Positions 1-39,849 of a DNA stretch of 39,849 nucleotides are shown here, in pieces. Every line of letters begins with the position of its first letter. Position 1 is the first letter of the stretch. The stretch comes from a virus: the IMG/VR virus record IMGVR_UViG_3300028025_003418, positions 1 through 39,849 of that record. The stretch is one strand, 5' to 3'. Under the pieces are notes generated by a model. That model had not been told where the DNA came from and made no database searches. It worked only from the letters and a program-made list of their open reading frames with translations. A program made the position numbers and the translations under genes.

Positions 1-622
1 GCTCAGAGCCGAAACCAGTGGAGTGCGTACCCTTCTCCTTGAGGCTGTGACCAATCTCGTGGAAGAGGGTGGCGTAGTAATGAGCGACCGACTTGAAGGA
101 ATCCTTGGAGGGCATCGTGATGCGGTGGCTGGAAGGGCTGTAGCAGGCGAGCGTACCCGACTTAACAGGGCAGGTCGAGAGCGAGGCGAGACGCTCAGCC
201 TCAGCATCGGGGCTGAAGGAGATGACCTTGTCGGCTCGCTTGAACACCTTGCCGTCAGCGAGGGTGACCTTGTTCATAGGGAAGACATTATAGTACCTGC
301 GGAGGAGGAACTCCTTCTTGTCCTTGGACTTGGACGCTTCAATCTTGGAGAAGAACTGGACAGGCATAGAGCGAGTGCCTTTCTCCAGCGTACCGCCCAT
401 TGCCTTAATCTGGTTGAAGGTGAGGTAGTAGTTATCCGAACCGAACATACCGAGGATGAAGGCGTTGACCCCAGAGTAAGCCTTACGGCTCACAGCGTTC
501 TGGACGCTGATGGACTTCCAAGGCTTCTGCCAAGGGATAGTGCCGTTTTCAAGGGCGAGGATGAACTTCTCAGCGAGGATGTCAGCGACTGAGACTTTGG
601 CGGTGGAGGCGGTGGTGGTCAT
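1..622 (-). CDS. ArdC-like antirestriction protein, 3' end cut off by the window edge
   Basis: This gene runs off the left edge; 207 residues are visible. The N-terminal half (about residues 10-115) matches the ArdC single-strand DNA-binding domain, including the GTIPWQKPW motif near residue 27 and the NAFILGMF segment. It is followed by a stretch of the type YSPSSHRITMPSKDSFKSVA and a zinc-peptidase motif HEIGH at residues 188-192. ArdC proteins of plasmids and phages protect incoming DNA from restriction; that role here is inferred from the family. The start is the ATG at 622, and no earlier in-frame start is convincing. The missing C-terminus should hold the third zinc ligand. It is the last gene of the leftward early cluster, with a TTGACA box 59 bp upstream of the start. 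Confidence 0.85.
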   Translation of the reverse strand, partial: MTTTASTAKVSVADILAEKFILALENGTIPWQKPWKSISVQNAVSRKAYSGVNAFILGMFGSDNYYLTFNQIKAMGGTLEKGTRSMPVQFFSKIEASKSKDKKEFLLRRYYNVFPMNKVTLADGKVFKRADKVISFSPDAEAERLASLSTCPVKSGTLACYSPSSHRITMPSKDSFKSVAHYYATLFHEIGHSLKEKGTHSTGFGSE

Positions 623-675
623 AGGTAGTTGGTACAATTAGGAAGGTAAGACTATATACAGGACTGTCGAGGTAA

Positions 676-690
676 ATCTTTGTCAAAAAG
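676..690 (-). promoter_or_regulatory. TTGACA box upstream of the ArdC-like gene
   Basis: On the minus strand the sequence TTGACAAAGATTTACC begins at 686. Similar TTGACA boxes, two of them inside a shared 13-base AAATAGATTTGACA-type element, precede the next two small minus-strand genes. A TATATA sequence lies 22 bp downstream, which is too far for a standard sigma-70 -10, so only the -35-like element is supported. Confidence 0.35.
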
Positions 691-708
691 TTGTAAAAAT
701 GCAGACCC

Positions 709-1065
709 TTAGGTCTTCAGTTTATAGGTTCGGTTAGCCTGCTTTTGGATTGCCTGCCAGAGGTCTTGGTTAGCCTTGCAATAGGGGACAGGCATTTGGT
801 CAGCCCTGCGGAGAATAGCCTGCGAGTGAATACGGAGGTCAGAGGCGTGTTTCATCAGTGCGTTGGCAAACTGACCTGCGGAGCGAGCCTTGACCTTCAT
901 AGACTTCACGAGGGAGTGGTTGCACTGAGCGTGGTCGAGGAGTTCCTCGAAAGTCTGGCAGAAGGAAGGCGTGGAGAAGTAGCAGTACGCTTTGCCGTCA
1001 GCCTTCTGGCGAGCGTAGACGATGGAGGATAGGCTTTCTTTGCGGGGGGTGAATGCGATGGTCAT
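709..1065 (-). CDS. hypothetical protein, 118 aa
   Basis: I do not recognise the family. The protein is basic and mostly helical-looking, with three cysteines in the N-terminal half (near residues 28, 37 and 48) and no signal peptide or membrane segment. The ATG at 1065 follows the leader CTACCACGCATATG, a start context shared with several other small early genes in this window and lacking a purine-rich Shine-Dalgarno sequence. A TTGACA box lies about 44 bp upstream. Its position beside an antirestriction gene suggests an early host-takeover or defence-evasion role, but nothing in the sequence shows this directly. Confidence 0.65.
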   Translation of the reverse strand: MTIAFTPRKESLSSIVYARQKADGKAYCYFSTPSFCQTFEELLDHAQCNHSLVKSMKVKARSAGQFANALMKHASDLRIHSQAILRRADQMPVPYCKANQDLWQAIQKQANRTYKLKT

Positions 1066-1108
1066 ATGCGTGGTAGGAGGTTGGTATAGTTTCAGAGGTT
1101 AAGGGTGG

Positions 1109-1123
1109 TGTCAAATCTATTTA
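1109..1123 (-). promoter_or_regulatory. TAAATAGATTTGACA element upstream of the 1065 gene
   Basis: On the minus strand this reads TAAATAGATTTGACA and ends 43 bp before the start codon of the 118-residue gene. The same element, CAAATAGATTTGACA, lies at 1338-1352 in front of the next gene. The TTGACA part looks like a sigma-70 -35 box. A TATACC sequence 20 bp downstream is a poor -10 candidate because of the spacing. Confidence 0.4.
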
Positions 1124-1293
1124 CTGGTTTGCCATTCATTATTCAGCGTCCAAGCCAAGTCTCGCAAGACCAGCCACTGGGCTTTGATGGTGGCAACCTC
1201 TTCTGGGGTCTTAGTGAATACCCAGAGCGAGGCTTCTAAGAGGCACATTTGATTGTAGCAGTCGTTTATCTTTTTTTCAGTTTCGGGAGGCAT
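1117..1293 (-). CDS. hypothetical protein, 58 aa
   Basis: This small gene begins at ATG 1293 (MPPETEKKINDCYNQ) and ends at TAG 1117. It is predicted to be mainly helical with several tryptophans (near residues 24, 40, 47 and 54). I do not recognise it. Support comes from position and context: the start follows CCCACCACGCATATG, the same context used by other early genes, and a TTGACA element lies 45 bp upstream. Its 3' end overlaps the TTGACA element of the next gene downstream. Confidence 0.6.
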   Translation of the reverse strand: MPPETEKKINDCYNQMCLLEASLWVFTKTPEEVATIKAQWLVLRDLAWTLNNEWQTSK

Positions 1294-1337
1294 ATGCGTG
1301 GTGGGTAGGAAGGCAGTGTTTACTAGTATTTGCGTTA

Positions 1338-1352
1338 TGTCAAATCTATTTG
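1338..1352 (-). promoter_or_regulatory. CAAATAGATTTGACA element upstream of the 1293 gene
   Basis: On the minus strand this reads CAAATAGATTTGACA, differing by one base from the element at 1109-1123. The distance from TTGACA to the start codon (45 bp) is almost the same as for the other copy (44 bp), which supports a shared promoter or regulator site. No clear -10 is seen at normal spacing. Confidence 0.4.
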
Positions 1353-1355
1353 CAC

Positions 1356-1589
1356 TTACTTATTCACAGGCAGGGAAGCCTTGTGGAGTTCGTCAGAGAG
1401 CAGGCGGTGAGCCTTAGTCATCTCCTTAGAGGCAAGCAGGCTGTAATCTTCAGCGTAACCGAGGTACTCGTGCTTTCGGGCGAGGCGAGTTTCCTGCATA
1501 GCAACAGCGAGGTTGTCGCTTGCCAGTTGGAGGTAGATGCGAGCGGATTGCTCGTGCTTTTCAATTGCGTGGGCAGTGTGGTGGTTCAT
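1356..1589 (-). CDS. hypothetical protein, 77 aa
   Basis: This is a small helical protein (MNHHTAHAIEKHEQSAR) rich in Ala, Glu and Lys with heptad-like spacing, possibly a helical hairpin. There is no recognised domain. The start at 1589 is preceded by CACCACGCACCTCCTATG, so unlike its neighbours it has a CCTCC rather than a GGAGG sequence near the start and no true Shine-Dalgarno. It is the first gene of the leftward early cluster next to the repeat-rich control region, so it is probably transcribed immediately after infection. Confidence 0.6.
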   Translation of the reverse strand: MNHHTAHAIEKHEQSARIYLQLASDNLAVAMQETRLARKHEYLGYAEDYSLLASKEMTKAHRLLSDELHKASLPVNK

Positions 1590-1646
1590 AGGAGGTGCGT
1601 GGTGCGACTAGGAAGGTGTACATCCCCTTGCATAGTTCAAGACCTT

Positions 1647-1684
1647 AATTGTTACAGTTGTGTGTCAATTGTTACGATTGTGTG
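1647..1684. repeat. two tandem 20-bp repeats, AATTGTTACRRTTGTGTG
   Basis: AATTGTTACAGTTGTGTG at 1647-1664 is followed by AATTGTTACGATTGTGTG at 1667-1684. Sixteen of 18 bases are identical and the period is 20 bp, so the two copies lie on nearly the same face of the helix. They sit just upstream of the leftward gene that starts at 1589 and overlap a minus-strand TTGACA, which makes an operator role plausible. Confidence 0.6.
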
Positions 1685-1791
1685 CAGGTGTAAATAGTGC
1701 TTGCATTTACAATCTTTTTACACTCACGGCATAGCCCTTGACAACGCACCTCTACTGCTTGCGTATCAAGCACTTACAGAAGTGTATCAAG

Positions 1792-2030
1792 TGCCTTGCA
1801 CATTTGCCCTCAGAGGCTGTTGCGAGGGTCAGTCCATAGCAGGGTAAGGGTCAATACATACCCCCCTTAGAATCGAACGCCCATTAGGAACGCTACAAGG
1901 GTCATTAGTTTTCCTTATGACTGATAAATAATCTATTTAGTGCTTGAAGTGAAGTATTCCTTGACACGATTAGCGACACGCAGGAAACCCCTGTAAACAT
2001 TGGTCGGAATTGATGCCTTGCACATTTGCC
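1792..2030. repeat. 17-bp direct repeat pair TGCCTTGCACATTTGCC
   Basis: TGCCTTGCACATTTGCC occurs at 1792-1808 and again, unchanged, at 2014-2030. The two copies are 222 bp apart and both are followed by a C- or T-rich transition into other repeats. A 17-bp exact match in non-coding DNA of this size is unlikely by chance and suggests a protein-binding site or a remnant of duplication. Confidence 0.65.
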
Positions 2031-2045
2031 TTCTAAGGGGGGTAT
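1858..2045. repeat. 15-bp perfect inverted repeat pair
   Basis: ATACCCCCCTTAGAA at 1858-1872 is the exact reverse complement of TTCTAAGGGGGGTAT at 2031-2045. The second arm directly follows the second copy of the 17-bp direct repeat. Related CTAGGGGGTATC sequences follow at 2111-2122 and 2135-2147, so the arm belongs to a small family of repeated sites. Confidence 0.65.
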
Positions 2046-2099
2046 CAAAGGTCTTGAGGGGTAGGACTAGGGTGACCTTGCAAGGGCTTTGTAGGGCAT

Positions 2100-2147
2100 C
2101 CTAGAGGGTTCTAGGGGGTATCTAGAGGGCAGTCCTAGGGGGGTATC
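2100..2147. repeat. cluster of CTAGAGGG and CTAGGGGGTATC repeats
   Basis: CTAGAGGG occurs at 2101-2108 and 2122-2129, and CTAG(5-6 G)TATC at 2111-2122 and 2135-2147, so the two types alternate. A related CTAAGGGGGGTATC is at 2033-2046. The cluster ends about 30 bp upstream of the likely rightward promoter, a typical place for regulator binding. Confidence 0.55.
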
Positions 2148-2179
2148 TAAACTATTTTCACTTTTCTTCATCTATGTGC

Positions 2180-2207
2180 TTGACCATATGGCAAGGGTCT
2201 ATATCTT
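2180..2207 (+). promoter_or_regulatory. likely rightward early promoter
   Basis: TTGACC (2180-2185) and TATCTT (2202-2207) are separated by 16 bp and are followed by an AT-rich start region. They lie about 95 bp upstream of the first rightward gene, leaving room for the hairpin leader at 2258-2273. The -35 matches the sigma-70 consensus at five of six bases and the -10 at four of six. Confidence 0.5.
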
Positions 2208-2257
2208 AATTGGAGTAGGGACAACACCTACCCGCTCTTTGAAAACTCTCGGCTAAA

Positions 2258-2273
2258 CCAGCAATCTCGCTGG
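2258..2273 (+). promoter_or_regulatory. leader hairpin copy 1 (CCAGC / GCTGG)
   Basis: CCAGC, the loop AATCTC and GCTGG form a 5-bp stem, followed directly by AGG. The element is embedded in CTAAACC before and ATACC after the stem, and ends 28 bp before the start codon of the gene at 2302. Two other copies (2868-2883 and 3341-3356) keep the structure while the middle base pair changes between A-T and T-A. Confidence 0.6.
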
Positions 2274-2301
2274 AGGCTGATACCTAACAAAACCACCGCA
2301 T

Positions 2302-2748
2302 ATGAAGAACTGGATTAAGAACTGGCTGGGCATCAACGCCCTTGCCCTCACGCTCAAGGCTACGGATGTTCAGTGCCGAAAGGAACTGGACGCTCTCGCC
2401 ACTAAGGTAGACGAACTGGAAGCACCCGACTTGTCGGATGTCGAAAGCCGTCTGGACGATGTGGAAAGCACTGTGAGTGACCTCGACCTTGACGATTATG
2501 TCAAGAGTGAAGACTTGGATGACCAGATTGAGCAATGGATGAGCAACAGCGACTACGCTGACTCTGACCGAGTCCGTGACATTATTGAAGAGGAAGCAGA
2601 GAACATCTCTGACAACCTTGAAGAGAAAGTCACTGAAGAGGTTGAGAAGCAGGTCGGTGAACTCACCAAGCCGTCTAAGGAAGAACTCAAGGAACTGATT
2701 AAGGTTGTCCTTGAGGAGATGGTCAAGAAGTTGGCTGAAGCCAAGTAA
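2302..2748 (+). CDS. acidic coiled-coil protein, 148 aa
   Basis: This is a very acidic protein. After a basic, aromatic N-terminus (MKNWIKNWLG) it is almost wholly predicted coiled coil, with heptads of Leu, Val and Ile among Asp and Glu (about residues 25-75 and 90-145) and long runs of Asp, Glu and Ser in the middle. I do not recognise the family. The ATG at 2302 follows ACCACCGCATATG, the start context shared by the early genes. It is the first of four rightward early genes, each with its own terminator, so it is probably strongly expressed early; a DNA-mimic or scaffold role is possible but only a guess. Confidence 0.65.
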   Translation: MKNWIKNWLGINALALTLKATDVQCRKELDALATKVDELEAPDLSDVESRLDDVESTVSDLDLDDYVKSEDLDDQIEQWMSNSDYADSDRVRDIIEEEAENISDNLEEKVTEEVEKQVGELTKPSKEELKELIKVVLEEMVKKLAEAK

Positions 2749-2756
2749 GGAAAACA

Positions 2757-2784
2757 GGGGGAAGTTACTAACCCCTTCTTTCTT
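2757..2784 (+). terminator. terminator copy 1 (GGGG..GTTACTAACCCC, T-rich tail)
   Basis: GGGG GAA GTT ACT AAC CCC can fold into a short bulged stem and is followed by TTCTTTCTT. The same sequence follows the next two genes (3269-3290 and 3827-3850). Position straight after the stop codon supports a Rho-independent terminator. Confidence 0.6.
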
Positions 2785-2818
2785 CATAAAGGTGATTGAC
2801 AGGTAAGAGTTATCAAGG

Positions 2819-2835
2819 CACATTACTTTCTGTTC
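2819..2835 (+). promoter_or_regulatory. conserved ACTTTCTGTTC box, copy 1
   Basis: ACTTTCTGTTCCTT lies between the terminator and the leader hairpin. Matching boxes are at 3309-3320 and 3863-3876. A TTGACA at 2796-2801 precedes this copy. The box could be a phage-specific promoter or RNA element; the sequence alone does not decide. Confidence 0.4.
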
Positions 2836-2867
2836 CTTCTCATTCTACTTTCCTAAACCTGCAATAT

Positions 2868-2883
2868 CGCAGGAGGGAATATA
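2868..2883 (+). promoter_or_regulatory. leader hairpin copy 2 (CCTGC / GCAGG)
   Basis: CCTGC, the loop AATATC and GCAGG form a stem followed by AGGG. Compared with copies 1 and 3 the middle pair is T-A instead of A-T, a compensatory change that keeps the stem. CTAAACC before and ATA after the stem are also kept. The start codon is 12 bp beyond the element. Confidence 0.6.
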
Positions 2884-2895
2884 CAAACCACCGCA

Positions 2896-3258
2896 ATGCC
2901 TAAGAAGACCTCGTCTAAAACCGCCAAGGAAACCCCTAAACAAGACCTCTGCCCTCATAAGGCAGTCTGTCACCTAGGGGGTGGAAACTGGGGGACTGCT
3001 TATTACGACTCAGAAGAAAAGGCAATGGAAGTCTGTGCGTGGATACACGCAGGGTACAATCATAAGTTCAACTGTGGAGGTCGTACGGATGGTGTGGATA
3101 AACACGACTACGAGGGTTTCACCCTCTGGTCTATCCACCACCATTACGACAACAACCGCCGTCCAGAATGGAGCGACCCTATCCCAGACCACGAGAAGTA
3201 CAACGCAGGTTGCCCTCGTGACCTCAAGACCTATCTGGCGTGGCGTAAGAGCAAGTAA
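2896..3258 (+). CDS. Cys/His-rich hypothetical protein, 120 aa
   Basis: A lysine-rich N-terminal tail (about residues 1-18) is followed by a compact region with five cysteines and eight or more histidines, including CPHKAVCHLGGG near residues 19-30 and SIHHHYDNN near residue 79, which may bind metal. The protein is also rich in Trp and Tyr. No known family was recognised. The ATG at 2896 follows ACCACCGCAATG and the second leader hairpin; the terminator copy at 3269 follows the stop. It is the second unit of the repeated early cassette. Confidence 0.65.
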   Translation: MPKKTSSKTAKETPKQDLCPHKAVCHLGGGNWGTAYYDSEEKAMEVCAWIHAGYNHKFNCGGRTDGVDKHDYEGFTLWSIHHHYDNNRRPEWSDPIPDHEKYNAGCPRDLKTYLAWRKSK

Positions 3259-3268
3259 GGCTAACACA

Positions 3269-3290
3269 GGGGAGGTTACTAACCCTTTTT
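3269..3290 (+). terminator. terminator copy 2
   Basis: GGGG A GGTT ACT AACC C followed by TTTTT. This is the same element as at 2757 and 3827, with G replacing A so that the inner stem gains a pair (GGTT with AACC). Confidence 0.6.
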
Positions 3291-3308
3291 GTATATAAAG
3301 TAGAATGC

Positions 3309-3320
3309 ACTTTCTGTTCG
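3309..3320 (+). promoter_or_regulatory. conserved ACTTTCTGTTC box, copy 2
   Basis: ACTTTCTGTTCG, with TTGACA directly after it at 3321-3326 and the leader hairpin at 3341. GTATATAAAG lies just upstream. It is the same box as at 2825 and 3863. Confidence 0.4.
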
Positions 3321-3340
3321 TTGACATCACTTTGGCTAAA

Positions 3341-3356
3341 CCAGCAAACCTGCTGG
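3341..3356 (+). promoter_or_regulatory. leader hairpin copy 3 (CCAGC / GCTGG)
   Basis: CCAGC, the loop AAACCT and GCTGG form a stem followed by AGGCT. The loop differs from copy 1 while the stem is identical. CTAAACC before and AATACC after are kept. This hairpin lies upstream of the chosen start at 3389, which argues against using an in-frame ATG at 3305 for this gene. Confidence 0.6.
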
Positions 3357-3388
3357 AGGCTAATACCAAACCAAAAAACACCACGCAT

Positions 3389-3820
3389 ATGACTACTGAA
3401 AATACCAAGCCTAAGTTCGCAGAAGAAACCGCAGGTTCATACGCTGATGCTAGCAATCTCGATTGCTCTGCCTCGGCTGTTTACTACGGCTTCAACTGCA
3501 CTCCTCGCCAAGTCCGCTACTACAAGGTGGAAAAGAGCGTGAAGGATATCCTCGCTGGCGGGTTCACTCGCTCCAGCGTTGAGAAGTTCCTAGGCAAGGT
3601 TAAGGAAAAGATGTGCAAGGCAGAACTCAAGTACGCTGAATATGAAGACCAAGTTAAGGCTCTCCGTGTCAAGTCCAGTGCTTGCACGGATAGACAGACC
3701 CGACAAATCATCCGCAAGGAAGAAAACAAGGTCGAGACTCGTATGTGCAATTATGAATACGAGGTTCTAGGTCGATACCAGCGAGCCTTTGAGACGCTGT
3801 CCAAGTTCATCTCCGAGTAA
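3389..3820 (+). CDS. hypothetical protein, 143 aa
   Basis: The start MTTENTKPKF at 3389 was chosen because it follows CACCACGCATATG, as in neighbouring genes, and because an earlier in-frame ATG at 3305 would place the conserved leader hairpin inside the gene. The N-terminal 20 residues are polar. The body is helical and basic with six cysteines spread along it, including near SNLDCSAS and YGFNCTPRQ, and a long Lys/Glu-rich helix in the second half (about residues 60-120). No family was recognised. It is the third unit of the early cassette and has its own terminator. Confidence 0.65.
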   Translation: MTTENTKPKFAEETAGSYADASNLDCSASAVYYGFNCTPRQVRYYKVEKSVKDILAGGFTRSSVEKFLGKVKEKMCKAELKYAEYEDQVKALRVKSSACTDRQTRQIIRKEENKVETRMCNYEYEVLGRYQRAFETLSKFISE

Positions 3821-3826
3821 AATGCA

Positions 3827-3850
3827 GGGGGAAGTTACTAACCCCTTTTT
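3827..3850 (+). terminator. terminator copy 3
   Basis: GGGG GAA GTT ACT AAC CCC followed by CTTTTT, matching copy 1 base for base through the stem. It directly follows the stop codon of the 143-residue gene. Confidence 0.6.
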
Positions 3851-3862
3851 GGTTAAGTGATG

Positions 3863-3876
3863 ACACTTTCTGTTCT
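3863..3876 (+). promoter_or_regulatory. conserved ACTTTCTGTTC box, copy 3
   Basis: ACTTTCTGTTCTTT, 16 bp upstream of the start codon at 3892. In this copy the leader hairpin is absent and the box joins directly to CCTACCACGCAAATG. A related ACTTTCTACCCACACGCTATG precedes the minus-strand gene starting at 4994. Confidence 0.4.
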
Positions 3877-3891
3877 TTCCCTACCACGCAA

Positions 3892-4095
3892 ATGCTATAT
3901 TATATCAAAGCACGGAATATCAAAGACAAGGCGGCTGGTCACAACAAGCGAGTCTCTAAGGACTTCCTTGAAGCGTTCGACCGCTATGTCCACGATAAAC
4001 TCCTCGACTGCCTAGAAGAACATAACGGAGGCAAGAAGACGCTAGATACGGCTCTTGCTTCCTATATGCTAGGAACTAAGCGGAGTAAAAAGTAA
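3892..4095 (+). CDS. small basic protein, 67 aa
   Basis: This lysine-rich helical protein (net positive) has the pattern KRVSKDFLEAFDRYVHDKLLD in its centre, which suggests a small nucleic-acid-binding or oligomerising fold, but no family is recognised with certainty. It starts at ATG 3892 after CCACGCAAATG and ends just before a strong terminator at 4102. It is the last gene of the rightward early cluster. Confidence 0.6.
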   Translation: MLYYIKARNIKDKAAGHNKRVSKDFLEAFDRYVHDKLLDCLEEHNGGKKTLDTALASYMLGTKRSKK

Positions 4096-4101
4096 ACAAA
4101 C

Positions 4102-4135
4102 AGGGCAGGCTCTACCAAGGGTCTGCCCTTCTTTG
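4102..4135 (+). terminator. Rho-independent terminator after the early rightward cluster
   Basis: AGGGCAG (4102-4108) pairs with CTGCCCT (4123-4129) across a 14-base loop and is followed by TTCTTTG. It lies 7 bp after the stop of the 67-residue gene. Confidence 0.7.
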
Positions 4136-4223
4136 TGCCTAGATGCCTATGCTGAGTGCCGTCTAGAAGCCTCACAGTTGCCCTCAGAGACGCTTTGATT
4201 GGCAGGCTGACCAAGGACTGGGA

Positions 4224-4256
4224 CTGGTTTACAAAAGCCCTCAGAGGCTTAACCAG
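4224..4256. other. nested stem-loop between convergent operons
   Basis: CTGGTT (4224-4229) pairs with AACCAG (4251-4256), and inside it AAGCC (4235-4239) pairs with GGCTT (4246-4250) around the loop CTCAGA, leaving a five-base bulge. No T tract follows. The loop region carries GCCCTCAGAGGC, also found in the control region (1806-1816) and in a variant at 4180-4190. The surrounding 4136-4348 holds no gene. Confidence 0.45.
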
Positions 4257-4348
4257 ACTAAGCAAACAGGGCAAAACATAAACTACCCTTCCCTATTGTT
4301 CGGCTATTGAAGCCAGTTATATGTAGGCTGTCAACTTTATTCTGGCAC

Positions 4349-4380
4349 AAAAAGAGGGAGAGTTTTTTAGGCTCTCCCTC
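4349..4380 (-). terminator. strong terminator for the leftward cluster
   Basis: On the minus strand GAGGGAGAG, a 9-base loop and CTCTCCCTC form a perfect 9-bp stem followed by TTTTTG. It is the terminator expected for the 4442-6195 gene cluster. Confidence 0.8.
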
Positions 4381-4382
4381 AT

Positions 4383-4402
4383 AAAAGGCTACCACGCCTT
4401 TT
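4383..4402. terminator. second hairpin, possibly a bidirectional terminator
   Basis: AAAAGGC (4383-4389), the loop TACCAC and GCCTTTT (4396-4402) form a 7-bp stem with A and T runs on both sides, as in bidirectional terminators. It lies between the stop of the 4442 gene and the stronger terminator. Confidence 0.5.
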
Positions 4403-4420
4403 TCCTTATGCCACGCAACG

Positions 4421-4436
4421 CTAGGCTTACGCCTAG
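4421..4436. other. perfect 6-bp hairpin CTAGGC / GCCTAG
   Basis: CTAGGC, the loop TTAC and GCCTAG lie 6 bp after the stop of the leftward 77-residue gene. There is no T tract, so it may protect the mRNA 3' end or act with the nearby terminators. Confidence 0.4.
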
Positions 4437-4441
4437 TAAAG

Positions 4442-4675
4442 TTAGAACTGCTTCTTGTTGATGACAATGAACTCGTCACCATCCTTAATCAAGCGGATTT
4501 TCCAGCCTGCTGGCTTCACAGTCGAGTTGTAGTAGCGGATGACCTTGACTGGGTCATTGTGGCTGTACAAGCCCTCGTAAGAAGCCTTAACATTCCGAGA
4601 CTCCTCGACACGGAAGACCGACTTGTCCGTGTACTTGATTTTCTTGTCAAAAAGAACGATAGTGTGTGGGGTCAT
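4442..4675 (-). CDS. hypothetical protein, 77 aa
   Basis: The start MTPHTIVLFDKK at 4675 was chosen because it lies four bases after the stop of the upstream gene in the sequence TAATTTTATG, a junction used elsewhere in this genome (31108 and 39066). The protein looks like a small alpha/beta fold with a basic C-terminus (ending VINKKQF). No family was recognised. It is the last gene of the leftward cluster and is followed by several hairpins. Confidence 0.6.
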   Translation of the reverse strand: MTPHTIVLFDKKIKYTDKSVFRVEESRNVKASYEGLYSHNDPVKVIRYYNSTVKPAGWKIRLIKDGDEFIVINKKQF

Positions 4676-4679
4676 AAAA

Positions 4680-4994
4680 TTAAGCGAGTACCTTGGTTTC
4701 GTTAATCTCAGCGACCAGTTCCTCACGAGTCATAGTGGTGGACATAAATCCGTTGGAAGCCTTGAAGCACACGGCTCGCAGGATGGTCATTGAGTAACAA
4801 TAGTCTACTCCCATCTTGGCAGAGTTTTCGACCTGTTTGTCAAAGTGCTTCTGCCAATCGTCAAAGTGAGTGAGGAGAGAGTTCTTCTCTTCAAACCAAG
4901 TCTGAGTTACAGAGGTCTTGTTATTAATAGAATAACTAATGAACAGGATGTATCCTGCCGTGTTATCCTTGAGGGATTGTTTATAATCGAACAT
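4680..4994 (-). CDS. hypothetical protein, 104 aa
   Basis: A soluble protein with aromatic residues in the first half and a helical C-terminal segment (TTMTREELVAEINETKVLA). No recognised domain. The start at 4994 follows CTACCCACACGCTATG, similar to the early-gene start context, and a TTGACT...TACTTT promoter lies at 5014-5041. It is followed by the 77-residue gene four bases later and is probably co-transcribed with it. Confidence 0.6.
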   Translation of the reverse strand: MFDYKQSLKDNTAGYILFISYSINNKTSVTQTWFEEKNSLLTHFDDWQKHFDKQVENSAKMGVDYCYSMTILRAVCFKASNGFMSTTMTREELVAEINETKVLA

Positions 4995-5013
4995 AGCGTG
5001 TGGGTAGAAAGTA

Positions 5014-5041
5014 AAAGTATTACAATTGGTGGAACAGTCAA
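5014..5041 (-). promoter_or_regulatory. promoter TTGACT - 16 - TACTTT
   Basis: On the minus strand TTGACT (5041-5036) and TACTTT (5019-5014) are 16 bp apart, with TGTAA just before the -10. The promoter at 5385-5412 has the same -35, spacing and GTAATAC core. The gene at 4994 starts 19 bp downstream. Confidence 0.5.
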
Positions 5042-5047
5042 GACCTA

Positions 5048-5377
5048 TTATTCGTTTTCGTCATCTTTAATTTCAGATGCTAGGTACTCGCAGAGTTCCA
5101 TATTCTCATTGAGGTTATCTAGGATGGAGTCCTCAAGAGCCTTGAGGTCATCCTTAGTCAAGCCTTGGAAGTCATCCTGCTTGGTCACCTTGACAGGCAT
5201 CCAGTTCGTAATCTTAAGACGAACAAAGCGAGCGAACATATGAGGTGGGTCAAGGTACTCGCCAGAAGACTCGTCTTCCAGTTCGTACTTGGCGTAGCCG
5301 TTGATAATCATTTCCCTGCCGTTGACCTCGATTTCAAGGTTGTCGATAGGATAGGAGAGTTCTGGTTTGCTGGGCAT
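5048..5377 (-). CDS. hypothetical protein, 109 aa, paralogue of the 5432-5704 product
   Basis: This acidic protein shares with its upstream neighbour the pattern NLEIEVNGREMIINGYAKY near residues 13-31 (neighbour: NLNIRHDGIEFLVNGLAHY) and a C-terminal helix ALEDSILDNLN (neighbour: GLEDTILVTLN), so the two arose by duplication. A strand-rich N-terminal half and helical C-terminal half are likely. No known family was recognised. The start at 5377 lies 7 bp after a -10 box, so the mRNA may be leaderless. Confidence 0.65.
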   Translation of the reverse strand: MPSKPELSYPIDNLEIEVNGREMIINGYAKYELEDESSGEYLDPPHMFARFVRLKITNWMPVKVTKQDDFQGLTKDDLKALEDSILDNLNENMELCEYLASEIKDDENE

Positions 5378-5384
5378 AGAGAGT

Positions 5385-5412
5385 ACTGTATTACGATTTG
5401 GTTTAGAGTCAA
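5385..5412 (-). promoter_or_regulatory. promoter TTGACT - 16 - TACAGT
   Basis: On the minus strand TTGACT (5412-5407) and TACAGT (5390-5385) are separated by 16 bp ending in CGTAA. Only 7 bp separate the -10 from the start codon at 5377, so transcription would start at or within a few bases of the ATG. Confidence 0.55.
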
Positions 5413-5431
5413 GTCCTGTTTTAAAAGAAAG

Positions 5432-5704
5432 TTAGATTTTATTTCCGAGGATGCGGGTCAACTGGTGGTCTTGGTTCAGCGTGACTAGGATAGTATCCTC
5501 AAGCCCACGCAAGACCTCCTGCGACCTAACATACCCGCCAGCACCAAGGGCATCATAGCACTCAGCCTTTTCAAAGCCAGCCTGCTTGCCGTCCTCTTCA
5601 TAATCCTCAATCACATAGTGAGCGAGTCCGTTAACGAGGAACTCAATGCCATCGTGTCGGATGTTCAGATTTTTAAATCTGTATTCGTACATAGTGCCGT
5701 TCAT
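5432..5704 (-). CDS. hypothetical protein, 90 aa, paralogue of the 5048-5377 product
   Basis: This protein is homologous to its downstream neighbour in two blocks (residues about 13-31 and 65-76). It is acidic in the middle (IEDYEEDG). No recognised family. The start could be ATG 5704, or ATG 5692 (MYEYRFKNL): the latter fits better with the promoter-like TTGACA...TTTATG, whose -10 overlaps 5702-5707, and with the alignment to the paralogue. The longer form is listed. Confidence 0.6.
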   Translation of the reverse strand: MNGTMYEYRFKNLNIRHDGIEFLVNGLAHYVIEDYEEDGKQAGFEKAECYDALGAGGYVRSQEVLRGLEDTILVTLNQDHQLTRILGNKI

Positions 5705-5730
5705 AAAAGCGTAATGTGTTACTGTGTCAA
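5702..5730 (-). promoter_or_regulatory. promoter TTGACA - 17 - TTTATG overlapping the 5704 start
   Basis: On the minus strand TTGACA (5730-5725) and TTTATG (5707-5702) are 17 bp apart. The -10 overlaps the ATG at 5704, so if it is used, translation would start at the next ATG (5692), 9 bp beyond the -10. The same TTTATG -10 is seen at 39478-39483. Confidence 0.4.
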
Positions 5731-6195
5731 GTCTTTTTGTTCAGCAGGCGGGATATCAATAATCTCCCCCTTAATCATAGAGTTAATGTCCTCGTGGCTG
5801 ACCTTCAAGCGATGCTCTACAATGACTGTAGGGGCATCCTGTAGAGCCATAACCTTGTCCGTAAGGATAGCAAGCGTCAAGGCTAACTGACCTGCTGGAA
5901 TGTTTTCAATCTCCTCCATCAGCCGACTAGAGCCACGAGTAACAATCTGGGACAGCGTGAGGGCAGTCTCCCTCTTCCACTTGGCGAGTTCAACACCCTG
6001 CCCATCCTCAATACCCCTGCGGAGAGCCAGCACAGTGTGCTTGGTAACCCCAGCCTCAGCCACGATAGCGTTAGTGCCTGCTCCCTCCTTAATCATTCCC
6101 TCTACCTTAACCCGCTTAACCTTGTCAAGGTTCTTTCCAGTTGTACGCTCTGATGGGTTTGTGGGAAGGCGTTCCTTAGATGACTCGTATTCCAT
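5719..6195 (-). CDS. helix-turn-helix DNA-binding protein, 158 aa
   Basis: The start MEYESSKERL at 6195 was chosen because a -10-like TATACT lies 9 bp upstream; an earlier in-frame ATG at 6231 lies upstream of that box. Residues about 40-60 (AGTNAIVAEAGVTKHTVLALRR) form a helix-turn-helix. The C-terminal part (ALTLAILTDKVMALQD) resembles the helical region found after HTH domains in many phage DNA-binding proteins. It could be an early regulator or, less likely, a small terminase; its location in the early cluster next to a divergent promoter favours a regulator. Its 3' end overlaps the TTGACA of the following gene. Confidence 0.65.
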   Translation of the reverse strand: MEYESSKERLPTNPSERTTGKNLDKVKRVKVEGMIKEGAGTNAIVAEAGVTKHTVLALRRGIEDGQGVELAKWKRETALTLSQIVTRGSSRLMEEIENIPAGQLALTLAILTDKVMALQDAPTVIVEHRLKVSHEDINSMIKGEIIDIPPAEQKDLTQ

Positions 6196-6204
6196 TTGGC
6201 TTAA

Positions 6205-6241
6205 AGTATATCTGTTGACAAAGCATTGCAAGCACTAAAAG
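6205..6241. promoter_or_regulatory. divergent promoters of the HTH gene and the endonuclease VII-like gene
   Basis: Rightward, TTGACA (6215-6220) is followed after 15 bp by TAAAAG (6236-6241), 10 bp before ATG 6252. Leftward, TTGCAA (6231-6226) and TATACT (6210-6205) are 15 bp apart, 9 bp before ATG 6195. The two promoters overlap, so the HTH protein may control both directions. Confidence 0.45.
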
Positions 6242-6251
6242 TGAAGTAAGT

Positions 6252-6617
6252 ATGAGGATAAAGAATAAAGATATACCAGCCCTGCGTGACAAGATTATGC
6301 AGGAGCAGGAAAATCAGTGCTGGCTATGCAAGATAGACTTGCGTACTGTCGTACCTTGCCTAGACCACGACCACGAGACAGGGCGAATCCGTGGGGTGCT
6401 GTGCCAGAACTGCAATGGCATTGAAGGCAAGATAGCCAACCTCGCTCGTAGAGCCAAGCGTAATAGGACACGCTACGATTATATTGTGAGCATCCTAGGC
6501 TACTGGAATATGCACTCTGCTATCCAGCGTCCAGAGATTCATCCTACGCATAAAACTACAGATGAGAAGAGATTGAGACGGAATAAAAAAGCACGAGAAA
6601 AAAGAAAGAAGGGTTGA
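6252..6617 (+). CDS. endonuclease VII-like Holliday junction resolvase, 121 aa
   Basis: The protein has the zinc site of the recombination endonuclease VII family: CWLC at residues 23-26 and CQNC at 51-54, with the catalytic LDHDHETGRIRGVLC stretch (D38, H39, D40, H41) between them and N55 after. T4 gp49 of this family cleaves branched DNA before packaging; that function is inferred here. The last 40 residues are a very basic tail. The ATG at 6252 has no Shine-Dalgarno and lies 10 bp from a -10-like box. It is the first gene of the rightward replication and recombination operon. Confidence 0.85.
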   Translation: MRIKNKDIPALRDKIMQEQENQCWLCKIDLRTVVPCLDHDHETGRIRGVLCQNCNGIEGKIANLARRAKRNRTRYDYIVSILGYWNMHSAIQRPEIHPTHKTTDEKRLRRNKKAREKRKKG

Positions 6618-6644
6618 CACGATGTGATACACGGCACATATTAT
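6614..6644 (+). promoter_or_regulatory. TTGACA - 19 - TATTAT promoter candidate
   Basis: TTGACA (6614-6619) contains the stop codon of the resolvase gene. TATTAT (6639-6644) follows after 19 bp, which is longer than ideal, and lies 5 bp before ATG 6650. Both hexamers are close to consensus. Confidence 0.4.
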
Positions 6645-6649
6645 CCGTG

Positions 6650-7462
6650 ATGTCTAACGCACTAAACAACGGCTCAGACCCAGCGTTCCTCGCTGGGATT
6701 GCTGACGCTGACTACCGCAACGCAACAGGTCTGGCACAGAGTTCCCTCAAGGAGTTCCTGCACAGCCCTGCTCACTACCTCGCCAGCACCGAGAAAAAGA
6801 ACAAGCCTACTGAGGCTATGCTCTTTGGCACTGCCTTCCACGCTGAGATGCTACAGAGTGACCCCAGCAAGTTCTATGCTGTGAAAGAAAAGGTCGATGG
6901 TCGCACCAAGGAAGGCAAGGCGTACAATGAGAACTTTGCCATTGAGAACGCAGGTAAGGTTATCATTGACTCAGAAGAACTCGTGACGCTGAAGGCAATG
7001 AAGGCAAGCGTTATGGCTCATCCTCTTGCCTCTCGCCTGCATAATGCTCTGACGCATAAGGAGGTCGCTGTGTTCGGCACGGCTCGTCCTGCTAACGGAG
7101 AGGTTCGCTTGAAGGGAATGATTGATGGTTACTCCGCTACCGAGGGCTTTGCTTTGGACTACAAGTCCGCTGAGGATGCCTCGCCTGCTGGTGCAAGAAA
7201 GGCTATCTGGGACAGACGCTACGACATCCAAGAAGTGCAGTACCGCTGGCTCTTGGACAAGAACGCTAAGGTGTGCAATGAGTTCTATTTTATTTTTGTA
7301 GAAAAAGCACCGCCTTATGCCGTAGGCGTGTACACGCTTTCCGTGCATAGCCGAGACAAGACCTTTAGTTTCTGGGAGAATGCTGTCAATGACTTTGCTG
7401 GCTGTCAGACCACTGGTAAGTATCCTGCTTACTCCGACACCTCCGTTGAGGTGAACCTATGA
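6650..7462 (+). CDS. RecE-like exonuclease (PD-(D/E)XK fold), 270 aa
   Basis: The protein matches phage RecE/exodeoxyribonuclease VIII-like nucleases of the PD-(D/E)XK superfamily. The N-terminal region has ATGLAQSSLKEFLHSP and the FGTAFHAEML segment (H64). The core has GMIDG (D159) and ALDYKSAED (D170, K172), followed by the conserved YDIQEVQYRWLL helix (Q194). Such 5'-3' exonucleases make 3' single strands for an annealing protein, here the ERF-type protein at 9760. The start MSNALNNG was chosen over an in-frame TTG at 6614 because it follows a promoter-like TATTAT. It overlaps the initiator gene by ATGA. Confidence 0.85.
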   Translation: MSNALNNGSDPAFLAGIADADYRNATGLAQSSLKEFLHSPAHYLASTEKKNKPTEAMLFGTAFHAEMLQSDPSKFYAVKEKVDGRTKEGKAYNENFAIENAGKVIIDSEELVTLKAMKASVMAHPLASRLHNALTHKEVAVFGTARPANGEVRLKGMIDGYSATEGFALDYKSAEDASPAGARKAIWDRRYDIQEVQYRWLLDKNAKVCNEFYFIFVEKAPPYAVGVYTLSVHSRDKTFSFWENAVNDFAGCQTTGKYPAYSDTSVEVNL

Positions 7463-8160
7463 GCGAGCCTAAGTTCACAGGCGTGTGGATTCCTGCGGGA
7501 GTCTTCCAGACCACGACCATCAGCATCACCGCTAAGGTGGTGTATGGTGTCGTGGACAGCCTAGACAATGACGATGGGTGCTTTGCCTCTAACGCCTACC
7601 TATCCAAGCACCTTGGGCTAGGTGAGCGTCAGTTGCGTAACCTCCTCAAGGAATTGGAGGATGCTCGCCTCATCACTCGTGTCGAGCAGGATGGTCGCAG
7701 GATTATCCGCACTGTCGAGAAGGTCGCTCTGCAAAATGCCTTGACTAATGGGCAGGTGACTCGCTCTGAGGGTGGCAAAATTTTGCCTAGGGGGAGGAAA
7801 GAAATTGCCGTGGGGGGTGGCAAAAAATTGCCTACATATAATAAAGAAGATAATAAAGAGGATAAAGATACAAGGAACTCTGCTCCTTGGGTGACTCCTT
7901 TGCCTTTCAGTTCAGAGGAATTCAGCAAGGCTTGGCAGAGTTGGATTGACTACCGCAAGCAGATGAAGAAGCCTATCCTCCAAGCCACGATGGAGGCTCA
8001 GTGGAAGTCCTTTGCTCTCTGGGGTGAACAGAAGTCTATCATTGCTATTGAACTTTCTATCGCTCAAGGCTGGCAGGGCTTGTTTGAACCTGCTCGTTCA
8101 CAGGGTGGTAAAGGAAAAGCATCAAAGCCCTTGACATCTGAAGACCACTCGTCATTCTAA
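7459..8160 (+). CDS. winged-helix replication initiator (lambda O-like), 233 aa
   Basis: An N-terminal winged-helix domain (about residues 22-85, with YLSKHLGLGERQLRNLLKEL and a wing around EQDGRRII) is joined by a linker (about 100-140) to a C-terminal domain with FSKAWQSWIDYRKQMKKP and IAQGWQGLFEP, typical of phage replisome organisers. Such proteins bind origin iterons and recruit the helicase loader. The linker contains the repeat GGKILP...GGGKKLP, encoded by three DNA iterons followed by an AT-rich tract, so the gene probably carries the origin. Shine-Dalgarno GAGGTGA precedes ATG 7459. The DnaC-like loader gene follows after one small gene, as lambda P follows O. Confidence 0.85.
   Translation: MSEPKFTGVWIPAGVFQTTTISITAKVVYGVVDSLDNDDGCFASNAYLSKHLGLGERQLRNLLKELEDARLITRVEQDGRRIIRTVEKVALQNALTNGQVTRSEGGKILPRGRKEIAVGGGKKLPTYNKEDNKEDKDTRNSAPWVTPLPFSSEEFSKAWQSWIDYRKQMKKPILQATMEAQWKSFALWGEQKSIIAIELSIAQGWQGLFEPARSQGGKGKASKPLTSEDHSSF
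7774..7832 (+). repeat. three 14-bp origin-like iterons inside the initiator gene
   Basis: GGCAAAATTTTGCC (7774-7787, a perfect palindrome), GGAAAGAAATTGCC (7796-7809) and GGCAAAAAATTGCC (7819-7832) lie 22 and 23 bp apart, close to two helical turns. Two of them sit in GGGTGGC...TTGCCTA. A degenerate TGCAAAATGCC lies at 7730-7740, 44 bp upstream of the first. The gene around them encodes the initiator. Confidence 0.75.
7833..7875 (+). other. AT-rich tract next to the iterons, likely DNA unwinding element
   Basis: Directly after the third iteron comes about 40 bp made almost only of A, T and G with ATAATAAAGAAGATAATAAA at its core. In lambda an AT-rich, purine-strand-biased tract follows the four iterons inside gene O and melts first. 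The same order here supports a replication origin spanning 7774-7875. Confidence 0.65.
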
Positions 8161-8166
8161 TAAACG

Positions 8167-8346
8167 ATGAACACACCTATTCGATACGACTGGTACGAGG
8201 AAGATATGCGACCTGCTCCCCACGGATTGTGGGTTGAGTGGAATGACTATCTTGCTATCAAGTTAGAGAACGAACTCCTCAAGAGCCAAGTTGCCTACCT
8301 TGACAAGAAACTTGACGAGGAACTTGATAAGGGGGTGCAATCGTGA
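8167..8346 (+). CDS. small hypothetical protein, 59 aa
   Basis: The protein starts MNTPIRYDWYEE and contains GLWVEWNDYL near residues 20-29, then a coiled-coil helix, and ends DKGVQS. PxRY and GxWVExxDYL are also found in the N-terminal part of the protein at 11633, which also ends KGVQS, so the two are related. Its last codons GGGGGTGCAATCG form the Shine-Dalgarno sequence of the DnaC-like gene, and its TGA overlaps the GTG start (GTGA). Function unknown. Confidence 0.7.
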   Translation: MNTPIRYDWYEEDMRPAPHGLWVEWNDYLAIKLENELLKSQVAYLDKKLDEELDKGVQS

Positions 8347-9023
8347 GCGACATCGCCTGTCATTGCGGTAAGCGTGGTGCGTTGTTCGCCAAGGATGACC
8401 ACAGCCTTCTCCGTTATCATCTCTGCCGAGAACACCTAGACCCTGTGCGTGTGGCTAACGCAGGGCTAGTGGACTCACAGTTCCCTCCCTCTATGCCTGC
8501 CTTGTTCCGAGACACGGAGGTAGAACGCCTGCACCCTAACATTCAAAAGGCTTTGGACTGGAAGCCAGAGGGTGATGTCAGTGGGCTGTTGCTCCACGGC
8601 ACGACTGGCATTGGAAAGACACGAGCCATCTGGGAGATTATCCGCAGGCAGTGGGTTGAGTCCGCTAAGCGTGACCGCCAGTTGCCCTACCAGTTCCTTA
8701 CTATGCGTAAGATTGAGGGTATGATTGAAAAGGGCTTTGATGACCGCCAACACGCCAAGATGTTAGAGGGGCTGATTGAACTGCCGTTCCTTATCATTGA
8801 TGACTTTGGCAAGGAGCGTCTGACCCAGCGTATGGCTTCTGACCTGTTCGCCATCATTGACGAGCGTAGCACGGCTCGTAAGCCTACAATCATCTCCACC
8901 AATTATAACGGCACGACCCTGCTGGAACGCTTTGACTCTCGTGATGTAGAGACTGGCAAGGCTCTAATCCGCAGGCTCAAGGACTATTATGTGATGGCAG
9001 GTATGGGGGAAAAGAAAGTTTAA
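8343..9023 (+). CDS. DnaC-like helicase loader (AAA+ ATPase), 226 aa
   Basis: Residues 6-31 carry CHC near the start and C28xxH31, a possible zinc site. The AAA+ core has Walker A GTTGIGKT (86-93), Walker B FLIIDDFGKE (149-158) and sensor 1 TIISTNYN (182-189). This matches DnaC and IstB-type loaders, which load the host DnaB helicase at an origin; with the initiator next door it makes an O/P-like pair. The start is GTG 8343 with a strong Shine-Dalgarno GGGGGTG five bases upstream, overlapping the stop of the small gene before it. The N-terminal zinc-like region is consistent with phage versions of this family. Confidence 0.88.
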   Translation: MSDIACHCGKRGALFAKDDHSLLRYHLCREHLDPVRVANAGLVDSQFPPSMPALFRDTEVERLHPNIQKALDWKPEGDVSGLLLHGTTGIGKTRAIWEIIRRQWVESAKRDRQLPYQFLTMRKIEGMIEKGFDDRQHAKMLEGLIELPFLIIDDFGKERLTQRMASDLFAIIDERSTARKPTIISTNYNGTTLLERFDSRDVETGKALIRRLKDYYVMAGMGEKKV

Positions 9024-9076
9024 ATATTTCACTTTTCCGCTTGCATCGTAATACCATTTGCATTTCCTCTGACTCT

Positions 9077-9577
9077 ATGAAGCACCTATACGCACTTCTC
9101 GCTCTTTGTTCTTTTACTCACGCTAAGAACGAGCCTATCATCACGGAGAAGTTCTTGGACTCTGTCGCTATGATTGAGTCGAACTTCAATCCTAATGCTG
9201 TAGGTGACAAGGGCAAGGCTCTAGGGGCTTATCAGTTACATCAAGATGCTTGGATTGATGCCTGCAAGTGGATGGAGTATAATGACCGAGGTGCTTTTAC
9301 TGACAACTATTCTTGGCTGATTGGTAACATTACCGACCAATGGAAGACACGAGCAAAAGACCCTGTCATTTCACGCCAAGTTGCAAAGGCTTATTTCCTG
9401 CTCCTCTATTATCGCTTCCAAAAGCGTGGCATTAATCCTACCGAAATCCAACTCTATATGGCTTACAATATGGGATTTGGTGGTGCGGCTAAATACAACT
9501 TTGTGTACAATAACTACACCCTTCCAGACGCTCGTGCCTGCATCCTTAAGCGAGCCAACTTTATTCTCTCCAAATGA
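9077..9577 (+). CDS. secreted lysozyme-like transglycosylase, probable endolysin, 166 aa
   Basis: The start MKHLYALLALCSFTHA at 9077 begins with a clear signal peptide (cleavage after about residue 16). The mature part has the lytic transglycosylase pattern: catalytic E34 in MIESNFNPNAVG, GAYQ at 50-53 and YMAYNMGFGG at 127-136. It should cleave the glycan strands of peptidoglycan in the periplasm. A signal peptide would allow export by the Sec system without the holin. It is placed between the helicase loader and a ribbon-helix-helix gene, far from the holin and spanin genes. It could instead be exported early to assist entry or exclude other phages, but endolysin is the simpler reading. Confidence 0.8.
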   Translation: MKHLYALLALCSFTHAKNEPIITEKFLDSVAMIESNFNPNAVGDKGKALGAYQLHQDAWIDACKWMEYNDRGAFTDNYSWLIGNITDQWKTRAKDPVISRQVAKAYFLLLYYRFQKRGINPTEIQLYMAYNMGFGGAAKYNFVYNNYTLPDARACILKRANFILSK

Positions 9578-9756
9578 AAACCAAAACCAAGAAACTTTCT
9601 CGACACTCTGAATCAATGCTTACTGTTCGCCTGTCCAATAAACTCTTCTTGTCAATCACAAAACTTGCTAAATCTACTGCACTAACTCGTTCTGAATTAG
9701 TACGATTTATTTTGCAAAAACAAGTTGACAACAATCCTATGTCTTACAAACTCTGA
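9574..9756 (+). CDS. ribbon-helix-helix DNA-binding protein, 60 aa
   Basis: The pattern MLTVRLSNKLFLSITKLAKS followed by TRSELVRFILQKQV fits the ribbon-helix-helix (Arc/CopG) fold: an N-terminal strand that contacts DNA and two helices for dimerisation. Such proteins are usually transcription repressors, and this one may control the operon or the early genes. The ATG overlaps the stop of the transglycosylase gene (ATGA). The N-terminus is basic. Confidence 0.75.
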   Translation: MKTKTKKLSRHSESMLTVRLSNKLFLSITKLAKSTALTRSELVRFILQKQVDNNPMSYKL

Positions 9757-9759
9757 ACT

Positions 9760-10545
9760 ATGGATTACAACAAAATCTTTAACGACTTTTCTTCTATGAA
9801 CCAGAATACCCCCGAACAACAAACGGAACTCAACATCGCTTTGGTCAATGCTCTCTCCGAGACGCAGGACATCGTTGCTGACTCCAAGAATCCCTTCCAT
9901 AAAAATCAATATGCAAGCCTCGCAAAGCACCTTGAAGTCCTTAAGCCCATCTTTAAGAAGCACGGACTTGGCATCCTCCAGTTCCCCATCGGTAATGAAG
10001 GGGCTGTCGGAGTGCGTACCATTATCATCCACGCCTCTGGTGGAAGCGTTGAAGCGGACGCTCTCATTCCTGCTGACAAGGAAATGTCTGGTCAAGACGC
10101 TGGGTCTATCTATTCTTATATTCGCAGGTATTCTTTGGCTTCTGTGGCTGGCGTGGCTACTGAGGACTGCGATGCAGAAACTAATCGTGTGGCTAAGTCT
10201 GGCTCTAAGCCGAGTGCCTATGCTCCAACGCCTGTGGCTCGTCCTGCTACGCCTGTAGCCTCTAGCCCTGCCAAGCCTGCTCCTGCTGGCTTTGTGGCTG
10301 TCGCTCCTTTCGGTGACCGCAAGGGTACTCCTCTCAGCGAACTCCCTCTCACTGAGGCTGACCGCACTGTGAAGTTCGGTGACTTGAACTACTTTGCCAA
10401 TCGCTGGACTCCCAAGCCGTTTGGTGACAGCACCACTATCTCCGCTAAGGACACGAACACCAAGAACGAGGCTGTCCGTCTCTGGAATGAATCCCAGAAC
10501 GCTCCTGCCTCTCCTGCCGAAACCTCTGACGAAGTCCCCTTCTAA
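9760..10545 (+). CDS. ERF-type single-strand annealing protein, 261 aa
   Basis: Residues about 25-140 match the ERF superfamily of phage single-strand annealing proteins, including DIVADSKNPFHKNQYASL, a VRTIIIHASGG strand pair and SGQDAGSIYSYIRRYSLA. The family pairs complementary single strands and works with a 5'-3' exonuclease, here the RecE-like gene. A Pro/Ala-rich linker (about 160-200) leads to a second small domain, and the protein ends DEVPF, much like the acidic DDDIPF tip of bacterial SSB proteins. The start ATG 9760 follows directly after the ribbon-helix-helix gene. Confidence 0.85.
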   Translation: MDYNKIFNDFSSMNQNTPEQQTELNIALVNALSETQDIVADSKNPFHKNQYASLAKHLEVLKPIFKKHGLGILQFPIGNEGAVGVRTIIIHASGGSVEADALIPADKEMSGQDAGSIYSYIRRYSLASVAGVATEDCDAETNRVAKSGSKPSAYAPTPVARPATPVASSPAKPAPAGFVAVAPFGDRKGTPLSELPLTEADRTVKFGDLNYFANRWTPKPFGDSTTISAKDTNTKNEAVRLWNESQNAPASPAETSDEVPF

Positions 10546-10563
10546 CCCTAACCTATAAATACT

Positions 10564-10758
10564 ATGAACCTAATCGCAAAGCCCTATCCTAATACGAACT
10601 ACATCGTTCTCAGCGATGGTCGTGTTGCTCGTATTCTGAAGCCCACCAAGATTCACAACCAGACCTACATCAATCTTATCATCAATAAGAAGATGAAGCG
10701 TGTGAACACTGTTGAGTTGCAGAAGATGTTCCCCTCCGCTGATGGAGTCCAGTCCTAA
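10564..10758 (+). CDS. hypothetical protein, 64 aa
   Basis: A small basic protein with the sequence NYIVLSDGRVARILKP at residues 12-27, resembling the short repeat modules (NUMOD/HNH-associated type) in some phage endonucleases, but no catalytic residues are present. It ends DGVQS, like two other small proteins of this operon. ATG 10564 is preceded by CTATAAATACT with no Shine-Dalgarno. Function unknown. Confidence 0.65.
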   Translation: MNLIAKPYPNTNYIVLSDGRVARILKPTKIHNQTYINLIINKKMKRVNTVELQKMFPSADGVQS

Positions 10759-10837
10759 ATCAAAAGGACTTACCTACCTACGCTACAAAGTATCGTTGTC
10801 AAAGCGTAGACCTAACGCCAACTGCATTACATTAACT

Positions 10838-11122
10838 ATGGAACAAGCAAAAGAAATCGTGGAGCAGACCAAGGGGTTCACGCCTCGTGAGTCTGGCTAT
10901 GACCCTAAGCGGAACTCTGAACGAGCCGCATCGCTTATCCTTGGTATGGATGCTAAGGAATTGTGTGAGCGTCTCAACCACCCTAGCCCTTCCAAGTTGC
11001 TCAACGACTTGGCTGAGGCTAGGAACAGGCTCGCTGTACTTCAGCGTGTAGGTGACCGACTGGCACTTCAGTCCAACAATACAGGCACTGTATCCGACTG
11101 GGCTAACGCTCGTAAACTCTGA
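10838..11122 (+). CDS. hypothetical protein, 94 aa
   Basis: The start MEQAKEIVEQTKG at 10838 was chosen over earlier in-frame ATGs because the upstream residues are out of character and overlap the preceding gene. The protein is helical with ERAASLILGMDAKELCERL and a long C-terminal helix (LNDLAEARNRLAVLQRVGDRL is its core, partly quoted here by position 55-75). No known family was recognised. Its TGA overlaps the ATG of the next gene by one base. Confidence 0.6.
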   Translation: MEQAKEIVEQTKGFTPRESGYDPKRNSERAASLILGMDAKELCERLNHPSPSKLLNDLAEARNRLAVLQRVGDRLALQSNNTGTVSDWANARKL

Positions 11123-11352
11123 TGAAGACCGCTACTATTCAAGACAGTAGAACCATTTGGAAGAACTTAAAGAAGTGTCGTGGTGAAGCCTTTGTGTTCA
11201 AACTAGACCCTCCTTTCCAAGGACACGAGTATGTGCTTGAGTCCGCTATTCCTAATGAAGTGAAGTACTTTCAGTGCGACAAGTACGGAAAGATAAAGGA
11301 CTACACTGACCTGCCTTTAGATTTTGATGTAGAAGGATACCATATCGTATGA
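11122..11352 (+). CDS. hypothetical protein, 76 aa
   Basis: A small alpha/beta-looking protein (MKTATIQDSRTIWKN), rich in aromatic residues with a single Cys pair at about residues 19 and 52. No domain was recognised. It starts with the overlap TGATG and ends with ATGA overlapping the HTH gene at 11349, so it is translated together with its neighbours. Confidence 0.6.
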   Translation: MKTATIQDSRTIWKNLKKCRGEAFVFKLDPPFQGHEYVLESAIPNEVKYFQCDKYGKIKDYTDLPLDFDVEGYHIV

Positions 11353-11636
11353 CCCTCAAGGACGCATATCGTCTAGCCCTCGCAAGAGGACTGACCGCTA
11401 AACAGGCTGGAGCAGAGTTCGGATTGGACTATCAATCAATCTCCAAGATGAAGTCTAGGCTTGGACTCCCTAGCCTAATCAGCGAGTACGACTACGCTGA
11501 GCGTAAGGCTTTTGAATCGTTCAGCGACAGTGAATTGAAATCCTATCTAAGAGTTCTAATGGACAAAGGATTCAATCTGCGAGAGAACAAGGAATGGCAG
11601 TTCGCTAACTACGAAAAGGAAAGACGAGGACTATGA
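11349..11636 (+). CDS. helix-turn-helix protein, 95 aa
   Basis: Residues about 8-38 form a helix-turn-helix (ARGLTAKQAGAEFGLDYQSI and the following recognition helix SKMKSRLGLP). The C-terminal half is helical and charged. The domain is similar to the N-terminal HTH of the 105-residue protein at 12391. A role as a small regulator or as a DNA-binding module in recombination is possible. It overlaps both neighbours by four bases. Confidence 0.65.
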   Translation: MTLKDAYRLALARGLTAKQAGAEFGLDYQSISKMKSRLGLPSLISEYDYAERKAFESFSDSELKSYLRVLMDKGFNLRENKEWQFANYEKERRGL

Positions 11637-12394
11637 GAAACCTATATAAGCCTGTCCGCTACAATGTAGCCAGCATCCAAGCACAGCAGACGCTTGGCGG
11701 TGATTGCATGGAGTCCAATGAAAACGGAATCTGGGTTGAGTTCCGTGACTACCTGCGATTGCTTGAAGACTATAAGTCCCTGCAACAATGGAAGCGAGAC
11801 GCTGACGCTGAAACGCTGAATTACGATAGCGGTGATTGGTTCGCCATCAAGACCCTGCCAGAACGCATCAAGCACATCATCGAGGCTAACGCTTTTTCAA
11901 ATGACCAATACAAAGAACTCGCAAAACAAATTGAACAGAATGAAGAATCCACACGAAGCAGGAACAATCAGAGCGACAACTTGGGCGTTGCTGAAGCCGA
12001 TGCGTCAAGCGGAAGCAAAACGGAGGAAGCAAACCAAGGGTGCATTTGGAACAAGAATCAAATGAGCCGTCAATACTACGAGGCAAATCCCAATTGGTTT
12101 GTGAGAAAGGACATTCACGATGAAGTCGTTGCCGAGAACGCTAATCTCAAGGCAGATGTCGAGCGTCTGACGCAACTCAACGATACTCTCGCCCTGCGTT
12201 ATGACGCTACCAACAGTATGCTTGATGGGTGTGCAAAAGAGATTGAAGAAATGGAAGCACAGGTCGAGCGGCTGACCAAGGCGGGGGATGCGATGGCTGG
12301 ACTAATTCAGGCTATTTATGAAGGAGAGTTCTCTGGTCTTTGTGAATACGAAGAATTGAAAGCGTGGCTCGCCGCCAAGGGGGTGCAGTCATGA
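11633..12394 (+). CDS. hypothetical coiled-coil protein, 253 aa, possibly composite
   Basis: The N-terminal part (PVRYN near residue 7, GIWVEFRDYL near 32) is related to the 59-residue protein at 8167. Residues about 105-140 are low in hydrophobic residues and look like a linker. From MSRQYYEANPNWF (residue 144) to the end is a coiled coil (ENANLKADVERLTQL) with a C-terminal KGVQS. The C-terminal part could start as a separate gene at ATG 12062, where an overlapping reading frame ends with ATGA. The last codons, GGGGGTGCAGTC, serve as Shine-Dalgarno for the next gene. Confidence 0.6.
   Translation: MRNLYKPVRYNVASIQAQQTLGGDCMESNENGIWVEFRDYLRLLEDYKSLQQWKRDADAETLNYDSGDWFAIKTLPERIKHIIEANAFSNDQYKELAKQIEQNEESTRSRNNQSDNLGVAEADASSGSKTEEANQGCIWNKNQMSRQYYEANPNWFVRKDIHDEVVAENANLKADVERLTQLNDTLALRYDATNSMLDGCAKEIEEMEAQVERLTKAGDAMAGLIQAIYEGEFSGLCEYEELKAWLAAKGVQS
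11901..12065 (+). CDS. possible overlapping small basic protein, 54 aa
   Basis: In a different frame inside the 253-residue gene, MTNTKNSQNKLNRMKNPHEA begins at 11901 (or at 11940) and ends RIK at 12065. The product is basic, with ALLKPMRQAEAKRRKQTKG. Its stop overlaps ATG 12062 of MSRQYY as ATGA, the same junction used for many genes in this operon. The main frame here is unusually poor in hydrophobic residues, as a non-coding frame might be. Evidence is suggestive only. Confidence 0.3.
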   Translation: MTNTKNSQNKLNRMKNPHEAGTIRATTWALLKPMRQAEAKRRKQTKGAFGTRIK

Positions 12395-12708
12395 GTTCTG
12401 GGCAAAGCACACACGGCTACGGCAAGACTAAAGAACTTGTTCTAGCCGCACACGCACAAGGATTAAACATTGCTGTCATTGCTAAGAAGATTGGCTTAAC
12501 TTACTCTGCCGTTTATAACGCCTGCAAGAGGGCTAACCTAGATATCCGTAGAACTGATAGGCGTGGTCACGGAGAGGTTAAGAACATTGTACTCACAGAA
12601 CATTTTGATAACAACTTGACACCAGTTCAAATCATCCGTAAGCATAACCTAAGCAGGAACTCTGTGTACTATGTATACAAATATACTGGAATTAAATACC
12701 ATAAATGA
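12391..12708 (+). CDS. protein with two helix-turn-helix motifs, 105 aa
   Basis: The start MSSGQSTHGYGKTKELV at 12391 follows the Shine-Dalgarno GGGGGTG at five bases and overlaps the previous stop (ATGA); an earlier in-frame GTG at 12364 is less likely. The first HTH is around residues 20-47 (LNIAVIAKKIGLTYSAVYNA) and the second around 75-100 (TPVQIIRKHNLSRNSVYYVY). Tandem HTH motifs of this kind occur in resolvase-like and homeodomain-like DNA-binding proteins. No catalytic part is present. Confidence 0.65.
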   Translation: MSSGQSTHGYGKTKELVLAAHAQGLNIAVIAKKIGLTYSAVYNACKRANLDIRRTDRRGHGEVKNIVLTEHFDNNLTPVQIIRKHNLSRNSVYYVYKYTGIKYHK

Positions 12709-12989
12709 GCGAAACATCTAGCATCGTATCTAAAATTGCCATCACTTTTACTGACGGCAGTTTTCTTGAACTGGTAGACGCAGTTCGGTTTGTACAAATC
12801 CGTGACAACCTCCGCATCGCTTCTGTCACAAACAACCAACTGAACGAGCAAATCAAGAAACTGGAGCAGAAGATTGCTGACCTTGAACAACAGAATAAAA
12901 CCTTTGACAACAACAACCAAGCGTTGATTAATGAATTGCATAGCGTAGAACCCATTGAGCCTATGGAGTTCAAGCAACCTCTCCCTTAA
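12705..12989 (+). CDS. coiled-coil protein, 94 aa
   Basis: An N-terminal strand-rich part (KIAITFTDGSFLELVDAV) resembles a small beta meander, followed by a coiled coil with clear heptads (about residues 40-80, including EQIKKLEQKIADLEQQN). No family was recognised. The start overlaps the previous stop as ATGA and its own TAA overlaps the ATG of the metallophosphoesterase gene as TAATG. Confidence 0.6.
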   Translation: MSETSSIVSKIAITFTDGSFLELVDAVRFVQIRDNLRIASVTNNQLNEQIKKLEQKIADLEQQNKTFDNNNQALINELHSVEPIEPMEFKQPLP

Positions 12990-13732
12990 TGAAAAAACCA
13001 AAGCGTATAAAGTTTGTCTATGCCTCCGATAACCACGGAGACAAGGTAGACAAAAAAGCGGCTGAAGCATTGTTTAAGTTCTGCGAAGACTTTAAACCAG
13101 ATGTACGCATTCACGGAGGTGACTGCTTTGATGTTCGACCTTTCAGAAAGTCTGCTGATGCTGAAGAAAAGAATCAATCCTTAAAGGATGACATCAAGTG
13201 GGGTAAATGGTTTATTCAGAACTACAAGCCTACTGTGTTTATGATGGGCAACCACGAATACAGATTGTATGAAGGTGTAGAAAACAACACAGGCAGAAAG
13301 CAAGAACTGGTAAAGGAATTGCTTGATGATATCAAGTCTTTCCTAAGAGCCAATGGTTGTAAAAAGATTGTAGAGTACCACGCTGACAAAGGTGTGTTCA
13401 CATTAGGCAAGGTTCGTACCTGCCACGGCTACAAGTGCGGTAAGAATGCCGTAGAGGAACACGCTATCCACTATGCCGACAGAGGCGGTGCTGTCATCAT
13501 CGGTCACATTCACTCTATGCAGATGGTCACGGCTCAACGCTGGGGCGGTTGCGTAGGATTCACAGGTGGTTGCCTATGCCTTAAGGATGAAATGTCCTAT
13601 GCACAGAACCGCTTTGCCACAAGCAAGTGGGCTACAGGCTGGCTCTATGGATATGTTGAAGGCAACAACTGGAAGATTTGGCAAGCCCACAAGGTAGGCA
13701 AGAAATGGATTTATTCACACACTGACATCTAA
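12989..13732 (+). CDS. calcineurin-like metallophosphoesterase, 247 aa
   Basis: The five metallophosphoesterase blocks are present: ASDNHGD (D14, H16), HGGDCFD (D45), GNHEYR (N88, H89), TCHGYKCG (H146) and IGHIHS (H173, H175). These residues bind two metal ions. The family includes nucleases such as Mre11/SbcD, phosphodiesterases and protein phosphatases; phage members of about this size in replication operons are usually of unknown substrate. A DNA-repair or nucleotide-signal role is possible. The gene overlaps its neighbours by one base on both sides. Confidence 0.85.
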   Translation: MKKPKRIKFVYASDNHGDKVDKKAAEALFKFCEDFKPDVRIHGGDCFDVRPFRKSADAEEKNQSLKDDIKWGKWFIQNYKPTVFMMGNHEYRLYEGVENNTGRKQELVKELLDDIKSFLRANGCKKIVEYHADKGVFTLGKVRTCHGYKCGKNAVEEHAIHYADRGGAVIIGHIHSMQMVTAQRWGGCVGFTGGCLCLKDEMSYAQNRFATSKWATGWLYGYVEGNNWKIWQAHKVGKKWIYSHTDI

Positions 13733-13968
13733 TGACTAATAAAGAACTCAAAGAACTGGAACGGATGTTTGGCTCTATGTATGAGGAGAAGCCTGCCAAA
13801 GGTTTCTTCACACGCAGAGAACTACAGAAAATCTGGAAGTGCTGTGAGAGCGTTATCTCCCGCAGAATTAATTCCTGCCTCAAAAATAATCTTCTTGAAA
13901 TGAAGATGTATCGTGTGAAGTCTGGTATGGTCACACGCCCAATTCCACACTACCGAATCAAAAAATAA
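13732..13968 (+). CDS. small winged-helix-like protein, 78 aa
   Basis: A basic protein with an N-terminal helix (KELKELERMFGSMYEE) and a segment FTRRELQKIWKCCESVISRR followed by LKNNLLEMKMYRVK, which fits a winged-helix DNA-binding fold with a short C-terminal strand pair. The identification is structural and weak. It starts with TAATG overlap with the metallophosphoesterase gene. Confidence 0.55.
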   Translation: MTNKELKELERMFGSMYEEKPAKGFFTRRELQKIWKCCESVISRRINSCLKNNLLEMKMYRVKSGMVTRPIPHYRIKK

Positions 13969-13969
13969 T

Positions 13970-14281
13970 ATGACTGACGCACAAAAACTAAAAGAGTTCT
14001 TAGATAATTTCAGCGAGGACATCGTAACTGCTGACGGACTTGAACACGCCTTCATTGGTGTGTCCAACACCCCAGAAGGCTATCGTGCCGTGTACTCCAC
14101 GGAGCGTATCATTGCGAACTATATGCAGGAAGACTCTATGACCTTTGAGGACGCTGAAGAGTATATGCACACTCACATCATTGGACAGGACTATGGTGAA
14201 CAGTCCCCTGTCTTTGTGGACATCGTGCCAGATGAGTTCTGGAAGGATGACACCACAGAGTTAGATGACAGGGTTAACTGA
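13970..14281 (+). CDS. conserved phage hypothetical protein, 103 aa
   Basis: This acidic protein has the pattern LEHAFIGVSNTPEGYRAVYS, then MTFEDAEEYMHTHIIGQDYG and SPVFVDIVPDEF. The order of a hydrophobic core followed by FEDAxEYxxxxIIGxxxGExxPVFV is typical of a common small phage protein family of unknown function. It ends the rightward operon: its last 21 bp overlap the end of the convergent spanin-like gene, and no terminator is visible between them. Confidence 0.65.
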   Translation: MTDAQKLKEFLDNFSEDIVTADGLEHAFIGVSNTPEGYRAVYSTERIIANYMQEDSMTFEDAEEYMHTHIIGQDYGEQSPVFVDIVPDEFWKDDTTELDDRVN

Positions 14282-14962
14282 AGGTCGCAGGTATCGGTAG
14301 GTCTTAACCCCACCTATGATAAGCAGGTCTAGGACTAAGAACCCTACGCCTGCACCTGCAATCCAAGGAAACCAAGGGGACTCAAAGACCCACGCAGAGC
14401 CAATTGCTCCAGCCCCAGAGAGCATAAGGATTACCCCAGAGGCTTTGCGTGGGCTGAAGGCTAGGAAGCCTACCCCTATTGCAAAAATAGCAAGACCTAC
14501 AGTGGCTACCCGCCACAAGACCTTTTGCTTGAACTCAGCGTCAGCCCTGCTGTTAGCCTCAGCCAACTCCAAGTCCTTCTGTTCTACCATAGCGTACAAG
14601 GCTGTAGTCTCAGCGTCTACCTTAGATGCCTCATCCTTGTCCCTCTGGATGGCTTTAGAGTCACCTTGTTTTAGGATGCCAGAGTAGTACTCAACCTTGG
14701 CAACGGAAGGCTTTGAAAGCCCAGAGAGGCGGGTTACTTGGGCTTCTGTGAGTTGTCGAACATCTCCTTGAGGGAGGCTACCAGAGATAGCAACAAGGGC
14801 AGAAGCAGAGTCAGAGATGATTTCCTCGACTTTCGTGATGTACTTGTCTTTCTCTTCATTGGTATATGCAATTGATACAGGCGGTTGTATAGGTTGAACA
14901 GTTTGGCAACCTACTAAGTTTCCAAAGATAAATAAGATTGCTATGGTTTGGAAACTATTCAT
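14261..14962 (-). CDS. lipoprotein with C-terminal membrane segments, possible unimolecular spanin, 233 aa
   Basis: An N-terminal signal ends in the lipobox LVGC (C19), so the mature N-terminus would be lipid-anchored in the outer membrane. Residues about 35-147 are a mostly helical, charged region. Three hydrophobic segments follow (about 149-169, 174-193 and 198-218) before a basic tail. One protein with a lipobox and C-terminal membrane segments spans both membranes, as in u-spanins, which disrupt the outer membrane at lysis. It lies directly after the holin gene, which supports this. Known u-spanins have a single C-terminal membrane segment, so the three here are unusual. Confidence 0.6.
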   Translation of the reverse strand: MNSFQTIAILFIFGNLVGCQTVQPIQPPVSIAYTNEEKDKYITKVEEIISDSASALVAISGSLPQGDVRQLTEAQVTRLSGLSKPSVAKVEYYSGILKQGDSKAIQRDKDEASKVDAETTALYAMVEQKDLELAEANSRADAEFKQKVLWRVATVGLAIFAIGVGFLAFSPRKASGVILMLSGAGAIGSAWVFESPWFPWIAGAGVGFLVLDLLIIGGVKTYRYLRPSVNPVI

Positions 14963-15268
14963 TTATTTTGTTTCTTTAACGAACTTACCTTTGAGCCATT
15001 CAAAGATGTCTGGTGCTAATGCTCCAGATGAAGCATAGATGATTCCTTTGTACAGTTGGTCTATGTTCGTAGGGTTAACTGCAAAGTAAACAAGCGTCCC
15101 AACGATAGCACCAGCGATGCCTTTTCTAATCCAGATGATAGCCTTGAACCTCTCTTCTGTGATTATAAGCCTAGCGATAGCACCAAGCCCTCCAAGGACA
15201 GCCACTATCCAGCCACCCTTCTTGAACTCTTGGGCTGTATCTATTAGGCTAGGGTCTATGGGACTCAT
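14963..15268 (-). CDS. holin-like membrane protein, 101 aa
   Basis: Three hydrophobic segments are visible: GGWIVAVLGGLGAIARLII (about 18-36), IAGAIVGTLVYFAV (about 51-65) and GIIYASSGALAPDIF (about 75-89), with charged loops and a basic C-terminus. Length and pattern fit small phage holins such as the LydA/phage holin type. It would make pores in the inner membrane to time lysis. It overlaps the giant gene by ATGA and is followed by the spanin-like gene with no gap (TAAATG). Confidence 0.7.
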   Translation of the reverse strand: MSPIDPSLIDTAQEFKKGGWIVAVLGGLGAIARLIITEERFKAIIWIRKGIAGAIVGTLVYFAVNPTNIDQLYKGIIYASSGALAPDIFEWLKGKFVKETK

Positions 15269-18200
15269 TTCTTTGGCTCTTCTCTTTGTACTCTACGCTT
15301 GGCTTGGTCGAGGTCTAGGTAGATACCGAGCATCGCCTTCTGAGGGTTGTATACCTTGTACTTATCGCCTTGGACAATAATCATCCAGCCGACAGCATTC
15401 TTCCAGAAGCCTCCGTTAAGACCTTTCTCAAGAGTCCAACCTCTCCAGCCTTCCAGTTTGCCAATAGGACTTACAGGAGGAGGTGTGCTTCTGAACGGAG
15501 TTGCGTATCCTCCTCCAAGGTCTGGAGGCATTGTGGAACTAGGGAACACAGGGGCAGGAGGAGGCGTAGGGGCAGGAGGCTTGACTCTAGGTCTAGGAAT
15601 TTCAGCCGCATCCAGTTGCTCTCCTTCAGTGAGGTCACGCTGGAGGAATTGTTCTCTGTCCATATTAGCACCCTCCTCCATATCGCTTCTATTGTTAGCC
15701 CTGTCTTGGATAGCCTGCTCGCTTTCAATGGCAGTGCCTTCAGCCATATCTCTTCTGTGCGTTGCTTGGCTCTGTGAGCGAACCTTCTTGATTCCTTCTG
15801 CCTCAACATCCGCACCTTCATCTAGGGTACGCTGGTTCTCAGCACGAGTGGCTTGAATTTGCTCAGCCTCAATGTCAGCCCCTTCAGCCATATCTCTCTG
15901 GCTCTCTGCTCTTGCAGATTGAGACTGTCTAGCCTCAACATCCGCACCCTCAGCCATATCAGCCTCATAAGCCTTCTTAGCGTTCTTGGAAATACGCTGA
16001 GAGTTCTTCTCGATGTTCTTGTCAAGAGGTTTGAGTATCTTTTGTAGTCCCTTAAGTGTTTCGACTGGAGTAAGAGAAGGACGAGCAATGCCTTCTTCAA
16101 CAGCAGACACAATTTTATCGTAAGAGGCTCTGAGTTCTGGGACTAGGACTTCATCGGTAGCGTCTTGCTTTCTTACGGCAAGTCTCAGTTCCTCAACAGC
16201 AGTTTTAATCGTAGGAGACAAGTTGGCAGTATCAGACAGTTTGTCCACCATATCTGCAACCTGCTTCACTCCAGTCTTAACGCTATCGCTTACCTTGTAA
16301 TTGCCTTCAAATGGCTTGATAGGAGGTGTGGTTTCTTTTTGTTTCTCAGCAAGCATAGGTTTAAGCGTGTACTCAACTAGGCTGTAATGCTCTGATTTCG
16401 CATCCCAGTATCTACGCTTTTGGTCACTGTAACCTTTGCCTCCTTTTTTAAATCTTTCGTTTTTGTCAATAATTGATTGCAACATATCAACCCTTTCTTG
16501 AACTCGTGCAATGTCTGCATCAGAGACTTTGTATCTAGCCTCTGGGTTCAATCTAGACACAGTAACTTTACCGCTTTCAGAAATGTTAGAAAAAGACTCT
16601 GGGTCTAGTTCAGCATTACCAAACGCAGAGCGTCTAGCCTTGGTGGGTCTGTCAAGTTTATCAACAACCTCTCCGTACACTTCCTTAACTCCTTGGCTTC
16701 TGACACGCTCACCAAACTCAGACAGCATAAGTTTGCTGTATCCCCTGTTTCCAAATTGCTCAGGAACTTGAGTGTCAACGATTTTAGCAGTGCCATCACT
16801 GTATATAGTAGCGTTAAGAATACCAACTTGTTGACCACTGTCATTGTGCAAGGCAACAGTGATAAGGTTTTGTCCCTTAATTAATCTTTTGTTTTCAATG
16901 TAGTTGATTTCAATTCCAGCAAACTTTTCTGGGTTTTGTTCAGCAATTCGACCAACAAAGCCACGCTTCCATTGTTCGCTACCAGTGTCATAGGTTCTAC
17001 CACCATCAAGAGGCTCACCTGCAATATCAGAAACCTTGAACTTAGGTTCACCAGCAAGAGTTTTTTCCTTTGTGGTAGCCTTGTTAAGCGTATCCTTACG
17101 CATCTCGTGACTGCTTTCACGAACAACACCTTCTCCGAATGTAGAGGTTGTGTTCATCAGCAGTTCAGATGTAGACCTAAATTTACCGCTTTTAGAGAGG
17201 TAGTGGGTGCTGACATCCTTTCCGTGAGGAGGATTAATCATATCAGTGATTCTTCTGGGGACTTTGAATACCGACATAACGGCAGGAGTGGTCTTGCCAC
17301 CACCAGCATCGCTTCTGTAGTCCATAGGGAAGCCTTCGTGACCACCAGTCTCTGTTACCATCGTTTGCTTTTGTGGAACTTCAAGAGCCGCAACAATCTT
17401 TCCGTATCCAAGTGACTCTCCATCTGCACCTCTTGTAATCGGCTCATCTGTAAGTTTTAGGATTTCTCTAGCAAAGTCCTTTCCAGTAATCTTCATTTCT
17501 GGGTTGTTGAAGAACTTCTGGAAATAATCCTTGTTCTTGATAACGCTAGGAAGGGTGGCAAGCGTCTGTACGAGCCTGTCCATCGTCTCTCCTCTGTTGT
17601 TAAATGTGGACTTATCTTGAGGGAAGAACTGCTTCTCTAGGAACGCAATCTGTTCAGCCGCAGATTTCCCAATCATAGGCTTCAGCAAGTCACCTTGAGG
17701 AACTCTGATTTGAGATGTAGTTCCATCTTTGTTCTTTACAGTCTTAGTGCTAAACGCCTCAGACATAGCCCTAATGAGGACATCAATTTCCTTAGGGTTG
17801 ATAGCCTTGCTTTGCACGAACTTAGCAAGAAGTGAAGTTACAGCACCACCAACTTGCGGGTGACTGAACGACTTTGTTTCGTTTCCAGAGATAAGCAGGA
17901 AGGTCAGTGGCTTTCCAGACTTGATAGCCTTCTGCCTAACAGACTCAATTCCCTTCAAGCCAGCGGAATTAACCGATGCAAGCACAGCCGATTGTTTGTC
18001 TGGATTAATCTCACCAGAAATAACATTATGCAAAGCACCACCTTGAATCTTGCTGATTACTTTTCCATTTGAACTATCAATAAGATTCCAAACTCCAGAG
18101 TTATCGTAATTAATTAGAACTACAGGTCTTCCTGCGAACTCTGACGAATCTACATCCTTGCGGAGTCTTCCAGAAAGTTCAGCACCTTCAAGGAATTTGT

Positions 18201-21200
18201 CAAAACCAGTTTCCCTAGCGACACCATCAGCAACCTTCCAAGAGATGCCAACTCCAGTTCCTACACGGACTCCTTCTCCACGAGGCATAGACTCTTGGAT
18301 GGGGTATCTGATAGAGCCTTGGTCGCTTTCAAGCATACCAGTTTCTTTCTCGGACTTTGTGAAGACCTTCTCCATACCAATGTGAGTGTCAATGATAGCC
18401 GTGTTGTCCTTAATTGAGTCTGCCATAACAATAAACACTGTGTCGGCATTTCCTCCGTCATAGACATTCTTGATGATTATGCCATCGTGTCCATCTGCTC
18501 TGGCTTTATCAAAAATCTTTTCGTACTTGTACTCAGCAAAGCATTCAAACTTGTAATCAAATACAAACGGATTGTTGAACTTGATGGCGGCTCTGACTTG
18601 GCGATATCCAGTATCTCCAGCCTTGGGGTCAGCGTAGCCAAATGAGGTCTTTGTTTCCCCAGCAAGGAACACACCAATCTTGTCCTTCTGGCTTCCGTGT
18701 CTTGTGCCTAGTTGCTTAGGGTCGAACTCCCTAGATGTCATCAACTCAGCAGAGTTCGTTCCGTGCGTAGCGACAGTAGTGACAGGCTTTCCAGTTTGGA
18801 ACTGGTTGTCGTATTGTTCACCAAAGAACACCTTAGCCATATTGTCATAGCCAACGCTGGTGCGTCTGTGCTTGTTGATGTAGTCTAGGATAGCCTGTCC
18901 GTTTCTATTGCCTCTTGCCGTTGCTCTTTCATAAGCAAGGATGACATCGTTGTATCTGTCAGCGTGAGCAACTACTGTTTCGTAGTCCATAGCGGCTGCT
19001 TTGTACTCAGCGTTCTTGAAGCCTTCACCTCTGGCTGTTGCTCTATCCTTTGCAATCTGAAGTCTATCGTAAGCCTTTGTTCTCAAATCTCTGAGAGCAT
19101 AGCCACGCTGAACGACTTGTTCTGTGACCTGCATAGCAGTCTCTGGGTCGGACTGACGAAGTTTGATGAAGTTGTCGCTGTAGAACTCTTCACGAGTTTG
19201 ACGGATAAGTTCAGTTCCGTGTGTAAACGCCTTGCCAGCATCTGTGGCAAAGATATCACCAAGCCTTCTCCCTTCAGCAAGCGTCTCATCATCCCACACC
19301 TTGAACGACATCTGCTGTTTGTCTTGGTATTCTTTGACTCGTTCAATACGCTTCTCTATCTCAACACGCTCAGACGCATAAGCCTTTTCCATAGCATTGC
19401 TGGCGAGTTCCTTGTTTTTGAATTCTCCCAAGGCGTTGCCGTTGCTGTCGTATAGTTTAGACGCACCATTAGCGTCAGAGGTAATCTTGTACCCAGAAGC
19501 GTGTGTAAAGATTGTGCCGTTAGTTGTTGTCTCGGCATCCATATCAGAAACCTTGAAGTTCTTGCTCAAGTCTCTATGTGCGTTGTCGAGGTTAAAGTCG
19601 TAACGGATGCTTGTGTTGCTCTTCATAGGACTCATTGTGTCCATAGTGAAGTTCGTAACAGTAGAGGTCTTGCCTCTAGGAATTTCTGCAATAGGTGTAT
19701 TGAAGTACGCTTCAGCCTTACGCTTAGCCATACCAAGGAACTGGTGCATCACATTTCTACGCTCTCCACCGAATCCGTCACCACGAGCAAGTGAAGGAAT
19801 CAAAGAAGATTCCAAACGAGTCTTGTCCGTGCTAGCCTTGCTTGCGTTGCTGAGGTAATCAAAGAATGATTTCTCGAACTCGGTTCTATCGCCCTGCCAC
19901 AAATCTCTGACTGTCTGGTCAGCCCACAGTTTGTTGCCACGCTCATCAATGACCTTCTTGTCCAGACCCTTCATAAGGAAGGACATAGTTCCGTCTTTCT
20001 TGACCTTGATTTCATAACCAACAACAATTGTTTCTCTGGCTGTAATCGGAACAGCCGCACCTCTGAGACGAGGAGAATTTGGACCAACTTGAGTCTCCAT
20101 AGACGCTCCCTTATAGAGATAGGAAACCACATTAGAACCTTTGCCAGCAACGATGTCTTGAACATCACGGATTCTGTCGGCAAGCAATTGGCTGATGTGA
20201 CCTTCCTTGACCAAGTGTGCAAGAACTGTATCGTTGAACCTAGTTCCAGTTGTGCTTGAAACATTGAAGTTGCCATCAAGGTCTTTTAGTCCGTTGATGA
20301 CAGCAGGGTCTAGTTTAGACAACGAGTCGTGGATAGCCTTGCCAGTGACAACACGCTCGGCTTCAATCTGTGCTTCAGTGATATTACGCAACTTGCCATC
20401 CTTATCATAGTACGCTTTGACACCATCCATACCATTGCTGTCAAAGAAGGCTGTACGAGCCTCTGGGCTTAGCGTTCTTACATCAAACGAATTGGTGCTA
20501 CCTTTGCGTTTACCAGCGACAGAACGCAGGAGGTCTTGAACCATATAATCAATGGCTGAACTTCTTTGTGCAAGTGTGCGATTTCCTTTATTTGGACCAA
20601 ATGATGCGTCAAAGCCTTTTGAAAAGTCACCAAAGGTAGGATTCTGTCTGGTGACTTGGCTTTGCCAGAAGTCCAAGAAGTTGTTATGAAGCCTGTCCAT
20701 AACCCCTTGCATACCTGTGTACTCTGCTCCACGGAACAGGTAGTCAACAGGCTTGCCTTTCATAAACTGAGTAGCGTAGTGAGCACCAAATTCTTCAACT
20801 AGGTTGTCGAGAACTCTAGCGGAGTCTGGATTCATCTTAGCCGTACTTCCAGCCTTCTGGTACTCGGCAAGGTGTGCATCAAATTCTGCCATTTTCTGTG
20901 CCATCACGGAAGGAGGCAAGTCCTTGAATTTCTTGCCAGTCGTAGGGTCTACAGTGTACTGGAACTCACGCTGAACGAACGCACGGAACTCCTTAGGGTC
21001 AATCTCTGAAGCCTTGACCTTGATGCCGTTAGAGTCGAACTTACCAAGGATAGCCTCAGCAAACCCATCACGGAACATTCGTTCCATAACTGTGGTCTTG
21101 AACACAGCGTGGAAAAGTTCGTGGTGCAACACATTCTTGCTGGTAGAGTCCGCATTGATAACAACAGTGACTTGCTTCTTGCCGTTGCCGTCCTTGTCGG

Positions 21201-22893
21201 TAACCATCGTGAATCCTTCCCCGCCATAGAAACCTTCCATAGGGGCTTCAAATTGAATTGGTTTTCCTTGAGCGTCTAAGACCTTCTTGCCAGTCTTTGG
21301 GTCAACTCTATGACCATCTGCGTCAAGACCTTTTGCCTTAAGTATAGCCTCTTGTCCCTTTGCTGTTTCTACGATAAGTCTCATATCTGGAGCAATTCGG
21401 TCAAGACCAGCAATGACCTGCAATGCACCAGCCCTATCTCCAGCAAGCGTTCCTCTTAGAAGAACTGCTTCAACAGCAGGAAGGTTTGGGTGATTGTCTG
21501 CCCTCATATTCTCAACGACAAACCCACCTTGTACCTCTGCTCTAGCCATCTTAGTTCCTCCAGAAATGTCAGCAAACATCCTTCCCGCAAGAGCACCAGT
21601 ACCACCAAGAGCCATACCAGCACCAATGCCGTGTCCTAAGCCCTCTTTGCCACCACTCAGATAACCAAGACCACCGCCAACAGCACTACCAACCGCAATG
21701 CCTTCAGCCATACCATAGCCATAAGACATCAAGGGGTCAACAGCATCAAGAACCTTAAGCAGTCCCTTGGCGTGAGGAGACAGATTTGGCGTTTGCTCAA
21801 GAGCCTCTCTAGCAAAAGAATTATAACCACGCTTGAAACCTTGCTTCTGGATTTGTTCTCCAACAGCACCAATTGCTTCACCAAAACCTCTAGCCGCACC
21901 TGCACCTATGTATACATTTGAAATAGTAGAGACTACAGGAATATGACCTCCAAGGACAGAGGCAGTACTTGTTCCAACAGCAGACATTCTTGCGGTTGCT
22001 TGGAACTCTTTAGCGGACATACCAGTAGTGGTTTCAAGTACATTGCCACCAACAGCAATAGCCTTGTCGATAACTCCTTTAGTTGTAGCACCAATCGCTT
22101 CAATAGGAACACCAATACCCCATTTAAGACCACCACCAATGACAGCGGATTTAAGAGCCTGTGCTCTTGCACCAAGCATCACCATTTTCTCACCCATACC
22201 AACGACACGCATACCAGCGGTAGCGGCTTGACCAAACGGAATAAACAAGGTAGGGTCAGCGATATAAGACATCGCCAGCGTTGTGTCGTGGTCAATGACA
22301 CGCTTGTCCATAATGATTGTTTCATCACCAGAAGCCAAAGCCGCAGAGTGCTTATTGAACTTACGAGCCTCTAGGAATTGTCTGTAACCCTCGTCACTTC
22401 CGTTACCAGAAATGGCATCTTTAAGACCGAACAAGACGCTGTCTGGGTTAGCCGACTGAGCAACCATACCATACAGGTTTCTAGTACCCTGTGCAAACGC
22501 CTCAATAAGCGATGTAGGAGCAGTAGCCAGAGCCTTCATTGGGTGGTCTGCAACAGCACCAACGGCTCGACTTAAATCTCCAAGGACTGTACCAGCACCT
22601 TCTGCAATCCCATCAAGCAAACTAGTTTCGTGAGTTTTGTTGTACGCCAAGTACTTAAGGTAATCTGGCTGAGTAGGAACATAATCCATATCACGCTTAA
22701 GAGCCTCAGCGATATCCTCGCCTGTAAGCGGAGCATTAATTCTTTCTATAGCCTTCTGGCGTTCTTCTGGCTCAAGAGAGTCAAGGTATGTCTGAGTCTG
22801 TTCAGAGAACACAGGAGCGTTTTCTGGAGACACTCCACCCCTATTGGCTACTTGCAATTCACTGTAAGAGCCTTGGTTCTGGAAGTTTTCCAT
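15265..22893 (-). CDS. giant polyvalent internal virion protein, 2542 aa
   Basis: Numbering here counts from an ATG at 22914; the likely start is residue 8 (MENFQNQ, 22893), one base after the preceding stop. Residues 100-460 are Ala/Gly-rich and amphipathic, fit to insert in membranes. A zinc-peptidase motif HELFH is at 598-602, with EEFGAHYATQF near 707. Residues 1384-1506 look like an ADP-ribosyltransferase domain of the polyvalent type (HGT, GVFLAG, SFGYAD, DGHDGII). Residues 1998-2110 look like a GNAT acetyltransferase (QFGNRGYSKLML). The motif [FY]KVSD occurs at 1120, 1959, 2128 and 2206. Six acidic repeats of about 22 residues (2319-2438), a Pro-rich stretch and a small C-terminal domain follow. 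Position after other internal virion genes suggests ejection into the host; functions are inferred from the domains. Confidence 0.8.
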   Translation of the reverse strand: MENFQNQGSYSELQVANRGGVSPENAPVFSEQTQTYLDSLEPEERQKAIERINAPLTGEDIAEALKRDMDYVPTQPDYLKYLAYNKTHETSLLDGIAEGAGTVLGDLSRAVGAVADHPMKALATAPTSLIEAFAQGTRNLYGMVAQSANPDSVLFGLKDAISGNGSDEGYRQFLEARKFNKHSAALASGDETIIMDKRVIDHDTTLAMSYIADPTLFIPFGQAATAGMRVVGMGEKMVMLGARAQALKSAVIGGGLKWGIGVPIEAIGATTKGVIDKAIAVGGNVLETTTGMSAKEFQATARMSAVGTSTASVLGGHIPVVSTISNVYIGAGAARGFGEAIGAVGEQIQKQGFKRGYNSFAREALEQTPNLSPHAKGLLKVLDAVDPLMSYGYGMAEGIAVGSAVGGGLGYLSGGKEGLGHGIGAGMALGGTGALAGRMFADISGGTKMARAEVQGGFVVENMRADNHPNLPAVEAVLLRGTLAGDRAGALQVIAGLDRIAPDMRLIVETAKGQEAILKAKGLDADGHRVDPKTGKKVLDAQGKPIQFEAPMEGFYGGEGFTMVTDKDGNGKKQVTVVINADSTSKNVLHHELFHAVFKTTVMERMFRDGFAEAILGKFDSNGIKVKASEIDPKEFRAFVQREFQYTVDPTTGKKFKDLPPSVMAQKMAEFDAHLAEYQKAGSTAKMNPDSARVLDNLVEEFGAHYATQFMKGKPVDYLFRGAEYTGMQGVMDRLHNNFLDFWQSQVTRQNPTFGDFSKGFDASFGPNKGNRTLAQRSSAIDYMVQDLLRSVAGKRKGSTNSFDVRTLSPEARTAFFDSNGMDGVKAYYDKDGKLRNITEAQIEAERVVTGKAIHDSLSKLDPAVINGLKDLDGNFNVSSTTGTRFNDTVLAHLVKEGHISQLLADRIRDVQDIVAGKGSNVVSYLYKGASMETQVGPNSPRLRGAAVPITARETIVVGYEIKVKKDGTMSFLMKGLDKKVIDERGNKLWADQTVRDLWQGDRTEFEKSFFDYLSNASKASTDKTRLESSLIPSLARGDGFGGERRNVMHQFLGMAKRKAEAYFNTPIAEIPRGKTSTVTNFTMDTMSPMKSNTSIRYDFNLDNAHRDLSKNFKVSDMDAETTTNGTIFTHASGYKITSDANGASKLYDSNGNALGEFKNKELASNAMEKAYASERVEIEKRIERVKEYQDKQQMSFKVWDDETLAEGRRLGDIFATDAGKAFTHGTELIRQTREEFYSDNFIKLRQSDPETAMQVTEQVVQRGYALRDLRTKAYDRLQIAKDRATARGEGFKNAEYKAAAMDYETVVAHADRYNDVILAYERATARGNRNGQAILDYINKHRRTSVGYDNMAKVFFGEQYDNQFQTGKPVTTVATHGTNSAELMTSREFDPKQLGTRHGSQKDKIGVFLAGETKTSFGYADPKAGDTGYRQVRAAIKFNNPFVFDYKFECFAEYKYEKIFDKARADGHDGIIIKNVYDGGNADTVFIVMADSIKDNTAIIDTHIGMEKVFTKSEKETGMLESDQGSIRYPIQESMPRGEGVRVGTGVGISWKVADGVARETGFDKFLEGAELSGRLRKDVDSSEFAGRPVVLINYDNSGVWNLIDSSNGKVISKIQGGALHNVISGEINPDKQSAVLASVNSAGLKGIESVRQKAIKSGKPLTFLLISGNETKSFSHPQVGGAVTSLLAKFVQSKAINPKEIDVLIRAMSEAFSTKTVKNKDGTTSQIRVPQGDLLKPMIGKSAAEQIAFLEKQFFPQDKSTFNNRGETMDRLVQTLATLPSVIKNKDYFQKFFNNPEMKITGKDFAREILKLTDEPITRGADGESLGYGKIVAALEVPQKQTMVTETGGHEGFPMDYRSDAGGGKTTPAVMSVFKVPRRITDMINPPHGKDVSTHYLSKSGKFRSTSELLMNTTSTFGEGVVRESSHEMRKDTLNKATTKEKTLAGEPKFKVSDIAGEPLDGGRTYDTGSEQWKRGFVGRIAEQNPEKFAGIEINYIENKRLIKGQNLITVALHNDSGQQVGILNATIYSDGTAKIVDTQVPEQFGNRGYSKLMLSEFGERVRSQGVKEVYGEVVDKLDRPTKARRSAFGNAELDPESFSNISESGKVTVSRLNPEARYKVSDADIARVQERVDMLQSIIDKNERFKKGGKGYSDQKRRYWDAKSEHYSLVEYTLKPMLAEKQKETTPPIKPFEGNYKVSDSVKTGVKQVADMVDKLSDTANLSPTIKTAVEELRLAVRKQDATDEVLVPELRASYDKIVSAVEEGIARPSLTPVETLKGLQKILKPLDKNIEKNSQRISKNAKKAYEADMAEGADVEARQSQSARAESQRDMAEGADIEAEQIQATRAENQRTLDEGADVEAEGIKKVRSQSQATHRRDMAEGTAIESEQAIQDRANNRSDMEEGANMDREQFLQRDLTEGEQLDAAEIPRPRVKPPAPTPPPAPVFPSSTMPPDLGGGYATPFRSTPPPVSPIGKLEGWRGWTLEKGLNGGFWKNAVGWMIIVQGDKYKVYNPQKAMLGIYLDLDQAKRRVQREEPKK
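15601..15960 (-). repeat. six 12-26-residue repeats DMAEGADxE in the giant protein
   Basis: Residues 2319-2438 contain six copies beginning DMAEGADVEA, DMAEGADIEA, TLDEGADVEA, DMAEGTAIES, DMEEGANMDR and DLTEGEQLDA, mostly 22 residues apart and shortening at the end. They are acidic and likely helical, and lead into a Pro-rich linker. Confidence 0.75.
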
Positions 22894-22894
22894 A

Positions 22895-25459
22895 TTATCG
22901 CTTGTTCGCTTCAATTCTTGCTTGTTGTTCCAGTCCCTTTACATCTCCAGCCGTAGGAGCAAATGTAACTTGAATACCAGCACTGTTATTCTTTAAGGAA
23001 TCTTGCATAGAGTTCATAATGCTGTTTAGTTTAGATTTGCCAACTGTGTCAAACTGAAAGAACTTTCTAGGGTCACCAATTCGTTCCAGAATCATTTGGT
23101 GTTCTGGCAAGGCAACTGGACCTGTTCCGACTGTTTCCACACGAATAGCCGCTTTAAGTTTAGCAAGCAAAGATTCAGCCTCGCCCCACATTTCGCTAGG
23201 AATAAGGGTTCTTTCTCCTTTGCCCTTTTCATACATAGCAAGAAGTTTAGGGATAATGATACGAGTTTGCACTGTGTCATCGTGGAGTTTCTTGAACTCC
23301 TTGGCACTTTCCTTGCCACCCTTGACAAATCCAGCGAGTTTAATGCCAGAACCCTTTGCTCGTTCTTCTGGGATAATGCGTGTTCCAGAAGCATCTGGAG
23401 TGCCGTAATTAAACAAAGTAACATCGCTTCTTTGCTCGTCAGTCATTTGTTTTCTTTCCGCAGGAGGAATGTATTGAGCACCCTTAGATGTAATCATAAC
23501 CTGTCCACCATCTGGTGCAGGCATAAACTTTACATCAGTCTCTGGACGGATGCTCTTGTACACAGCATCAAGAGATGAAGGTATAATGCCTTTATTGTTG
23601 TCCACAAACCACTGGCGAACTCTTTCCTTTTCTTCAGCATATGTCTCGTCACGAGTTCCTTGAACAACACCTTCTTGAATCTTTGTGTTGTAATTAAAAG
23701 GTTGAGCGTAAGTGTCAGCAGGCTTTTCTGGCTCATTTGCAGTTTCAACAGCCTTTACAGCCTTTTGTGCTTCAGTCGAAACATTCTTGAGCGTATCAAT
23801 TCTATCTTTAATAGACTTAATGCGTTCTGGAAGAGGAGCAGTAGGGAACTTTTTATCAAGGGCGTTTGCGATTGCAACCTTTGTCAAATCCTTTTGTGCA
23901 AGCGTTCTAGGGTCAAAAACTCCTAGTTCTCCTGCAATATCAAGAGCACCGCCGAATGCACCAAGCAATCCAGACTTAGAAACTCCTTTTGTAATCAAGG
24001 TAGATGGGTCAGCGGCTATTTCTGCTCTATTAGCAATACCAGCCTTAGCCAGTTCTAATACTTTCTGCAAGGATTCTTGTGCTGGACTTCCAGATTTTGT
24101 GAAATATGAAGTATCCTTTTTCTGTTCCTTCAACAAATCAGCAAGTTCAGACTCAAGTGTTTTTACTTGTGCATCAACACCTTCTTTTGTTTTTAGAATT
24201 TCAGATTTTGTTTCATCATCTGGGGATTTGAGCAATTCTTCAAGGTTTAACTCCGCACCAGCAAGTTGAGACTTAGCCACCTCAAAATTTTCTTGAAGAA
24301 AAGTTTTTGTTTCTTTAACTTCCTTGTCAAGTCTTACTGTGTCTCCAGACATTCTGGCATCTTCGATTTTTTCTAGTTTTGAATACAATTCTGGCCAAGA
24401 CTTTTTCTGACCTTCATTGAAAAAAGTAGTGGCAAGATTATAGGCAATAACCCTGTTGTCTGTTTCATTAAATATATCTAAAAGTTCAATCCTTTTGTTA
24501 TCAACTTTGATTCTTTCTTTTACGGCTTCAATTTCTTTTTCTCTCTTGCTCAGAGGTTTTTCTGTTTTGCCACCATCAGCCTTACGCTGTTCAGCAAGAG
24601 CCTCAGCCGCTTTCTGTTCCCTCATCACTGTGGCAGGGGCTACAGTAGCACCCTTCAACGATTCAGAAAGTTGAGCAACCTGTTCCATAGCGTTTTCGCC
24701 AGTTCCGTAATCTTCAGATGTTTGACTCTCAATTTCTCCAGCAACCTTCTTTACATTTCTCCAATCAGAAAGACCCTTCAAGATAGTGTCTCTGAACTTA
24801 GGGTCTGTCTTTGCAAGGTTAGGGTCATTAGCAAAACTATTTTCCCAAACTTTAGCGAGTTTATCAAGGGCACTTTCAATGTTGAACTTAGAAAGACCTT
24901 GAGCCTCTGCTTGAACTTCAAACGCCTTTCTATTAAGGGCAAAGTTTTCCTCTGTGGTTTTTGCAGGAAGATACGGAACTGCCTCAAGAGGCTTCCCGCT
25001 TTCTTCAGTAGGAATAGAAACCTTCTGTGACAATGCTGACTGAACACCCTGCTGGGTTCTTCCAACAAGACCTTCTTTGTAAATAGCAAGATTAGGGACA
25101 ATTTGATTCTGGAATGCTTTAGCCTCAACAAGAAATCCCGCTTGTTGATTCGTGGACATACTGTCAAACTTTGAAAACTTATCAAGCAAAGGCTGGAATC
25201 TATCTGCAAACTGAGCAAGTTCTGGGTTGTCCTTTATGTTCGTCTGCATAAACTTCAGATTTTCATAAAGACCAGCACCTTCAGCAGTAGTTACTTCTCT
25301 TTTGTCTTTGTTAGCATTGTAGGACTTTATCGCATCTCCAATGCCAGCACCAAGTTTCGTCAAACCCTCTTGGTACATCCTTCCGATGTTTGCCCCAGCC
25401 TCAACTACACCAGTGACAGGACGAACACCACCACCTTTATAATCAGAGAACATTGCCAT
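22895..25459 (-). CDS. internal virion protein, 854 aa
   Basis: The start MAMFSDYKGGGVRP at 25459 was chosen because it lies one base after the previous stop (TAATATG), like several late genes; an earlier in-frame ATG would overlap the previous gene. The first 40 residues are Gly-rich, followed by GANIGRMYQEGLTKLGAGIG. Most of the protein is predicted helix, with coiled coils around residues 295-450 (for example KREKEIEAVKERIKVDN) and an Ala/Lys-rich region near 560. Size, helical content and location between a 349-residue virion protein and the giant gene fit a T7 gp15-like ejected core protein. No catalytic motif was seen. Confidence 0.6.
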   Translation of the reverse strand: MAMFSDYKGGGVRPVTGVVEAGANIGRMYQEGLTKLGAGIGDAIKSYNANKDKREVTTAEGAGLYENLKFMQTNIKDNPELAQFADRFQPLLDKFSKFDSMSTNQQAGFLVEAKAFQNQIVPNLAIYKEGLVGRTQQGVQSALSQKVSIPTEESGKPLEAVPYLPAKTTEENFALNRKAFEVQAEAQGLSKFNIESALDKLAKVWENSFANDPNLAKTDPKFRDTILKGLSDWRNVKKVAGEIESQTSEDYGTGENAMEQVAQLSESLKGATVAPATVMREQKAAEALAEQRKADGGKTEKPLSKREKEIEAVKERIKVDNKRIELLDIFNETDNRVIAYNLATTFFNEGQKKSWPELYSKLEKIEDARMSGDTVRLDKEVKETKTFLQENFEVAKSQLAGAELNLEELLKSPDDETKSEILKTKEGVDAQVKTLESELADLLKEQKKDTSYFTKSGSPAQESLQKVLELAKAGIANRAEIAADPSTLITKGVSKSGLLGAFGGALDIAGELGVFDPRTLAQKDLTKVAIANALDKKFPTAPLPERIKSIKDRIDTLKNVSTEAQKAVKAVETANEPEKPADTYAQPFNYNTKIQEGVVQGTRDETYAEEKERVRQWFVDNNKGIIPSSLDAVYKSIRPETDVKFMPAPDGGQVMITSKGAQYIPPAERKQMTDEQRSDVTLFNYGTPDASGTRIIPEERAKGSGIKLAGFVKGGKESAKEFKKLHDDTVQTRIIIPKLLAMYEKGKGERTLIPSEMWGEAESLLAKLKAAIRVETVGTGPVALPEHQMILERIGDPRKFFQFDTVGKSKLNSIMNSMQDSLKNNSAGIQVTFAPTAGDVKGLEQQARIEANKR

Positions 25460-25460
25460 A

Positions 25461-26510
25461 TTAGGAAGAGAGAATAGAAACCTGCTTGATTTGCTTATCC
25501 ACAACGACATCCATCATTGCACGAATAACAGTCTTAAGCATAGGTTTGTTTGAAATGAACTCGGCAAATCTTTCGCCTTCTTCATTGTAAAGTTTATGAA
25601 GCCATCTTGGTGCTTCAGTGTCAAGCCATTCACGGAACATAGTCCATTTAGGATTATCATTGCCATAGACTTCACGAGCAACCCAGCATCCAGCAAAGTT
25701 TGTTCCAGAAGCACCTTGACCAACCATACCCATTGCACCAGACCAAAGCCCTGCTTTTGCTTGGGCAGTAGCCATTTTAGCAGACATTTCATTCTGTTGA
25801 TTGGCAGAAATAAGTTCAGCGTTGTACTGGTTTTCTGGGCTAAACAGTTTAGCACCAAGACCACCATACATCTGCTGGGCTTGTCCAATCATAGCAGGAG
25901 CAGATACAGCACCCATTTGATTCATCAGAGGCTGACCATACATAGACATAGCCTGTGCCGCATTTTGTTGACCAATACCATATACTTGTCCTGCGTATGC
26001 TTGAGCCTGCTGTTGACGCTGATTAGAAAGGTTATATGCATTAAGAACTTCACCAGCAATGGCTTGATTACCGAACTGCATACCTCTAGCCGCCATAGCC
26101 GCCCTAGCAGAGCCTTGAGCCATACGCTGTTGCTGTTCCGTCAGTTGACCGCCACTGGCAAGCCCTTCTTGAGCCTGCTGAGCCATTGTGCTGTACAGCC
26201 CTGCCGTAGTAGGGTCTAGCGTGGCGTTGTAGGCGTTTCGAGCGTAACCCCCGACCTGCCCATACAACTCACCCTGTGAAGCCAGCATCTGCCCTTGGAG
26301 AGCCTGCGATTGAGGGATGGCAGAGCCGTACAGATTGCCAAGAGTTCCCATTTGTCCTTGCAATGCTTGCTGTTGGAAGGCTTGCCATTGCGGGGTGTAT
26401 TGTTGTTCGGCTGAAAGAAGTTGTCCTTGAATGCCAGTCTGCCCAGAAAGGGCTGATTGCATTTCGGAAAGATATCCTCGTTTTTCTGGCGGTCTTACTG
26501 TTGTTCCCAT
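25461..26510 (-). CDS. Gln/Ala-rich internal virion protein, 349 aa
   Basis: Residues about 10-250 are very rich in Gln, Ala, Gly and Met with long helices (for example SGQTGIQGQLLSAEQQYTPQ), as in gp14-like internal core proteins that insert in the membrane during ejection. The C-terminal part (about 275-345) is a distinct domain with CWVAREVYGNDNPKW and FREWLDTEAPRW, a sequence type found at the C-terminus of many phage structural proteins. The gene is separated by only a few bases from the preceding and following genes and belongs to the internal virion block. Confidence 0.65.
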   Translation of the reverse strand: MGTTVRPPEKRGYLSEMQSALSGQTGIQGQLLSAEQQYTPQWQAFQQQALQGQMGTLGNLYGSAIPQSQALQGQMLASQGELYGQVGGYARNAYNATLDPTTAGLYSTMAQQAQEGLASGGQLTEQQQRMAQGSARAAMAARGMQFGNQAIAGEVLNAYNLSNQRQQQAQAYAGQVYGIGQQNAAQAMSMYGQPLMNQMGAVSAPAMIGQAQQMYGGLGAKLFSPENQYNAELISANQQNEMSAKMATAQAKAGLWSGAMGMVGQGASGTNFAGCWVAREVYGNDNPKWTMFREWLDTEAPRWLHKLYNEEGERFAEFISNKPMLKTVIRAMMDVVVDKQIKQVSILSS

Positions 26511-26511
26511 T

Positions 26512-26937
26512 TTAGATAGTGTTTAGAAGGTTTATATATTTGTTTGGCAGTACACGAATGCTGTCATTTTGTATGCCTAATTTGATTGCGACATCCCAGT
26601 GCGGGAAGCGTCTCTTAAATTTGTCAACAAGTCCAATCCTGCCCTGTTTTGAGACGGCAAGCCAGTCTGCAATAAAGACAGGGTGGTCTTTCTCGTCATC
26701 AAAATCAACTATTTGGCTGAACTTAAAGAAGTCATCTTTTTCTGGAGTCTTGCTCTTAACTGGGTAGGCAACGCCTACGGCTGTAAGTTCAGCGTTATCC
26801 CAGACCTCAAAAAGATACCCAAAGCAAGCCGCCCATCGGAGATACACCTTTAACTCGATTTCATTCCAACCAAAGCAGTCTCTCTTACCAATACGCTTAT
26901 TGGATTCGATAAAAGAGATTTGCTTGTCAAAGTTCAT
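26512..26937 (-). CDS. hypothetical protein, 141 aa, possible gp13-like internal virion protein
   Basis: The protein contains FGWNEIELKVYLRWAACFGYLF, then NAELTAVGVAYPV and FIADWLAVSKQGRIGLVDKF, a layout resembling acetyltransferase-like small proteins and T7 gp13, which lie next to internal core genes. The resemblance is in fold pattern and gene order only. The gene has a short gap from the tail-fibre-like gene (TAA GTA ATG) and is followed by the Gln-rich virion protein. Confidence 0.5.
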   Translation of the reverse strand: MNFDKQISFIESNKRIGKRDCFGWNEIELKVYLRWAACFGYLFEVWDNAELTAVGVAYPVKSKTPEKDDFFKFSQIVDFDDEKDHPVFIADWLAVSKQGRIGLVDKFKRRFPHWDVAIKLGIQNDSIRVLPNKYINLLNTI

Positions 26938-26940
26938 TAC

Positions 26941-27927
26941 TTAGATGCAGGAAGATGTATCTGAAAGTGTTGCAGTTTTAACCTTTGTAAGCGTAACCAA
27001 GTACTTAGGTTCTTCGCTTAAAGCCCAAGTATTAAGAGTCTTCAAAATAAGTTTAGCACTAGTATCTGCTGATGTAAACGACTTTGATGATGTAAAAGTA
27101 GCAGTATGCCCACCATACGGAGATGTAGAGCCATTTAGCGTAGCAAGCAATGTTGCATTGTTGTAAGCCTTTAACGACACGCTTGCGTAGTTAGGTCTGG
27201 TGTTTCCGTTTACTTCTCCAGATGTTGTTTGAACCCAGAACTGATATGTCCAAGTTTCATCGGAAGGAACTGTAAGAACAGGGCTTTGATATACAATATT
27301 CTCAACTCCAGCACCTGTAGCCCCAGAAGCAGTACCAGATTTTGTGTACACTTTTGGTTGTTCAGCCACCCCAACCCAAACAGAACCATTATAAAATTCA
27401 GCATTTCCAGTTGTGGTGTTGTGTCTTAATTGACCTGTAGCAAGTGTAGCAGGGCGTTGAGCCGTAGTGCCTACAGGAATCTTTATAGCACCTGTTGTTG
27501 TGAAGTTGGTTGTACAGGCAATGACAACTTTACCAATAGAGCAATCAACATTAATATCGTTATATGAATAGATATTTGTGTTCCCAGATAATGAACTAGC
27601 GTTTCCAATATCAGTGTTATTGTATCCAGCAATAGTCACATTTCCAGAACCAGTTGAAATACTGAGATTTGTAGTTCCAAATACTTGGGTTACTGTAATT
27701 ACTCCCAAGTCTGTTGAAGTAATCAAATTATCTAGAGTAATCTTCTTAAGAGCAGATGTTGATGCTTGATACACCAAAAGCGTGTCTGCAAGGTTACTTG
27801 TAGTAATCAATGCTTGGTCGGTAATGGCGTTAGTATTAAGCAAAGCGGAGTCAATTAACGCATTAAGCCGAGCCGCTGTAACAAGTTGTCCGTCTGCAAA
27901 TGTATCGCCTTTTTGAATTTGTGCCAT
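26941..27927 (-). CDS. tail fibre or spike-like protein, 328 aa
   Basis: The start MAQIQKGDTFADGQLVTAAR at 27927 was chosen because it is one base after the preceding stop (TAATATG). The N-terminal QIQKGDTFADGQLVTAARLN is a common adaptor segment of phage tail appendages. The rest is rich in Thr, Ser, Asn and Gly with beta-strand repeats and a C-terminal beta-sandwich-like part (about 215-320). It is probably the host-recognition fibre or one of its parts. It ends in CI with a C-terminal Cys, which is uncommon. Confidence 0.65.
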   Translation of the reverse strand: MAQIQKGDTFADGQLVTAARLNALIDSALLNTNAITDQALITTSNLADTLLVYQASTSALKKITLDNLITSTDLGVITVTQVFGTTNLSISTGSGNVTIAGYNNTDIGNASSLSGNTNIYSYNDINVDCSIGKVVIACTTNFTTTGAIKIPVGTTAQRPATLATGQLRHNTTTGNAEFYNGSVWVGVAEQPKVYTKSGTASGATGAGVENIVYQSPVLTVPSDETWTYQFWVQTTSGEVNGNTRPNYASVSLKAYNNATLLATLNGSTSPYGGHTATFTSSKSFTSADTSAKLILKTLNTWALSEEPKYLVTLTKVKTATLSDTSSCI

Positions 27928-27928
27928 A

Positions 27929-29794
27929 TTATTTTTGTGATTGAGTGTTTTTGCCCTTAACAGTTCCGTATGCAAATACAGAACGAATTGCTGGTCTTAG
28001 GTTTCTTGCAACGAATCTGAACTGAAGCCCAGTTCCAGTCTTTCTGATAGGGGTTCTTCTGGTTTCATCGTTGGCTGTAGGAGAGCCGTATTCATCAATT
28101 AGAACTGTAGAGTCCTCATTTGAGATTTCTGCGTATGTATCTAGAACAGCACCTGCTTGAAAAAGCAAGTCTATTTCACTTCCACTAAAACGCTTGTCAC
28201 TAAATGTATTGAATATGTATCTTCTAGTGGTAAGTGATGACTCGATAAGATTGCCTTGGAACTCGTCTTCTCCTAGTTCAAATGGAAGGTAAGGACTAGA
28301 CGGAGGCGTTTCGTGCAGAACAGGCGTTCCAACATTGTTGCCATATTCGTCAAAATCCAATTCTTCTGTCAAGAATACGCCTTGGTCTGAATCAATGATA
28401 TACAGCCGTCTGATGTTGTTCTTCTTGGCAATAACAAAGTTAAATACATCAATTCCAGCAGGGTATGTATCAACTGATTCCCAAGCCTTTAGAATAAAGT
28501 TATAAACAAGAACGGCATTGTTCTCAGCAGAACCATCAACAGGAACTGCAAGGTAATAGCGATTGCCCCAATAGCACCCAACAGAACGATAAGCGTAATT
28601 TCTGTTAATTCTTTGAATAACATCGTCAATGGGTGCTGATAGAGGTTGAGCGTTTGTAAGCAATCTCATTGCTTCATTAGTCCCAACTTGTGTTGGATTC
28701 ATCATATACACACCATTGTCCGACAAGAAGATAACCCCACCATCGGCTTGAACTACGCTACGCTTTGCAATGCACCCGATGTCGGTTACAAGCGTTTTGA
28801 TGAACGAGTCAGTAGAAAGTGCCGCACCTGTAACATAACGCCCTATACCTGTGTTTACATAGAAAATGCTGTTACGCATAAACACCACGAACTCATTTAG
28901 AGTCCAAGGTGCAATAGCCGTAACTTGGTCATTTCCTCCGTTGTTAAATGTAAATACATCATCAATATCCCAATGCTCGTAATCAAGATAGTTGCTCACA
29001 CTGACGCTATCTCTGTTTCTTGCGACAATAGTGTCTAAGTGATGTTTTCCTTGTCCAATAAGTCTGTTTCCGTAGTAAATTAATTGAGAGCAATTAGGAA
29101 ACTCCTTGTCAAGACCAGTAGTTGTAAATGCAACAATAGTGACACCCATATCCCATCTCAATGGACGCTTACTGTAACCTCTTGTTATAAAAACATTATC
29201 AACCGCTTGCAACACATCGCAACCATCTGATGTATCTATGTACTCAATTGACATATTACAAGTGCCAGTTGTAAGCACTAGGAACGCTGGAACTACATAT
29301 GTAAATGTATTTACTCCAGTAACAGTAATTGTGTATACTCCGTTGTAGTTAAGATTAGAGGTTTCAATCGATAACGAGTTGCCAGAAGTGTATCCGTGTC
29401 CAGCCTTAGTAACTGTTATCTGTGTCTGCTGGTTTGGAGCAGTACCAATGGTTGCAGAAGTAAATGTACCTCCGTTCACACGGCTAGGAAAAGGAACTGG
29501 CAACGATAGCACTTCACTCTGAGGGTTATAGTGCCATAGGTCACGCTCGGTAATCAGAACTATGATTTCCTGCCCAACGCTATCAATGTAGGTCGTAGAG
29601 CCGTATATGGTCTTTCCGACAATGCTACCGACTGTCTTTCTTTCCAACCCCTTTCTAGCAGACGCTACGCCTCTATCTAGGCGGTAATTAATGGACTCTG
29701 ATACATATCCTTGCGGAAGTGCTGAAGGGTTATCACGGCTGTTTAAGCCTATGAAACCTGCATCGCCATCCTTTTGATATGTGCCATCAGCCAT
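27929..29794 (-). CDS. tail tubular protein B / nozzle-like protein, 621 aa
   Basis: The N-terminal part DAGFIGLNSRDNPSALPQGYVSESINYRLD (quoted in two parts by position 12-42) is typical of the gp12-like tail nozzle or stopper proteins of podoviruses: the pattern GFxGLNSRxNPSALPxG. A beta-propeller-like series follows, with an inserted Ig-like region near residues 105-180 (VTKAGHGYTSGNSL). It should close the tail after portal and gp11-like adaptor. It overlaps the upstream 45-residue gene as TAATG. Confidence 0.7.
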   Translation of the reverse strand: MADGTYQKDGDAGFIGLNSRDNPSALPQGYVSESINYRLDRGVASARKGLERKTVGSIVGKTIYGSTTYIDSVGQEIIVLITERDLWHYNPQSEVLSLPVPFPSRVNGGTFTSATIGTAPNQQTQITVTKAGHGYTSGNSLSIETSNLNYNGVYTITVTGVNTFTYVVPAFLVLTTGTCNMSIEYIDTSDGCDVLQAVDNVFITRGYSKRPLRWDMGVTIVAFTTTGLDKEFPNCSQLIYYGNRLIGQGKHHLDTIVARNRDSVSVSNYLDYEHWDIDDVFTFNNGGNDQVTAIAPWTLNEFVVFMRNSIFYVNTGIGRYVTGAALSTDSFIKTLVTDIGCIAKRSVVQADGGVIFLSDNGVYMMNPTQVGTNEAMRLLTNAQPLSAPIDDVIQRINRNYAYRSVGCYWGNRYYLAVPVDGSAENNAVLVYNFILKAWESVDTYPAGIDVFNFVIAKKNNIRRLYIIDSDQGVFLTEELDFDEYGNNVGTPVLHETPPSSPYLPFELGEDEFQGNLIESSLTTRRYIFNTFSDKRFSGSEIDLLFQAGAVLDTYAEISNEDSTVLIDEYGSPTANDETRRTPIRKTGTGLQFRFVARNLRPAIRSVFAYGTVKGKNTQSQK

Positions 29795-29931
29795 TACTCT
29801 TTGGACTTGAGTTTGTTAAGCATTTCTTTACCCCAAGAAACCTTCTCAGAACTGGCGTTCTTAATGCCAGCGTAGAAGCCTCCAAGGAAGGCTAAGACAA
29901 TTGCCGTAAGAGATAGAAGAATTGTAAACAT
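29794..29931 (-). CDS. small membrane protein, 45 aa
   Basis: A single N-terminal transmembrane segment (MFTILLSLTAIVLAFLGGFY) is followed by a basic, soluble tail ending LKSKE. It begins one base after the preceding stop (TAATATG) and its stop overlaps the next ATG (TAATG), so the gene is placed exactly between two structural genes with no spare sequence. The function is unknown; it might help ejection or lysis. Confidence 0.6.
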   Translation of the reverse strand: MFTILLSLTAIVLAFLGGFYAGIKNASSEKVSWGKEMLNKLKSKE

Positions 29932-29932
29932 A

Positions 29933-30322
29933 TTAGTTTTGAATGGTAAAATCTGAAAGTGTGCTGTTCACAATTACATACAGCAATTGAGATGAACTGT
30001 TGTTTGCTGACGAGTAGATGGCAGGGAAACCCCAAGATGCAGATGTGCCATCCCAGATTCCAGCAAAAGAACCTGTACCAGCAAGTATACCTGCGTTTGA
30101 GATGCCACAAGCGGTTCTGTTTGAATCAGTACCTGTGTCCCAAGCGTATTGAACCATAGAAGCCAAGGCGTTAGCCAGAGCCTTATCCTTGGTAACCATA
30201 GGGTTAGCCGCAGAAGCCATAGAAGCGTTCTGGATAGCCGCAAGTTGGTCAGCGGATATCTCGTTTCCGACTTCCAGCACATCGACTGGAATCATTACAC
30301 CTGTAGAAACATTGATACTCAT
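29933..30322 (-). CDS. small virion-like protein, 129 aa
   Basis: The protein begins MSINVSTGVMIPVDVLEV and is rich in Ala, Ser and Thr. The middle (SADQLAAIQNASMASAANP) is helical. It ends SDFTIQN. The start MSI[SN]VS[AT]G and the SDF[ST][VI] ending are shared with the protein at 30498-30806, so the two may be paralogues. Its position between gp11-like and gp12-like genes suggests a tail or capsid decoration role. Confidence 0.55.
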   Translation of the reverse strand: MSINVSTGVMIPVDVLEVGNEISADQLAAIQNASMASAANPMVTKDKALANALASMVQYAWDTGTDSNRTACGISNAGILAGTGSFAGIWDGTSASWGFPAIYSSANNSSSQLLYVIVNSTLSDFTIQN

Positions 30323-30498
30323 TAAGCGATAGAATCCTCAATTGCTGTATTTAATTCTGTCAAAGTTTTACCAAAGAACATCTGAACGCCAGCAACACAA
30401 TTAAACTGTTGCTTGTCTTCAACTTCACCAATGACAGTTGTTTTTCCGTCAAGAGTAAATCCAGCAAATCCTTTATATGGTGCAAGAATAGTATTCAT
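30322..30498 (-). CDS. small virion-like protein, 58 aa
   Basis: The protein starts MNTILAPYKGFAGFTLDG and ends AIEDSIA. It shows a strand pair (KTTVIGEVEDKQQF) followed by a C-terminal helix. Both ends overlap neighbouring genes as TAATG, so it is placed tightly in the structural operon. No family was recognised. Confidence 0.6.
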   Translation of the reverse strand: MNTILAPYKGFAGFTLDGKTTVIGEVEDKQQFNCVAGVQMFFGKTLTELNTAIEDSIA

Positions 30499-30806
30499 TA
30501 GATTACTGAAAAGTCTGAATTGTTGTTTATAACTCTAATACTAAATGCGTGTGCGGCATTTAAATTCATACCTGTAAAATATACTGTATTCCCAGATTGA
30601 ACAGCAGAAGCGTTATATACTCCTGTAGTGGTGTTTACAATTCCCCAGTTTCCAACTCCAATATTAACAATCATTCTTGGAAGGGTCGTACCCCACGCAA
30701 AGCCCATAGCGGCATTAGGTCTGTCTATAGAAATGACTTCAGAGGCAATAATGTTTGCCTTTTTTAAGTCAACAGAATCAGTTCCTGCTGAAACGCTAAT
30801 ACTCAT
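30498..30806 (-). CDS. small virion-like protein, 102 aa
   Basis: The protein begins MSISVSAGTDSVDLKKAN and ends NNNSDFSVI. It has beta-strand-like patterns (RMIVNIGVGNWGIVNTTTG). It shares its ends with the 129-residue protein at 29933, which suggests a duplication. Both ends overlap neighbours as TAATG. It may be a capsid-decorating or tail protein; function is not shown. Confidence 0.55.
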   Translation of the reverse strand: MSISVSAGTDSVDLKKANIIASEVISIDRPNAAMGFAWGTTLPRMIVNIGVGNWGIVNTTTGVYNASAVQSGNTVYFTGMNLNAAHAFSIRVINNNSDFSVI

Positions 30807-31108
30807 TAGACAGTACTGATTGTGATATTGATAGCAGGTGTACCAGAGTTAGCCACAGCGTGAAGAACGCCTTGATAGTTATCAATCGAGAACTGTGACT
30901 GCGGAGGAAGAACAATACCAACTGTATCGGTAGCGTTACCCATAACCTGCACAGTTTCTGTAGCAGATGTATTCTGGATAAGCACGATAATACGCTTAGT
31001 AGTAATGTTGGTAGGCAGGGCAAGCACTTCAATTTTAGTAGTGCTTAGTGCTACTTGAGTAGTCGTAAAACTACGCAAGAACGGAGATGATGTTGAGATG
31101 ATTGCCAT
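30806..31108 (-). CDS. small virion-like protein, 100 aa
   Basis: The start MAIISTSSPFLRSFTTTQVA at 31108 follows TAATTTT after the upstream stop, as for two other genes here; an earlier in-frame ATG lies inside the upstream gene. The protein looks all-beta: KIEVLALPTNITTKRIIVLI, then VQVMGNATDTVGIVLPPQSQ and a C-terminal NITISTV. It resembles capsid-decoration or small tail proteins. It could be a head-decoration protein given its place after capsid genes. Confidence 0.55.
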   Translation of the reverse strand: MAIISTSSPFLRSFTTTQVALSTTKIEVLALPTNITTKRIIVLIQNTSATETVQVMGNATDTVGIVLPPQSQFSIDNYQGVLHAVANSGTPAINITISTV

Positions 31109-31112
31109 AAAA

Positions 31113-31880
31113 TTAGTAAGTGCGTGACATATTGATTTTGCCGAACTGAGCCTGCTGGCGTAGGAACTTGTCGTATTCCTGTTCAAGAACCATAGCCGCT
31201 TTTTGCTCAATAACTGTAGCCTCGTTAATCATAGTCTCAGAGACGAACCAGTTAGCCGCAGAACCCCAAGCCATAAATGAGCCAAAGATATACGGAATCT
31301 CGACCTTGCTCCACAGCGTAGGATGCGTGTTAGGGTTCTGCCCAACTGAAGTCGAGTTCGCAAGGCAGATATAAAAATTACCAGAATGAGGCTTACCTTG
31401 CACAGGCGTTAAAGAGCCAGTACCAGAGCCAGAGTCGAAATAGATTTGGCTGTCCTTATAATAAACCACATTGGCTTCATAAGGGTCACCATTAAGTTGA
31501 GGGCATTTCTGTCGATACAGGTAAGAACCTGTTGCGATGATGCTAGGAAGAACAATGCGAATCTCAGAACCATCGTTGTAAATCTGATATTCAAGTTGCT
31601 TTGCTCTTGTGGTGTCCTGTGGATTCTTATTCCACACACCAAGAATTTCAGAGGCATCAGCGGATGGAACAAAGTAGTTCGTCCCGCTTGCGTCTTGTGA
31701 GGTCGTGAAATCTACGATACGGCAGATGTCAGACCATTGATTTGATTCCCAAGCCTCACGGAGTCGTGATTGGGAGAAGTCACGGAACTGAGCAAATGTC
31801 TCGTCCGTGATATTGTGGCGGTCACCACCAGAGTATTGAAGTGCGTCAAACAGCACTTGGCTGAAGTCAGTAGTTCTCAT
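31113..31880 (-). CDS. tail tubular protein A / gp11-like adaptor, 255 aa
   Basis: The protein begins MRTTDFSQVLFDALQYSGGDRHN, a pattern seen in podovirus adaptor proteins that bind the portal and begin the tail. The N-terminal half is helical and the middle is strand-rich (DGSEIRIVLPSIIATGSYL), with a long helix near the end (ATVIEQKAAMVLEQEYDKF). It lies just before the small virion genes and the gp12-like gene, as in related phages. It overlaps the 121-residue gene by ATGA. Confidence 0.65.
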   Translation of the reverse strand: MRTTDFSQVLFDALQYSGGDRHNITDETFAQFRDFSQSRLREAWESNQWSDICRIVDFTTSQDASGTNYFVPSADASEILGVWNKNPQDTTRAKQLEYQIYNDGSEIRIVLPSIIATGSYLYRQKCPQLNGDPYEANVVYYKDSQIYFDSGSGTGSLTPVQGKPHSGNFYICLANSTSVGQNPNTHPTLWSKVEIPYIFGSFMAWGSAANWFVSETMINEATVIEQKAAMVLEQEYDKFLRQQAQFGKINMSRTY

Positions 31881-32242
31881 CTGATAAGTGTTCCATTCGC
31901 TGTGAATATTGCACCATTCACACAGGCTTTTTTAGCGTAATTTTTAACCGCAGTTTCTGGGTTATCTTTAAGAAATTCTCGCATAAATGTTTTATCTTCC
32001 CAGCACTCATAACCAAGGCGTGTACCCCAGTAATGCCACGCTTGAACAGGAATTGATGCGATTTTCTGACCTACACCCTCAATGGCTCTATTTTCATTGA
32101 ATCTGTCAAAGTGACCAGCCTGTTTTGCAACAGCCTTCATCTTGACTTCTTCTTGTCTCCAGCCACGGAGGAGTTCCTCCTGCACCCTCGATTGAAGGTG
32201 AGGAGGAATGACCTCTGCCAGACTCTTAATTAAGTCTGACAT
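31877..32242 (-). CDS. hypothetical structural-operon protein, 121 aa
   Basis: The protein is helical (SDLIKSLAEVIPPHLQSRVQ) with a tryptophan-rich centre (VQAWHYWGTRLGYECWED) and a short C-terminal strand. No family was recognised. It lies directly after the major capsid gene and overlaps the gp11-like gene by four bases, so a head-completion or capsid-associated role is plausible. Confidence 0.55.
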   Translation of the reverse strand: MSDLIKSLAEVIPPHLQSRVQEELLRGWRQEEVKMKAVAKQAGHFDRFNENRAIEGVGQKIASIPVQAWHYWGTRLGYECWEDKTFMREFLKDNPETAVKNYAKKACVNGAIFTANGTLIR

Positions 32243-32248
32243 CCTCGA

Positions 32249-33280
32249 TTACGAAGCGAAGTCGAACACACCGAAGGCAAGCGGGTTGTAGACGCAAAGT
32301 CCAGCAACTGCTTCAATCATTCGGGCTTCACCACCACCAGCGTTAGGCAGGGCAGTCACACCAGCGACATTGCCACCATAACGGATTTCCACTTGGTCGA
32401 ACGGAATGACATAACCACAAGTGGTCTTGCCAACGCCAGAAGCGACTTGGAGGAAGTGTGAAGGGTGAAGACGGAGTTTACCGAAATCGCCTTCAAACAC
32501 ATCGACAGACGAGATATACGACTGGGAATCAGACTCTCTGTTAAGAGTGCGGATAGCAGTCATAGGGGCTGTGCCTGTACCTTGGGATGTGGTGTAAGCG
32601 AGGTTTGTGAACGCTCTCTTAAGACCAGAACCGCAGAGAAGGTCGAAGTCACGATACTGACCAGTTTGTGTGTAGATACCTGTGAGGACATCTTGGACAT
32701 GGGTTTCAGTAAGGGTGGCAGTCGTAGCCGTTGTGTTGCGGTTAGCCGCAGGAGTAGCGAACTGTGTGTCGTAAGGAAGAACTGTGTCAACTGAGCCAGT
32801 AGGCTTCAGCCACTTATCCAAACCACGAGTGATGTAAGGAACTGAACCAGTGTCCAACTGAGCACCCTGCGTACCGCAGAATGTGGATTCCATATCACGC
32901 TTGATGGCTTGGATGCCCTTAGCGACATTGTTCGCCAGTTCATCACGCACACCAGCAACAGTCGAGATATCCTGCGTAAGCGGGGACACACGGACTGAGC
33001 GTCTGAAGATTTGGATGTAGTTAGAGAGTTGAGCACGATAGACTGTTCCACCATCCTTGACATAGTTTTCATATGTCGTGACATCTGCACCATCAATCGT
33101 GCCAGTTGTCTTAGGAGTCGGGAGTCTGTCAGCCTGCCACTTGAATTCGGTATTTCCGGGTTTGCTTCCCTTCTTAGCCATCGATGTGAAAGGAGTATCC
33201 TTTGCATCAACGAGAGCGATGAGGTCAGCGAGTTCTTCTCTCTTACCAGACGAGAAGGAGGGTTCTGTGAGATTAGCCAT
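32249..33280 (-). CDS. major capsid protein, SU10/DUF5309-like, 343 aa
   Basis: The N-terminal region (LADLIALVDAKDTPFTSMAK, then KPGNTEFKWQADRLPTP) fits the DUF5309/SU10 type major capsid family, an HK97-fold group. The middle has IKRDMESTFCGTQGAQ and the C-terminal part CGYVIPFDQVEIRYGGNV with a terminal helix region VAGLCVYNPLAFGVFDF. It forms the capsid shell. It follows the scaffold gene and is preceded by TATAATACTATG, which gives an AT-rich start but no Shine-Dalgarno. Confidence 0.82.
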   Translation of the reverse strand: MANLTEPSFSSGKREELADLIALVDAKDTPFTSMAKKGSKPGNTEFKWQADRLPTPKTTGTIDGADVTTYENYVKDGGTVYRAQLSNYIQIFRRSVRVSPLTQDISTVAGVRDELANNVAKGIQAIKRDMESTFCGTQGAQLDTGSVPYITRGLDKWLKPTGSVDTVLPYDTQFATPAANRNTTATTATLTETHVQDVLTGIYTQTGQYRDFDLLCGSGLKRAFTNLAYTTSQGTGTAPMTAIRTLNRESDSQSYISSVDVFEGDFGKLRLHPSHFLQVASGVGKTTCGYVIPFDQVEIRYGGNVAGVTALPNAGGGEARMIEAVAGLCVYNPLAFGVFDFAS

Positions 33281-33303
33281 AGTATTATATAGGGTTTAGG
33301 GGA

Positions 33304-34320
33304 TTACAGGAATCTATTAGCGATAATAGAAGAGAGGTCATCACGATTTCCGTTAGCACTAAAACGCTTTGAGGCTTCCTTTGCTCGTGCTTCCTTTTCG
33401 GGAACATAGGCAGGGGTTGCTGTACGCTTAGGTTGAGCAGGGGCTGTTCGGTTTGTGACTGTAGTAGGACGCTTTGCAGAAGCCTCACGGCTCTTAAAAC
33501 CTCTAATATAGTCACCCAGCACCATCTTGTAATCTGGGAATCTGGTAATTTCTGGGAAGTGCTGAAGGAATGATTCAGCGATTTGTCTCTCGCTAGAACT
33601 TCTGTCCTTCCACCACGGATACTCCTTATTAGCCACTTGTTCAACTTGAGTATAGTTCTCAAGGTACTTGGCTCGTGCAGGAAGATGTTCTTCAAGAGCG
33701 TCAAGGGCTTTAACCTTAATGCTACGAACTTCTTCAGCGGAGTACTCCACTTCATTACCATCTTTTCCAGTTACTGTTGCACCATCGGGATTCATTTCGC
33801 ACCAGCGTCTAATCTGCTTGGCTTGTTCAGCCTCACGAGTCACTTCTTCAAGTGTCTTCAGATTTGAATAAGGGTTGTCTGACTTTGGAGTCTGTGCTGG
33901 CTTGTTAGCCTCTTGCGACAGTCTCTCCACTTCAGATTTAAGCCTATCCACTTCTGCTTCTGCTTCTCTCCGTTTTGCGGAAAGTTTATCAATGCGTTTC
34001 TTTACTCCCTTTGGCAGTCCACGCTCAAATTCAGTATCATCAGACTTGGTTTCTTCGGTTTCCTCGGAGTCTTCTGACTGTTCTTGGTCGCTTTCTGTAT
34101 TGGATTCTTGTGAAAGAACTTCACTATCTTCTTCGGATGTCGCTTGACCATCCGTCTCAGTCTGTTTCTCGGAGTCTGAGTTCTCCACTACTTCCTCGCC
34201 TAGGAAGGTCTTGCTTACGATATCTGCAAGATTATCTTGATTAAAAGGCTTGGCGTTGCCTTCATTTATCGTGGGGTTATTTGATTCCGTCCCAAGGTCG
34301 GATTGATTTTCTGTATTCAT
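33304..34320 (-). CDS. scaffolding protein, 338 aa
   Basis: The protein is highly acidic in the first 105 residues (runs of Glu, Asp, Ser and Gln), followed by a coiled coil (about 107-145, with KKRIDKLSAKRREAEAEVDR) and a basic C-terminus ending SSIIANRFL. This layout and its place immediately upstream of the major capsid gene are typical of phage scaffold proteins, which guide capsid assembly and are then removed. The basic C-terminus probably binds the capsid protein. A promoter-like element lies about 40-70 bp upstream of the start. Confidence 0.8.
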   Translation of the reverse strand: MNTENQSDLGTESNNPTINEGNAKPFNQDNLADIVSKTFLGEEVVENSDSEKQTETDGQATSEEDSEVLSQESNTESDQEQSEDSEETEETKSDDTEFERGLPKGVKKRIDKLSAKRREAEAEVDRLKSEVERLSQEANKPAQTPKSDNPYSNLKTLEEVTREAEQAKQIRRWCEMNPDGATVTGKDGNEVEYSAEEVRSIKVKALDALEEHLPARAKYLENYTQVEQVANKEYPWWKDRSSSERQIAESFLQHFPEITRFPDYKMVLGDYIRGFKSREASAKRPTTVTNRTAPAQPKRTATPAYVPEKEARAKEASKRFSANGNRDDLSSIIANRFL

Positions 34321-34360
34321 TAGAGAAAGGTCTAAAGTCCTATATTACTATAAGCAGGGT

Positions 34361-34389
34361 TTTGTATTAGTCCCAGAACTAGAAGTCAA
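34361..34389 (-). promoter_or_regulatory. promoter candidate upstream of the scaffold gene
   Basis: On the minus strand TTGACT (34389-34384) is followed after 17 bp by TACAAA, with CTAATAC across the -10. The same TTGACT...TAATAC layout is found at 5014 and 5385. An internal promoter would raise expression of scaffold and capsid. The gap 34321-34452 contains no gene. Confidence 0.4.
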
Positions 34390-34452
34390 TTTCAGTATAA
34401 TTCTTGTGTTAGCAAGTTCATTCTACTGATTGTACCTATTCCGTACGAAACA

Positions 34453-34695
34453 TCACTCTGGAGGTCTTCCAATGTCCTTAAGGACGGCATCTCTGGTATT
34501 AAAGAGAACATCCTTAAAGGAGTTCAAAGCCTCAGCCCTACCGCAATGGTAAGCCCTGTCTTCACCTCGGTTATCTTTTTGGAGTGCATATGCAGTCTCT
34601 GCCTCAATGGAGGCATCAAGTAGCATAATGGTTGCTTTCCATACAGGGTTGTCTTTTTCAAACCCAAATCCTTGCAAGATTTCTTGAGGGAACAT
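34453..34695 (-). CDS. hypothetical protein, 80 aa
   Basis: A mostly helical protein (MFPQEILQGFGFEKDNPVWK) with a helix rich in Ala and Glu in the centre (MLLDASIEAETAYALQKD) and a second one ending KDIGRPPE. Small proteins of this kind often lie between portal and scaffold genes in podoviruses. No specific function can be given. It starts three bases after the portal stop. Confidence 0.6.
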   Translation of the reverse strand: MFPQEILQGFGFEKDNPVWKATIMLLDASIEAETAYALQKDNRGEDRAYHCGRAEALNSFKDVLFNTRDAVLKDIGRPPE

Positions 34696-34698
34696 AAA

Positions 34699-36891
34699 TT
34701 ACTGCTGTTGGGCTTCTTCAGCCTGTTGGATTTGACCTTGGATTGCTGAAGCGGCTTGTTGACCAACAGGTGTCACTCCTGTGCGACCAATCTGCTTGTT
34801 TTGCTGTTGGCTAACGCTCATCTGAAGGTTCTTTACATAGTTATCAACCAAAGCACGGAAATGCTGGTCACCCTGCATCTGCTGTTGAGCCTTGGGGTTC
34901 TTGCCCATAATGTCTTGCAGGTACTGCAACTTGGTCTGGGCTGTCGGGTCGTTCTCAACATAGTTAGCCTCGTTGCCAAGCATCATCAAGCCAATGTCAG
35001 ACTGGATGTCCTTATAAAGCATCTGAGACGCACTAGCCTGCTCCACAATGAGGTCTTTAGCCTTATCTGGGTCGATAGCCTCAATAGCCGCACGAACCAA
35101 CTTACTCTTATCAATAATGCCAGCAGAGTCCAAAGGCATAACGAACTGCATAATTGCTTGCAGTTTCTGCATAACAAAGTCGGTGTCGATTTCACGGACA
35201 TCGTACTTAATCTGGAAGTCGAACTGATTGCTGATAGCCGACATATTCTGGGGCATCGGCTTGTTAGTGATGGATTCGATTTCAGCAGGGTCGAGGTACT
35301 GCAAGCACAGGCTGAACATCATATTGAAGCACTCGCTCCACACATCCAACCAGTTGTTTACGACATACTGCTGGGTAACTTGCGTTCTTTGTGGCTGGAT
35401 ATTCGGATGATAGATGCCGAAATAAGCGGCGTGGTTTTGCTCAACGATATTGATGAGATTGAACGCAGTCTGTGTTTCACTCTGAGGAGGAGACATAAAC
35501 TTATAGTCATCTGCCGTAGTAACAGGTAAGTGAATTCCAGGTGCAATCTTATTGATACCTCCAAGTCGTTTCTTGACAAGGATAGGAGGCATAGTCGTAA
35601 ACGCTGTGCGGTCACGAATAGAGTCGTGCTGTGCCTTGATTTCAAACTGGTCAGTCATTGCCACCTCTGGAACGCCTCTAGATTCTTGAATAGGTCTACG
35701 GAGGTGCTCTCTGCGGTAGATGACAAACGGATACTTATTATGGGCGTAGCCAAGCAATTCGTGGCTTGCGTAGATGTCACTGCCTGCACGAGGGCAGAAA
35801 ATAGTGCAGTAAATGCCCTGTGAGCCATCTTCATTGATAAGTCGGCTGTAAGCATACACGACCTCAATGAGATGCATATTGCGATTAATCTGGTAGTTAA
35901 TCAGCGTAGCCGCTGGCAGAATGTTCGGGTCGTGGAAGTTAGTGCGGAGTCCAGCAACTGAAACTGCTTGATTGACAAAGTCTTCTCCCCATCCATATTG
36001 GGCGGCTTGAGAACGAATCTCCATTTCCGTCATAAAGACTCGTCTGAAGATGACTCTTGCATCCTGTATATTGATGGTTTCTGGAGGGAACGAAATCTCG
36101 TCAAATGGTTTTAGTGCAACGACTGAAGGAAGGTTCTTAGAGGTATACTTCTCTGGAATTTGAGCCTTGCCTTCTTCACGCAACTCACGAACAGCCTTCT
36201 TGACATCTTTTGGGTCAACATCTGTTAGGTACTGAGAGATAAGGTCGATAGCATATTGCTCCTGCTCTGGATTCATAATGGCAGTTGCCAAATCCTTAAG
36301 TGACGAGCCAGACTGCATAGCCTGCTGGCTTAGTTGAGCAATTTCATCTATACGGATAACTTGATAACGCAGGGCAGTTTCTTGCTCCCACATAATATGA
36401 AGACCAGACCAGCCGTATTGCTGTGTGTACTGACCAAGCAATTCAGCCTCTGAACGCAATTCCTGTCGCATCTTTGATTGAGTCAGCCAGTCCATAAGGA
36501 CATTAGCCGAACCAGCAAAGTCATAATCGTTGTATTCAGTACCCTTGACCTTGACCTTACAGCGGTCAAATGTGGTCATCAACATAGCAACAATGTCGTT
36601 GATTGTTCGGTCAACTAGACGGCAACGAACATCGGAAGCACCTTCAAACGGAAAAGCGGCATCACCTTCTAGGCGGGATTCGCTGTGCTTTTTGCCGTCA
36701 GAGGTCTGACCAGCCCATCTGGAGAGACGAATGTCATCATTCTCCATAATATTGGCTACATTACCGCCATTTTGCGTGGAGCGATTGTATTCCTGCCAAA
36801 GATAAGGAATATCTGGGGTACTAGAAGCGTACACCAGTTTATCTTGGTTAGGGTTATACTTTGTAGAAAGATTGTTCTTAGTTATGCTCAT
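34699..36891 (-). CDS. portal protein, 730 aa
   Basis: Length and sequence fit podovirus-type portal proteins: a polar N-terminus, GDAAFPFEGASDVRCRLVD near residue 75, a helical region around 150 with GQYTQQYGWSGLHIMWE, the crown/stem regions, and a Gln-rich C-terminal tail (from about residue 690). Portals form the 12-subunit ring at the unique capsid vertex through which DNA is packaged and ejected. It lies after the terminase and a small HTH gene, whose end it overlaps by 14 bp, and before the scaffold and capsid genes. Confidence 0.82.
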   Translation of the reverse strand: MSITKNNLSTKYNPNQDKLVYASSTPDIPYLWQEYNRSTQNGGNVANIMENDDIRLSRWAGQTSDGKKHSESRLEGDAAFPFEGASDVRCRLVDRTINDIVAMLMTTFDRCKVKVKGTEYNDYDFAGSANVLMDWLTQSKMRQELRSEAELLGQYTQQYGWSGLHIMWEQETALRYQVIRIDEIAQLSQQAMQSGSSLKDLATAIMNPEQEQYAIDLISQYLTDVDPKDVKKAVRELREEGKAQIPEKYTSKNLPSVVALKPFDEISFPPETINIQDARVIFRRVFMTEMEIRSQAAQYGWGEDFVNQAVSVAGLRTNFHDPNILPAATLINYQINRNMHLIEVVYAYSRLINEDGSQGIYCTIFCPRAGSDIYASHELLGYAHNKYPFVIYRREHLRRPIQESRGVPEVAMTDQFEIKAQHDSIRDRTAFTTMPPILVKKRLGGINKIAPGIHLPVTTADDYKFMSPPQSETQTAFNLINIVEQNHAAYFGIYHPNIQPQRTQVTQQYVVNNWLDVWSECFNMMFSLCLQYLDPAEIESITNKPMPQNMSAISNQFDFQIKYDVREIDTDFVMQKLQAIMQFVMPLDSAGIIDKSKLVRAAIEAIDPDKAKDLIVEQASASQMLYKDIQSDIGLMMLGNEANYVENDPTAQTKLQYLQDIMGKNPKAQQQMQGDQHFRALVDNYVKNLQMSVSQQQNKQIGRTGVTPVGQQAASAIQGQIQQAEEAQQQ

Positions 36892-37060
36892 TTTTAATAA
36901 AGTTTTGTAAATCGTCTCTGAAATAGCGTTGTTTGCCGTTTTTTGTCTTATAAACTCTTACAACACCACTGTTAGTAAGTTCTTGTAGTTTCCTTCTTGT
37001 CAAGCCAATAAACATTAAAGCCCGCTTTCTTGTCAAAAGGTATGGAAAGTATATTTGCAT
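36878..37060 (-). CDS. MerR/excisionase-like HTH protein, 60 aa
   Basis: The protein has LMFIGLTRRKLQELTNSGVV followed by VYKTKNGKQRYFRDDL, the pattern of small helix-turn-helix proteins of the MerR/excisionase (HTH_17) type: recognition helix and wing. It starts in a TAATG overlap with the terminase stop. In this place it might act as a small terminase-like or packaging-regulating factor, since no clear small terminase is seen; this is inference only. Confidence 0.6.
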   Translation of the reverse strand: MQIYFPYLLTRKRALMFIGLTRRKLQELTNSGVVRVYKTKNGKQRYFRDDLQNFIKNEHN

Positions 37061-38667
37061 TAGTAACTTCCTCCTCCATTGCCCTTAAAGGACTTTGCAC
37101 TCAAATACTCTGGATTCATAATCATTAAATACCTAAGACAGTCGATAGGGTCTTTTGTAGCACCTTTTTCTCCGTCAAGACCTGTCCATTCCTTAATGCA
37201 GTATATAAGGTTCTGGCAGTTATCTGAGATGTATAGTTTTGGCTTGTTAAGCGGTGAAAGTTCTTGGCTGTAATCATAAGCAAAGCCATCATTGATTAAT
37301 GACACGCCTTGTTCAATTCTAACCCCAGCCGCTGGCTGAAAGTGCATTGGCTGTTCTCCGTCATCCAACATATCTATCAGAGTGACCCCTCCGTCCTCCG
37401 TCACAGCCTTTGAACCACCCGCACGAGGGTCAATGTACCTGTCCGTAATCGCCTCGTCTCCTTCAAGGCTTAGAATGAGACTTTTGTACTCCGCAAGAGA
37501 GCGTCCTGCACCATTACGCTGAGCAGTACCCATCTTTCCGTCTGGGTCAGCAGAAGGTAAAGCCCATTCACCTTCAGACGAGTCTGGAAACTCTCGATAT
37601 ACATATATACTTCCGTCTTCAGCCACCCTAAGCCATAGCATAAACCAGTTTCTTGCCCCAGCAGGGTCAACCACCATATAATTAGTGCCTTCGACTGGTA
37701 TGTTTTCGTGTTTAACGATGTTAACCTCTGGATTAAACCTTGGGAACTGGTTTCCGCTGATATTGTCAGCCCATCCGTAGGCTCTGATTTTGACTTCATA
37801 AGGTTTTTTGCCCAAAAGCGTCTTTTTTAACTGCTCAAAAGGGTTATAAGGGTTAAGTTGGCTATGAAACCACATAACACCAGCAGGTCGTATATAGGAC
37901 TTAGCCTTATATGGCATAGTTCCTCGTGGGCATCCAAGAACATTGATATTATCTGGTAGCAATGGAGACGGCTTGCTTTCAATTATCTTTGCTCCACTGA
38001 CATATTCCTTAACAACTGAACTATATCCTGTAATTGGGGTGAATGTAACTATGAGTTTACCGCTTCTTGTGACAATACGATAGCGTAGCGTCTCAATCCA
38101 GTCCAACGGCACGAGTTCATCGCACCAGATGAGGTCAACTTCACCACCTTCAATGACATCTCGCTTCTGGGCGTAGTTCATAAAGATGCATTGGCTTTTA
38201 TTAGGAAGGATGAATGTATTGTCCGAAAAGCCATTCTTCTGCGTGTACGATACATTCTGAATCTTGTTCTTACGGAGTTCCTTGAACTCAGCAGGCAAGT
38301 ACTTGTGAATAATAGGCTGTTGCATCTGGATGCTCGACTGATTTGTCGTGTGCAAGCACCATACTCTTGCGTTCTCCATATTGCACAGCGTCTGGACTAC
38401 CCGCTTAGCCGCCCACTCAGTCTTAGAAGCACGATTGCCACCTAGGACTAGAATCTCATTGTTTGTTTTTATAATCTCATCGGCTTCCTTCCAGTGCGGT
38501 AGGTCAAAGCCGTGACGATATGGGTCTTTCTTTTCAGCAAGAATTTTGTCCTCACGGAGATTAAGAATTTCAAGCGTCTTTTGTTCTCCTACCTTCTCAA
38601 CAAGCCTTTTGATATCATCTCCAGATGGGGTGATTAAAATAGGATGAGGGGTAGGACTGAAAGCCAT
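37060..38667 (-). CDS. terminase large subunit, 535 aa
   Basis: The ATPase domain has Walker A GGNRASKT (76-83), Walker B VDLIWCDE (177-184) and the coupling motif IVTFTPITG (206-214). The nuclease domain has VVDPAG near 327, RYIDPRAGGS near 406 and KDPIDCLRYL near 510, which carry the acidic metal-binding residues. The enzyme cuts and translocates phage DNA into the prohead. It begins the packaging block of the late operon, preceded by small unknown genes and followed by the HTH gene and portal. Confidence 0.9.
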   Translation of the reverse strand: MAFSPTPHPILITPSGDDIKRLVEKVGEQKTLEILNLREDKILAEKKDPYRHGFDLPHWKEADEIIKTNNEILVLGGNRASKTEWAAKRVVQTLCNMENARVWCLHTTNQSSIQMQQPIIHKYLPAEFKELRKNKIQNVSYTQKNGFSDNTFILPNKSQCIFMNYAQKRDVIEGGEVDLIWCDELVPLDWIETLRYRIVTRSGKLIVTFTPITGYSSVVKEYVSGAKIIESKPSPLLPDNINVLGCPRGTMPYKAKSYIRPAGVMWFHSQLNPYNPFEQLKKTLLGKKPYEVKIRAYGWADNISGNQFPRFNPEVNIVKHENIPVEGTNYMVVDPAGARNWFMLWLRVAEDGSIYVYREFPDSSEGEWALPSADPDGKMGTAQRNGAGRSLAEYKSLILSLEGDEAITDRYIDPRAGGSKAVTEDGGVTLIDMLDDGEQPMHFQPAAGVRIEQGVSLINDGFAYDYSQELSPLNKPKLYISDNCQNLIYCIKEWTGLDGEKGATKDPIDCLRYLMIMNPEYLSAKSFKGNGGGSY

Positions 38668-38759
38668 AGTAGTTTTTTAATCGGTAAATTCACATCCCAT
38701 TCTCCGTCTTCCCAGTCAATGTCTTCTTCTTCCTCAAGCCCCTTTTGCTTTCTTGTCAT
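38634..38759 (-). CDS. possible small protein overlapping the terminase start, 41 aa
   Basis: MTRKQKGLEEEEDIDWEDGE begins at 38759, inside the end of the 73-residue gene, and ends at 38634, 34 bp inside the terminase gene. The first part is acidic and the end is hydrophobic (LLWLSVLPLILF). It has a gene-like start but the hydrophobic end is read out of the terminase frame, so it could be an artefact. It would fill an otherwise unassigned gap of 66 bp. Confidence 0.3.
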   Translation of the reverse strand: MTRKQKGLEEEEDIDWEDGEWDVNLPIKKLLWLSVLPLILF

Positions 38760-38955
38760 CTTCGTTCTTGATATCAAATGTATCGTTTCGGATGACAGCA
38801 AATTGGTCAGTAAGCATATGGCGAATAACTCCGTCTTTTTCTAGCACTACAGCAAACATATCATTGCAGAATGTACCACCAGATTGAACATATAACAGAT
38901 ATCCATACCCAATTTGGGTTTTTACTGGAATAGGATTTCTGAACTCGTGAATCAT
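38734..38955 (-). CDS. hypothetical protein, 73 aa
   Basis: The protein begins MIHEFRNPIPVKTQIGYGYL and has a beta-strand-rich body (YVQSGGTFCNDMFAVVLEKD) and a basic end. No family was recognised. Upstream it is separated by a double stop (TAA TAA) from the lysine-rich small gene. It may be co-transcribed with the terminase. Confidence 0.55.
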   Translation of the reverse strand: MIHEFRNPIPVKTQIGYGYLLYVQSGGTFCNDMFAVVLEKDGVIRHMLTDQFAVIRNDTFDIKNEDDKKAKGA

Positions 38956-38958
38956 TTA

Positions 38959-39066
38959 TTACTTCTTGCCTTTTTGCTTATACTTACAGGGCTTCATTTT
39001 CTTTGAGCCACTCTTGTAGTTCTTCATTTCACGCTTCATTTCTTTTTCCATTTTTTCGTGTTTCAT
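38959..39066 (-). CDS. lysine-rich small protein, 35 aa
   Basis: MKHEKMEKEMKREMKNYKSG starts at 39066, four bases after the preceding stop in the TAATTTTATG junction used elsewhere. Nearly half the residues are Lys, Arg or His. It might bind nucleic acid. It ends in two consecutive stop codons. The small size and simple composition leave doubt. Confidence 0.45.
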   Translation of the reverse strand: MKHEKMEKEMKREMKNYKSGSKKMKPCKYKQKGKK

Positions 39067-39070
39067 AAAA

Positions 39071-39469
39071 TTAGTATTTGCCGTCAAAGCGTGGGTGGCG
39101 AACAACGCACCAGCGGTTGCCGTCCCAGCGGACATCCACAGGCATTCCGATATGGAACTTAGCAGAGTCCCTGCAAAGCACATTGAAGTCCTTGCCTTCA
39201 AGTAGCACACCGATGACCTTCGGATTCTTGTACTTGCAGTGAACAGTACCTCGCTTCTTGTCTGGAGCAAGAATCTGCTCCTGTTGTTTAAAGCCTAGGT
39301 TAGCCTTTAGGTGGTTAATGCCTTCCTCTGTCCATTGGACTTCCCAGAGGTTCTCTGGTTTCTTGGATGGAATCTTATGCCAATCCACGCTCTCCGTGTA
39401 CGATGAACGCAGTTCTTTCAAGATGTCTCTGGATAAACCAAGAGCAATGGAAAGTGCTTTTTCTTTCAT
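39071..39469 (-). CDS. hypothetical protein, 132 aa
   Basis: The start MKEKALSIALGLSRDILKEL at 39469 was chosen because a -10-like TTTATG lies 8 bp upstream; a longer form from 39490 would begin inside the promoter. The N-terminal helix is amphipathic, the second half is strand-rich and includes GTVHCKYKNPKVIGVLLEG and a Trp-rich VRWDGNRWCVVRH. It may be a small OB- or SH3-like domain, but no family is recognised. It is the first protein gene of the late operon after the tRNA genes. Confidence 0.6.
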   Translation of the reverse strand: MKEKALSIALGLSRDILKELRSSYTESVDWHKIPSKKPENLWEVQWTEEGINHLKANLGFKQQEQILAPDKKRGTVHCKYKNPKVIGVLLEGKDFNVLCRDSAKFHIGMPVDVRWDGNRWCVVRHPRFDGKY

Positions 39470-39471
39470 AA

Positions 39472-39506
39472 TCGACACATAAACCCCCATATGTCGATTT
39501 AGTCAA
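39472..39506 (-). promoter_or_regulatory. promoter TTGACT - 17 - TTTATG with a TCGACA/TGTCGA dyad
   Basis: On the minus strand TTGACT (39506-39501) and TTTATG (39483-39478) are 17 bp apart. TCGACA (39497-39492) and TGTCGA (39477-39472) flank the -10 as a perfect 6-bp dyad, so a dimeric regulator could block this promoter. The -10 is 8 bp from the start codon at 39469. Confidence 0.5.
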
Positions 39507-39543
39507 CCTAAATCGCACATTACAATTTTTTTGATAGGAATAC

Positions 39544-39617
39544 TAGGGGTAGGGGGAATCGAACCCACCGACTTAAGCCTTATAAAGACTCCACTCTAAC
39601 CACTGAGTTATACCCCC
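39544..39617 (-). tRNA. tRNA-Ile (anticodon UAU)
   Basis: The cloverleaf folds: acceptor GGGGGTA with TACCCCT (first pair G-T), D arm ACTC/GAGT, anticodon stem GAGTC/GGCTT with loop TTTATAA (anticodon TAT), T arm around GGGTTCGATT. One mismatch is found in the T stem. It has no encoded CCA. The anticodon reads AUA. Confidence 0.8.
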
Positions 39618-39657
39618 CTGTAAAGAATCCATTCGTAATTCCCGAATAGCGAATAAG

Positions 39658-39730
39658 TACGGCAAGCGGGGGTCGAACCCGCAACATCCTGCTTGGAAAG
39701 CAGACACTCTGCCAATTGAGTTATTGCCGC
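39658..39730 (-). tRNA. tRNA-Gly (anticodon UCC)
   Basis: The acceptor GCGGCAA pairs with TTGCCGT (first pair G-T). The D arm is ACTC/GAGT, the anticodon stem TCTGC/GCAGG has the loop TTTCCAA (anticodon TCC), and the T arm GCGGG/CCCGC has the loop TTCGACC. It reads GGA. No CCA is encoded. Confidence 0.88.
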
Positions 39731-39753
39731 CAAAGGCGTACTGCCGTGAAAGG

Positions 39754-39826
39754 TGGGACTGGCTGGACTTGAACCAGCAACAAACGGCTTAAAAGGCCGC
39801 TACTCTAACCATTGAGTTACAATCCC
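39754..39826 (-). tRNA. tRNA-Lys (anticodon UUU)
   Basis: The acceptor GGGATTG pairs with CAGTCCC, the D arm is ACTC/GAGT, the anticodon stem GCGGC/GCCGT has the loop CTTTTAA (anticodon TTT), and the T arm GCTGG/CCAGC has the loop TTCAAGT. It reads AAA. It is the first of the three tRNAs in the direction of transcription. Confidence 0.9.
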
Positions 39827-39849
39827 TAAAGAACCCCGACAGGGACTTG

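Follow-up and report, generated by a model that had tools for sequence, protein, structure and literature searches.

A very probable phage replication origin within its own initiator gene, with iterons that covary with the recognition helix

The DNA analysed here, called the window, comprises the whole of an IMG/VR virus record, 39,849 bp in length. It contains an initiator gene that lies between the gene of a PD-(D/E)XK exonuclease and a short ORF (by eye, starting with an ATG at 8167), followed by a helicase-loader gene and, further downstream, the gene of an ERF annealing protein (Table 1). A preliminary description of this DNA proposed that a winged-helix initiator gene contains a lambda-like origin and is followed by a loader gene. 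Both genes were borne out. The downstream product is DnaC-like, and the initiator carries an HTH_36 domain (PF13730; E 2e-9, 37.6 bits against a curated cut-off of 25 in the Pfam scan) and matches PHROG_678 'replication initiation O-like' (E 6.6e-23). The AlphaFold2 model of the initiator (mean pLDDT 75.2, pTM 0.40) has a confident winged helix at about residues 13-98, a disordered linker at residues 99-142 and a helical C-terminal domain. When the model was compared by VIA-align, 4pql, 4pt7, 5kbj and 4pta, which we take to be pSK41-type initiators whose origin is also located mid-rep, were among the top rows with Z of 8.5-9.4, tied with other winged helices; for 4pql (Z 9.4, 87 residues, 2.3 A), unrelated winged helices came within 1 of Z. 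The fold likeness to pSK41-type initiators in this model is suggestive only. A PDB sequence search gave no useful match. Elsewhere in the record, three tRNA genes, for Ile (TAT), Gly (TCC) and Lys (TTT), lie on the minus strand at 39544-39826, and a single ORF of 2549 aa occupies 15265-22914 on the same strand.

Table 1. Features of the initiator locus and its neighbours, in positions of the window
Feature	Position	Strand	Remarks
PD-(D/E)XK exonuclease	6614-7462		upstream of initiator; Pfam/PHROG
Initiator gene	7459-8160	+	233 aa; HTH_36, PHROG_678, AlphaFold2 model
Recognition helix codons, residues 56-68	7624-7662	+	helix H56-68 in model; residue 60/base 1 covariation
Arg57 codon	7627-7629
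Arg60 codon	7636-7638
Asn61 codon	7639-7641
Iteron 1, GGCAAAATTTTGCC	7774-7787	+	perfect palindrome
8-bp G-run spacer	7788-7795	+
Iteron 2, GGAAAGAAATTGCC	7796-7809	+	other reading frame than iterons 1 and 3
9-bp G-run spacer	7810-7818	+
Iteron 3, GGCAAAAAATTGCC	7819-7832	+
Probable unwinding element, AT-rich purine-biased tract	7833-7875	+	encodes TYNKEDNKEDKD
DnaC-like helicase loader	8343-9023	+	PHROG_50, E 3.6e-19; IstB_IS21
ERF annealing protein	9760-10545		downstream of initiator; Pfam/PHROG

The three 14-bp near-palindromes that had been described in the linker region, 22-23 bp apart, can be read directly in the sequence, and the tract directly 3' of them is indeed AT-rich and purine-biased. 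Iteron 3 is identical to iteron 1 at 12/14 positions and iteron 2 at 10/14; iteron 2 is degenerate, its complementary arm pairing at 4/5 positions. The start-to-start distance is 22 bp and then 23 bp. The tract has an A+T content of 76.7%, against a record mean of 54.2%, is 76.7% purine and contains a 12-bp repeat (7838-7849 and 7850-7861). By computed stability, the least stable 50 bp in all 39,849 bp start at position 7822. Cumulative GC skew peaks at 9018 with no minimum at the iteron site, and is uninformative on the origin. Iterons and tract together encode residues 106-139, wholly within the disordered linker of the AlphaFold2 model.

Matches to the plain iteron motif are not above chance (4 at up to three mismatches against 2.37 expected, with 19/100 shuffles reaching 4), and this count by itself was dropped as evidence. 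The layout score called for three 14-mers that are palindromic, resemble one another and lie at 22/23 bp, and synonymous recodings served as the null; these keep the protein, and thus the null already includes the repetitive peptide. The score of the window's initiator gene was equalled by 1/1000 recodings. Among 42 family genes tested, 36 had at most 10/1000 recodings as high and 27 had none; L056 had 157. It is very hard to maintain, in our view, that the repeats stem from selection on a repetitive peptide of Gly, Lys and Pro in the linker rather than on the DNA, although GGKILP and GGGKKLP are repetitive. The derivation of this repeated linker from the DNA repeats, as first proposed, holds for iterons 1 and 3, which share a frame, but not for iteron 2, which is translated as GRKEIAV. 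This frame change already contradicts selection on the peptide and means that selection acts on the DNA. Across the family, iteron 3 uses one frame, iteron 2 another and iteron 1 either of two according to the first spacing, which makes 23/23 bp in 23 of 38 genes and 22/23 bp in 15; thus the iteron that is read as GGKILP in the window is read as VAKNCL in L004, and the DNA repeats persist though the peptide differs. On the coding strand of the 38 genes, runs of at least four G occupy 63/76 spacers and C-runs 8/76 (71/76 in total, with one row, L045, registered one unit off), compared with 3.5% of 9-mers elsewhere in the same genes. G-run spacers encode Gly and C-run spacers Pro, and the occurrence of both among family genes also argues against a selected peptide, as does the synonymous bias of the tract, where third positions shift towards A/T in 38/38 genes. 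Lys is encoded by AAA in 92/108 tract codons against 102/531 elsewhere in the genes, and Asp by GAT in 96/98 against 108/334; these pooled counts come from related genes, and hence are not independent.

It is established that an origin can be located inside an initiator gene, as in lambda, Stx phages and pSK41. The lambda ori lies in the middle of gene O; its iterons are palindromes, and two O molecules bind each of them. An AT-rich tract of 39 bp adjoins the iterons and is unwound, and gene P follows downstream (PMC6022878, PMC7466680). The lambda origin and the proposed origin of the window both lie within the initiator gene and have palindromic iterons, an AT-rich tract and a replication gene downstream; however, lambda has four iterons of 18-19 bp, whereas the window has three palindromes of 14 bp, which start 22/23 bp apart and have G-run spacers between them. 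The comparison with lambda in the preliminary description therefore stands for the architecture, with iterons in the initiator gene, an adjoining AT-rich tract and a loader downstream, but not for the protein family, which is HTH_36; with an E threshold of 0.1, Pfam returned no match of the initiator to the lambda O family (Phage_rep_O). The pSK41-type RepA_N initiators bind Rep boxes in the centre of rep through a winged-helix N-domain, and the origin encodes the linker (PMC5703833). The window resembles them in repeats central in the initiator gene, in a linker encoded by the proposed origin and possibly in the type of its winged-helix N-domain; it differs in that Pfam gave no RepA_N domain up to the same E of 0.1, and in being a phage with its own DnaC-like loader. 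The Rep of pPR9 has a pfam13730 N-domain that is like a phage replication protein and was swapped along with the region of the origin (PMC5703833). It is a chimera from a plasmid, its C-terminal domain being of the pSK41 type, and the HTH_36 N-domain is what it has in common with the window.

A protein search yielded 73 loci, of which 64 were analysed together with the window and nine with partial matches were left out. The layout is kept among these relatives while the iteron sequence and the linker peptide change, and a loader-like gene lies downstream of the initiator in 49/58. The half-sites fall into the classes GGCAA, GGAAG, TGCAA, TGCGG and TGAAA; the window, for instance, pairs Arg60 with GGCAA, and L010 pairs Gln60 with TGCAA. 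Among 38 unique rows, G stands at base 1 in all 15 that have Arg60 (14) or Lys60 (1), and T in all 23 that have Gln60, so that residue 60 and base 1 agree in 38/38 (normalised mutual information 0.93); the next-best N-domain column, E56 in the same helix, reaches 0.48. These rows leave out copies with the same N-domain, the frame-broken L044, and L056, the L057-L067 clade and L075, the last three for Lys57 or for having no clear trio of the same type. Neither the same iterons nor the residue 60 rule was found in these distant clades (L057-L067, L056 and L075). The covariation of the recognition helix with the iterons supports the view that the initiator would bind its own iterons.

In scans by DNA pattern alone, the helices of distant families were read by eye. 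A two-iteron pattern gave 12 viral contigs, with 12/12 sites in ORFs that have an R-x-x-R-N helix motif upstream; 9 of the 12 have a tblastn match to the window's initiator. Half-site predictions were then set down ahead of the further scans. Pairs of GGAAG half-sites were accompanied by Arg60 in 14/14 readable matches of 15 (L260 is cut). TGCAA pairs lay in winged-helix-like genes in 10/24 matches and elsewhere in 14/24; Gln60 was present in 7/10, the counter-examples being L092 (Arg), L104 (Tyr) and L108 (Glu, by manual alignment). TGAAA pairs lay in initiators in 2/12 matches, both with Gln60 and near copies of each other. In the viral GGCAA scan, 12/24 matches belong to the window's own family, and L238 (Thr) and L239 (Phe) violate the rule. 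The control half-site GACGA had 3 matches, 2 of which resemble phage replication genes by eye; the layout as such thus selects for initiators, and GACGA does not serve as a null. When distant families were counted with one row each, leaving out L234 (from the viral GGCAA scan, which reads as Arg60), Arg/Lys60 occurred in 15/17 of the G-class against 1/6 of the T-class (Fisher p 0.0034). On these comparisons, the residue 60 rule is strong inside the family; beyond it, the rule is fair where G goes with Arg and thin where T goes with Gln.

It is possible, though we consider it unlikely, that residue 60 and base 1 covary through shared ancestry or module swapping and not through contact. N-domains and iterons do travel together as cassettes, as two natural chimeras show: L024 and L030 have an N-domain and iterons like those of L007 (identity 94% and 86%) and C-domains like those of L019 and L022 (97% and 98%), whose iterons are GGCAA. 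By sequence comparison, this is an apparent exchange of the DNA-binding domain and iterons as one cassette, with the C-domain coming from another lineage. In addition, the N-domain tree has few supported independent changes, namely 3 well-supported independent pairs (8 over all branches), all in the same direction and too few for significance. However, residue 60 stands far above all other N-domain columns; parsimony on the N-domain tree with the helix removed requires 8 changes each for residue 60 and base 1; and unrelated families found from DNA alone mostly obey the G-Arg/Lys half of the rule. On the C-domain tree, 6/6 independent pairs agree (p 0.031).

Considering the locus as a whole, we propose that 7774-7875 is very probably the phage replication origin, located where the phage's own initiator gene encodes the linker; here initiator dimers would bind the iterons, the tract would melt and the loader would bring the helicase. 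What the window and its relatives show directly is the anatomy, the fact that it is conserved, and that residue 60 and base 1 vary together. We infer that binding, melting, helicase loading and the start of replication would take place at this site. The dimer, unwinding and loading steps are modelled on lambda by analogy: each palindromic iteron would be bound by an initiator dimer through the winged-helix domain, with Arg60, and probably Arg57, contacting the outer G-G of each half-site. Dimers stacked about two helical turns apart may strain the adjoining AT-rich tract, thus melting it, and the DnaC-like loader encoded downstream would place the helicase on the opened strand. The covariation, however, indicates recognition and not replication. 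The repeats could instead be an operator by which the initiator regulates its own or downstream transcription, with replication starting elsewhere, for example at 1590-2300, an intergenic region that has an 18-bp direct repeat, AATTGTTACNNTTGTGTG, present twice, 20 bp apart (at 1647 and 1667), as well as long inverted repeats, including a 15-bp inverted repeat at 1858/2031. We hold this to be improbable, as the iterons are in the middle of a coding region beside the 50 bp with the lowest computed stability in the record, in an arrangement kept in relatives, whereas 1590-2300 lies between leftward and rightward genes, resembles a promoter/operator region and probably consists of promoters and operators. 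The operator and origin roles can also coexist.

The origin reading finds parallels in named phages with HTH_36/O-like initiators. In LLC-1, Cormatin, c5, SP120, Ceridwen and phi39:1, palindromic linker repeats are followed by an AT-rich coding tract, and a helicase or loader is often next, as in the window; they differ in having other half-sites and, in several, an NNTSINN-like tract in place of YNKEDNKED. Among 27 regions from named phages and plasmids, iterons were called confidently by eye in ten, and in the remaining 17 no call was clear. Of the seven confident calls with Arg57, 6/7 have G at base 2, the exception being GJ44, while c5, SP120 and PL-1, which have no Arg57, have no G at base 2. 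We give about an even chance to a broader proposal: phage initiator genes built like this one would form a self-labelled library of winged-helix recognition, with helix and target in one reading frame. In such a library, base 1 would be set by residue 60 (G by Arg/Lys, T by Gln), a G at base 2 would be set by Arg57, and residue 61 would have an influence on the inner bases. Origin specificity would then change through a few helix substitutions with matching iterons, or when phages swap helix and iterons as one cassette. What is new is a large uncultured phage family in which sequence alone points to the initiator residue that probably reads a given iteron base; judged by titles and the starts of abstracts, the open-access papers searched describe no recognition rule for HTH_36 phage initiators, which is no proof of novelty. 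With such a residue-base rule, natural pairs can serve to test origin specificity and how phages exchange it.

The rule also offers a way to find origins in unannotated phage contigs. In bacterial genomes, GGCAA pairs were predicted to lie within initiators, and this prediction failed; none was recognised in 80 loci of at least 120 stretches, and these loci come mostly from Bacteroides and relatives, with largely short or no ORFs. Many palindrome arrays of the TGGCAAANNTTTGCCA type, with 22-bp spacing and often three copies, are present in Bacteroides and Prevotellaceae contigs (for example L114, L116, L122, L129, L140 and L144); they are mostly found with short or no ORFs and are apparently unrelated to initiators.

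What the first reader, a model, noticed from the sequence alone, without database searches (positions are those of the whole stretch)
15265..22893. Giant polyvalent protein with peptidase, ART-like and GNAT-like segments
A single 2,542-residue late gene joins an Ala/Gly-rich membrane-active region, an HELFH zinc-peptidase motif, an ADP-ribosyltransferase-like segment (HGT ... DGHDGII) and a GNAT-like segment (QFGNRGYSKLML). It follows other ejected virion proteins, so it could carry a set of host-modifying enzymes into the cell at infection. The combination in one virion protein is unusual and could be a new effector system.
Basis: partly seen in the sequence, partly recalled or inferred. Interest (0 to 1): 0.75.

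Follow-up and report, generated by a model that had tools for sequence, protein, structure and literature searches.

The report
Phage effector polyprotein with matching module tags
An uncultured short-tailed phage makes a 2,542-residue protein, probably injected, that strings a protease, an ADP-ribosyltransferase and an acetyltransferase together; such 'polyvalent' proteins are known, but the joints here carry a short tag whose spelling is the same throughout each protein and differs between phage lineages, which looks like an unreported cleavage code.

Summary
In detail: one 2,542-aa ORF on the minus strand (15265-22893) carries HELFH, an ART-like segment and a GNAT-like segment at the stated residues. 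The combination is not a new effector system. It fits the 'polyvalent protein' class of Iyer et al. 2017, where zincin, ART and GNAT domains, and ART next to GNAT, are already described. Family support: HExxH plus EEFGxxY invariant in 43-45 relatives; the ART model matches diphtheria-toxin and PARP catalytic domains; GNAT relatives match Pfam PF00583. The peptidase fold itself was not confirmed. Relatives occur only in uncultivated podoviruses (about 70 contigs); no cultured phage or cellular genome matched.

The new result is a boundary motif, [FY]-x-[PV]-[SA]-[ED]-(G), between modules. Letter x is uniform within a protein (FKVSD here; FQPSEG, FMPAEG, FSPAE, FKPAEG in relatives). The letter at the end of the conserved core predicts the letters at downstream joints (51/70 versus 15 expected; 41/62 versus 13 in an independent set). 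Homologous modules in proteins with different letters each carry their own protein's letter in 296 of 358 pairs, one at 88% module identity. I read these as cleavage sites that release the modules, most likely by the embedded zincin; cleavage itself is inferred.

The parts
15265..22893 (-). Giant polyvalent protein gene, 2,542 aa (ATG at 22893, stop at 15265-15267)
21304..22806 (-). Residues 30-530: conserved Gly/Ala-rich N-terminal region present in the family, ejection/membrane-type
19558..21249 (-). Residues 549-1112: conserved core holding the zincin-type peptidase motif
21109..21123 (-). HELFH (591-595), invariant H-E-x-x-H in 43 of 43 sequences that cover it
20776..20796 (-). EEFGAHY (700-706), candidate third zinc ligand; E, E, F, G and Y invariant in 45 of 45
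19543..19557 (-). Anchor boundary motif FKVSD (1113-1117), end of core
19291..19305 (-). Second boundary FKVWD (1197-1201), variant, about 80 aa after the anchor; similar motif at this spacing in many relatives
18358..18828 (-). ART domain, residues 1356-1512 (H1377, F1409, D1470, D1484)
18226..18240 (-). Variant boundary motif WKVAD (1552-1556), in a low-confidence linker
17026..17040 (-). Boundary motif FKVSD (1952-1956), in a low-confidence linker before GNAT
16564..17007 (-). GNAT domain, residues 1963-2110
16519..16533 (-). Boundary motif YKVSD (2121-2125), directly after GNAT
16285..16299 (-). Boundary motif YKVSD (2199-2203)
15604..15966 (-). Degenerate DMAEGADxEA-type repeats (about 2310-2430), charged stalk
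15268..15456 (-). Conserved C-terminal module (2480-2542), found at the end of most giants
22895..25510 (-). 871-aa gene just upstream, probable second ejection protein (T7 gp15 / N4 gp51 position)
25461..26510 (-). 349-aa Gln/Ala-rich gene, probable first ejection protein (T7 gp14 / N4 gp52 position)

Best explanation
The gene encodes a polyvalent ejection polyprotein of an uncultivated podovirus family. A conserved N-terminal half (Gly/Ala-rich ejection-type region plus a zincin-type peptidase core, residues 1-1112) is followed by exchangeable cassettes: a small domain, an ART, an unknown domain, a GNAT, a short module, and a charged stalk with a C-terminal domain. Each joint carries a short recognition sequence, [FY]-x-[PV]-[SA]-[ED], spelled FKVSD/YKVSD in this lineage. 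The joints are most likely cleaved, before or just after ejection into the host, by the peptidase in the same chain, so the enzymes are delivered as one chain through the tail and then separated. Shown by computation: anatomy, domain families, module shuffling, motif at module ends, lineage-specific self-consistent spelling, and re-spelling of shared modules. Inferred: ejection, cleavage, which peptidase cuts, and that the ART and GNAT modify host proteins.
For: Family and modules. Zincin residues invariant. ART fold and family. GNAT (63, 105, 106). Motif: 5 occurrences in 24.4 thousand residues upstream of the core end against 70 in 32.2 thousand downstream; the core-end letter predicts downstream letters in 51/70 (permuted 14.9 +/- 5.9, maximum 43 of 50,000) and, in 22 giants not used to define it, 41/62 (12.9 +/- 5.7, maximum 37). 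Letter states changed at least 9 times on a core tree built without the motif; well-supported branches alone force 3 changes each for K, S and M and 2 for Q (90). Homologous modules in proteins with different letters carry their own protein's letter in 296 of 358 pairs; the L133/L159 module is 88% identical with Q and M (109). Codons differ between copies, Ser TCT and AGC included, so selection acts on the peptide. Module homology ends lie within 10 aa of a motif in 23% of cases against 6.3 +/- 1.4% at random. A blind repeat finder recovers the motif in window, L125 and L130 but not in N4 or RPP1 vRNAP (98). Two window motifs lie in linkers with pLDDT below 50. No other recognisable protease in the window ORFs scanned. 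Precedent: phage ejected proteins cut at lineage-differing motifs SxE and AxE (95).
Against: No cleavage has been seen. N4 vRNAP, which also has an HExxH domain, is packaged uncut. The zincin fold gave no PDB match and hhalign to the N4 HExxH domain shares only the motif. Motif positions 1197 and 1552 are imperfect. Some proteins have one or two foreign-letter joints, or few motifs (L122, L126, L175). The homologous-module pairs are not independent of each other. A docking or packaging tag would show the same self-consistency.
Confidence: 0.5

Rival explanations
1. The boundary motifs are cleavage sites for a different protease, a host enzyme or an unrecognised phage maturation protease acting in trans, with cutting after the conserved Glu/Asp as in prohead-protease processing of giant-phage ejected proteins.
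For: The fifth motif position is acidic (required by the search pattern), and whether it is D or E follows the lineage (D in KVSD, E in xPSE). phiKZ and SPN3US proteases cut ejected proteins at SxE and AxE, which differ by lineage. Several structural ORFs of the window have no family match.
Against: No protease other than the embedded zincin was recognised in the scanned window ORFs. The KV[SADN][DE] spelling is absent from the other ten structural ORFs, including capsid and portal, which prohead proteases usually cut.
Confidence: 0.17
2. The motifs are docking or packaging tags: each module's linker binds the core of the same protein or a partner ejection protein, to compact the chain in the head or order its passage through the tail. 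No cleavage occurs.
For: Self-consistency and re-spelling only need recognition, not cutting. N4 vRNAP stays whole.
Against: The motif sits at module ends, where a cleavage site is most useful; an invariant peptidase motif in the same chain has no other obvious job.
Confidence: 0.18
3. An ordinary polyvalent protein in which the motif is only a linker relic spread by recombination between modules, with no function of its own.
For: Modules are shuffled and copied within and between giants.
Against: Synonymous codons differ between copies; modules up to 88% identical carry different letters matching their own protein; anchor letter and downstream letters changed together in several lineages.
Confidence: 0.08
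4. A new effector system unlike anything known.
For: No relative in 50,697 phage records or in the cellular genome scan.
Against: Same domain set and logic described in 2017; BFVD relatives already carry polyvalent-protein names.
Confidence: 0.04

Closest known systems
Polyvalent proteins of phages (Iyer et al. 2017, J Bacteriol, PMC5512222)
   Same: Very large late-gene product; zincin-type HExxH, ART and GNAT in one chain; ART and GNAT neighbours; predicted injection; zincin proposed to process the chain.
   Different: That paper, in the parts read here, names no sequence mark at domain joints; here a lineage-specific motif marks them. The window protein itself falls below the Pfam cut-offs for these domains.
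N4 virion RNA polymerase gp50 (Schitoviridae), with gp51 and gp52
   Same: Last of three ejection-type genes in the same order; giant size; N-terminal membrane-associated region; an HExxH domain.
   Different: No RNA polymerase domain detected here; the HExxH regions share only the motif; N4 has no repeated boundary motif and is packaged uncut.
Roseovarius Plymouth podovirus 1 vRNAP, prototype polyvalent ART
   Same: Its ART aligns with this ART over 106 columns, E 1.8e-4, matching HGT and the DG(I/A) turn.
   Different: Otherwise N4-like; no boundary motif found.
phiKZ gp175 / SPN3US gp245 processing of ejected head proteins
   Same: Ejected proteins cut at short acidic motifs that differ between lineages (SxE, AxE; PMC5694885).
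   Different: A separate serine-type prohead protease acting in trans; the sites mainly remove propeptides rather than separate enzyme modules.
T7 gp14-gp15-gp16 ejectosome
   Same: Three-gene order and size rank (from my own knowledge).
   Different: No lytic transglycosylase domain detected in this giant; the SLT domain is a separate gene at 9041-9577.

Membership tests
Polyvalent proteins (Iyer 2017) | Several domains of unrelated activity in one polypeptide | tested here: met
   ART fold by Foldseek, GNAT by Pfam in relatives, zincin motif
Polyvalent proteins (Iyer 2017) | Zincin-like MPTase: HExxH helix plus Glu in a later helix | tested here: inconclusive
   Residues invariant and on predicted helices 41-52 and 141-163 of the core model; no PDB fold match
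Polyvalent proteins (Iyer 2017) | Late or structural gene context | tested here: met
   Same strand as capsid, portal-position and terminase genes, between ejection-type genes and a holin-like gene
Polyvalent proteins (Iyer 2017) | Packaged in the virion and injected | not testable with these tools
   Needs virion proteomics; gene order only
Polyvalent-type ART (Tox-ART-HYD2, PF18760) | ART fold | tested here: met
   Top 50 PDB hits of the model are diphtheria toxin (and a homolog) and PARP catalytic domains; best E 6.5e-4
Polyvalent-type ART (Tox-ART-HYD2, PF18760) | H (strand 1), Y (strand 2), D (strand 5) | tested here: inconclusive
   H1377 100%, D1470 and D1484 97% each; the presumed strand-2 position F1409 is F in 70% and Y in 8% of domains
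Polyvalent-type ART (Tox-ART-HYD2, PF18760) | Scores above the Pfam cut-off | tested here: not met
   Window ART no hit; relatives L152 54.3 bits and L153 63.6 bits pass the 31.2 cut-off
GNAT superfamily | Acetyl-CoA motif R/Q-x-x-G-x-G/A and Pfam score | tested here: inconclusive
   Family consensus RGKGY; window copy reads GNRGYS. Window domain E 4.3e-4 to PF14542, below cut-off; 22 of 39 family domains hit PF00583, best E 1.3e-7
N4-like virion RNA polymerase | T7-like RNA polymerase module | tested here: not met
   No such Pfam or PHROG hit up to E 1 and 0.1
Phage prohead-protease substrates | Separate prohead protease encoded near the capsid gene | tested here: not met
   No protease family among the 20 window ORFs scanned with Pfam; half of the structural ORFs have no match at all

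The most novel reading that the evidence does not exclude
These viruses use a lineage-specific cleavage code: the peptidase carried in the injected chain recognises a short joint sequence, and imported effector cassettes are rapidly re-spelled to the recipient's code. This would be a bacteriophage analogue of a self-processing polyprotein for injected effectors.
Probability: 0.42. Interest if true: 0.8.

Novelty: new variant of a known kind. Interest (0 to 1): 0.62.

Why it matters
In 2017 zincins were proposed to cut polyvalent proteins into working parts, but the text read here names no sites for it. A short, lineage-specific joint sequence gives exact predicted sites, fragment sizes (about 120, 9.5, 40, 43.5, 18.7, 9.2 and 37.5 kDa for this protein) and a natural cross-specificity experiment. 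It also gives a sequence handle to cut long unknown phage proteins into modules, and suggests that module exchange is followed by adaptation of the joints.

Tried and rejected
tblastn of the whole protein and of four divergent cores against 50,697 phage records: nothing. PDB sequence search: nothing. Core scan of the cellular genome collection: 246 pattern hits, none related. hhalign to the N4 HExxH domain: only the motif aligned. PDB fold search of the core: no match below E 1. A first combined ART+GNAT alignment (A4) was mis-aligned and was not used. Phage C75C1 was taken as the nearest cultured capsid match (30.9% identity); no repeated boundary motif of this kind was seen in its large proteins. 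Universal-motif idea rejected: N4 and RPP1 vRNAP, L118 and L209 show no such repeat. DNA-level repeat as the cause rejected by codon differences. Searches for an earlier report of a joint motif found none in the library held; subscription papers and supplements were not searchable.

Full report
OBSERVATION. The reported ORF exists, on the minus strand: open frame 15265-22914, ATG at 22893, 2,542 aa. The three named segments are at the stated residues. HELFH is at 591-595. The protein alone matches almost nothing: one weak GNAT hit in Pfam (E 0.0095), none in PHROGs (7), the PDB by sequence (10) or cultured phage records (8).

RELATIVES. A protein scan gave one IMG/VR relative, L001, 72% identical in its best segment and with a large insert around the GNAT. 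The capsid protein (SU10 type) is shared by at least 254 IMG/VR stretches, and searching 48 of those and related records for the giant gave 30 with a match. A core-alignment scan then gave 71 loci. No relative was found in cellular genomes or cultured phages. Complete giants run from about 2,280 to over 3,300 aa. Residues 30-1175 are conserved throughout; after that, modules vary in identity, number and order. ART domains were found in 30 of 43 representatives and GNAT domains in 26, one to three per protein.

DOMAINS. Peptidase: H591, E592 and H595 are invariant in 43 of 43 sequences that cover them, and E700, E701, F702, G703 and Y706 in 45 of 45. An AlphaFold2 model (pLDDT 78.5) puts HExxH and EEFG on two helices. 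Foldseek against PDB finds nothing convincing; against viral models it finds uncultured-phage proteins already labelled 'Large polyvalent protein associated domain', 'ART-PolyVal-like' and 'NAT_SF' (best E 1.7e-35). I therefore call it zincin-type by motif, fold unproven. ART: the model of 1176-1956 (overall pLDDT only 59, ART blocks about 50-87) returns only ARTs in the top 50, diphtheria toxin catalytic domain first (E 6.5e-4) and tankyrases next. Relatives match PF18760, and the prototype polyvalent ART of RPP1 aligns (E 1.8e-4). H and D positions are conserved; the presumed strand-2 tyrosine is mostly phenylalanine. GNAT: 22 of 39 family domains match PF00583.

CONTEXT. The giant follows a 349-aa and an 871-aa gene on the same strand, the order seen for N4 gp52-gp51-gp50 and, from general knowledge, T7 14-15-16. 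A holin-like gene follows it. This supports, but does not show, ejection.

BOUNDARY MOTIF. Reading the protein, FKVSD/YKVSD recurs at 1113, 1952, 2121 and 2199, with variants at 1197 and 1552. In relatives the aligned position at the core end reads NFQPSE, NFMPDE, NFSPAE, NYKPSE, NWSPRE and so on, and the same spelling returns at that protein's other joints. A blind repeat search finds it as the top repeat in window, L125 and L130, and as a leading repeat in the most divergent core, L206 (NFSLSN, NFSLTN, RYSISN), though there not above the shuffled count; it is absent from N4, RPP1, L118 and L209. Overall form: [NRK]-[FY]-x-P-[AS]-E-G.

TESTS OF THE MOTIF. Position: 5 motifs upstream of the core end in 24,424 residues against 70 in 32,211 downstream; shuffled expectation downstream 19.5. 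Module ends: 23% of inter-clade homology ends within 10 aa of a motif, random 6.3 +/- 1.4%. Self-consistency: letter x at the core end predicts downstream letters in 51 of 70 (permuted 14.9, maximum 43 of 50,000); with one protein per clade 31 of 41 (permuted 7.8, maximum 30). In 22 giants not used to define the motif, 41 of 62 (permuted 12.9, maximum 37). Tree: at least 9 changes of the letter on a core tree built without the motif. Re-spelling: of 358 homologous-module pairs between proteins with different letters, both carry their own letter in 296. The strongest single case is L133 KGRYQPTEGDRTY against L159 QGRYMPTESEQGG, modules 88% identical. Several mismatched joints involve modules closely similar to one in a lineage that uses that letter (L159 YQPSELEVL, 75% identical to L154), as expected after recent transfer. 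Codons of the copies differ. The window's spelling is absent from the other structural ORFs. The pairs are not independent, so 83% is a description, not a p-value.

MECHANISM. A recognition element spelled per protein, placed at module ends in linkers and re-adapted after module exchange, is what a cleavage site for a co-inherited protease would look like. The chain carries an invariant peptidase motif, and I found no other protease in the scanned ORFs. Iyer et al. proposed such processing on general grounds. Lineage-differing cleavage motifs are established for ejected proteins of phiKZ-like phages. Against it, N4's giant is packaged whole and docking tags would show the same statistics. I put self-cleavage at about 0.42 to 0.5, another protease at 0.17, docking at 0.18.

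NOVELTY. The joint motif with lineage-specific spelling was not found in the literature held and makes this a new variant.

Noticed in passing
window 39544-39826 (-): Three tRNA genes (Ile-TAT, Gly-TCC, Lys-TTT) at the right end beside the terminase side.
   Followed up: no
L117 and L118 (88,287-base contig): One contig carries two giants: a 2,586-aa close relative and a 3,511-aa remote one (21% identity) without the boundary motif.
   Followed up: partly
L113 residues about 1,970-2,520 (same protein as in L001): The nearest relative has roughly 550 extra residues before its GNAT, with a GDVVVH..VLFIEEIQSQ stretch that resembles, from memory, another polyvalent-protein domain.
   Followed up: no
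window residues 1560-1950 (17044-18216, -): A domain between ART and GNAT with no family match; it is shared with L113 but some other close relatives align poorly here and may carry a different domain.
   Followed up: no
window 9041-9577 (+): Separate transglycosylase (SLT) gene in the early or replication half, not fused to the ejection protein as in T7 gp16.
   Followed up: no
L140 (phage C75C1), CDS 38751-7576: Large protein with its own repeated joint-like sequence of the form TYxxPxFxV, unrelated to this family.
   Followed up: no
window 15604-15966 (-): Degenerate DMAEGADxEA repeats whose number differs between close relatives.
   Followed up: no
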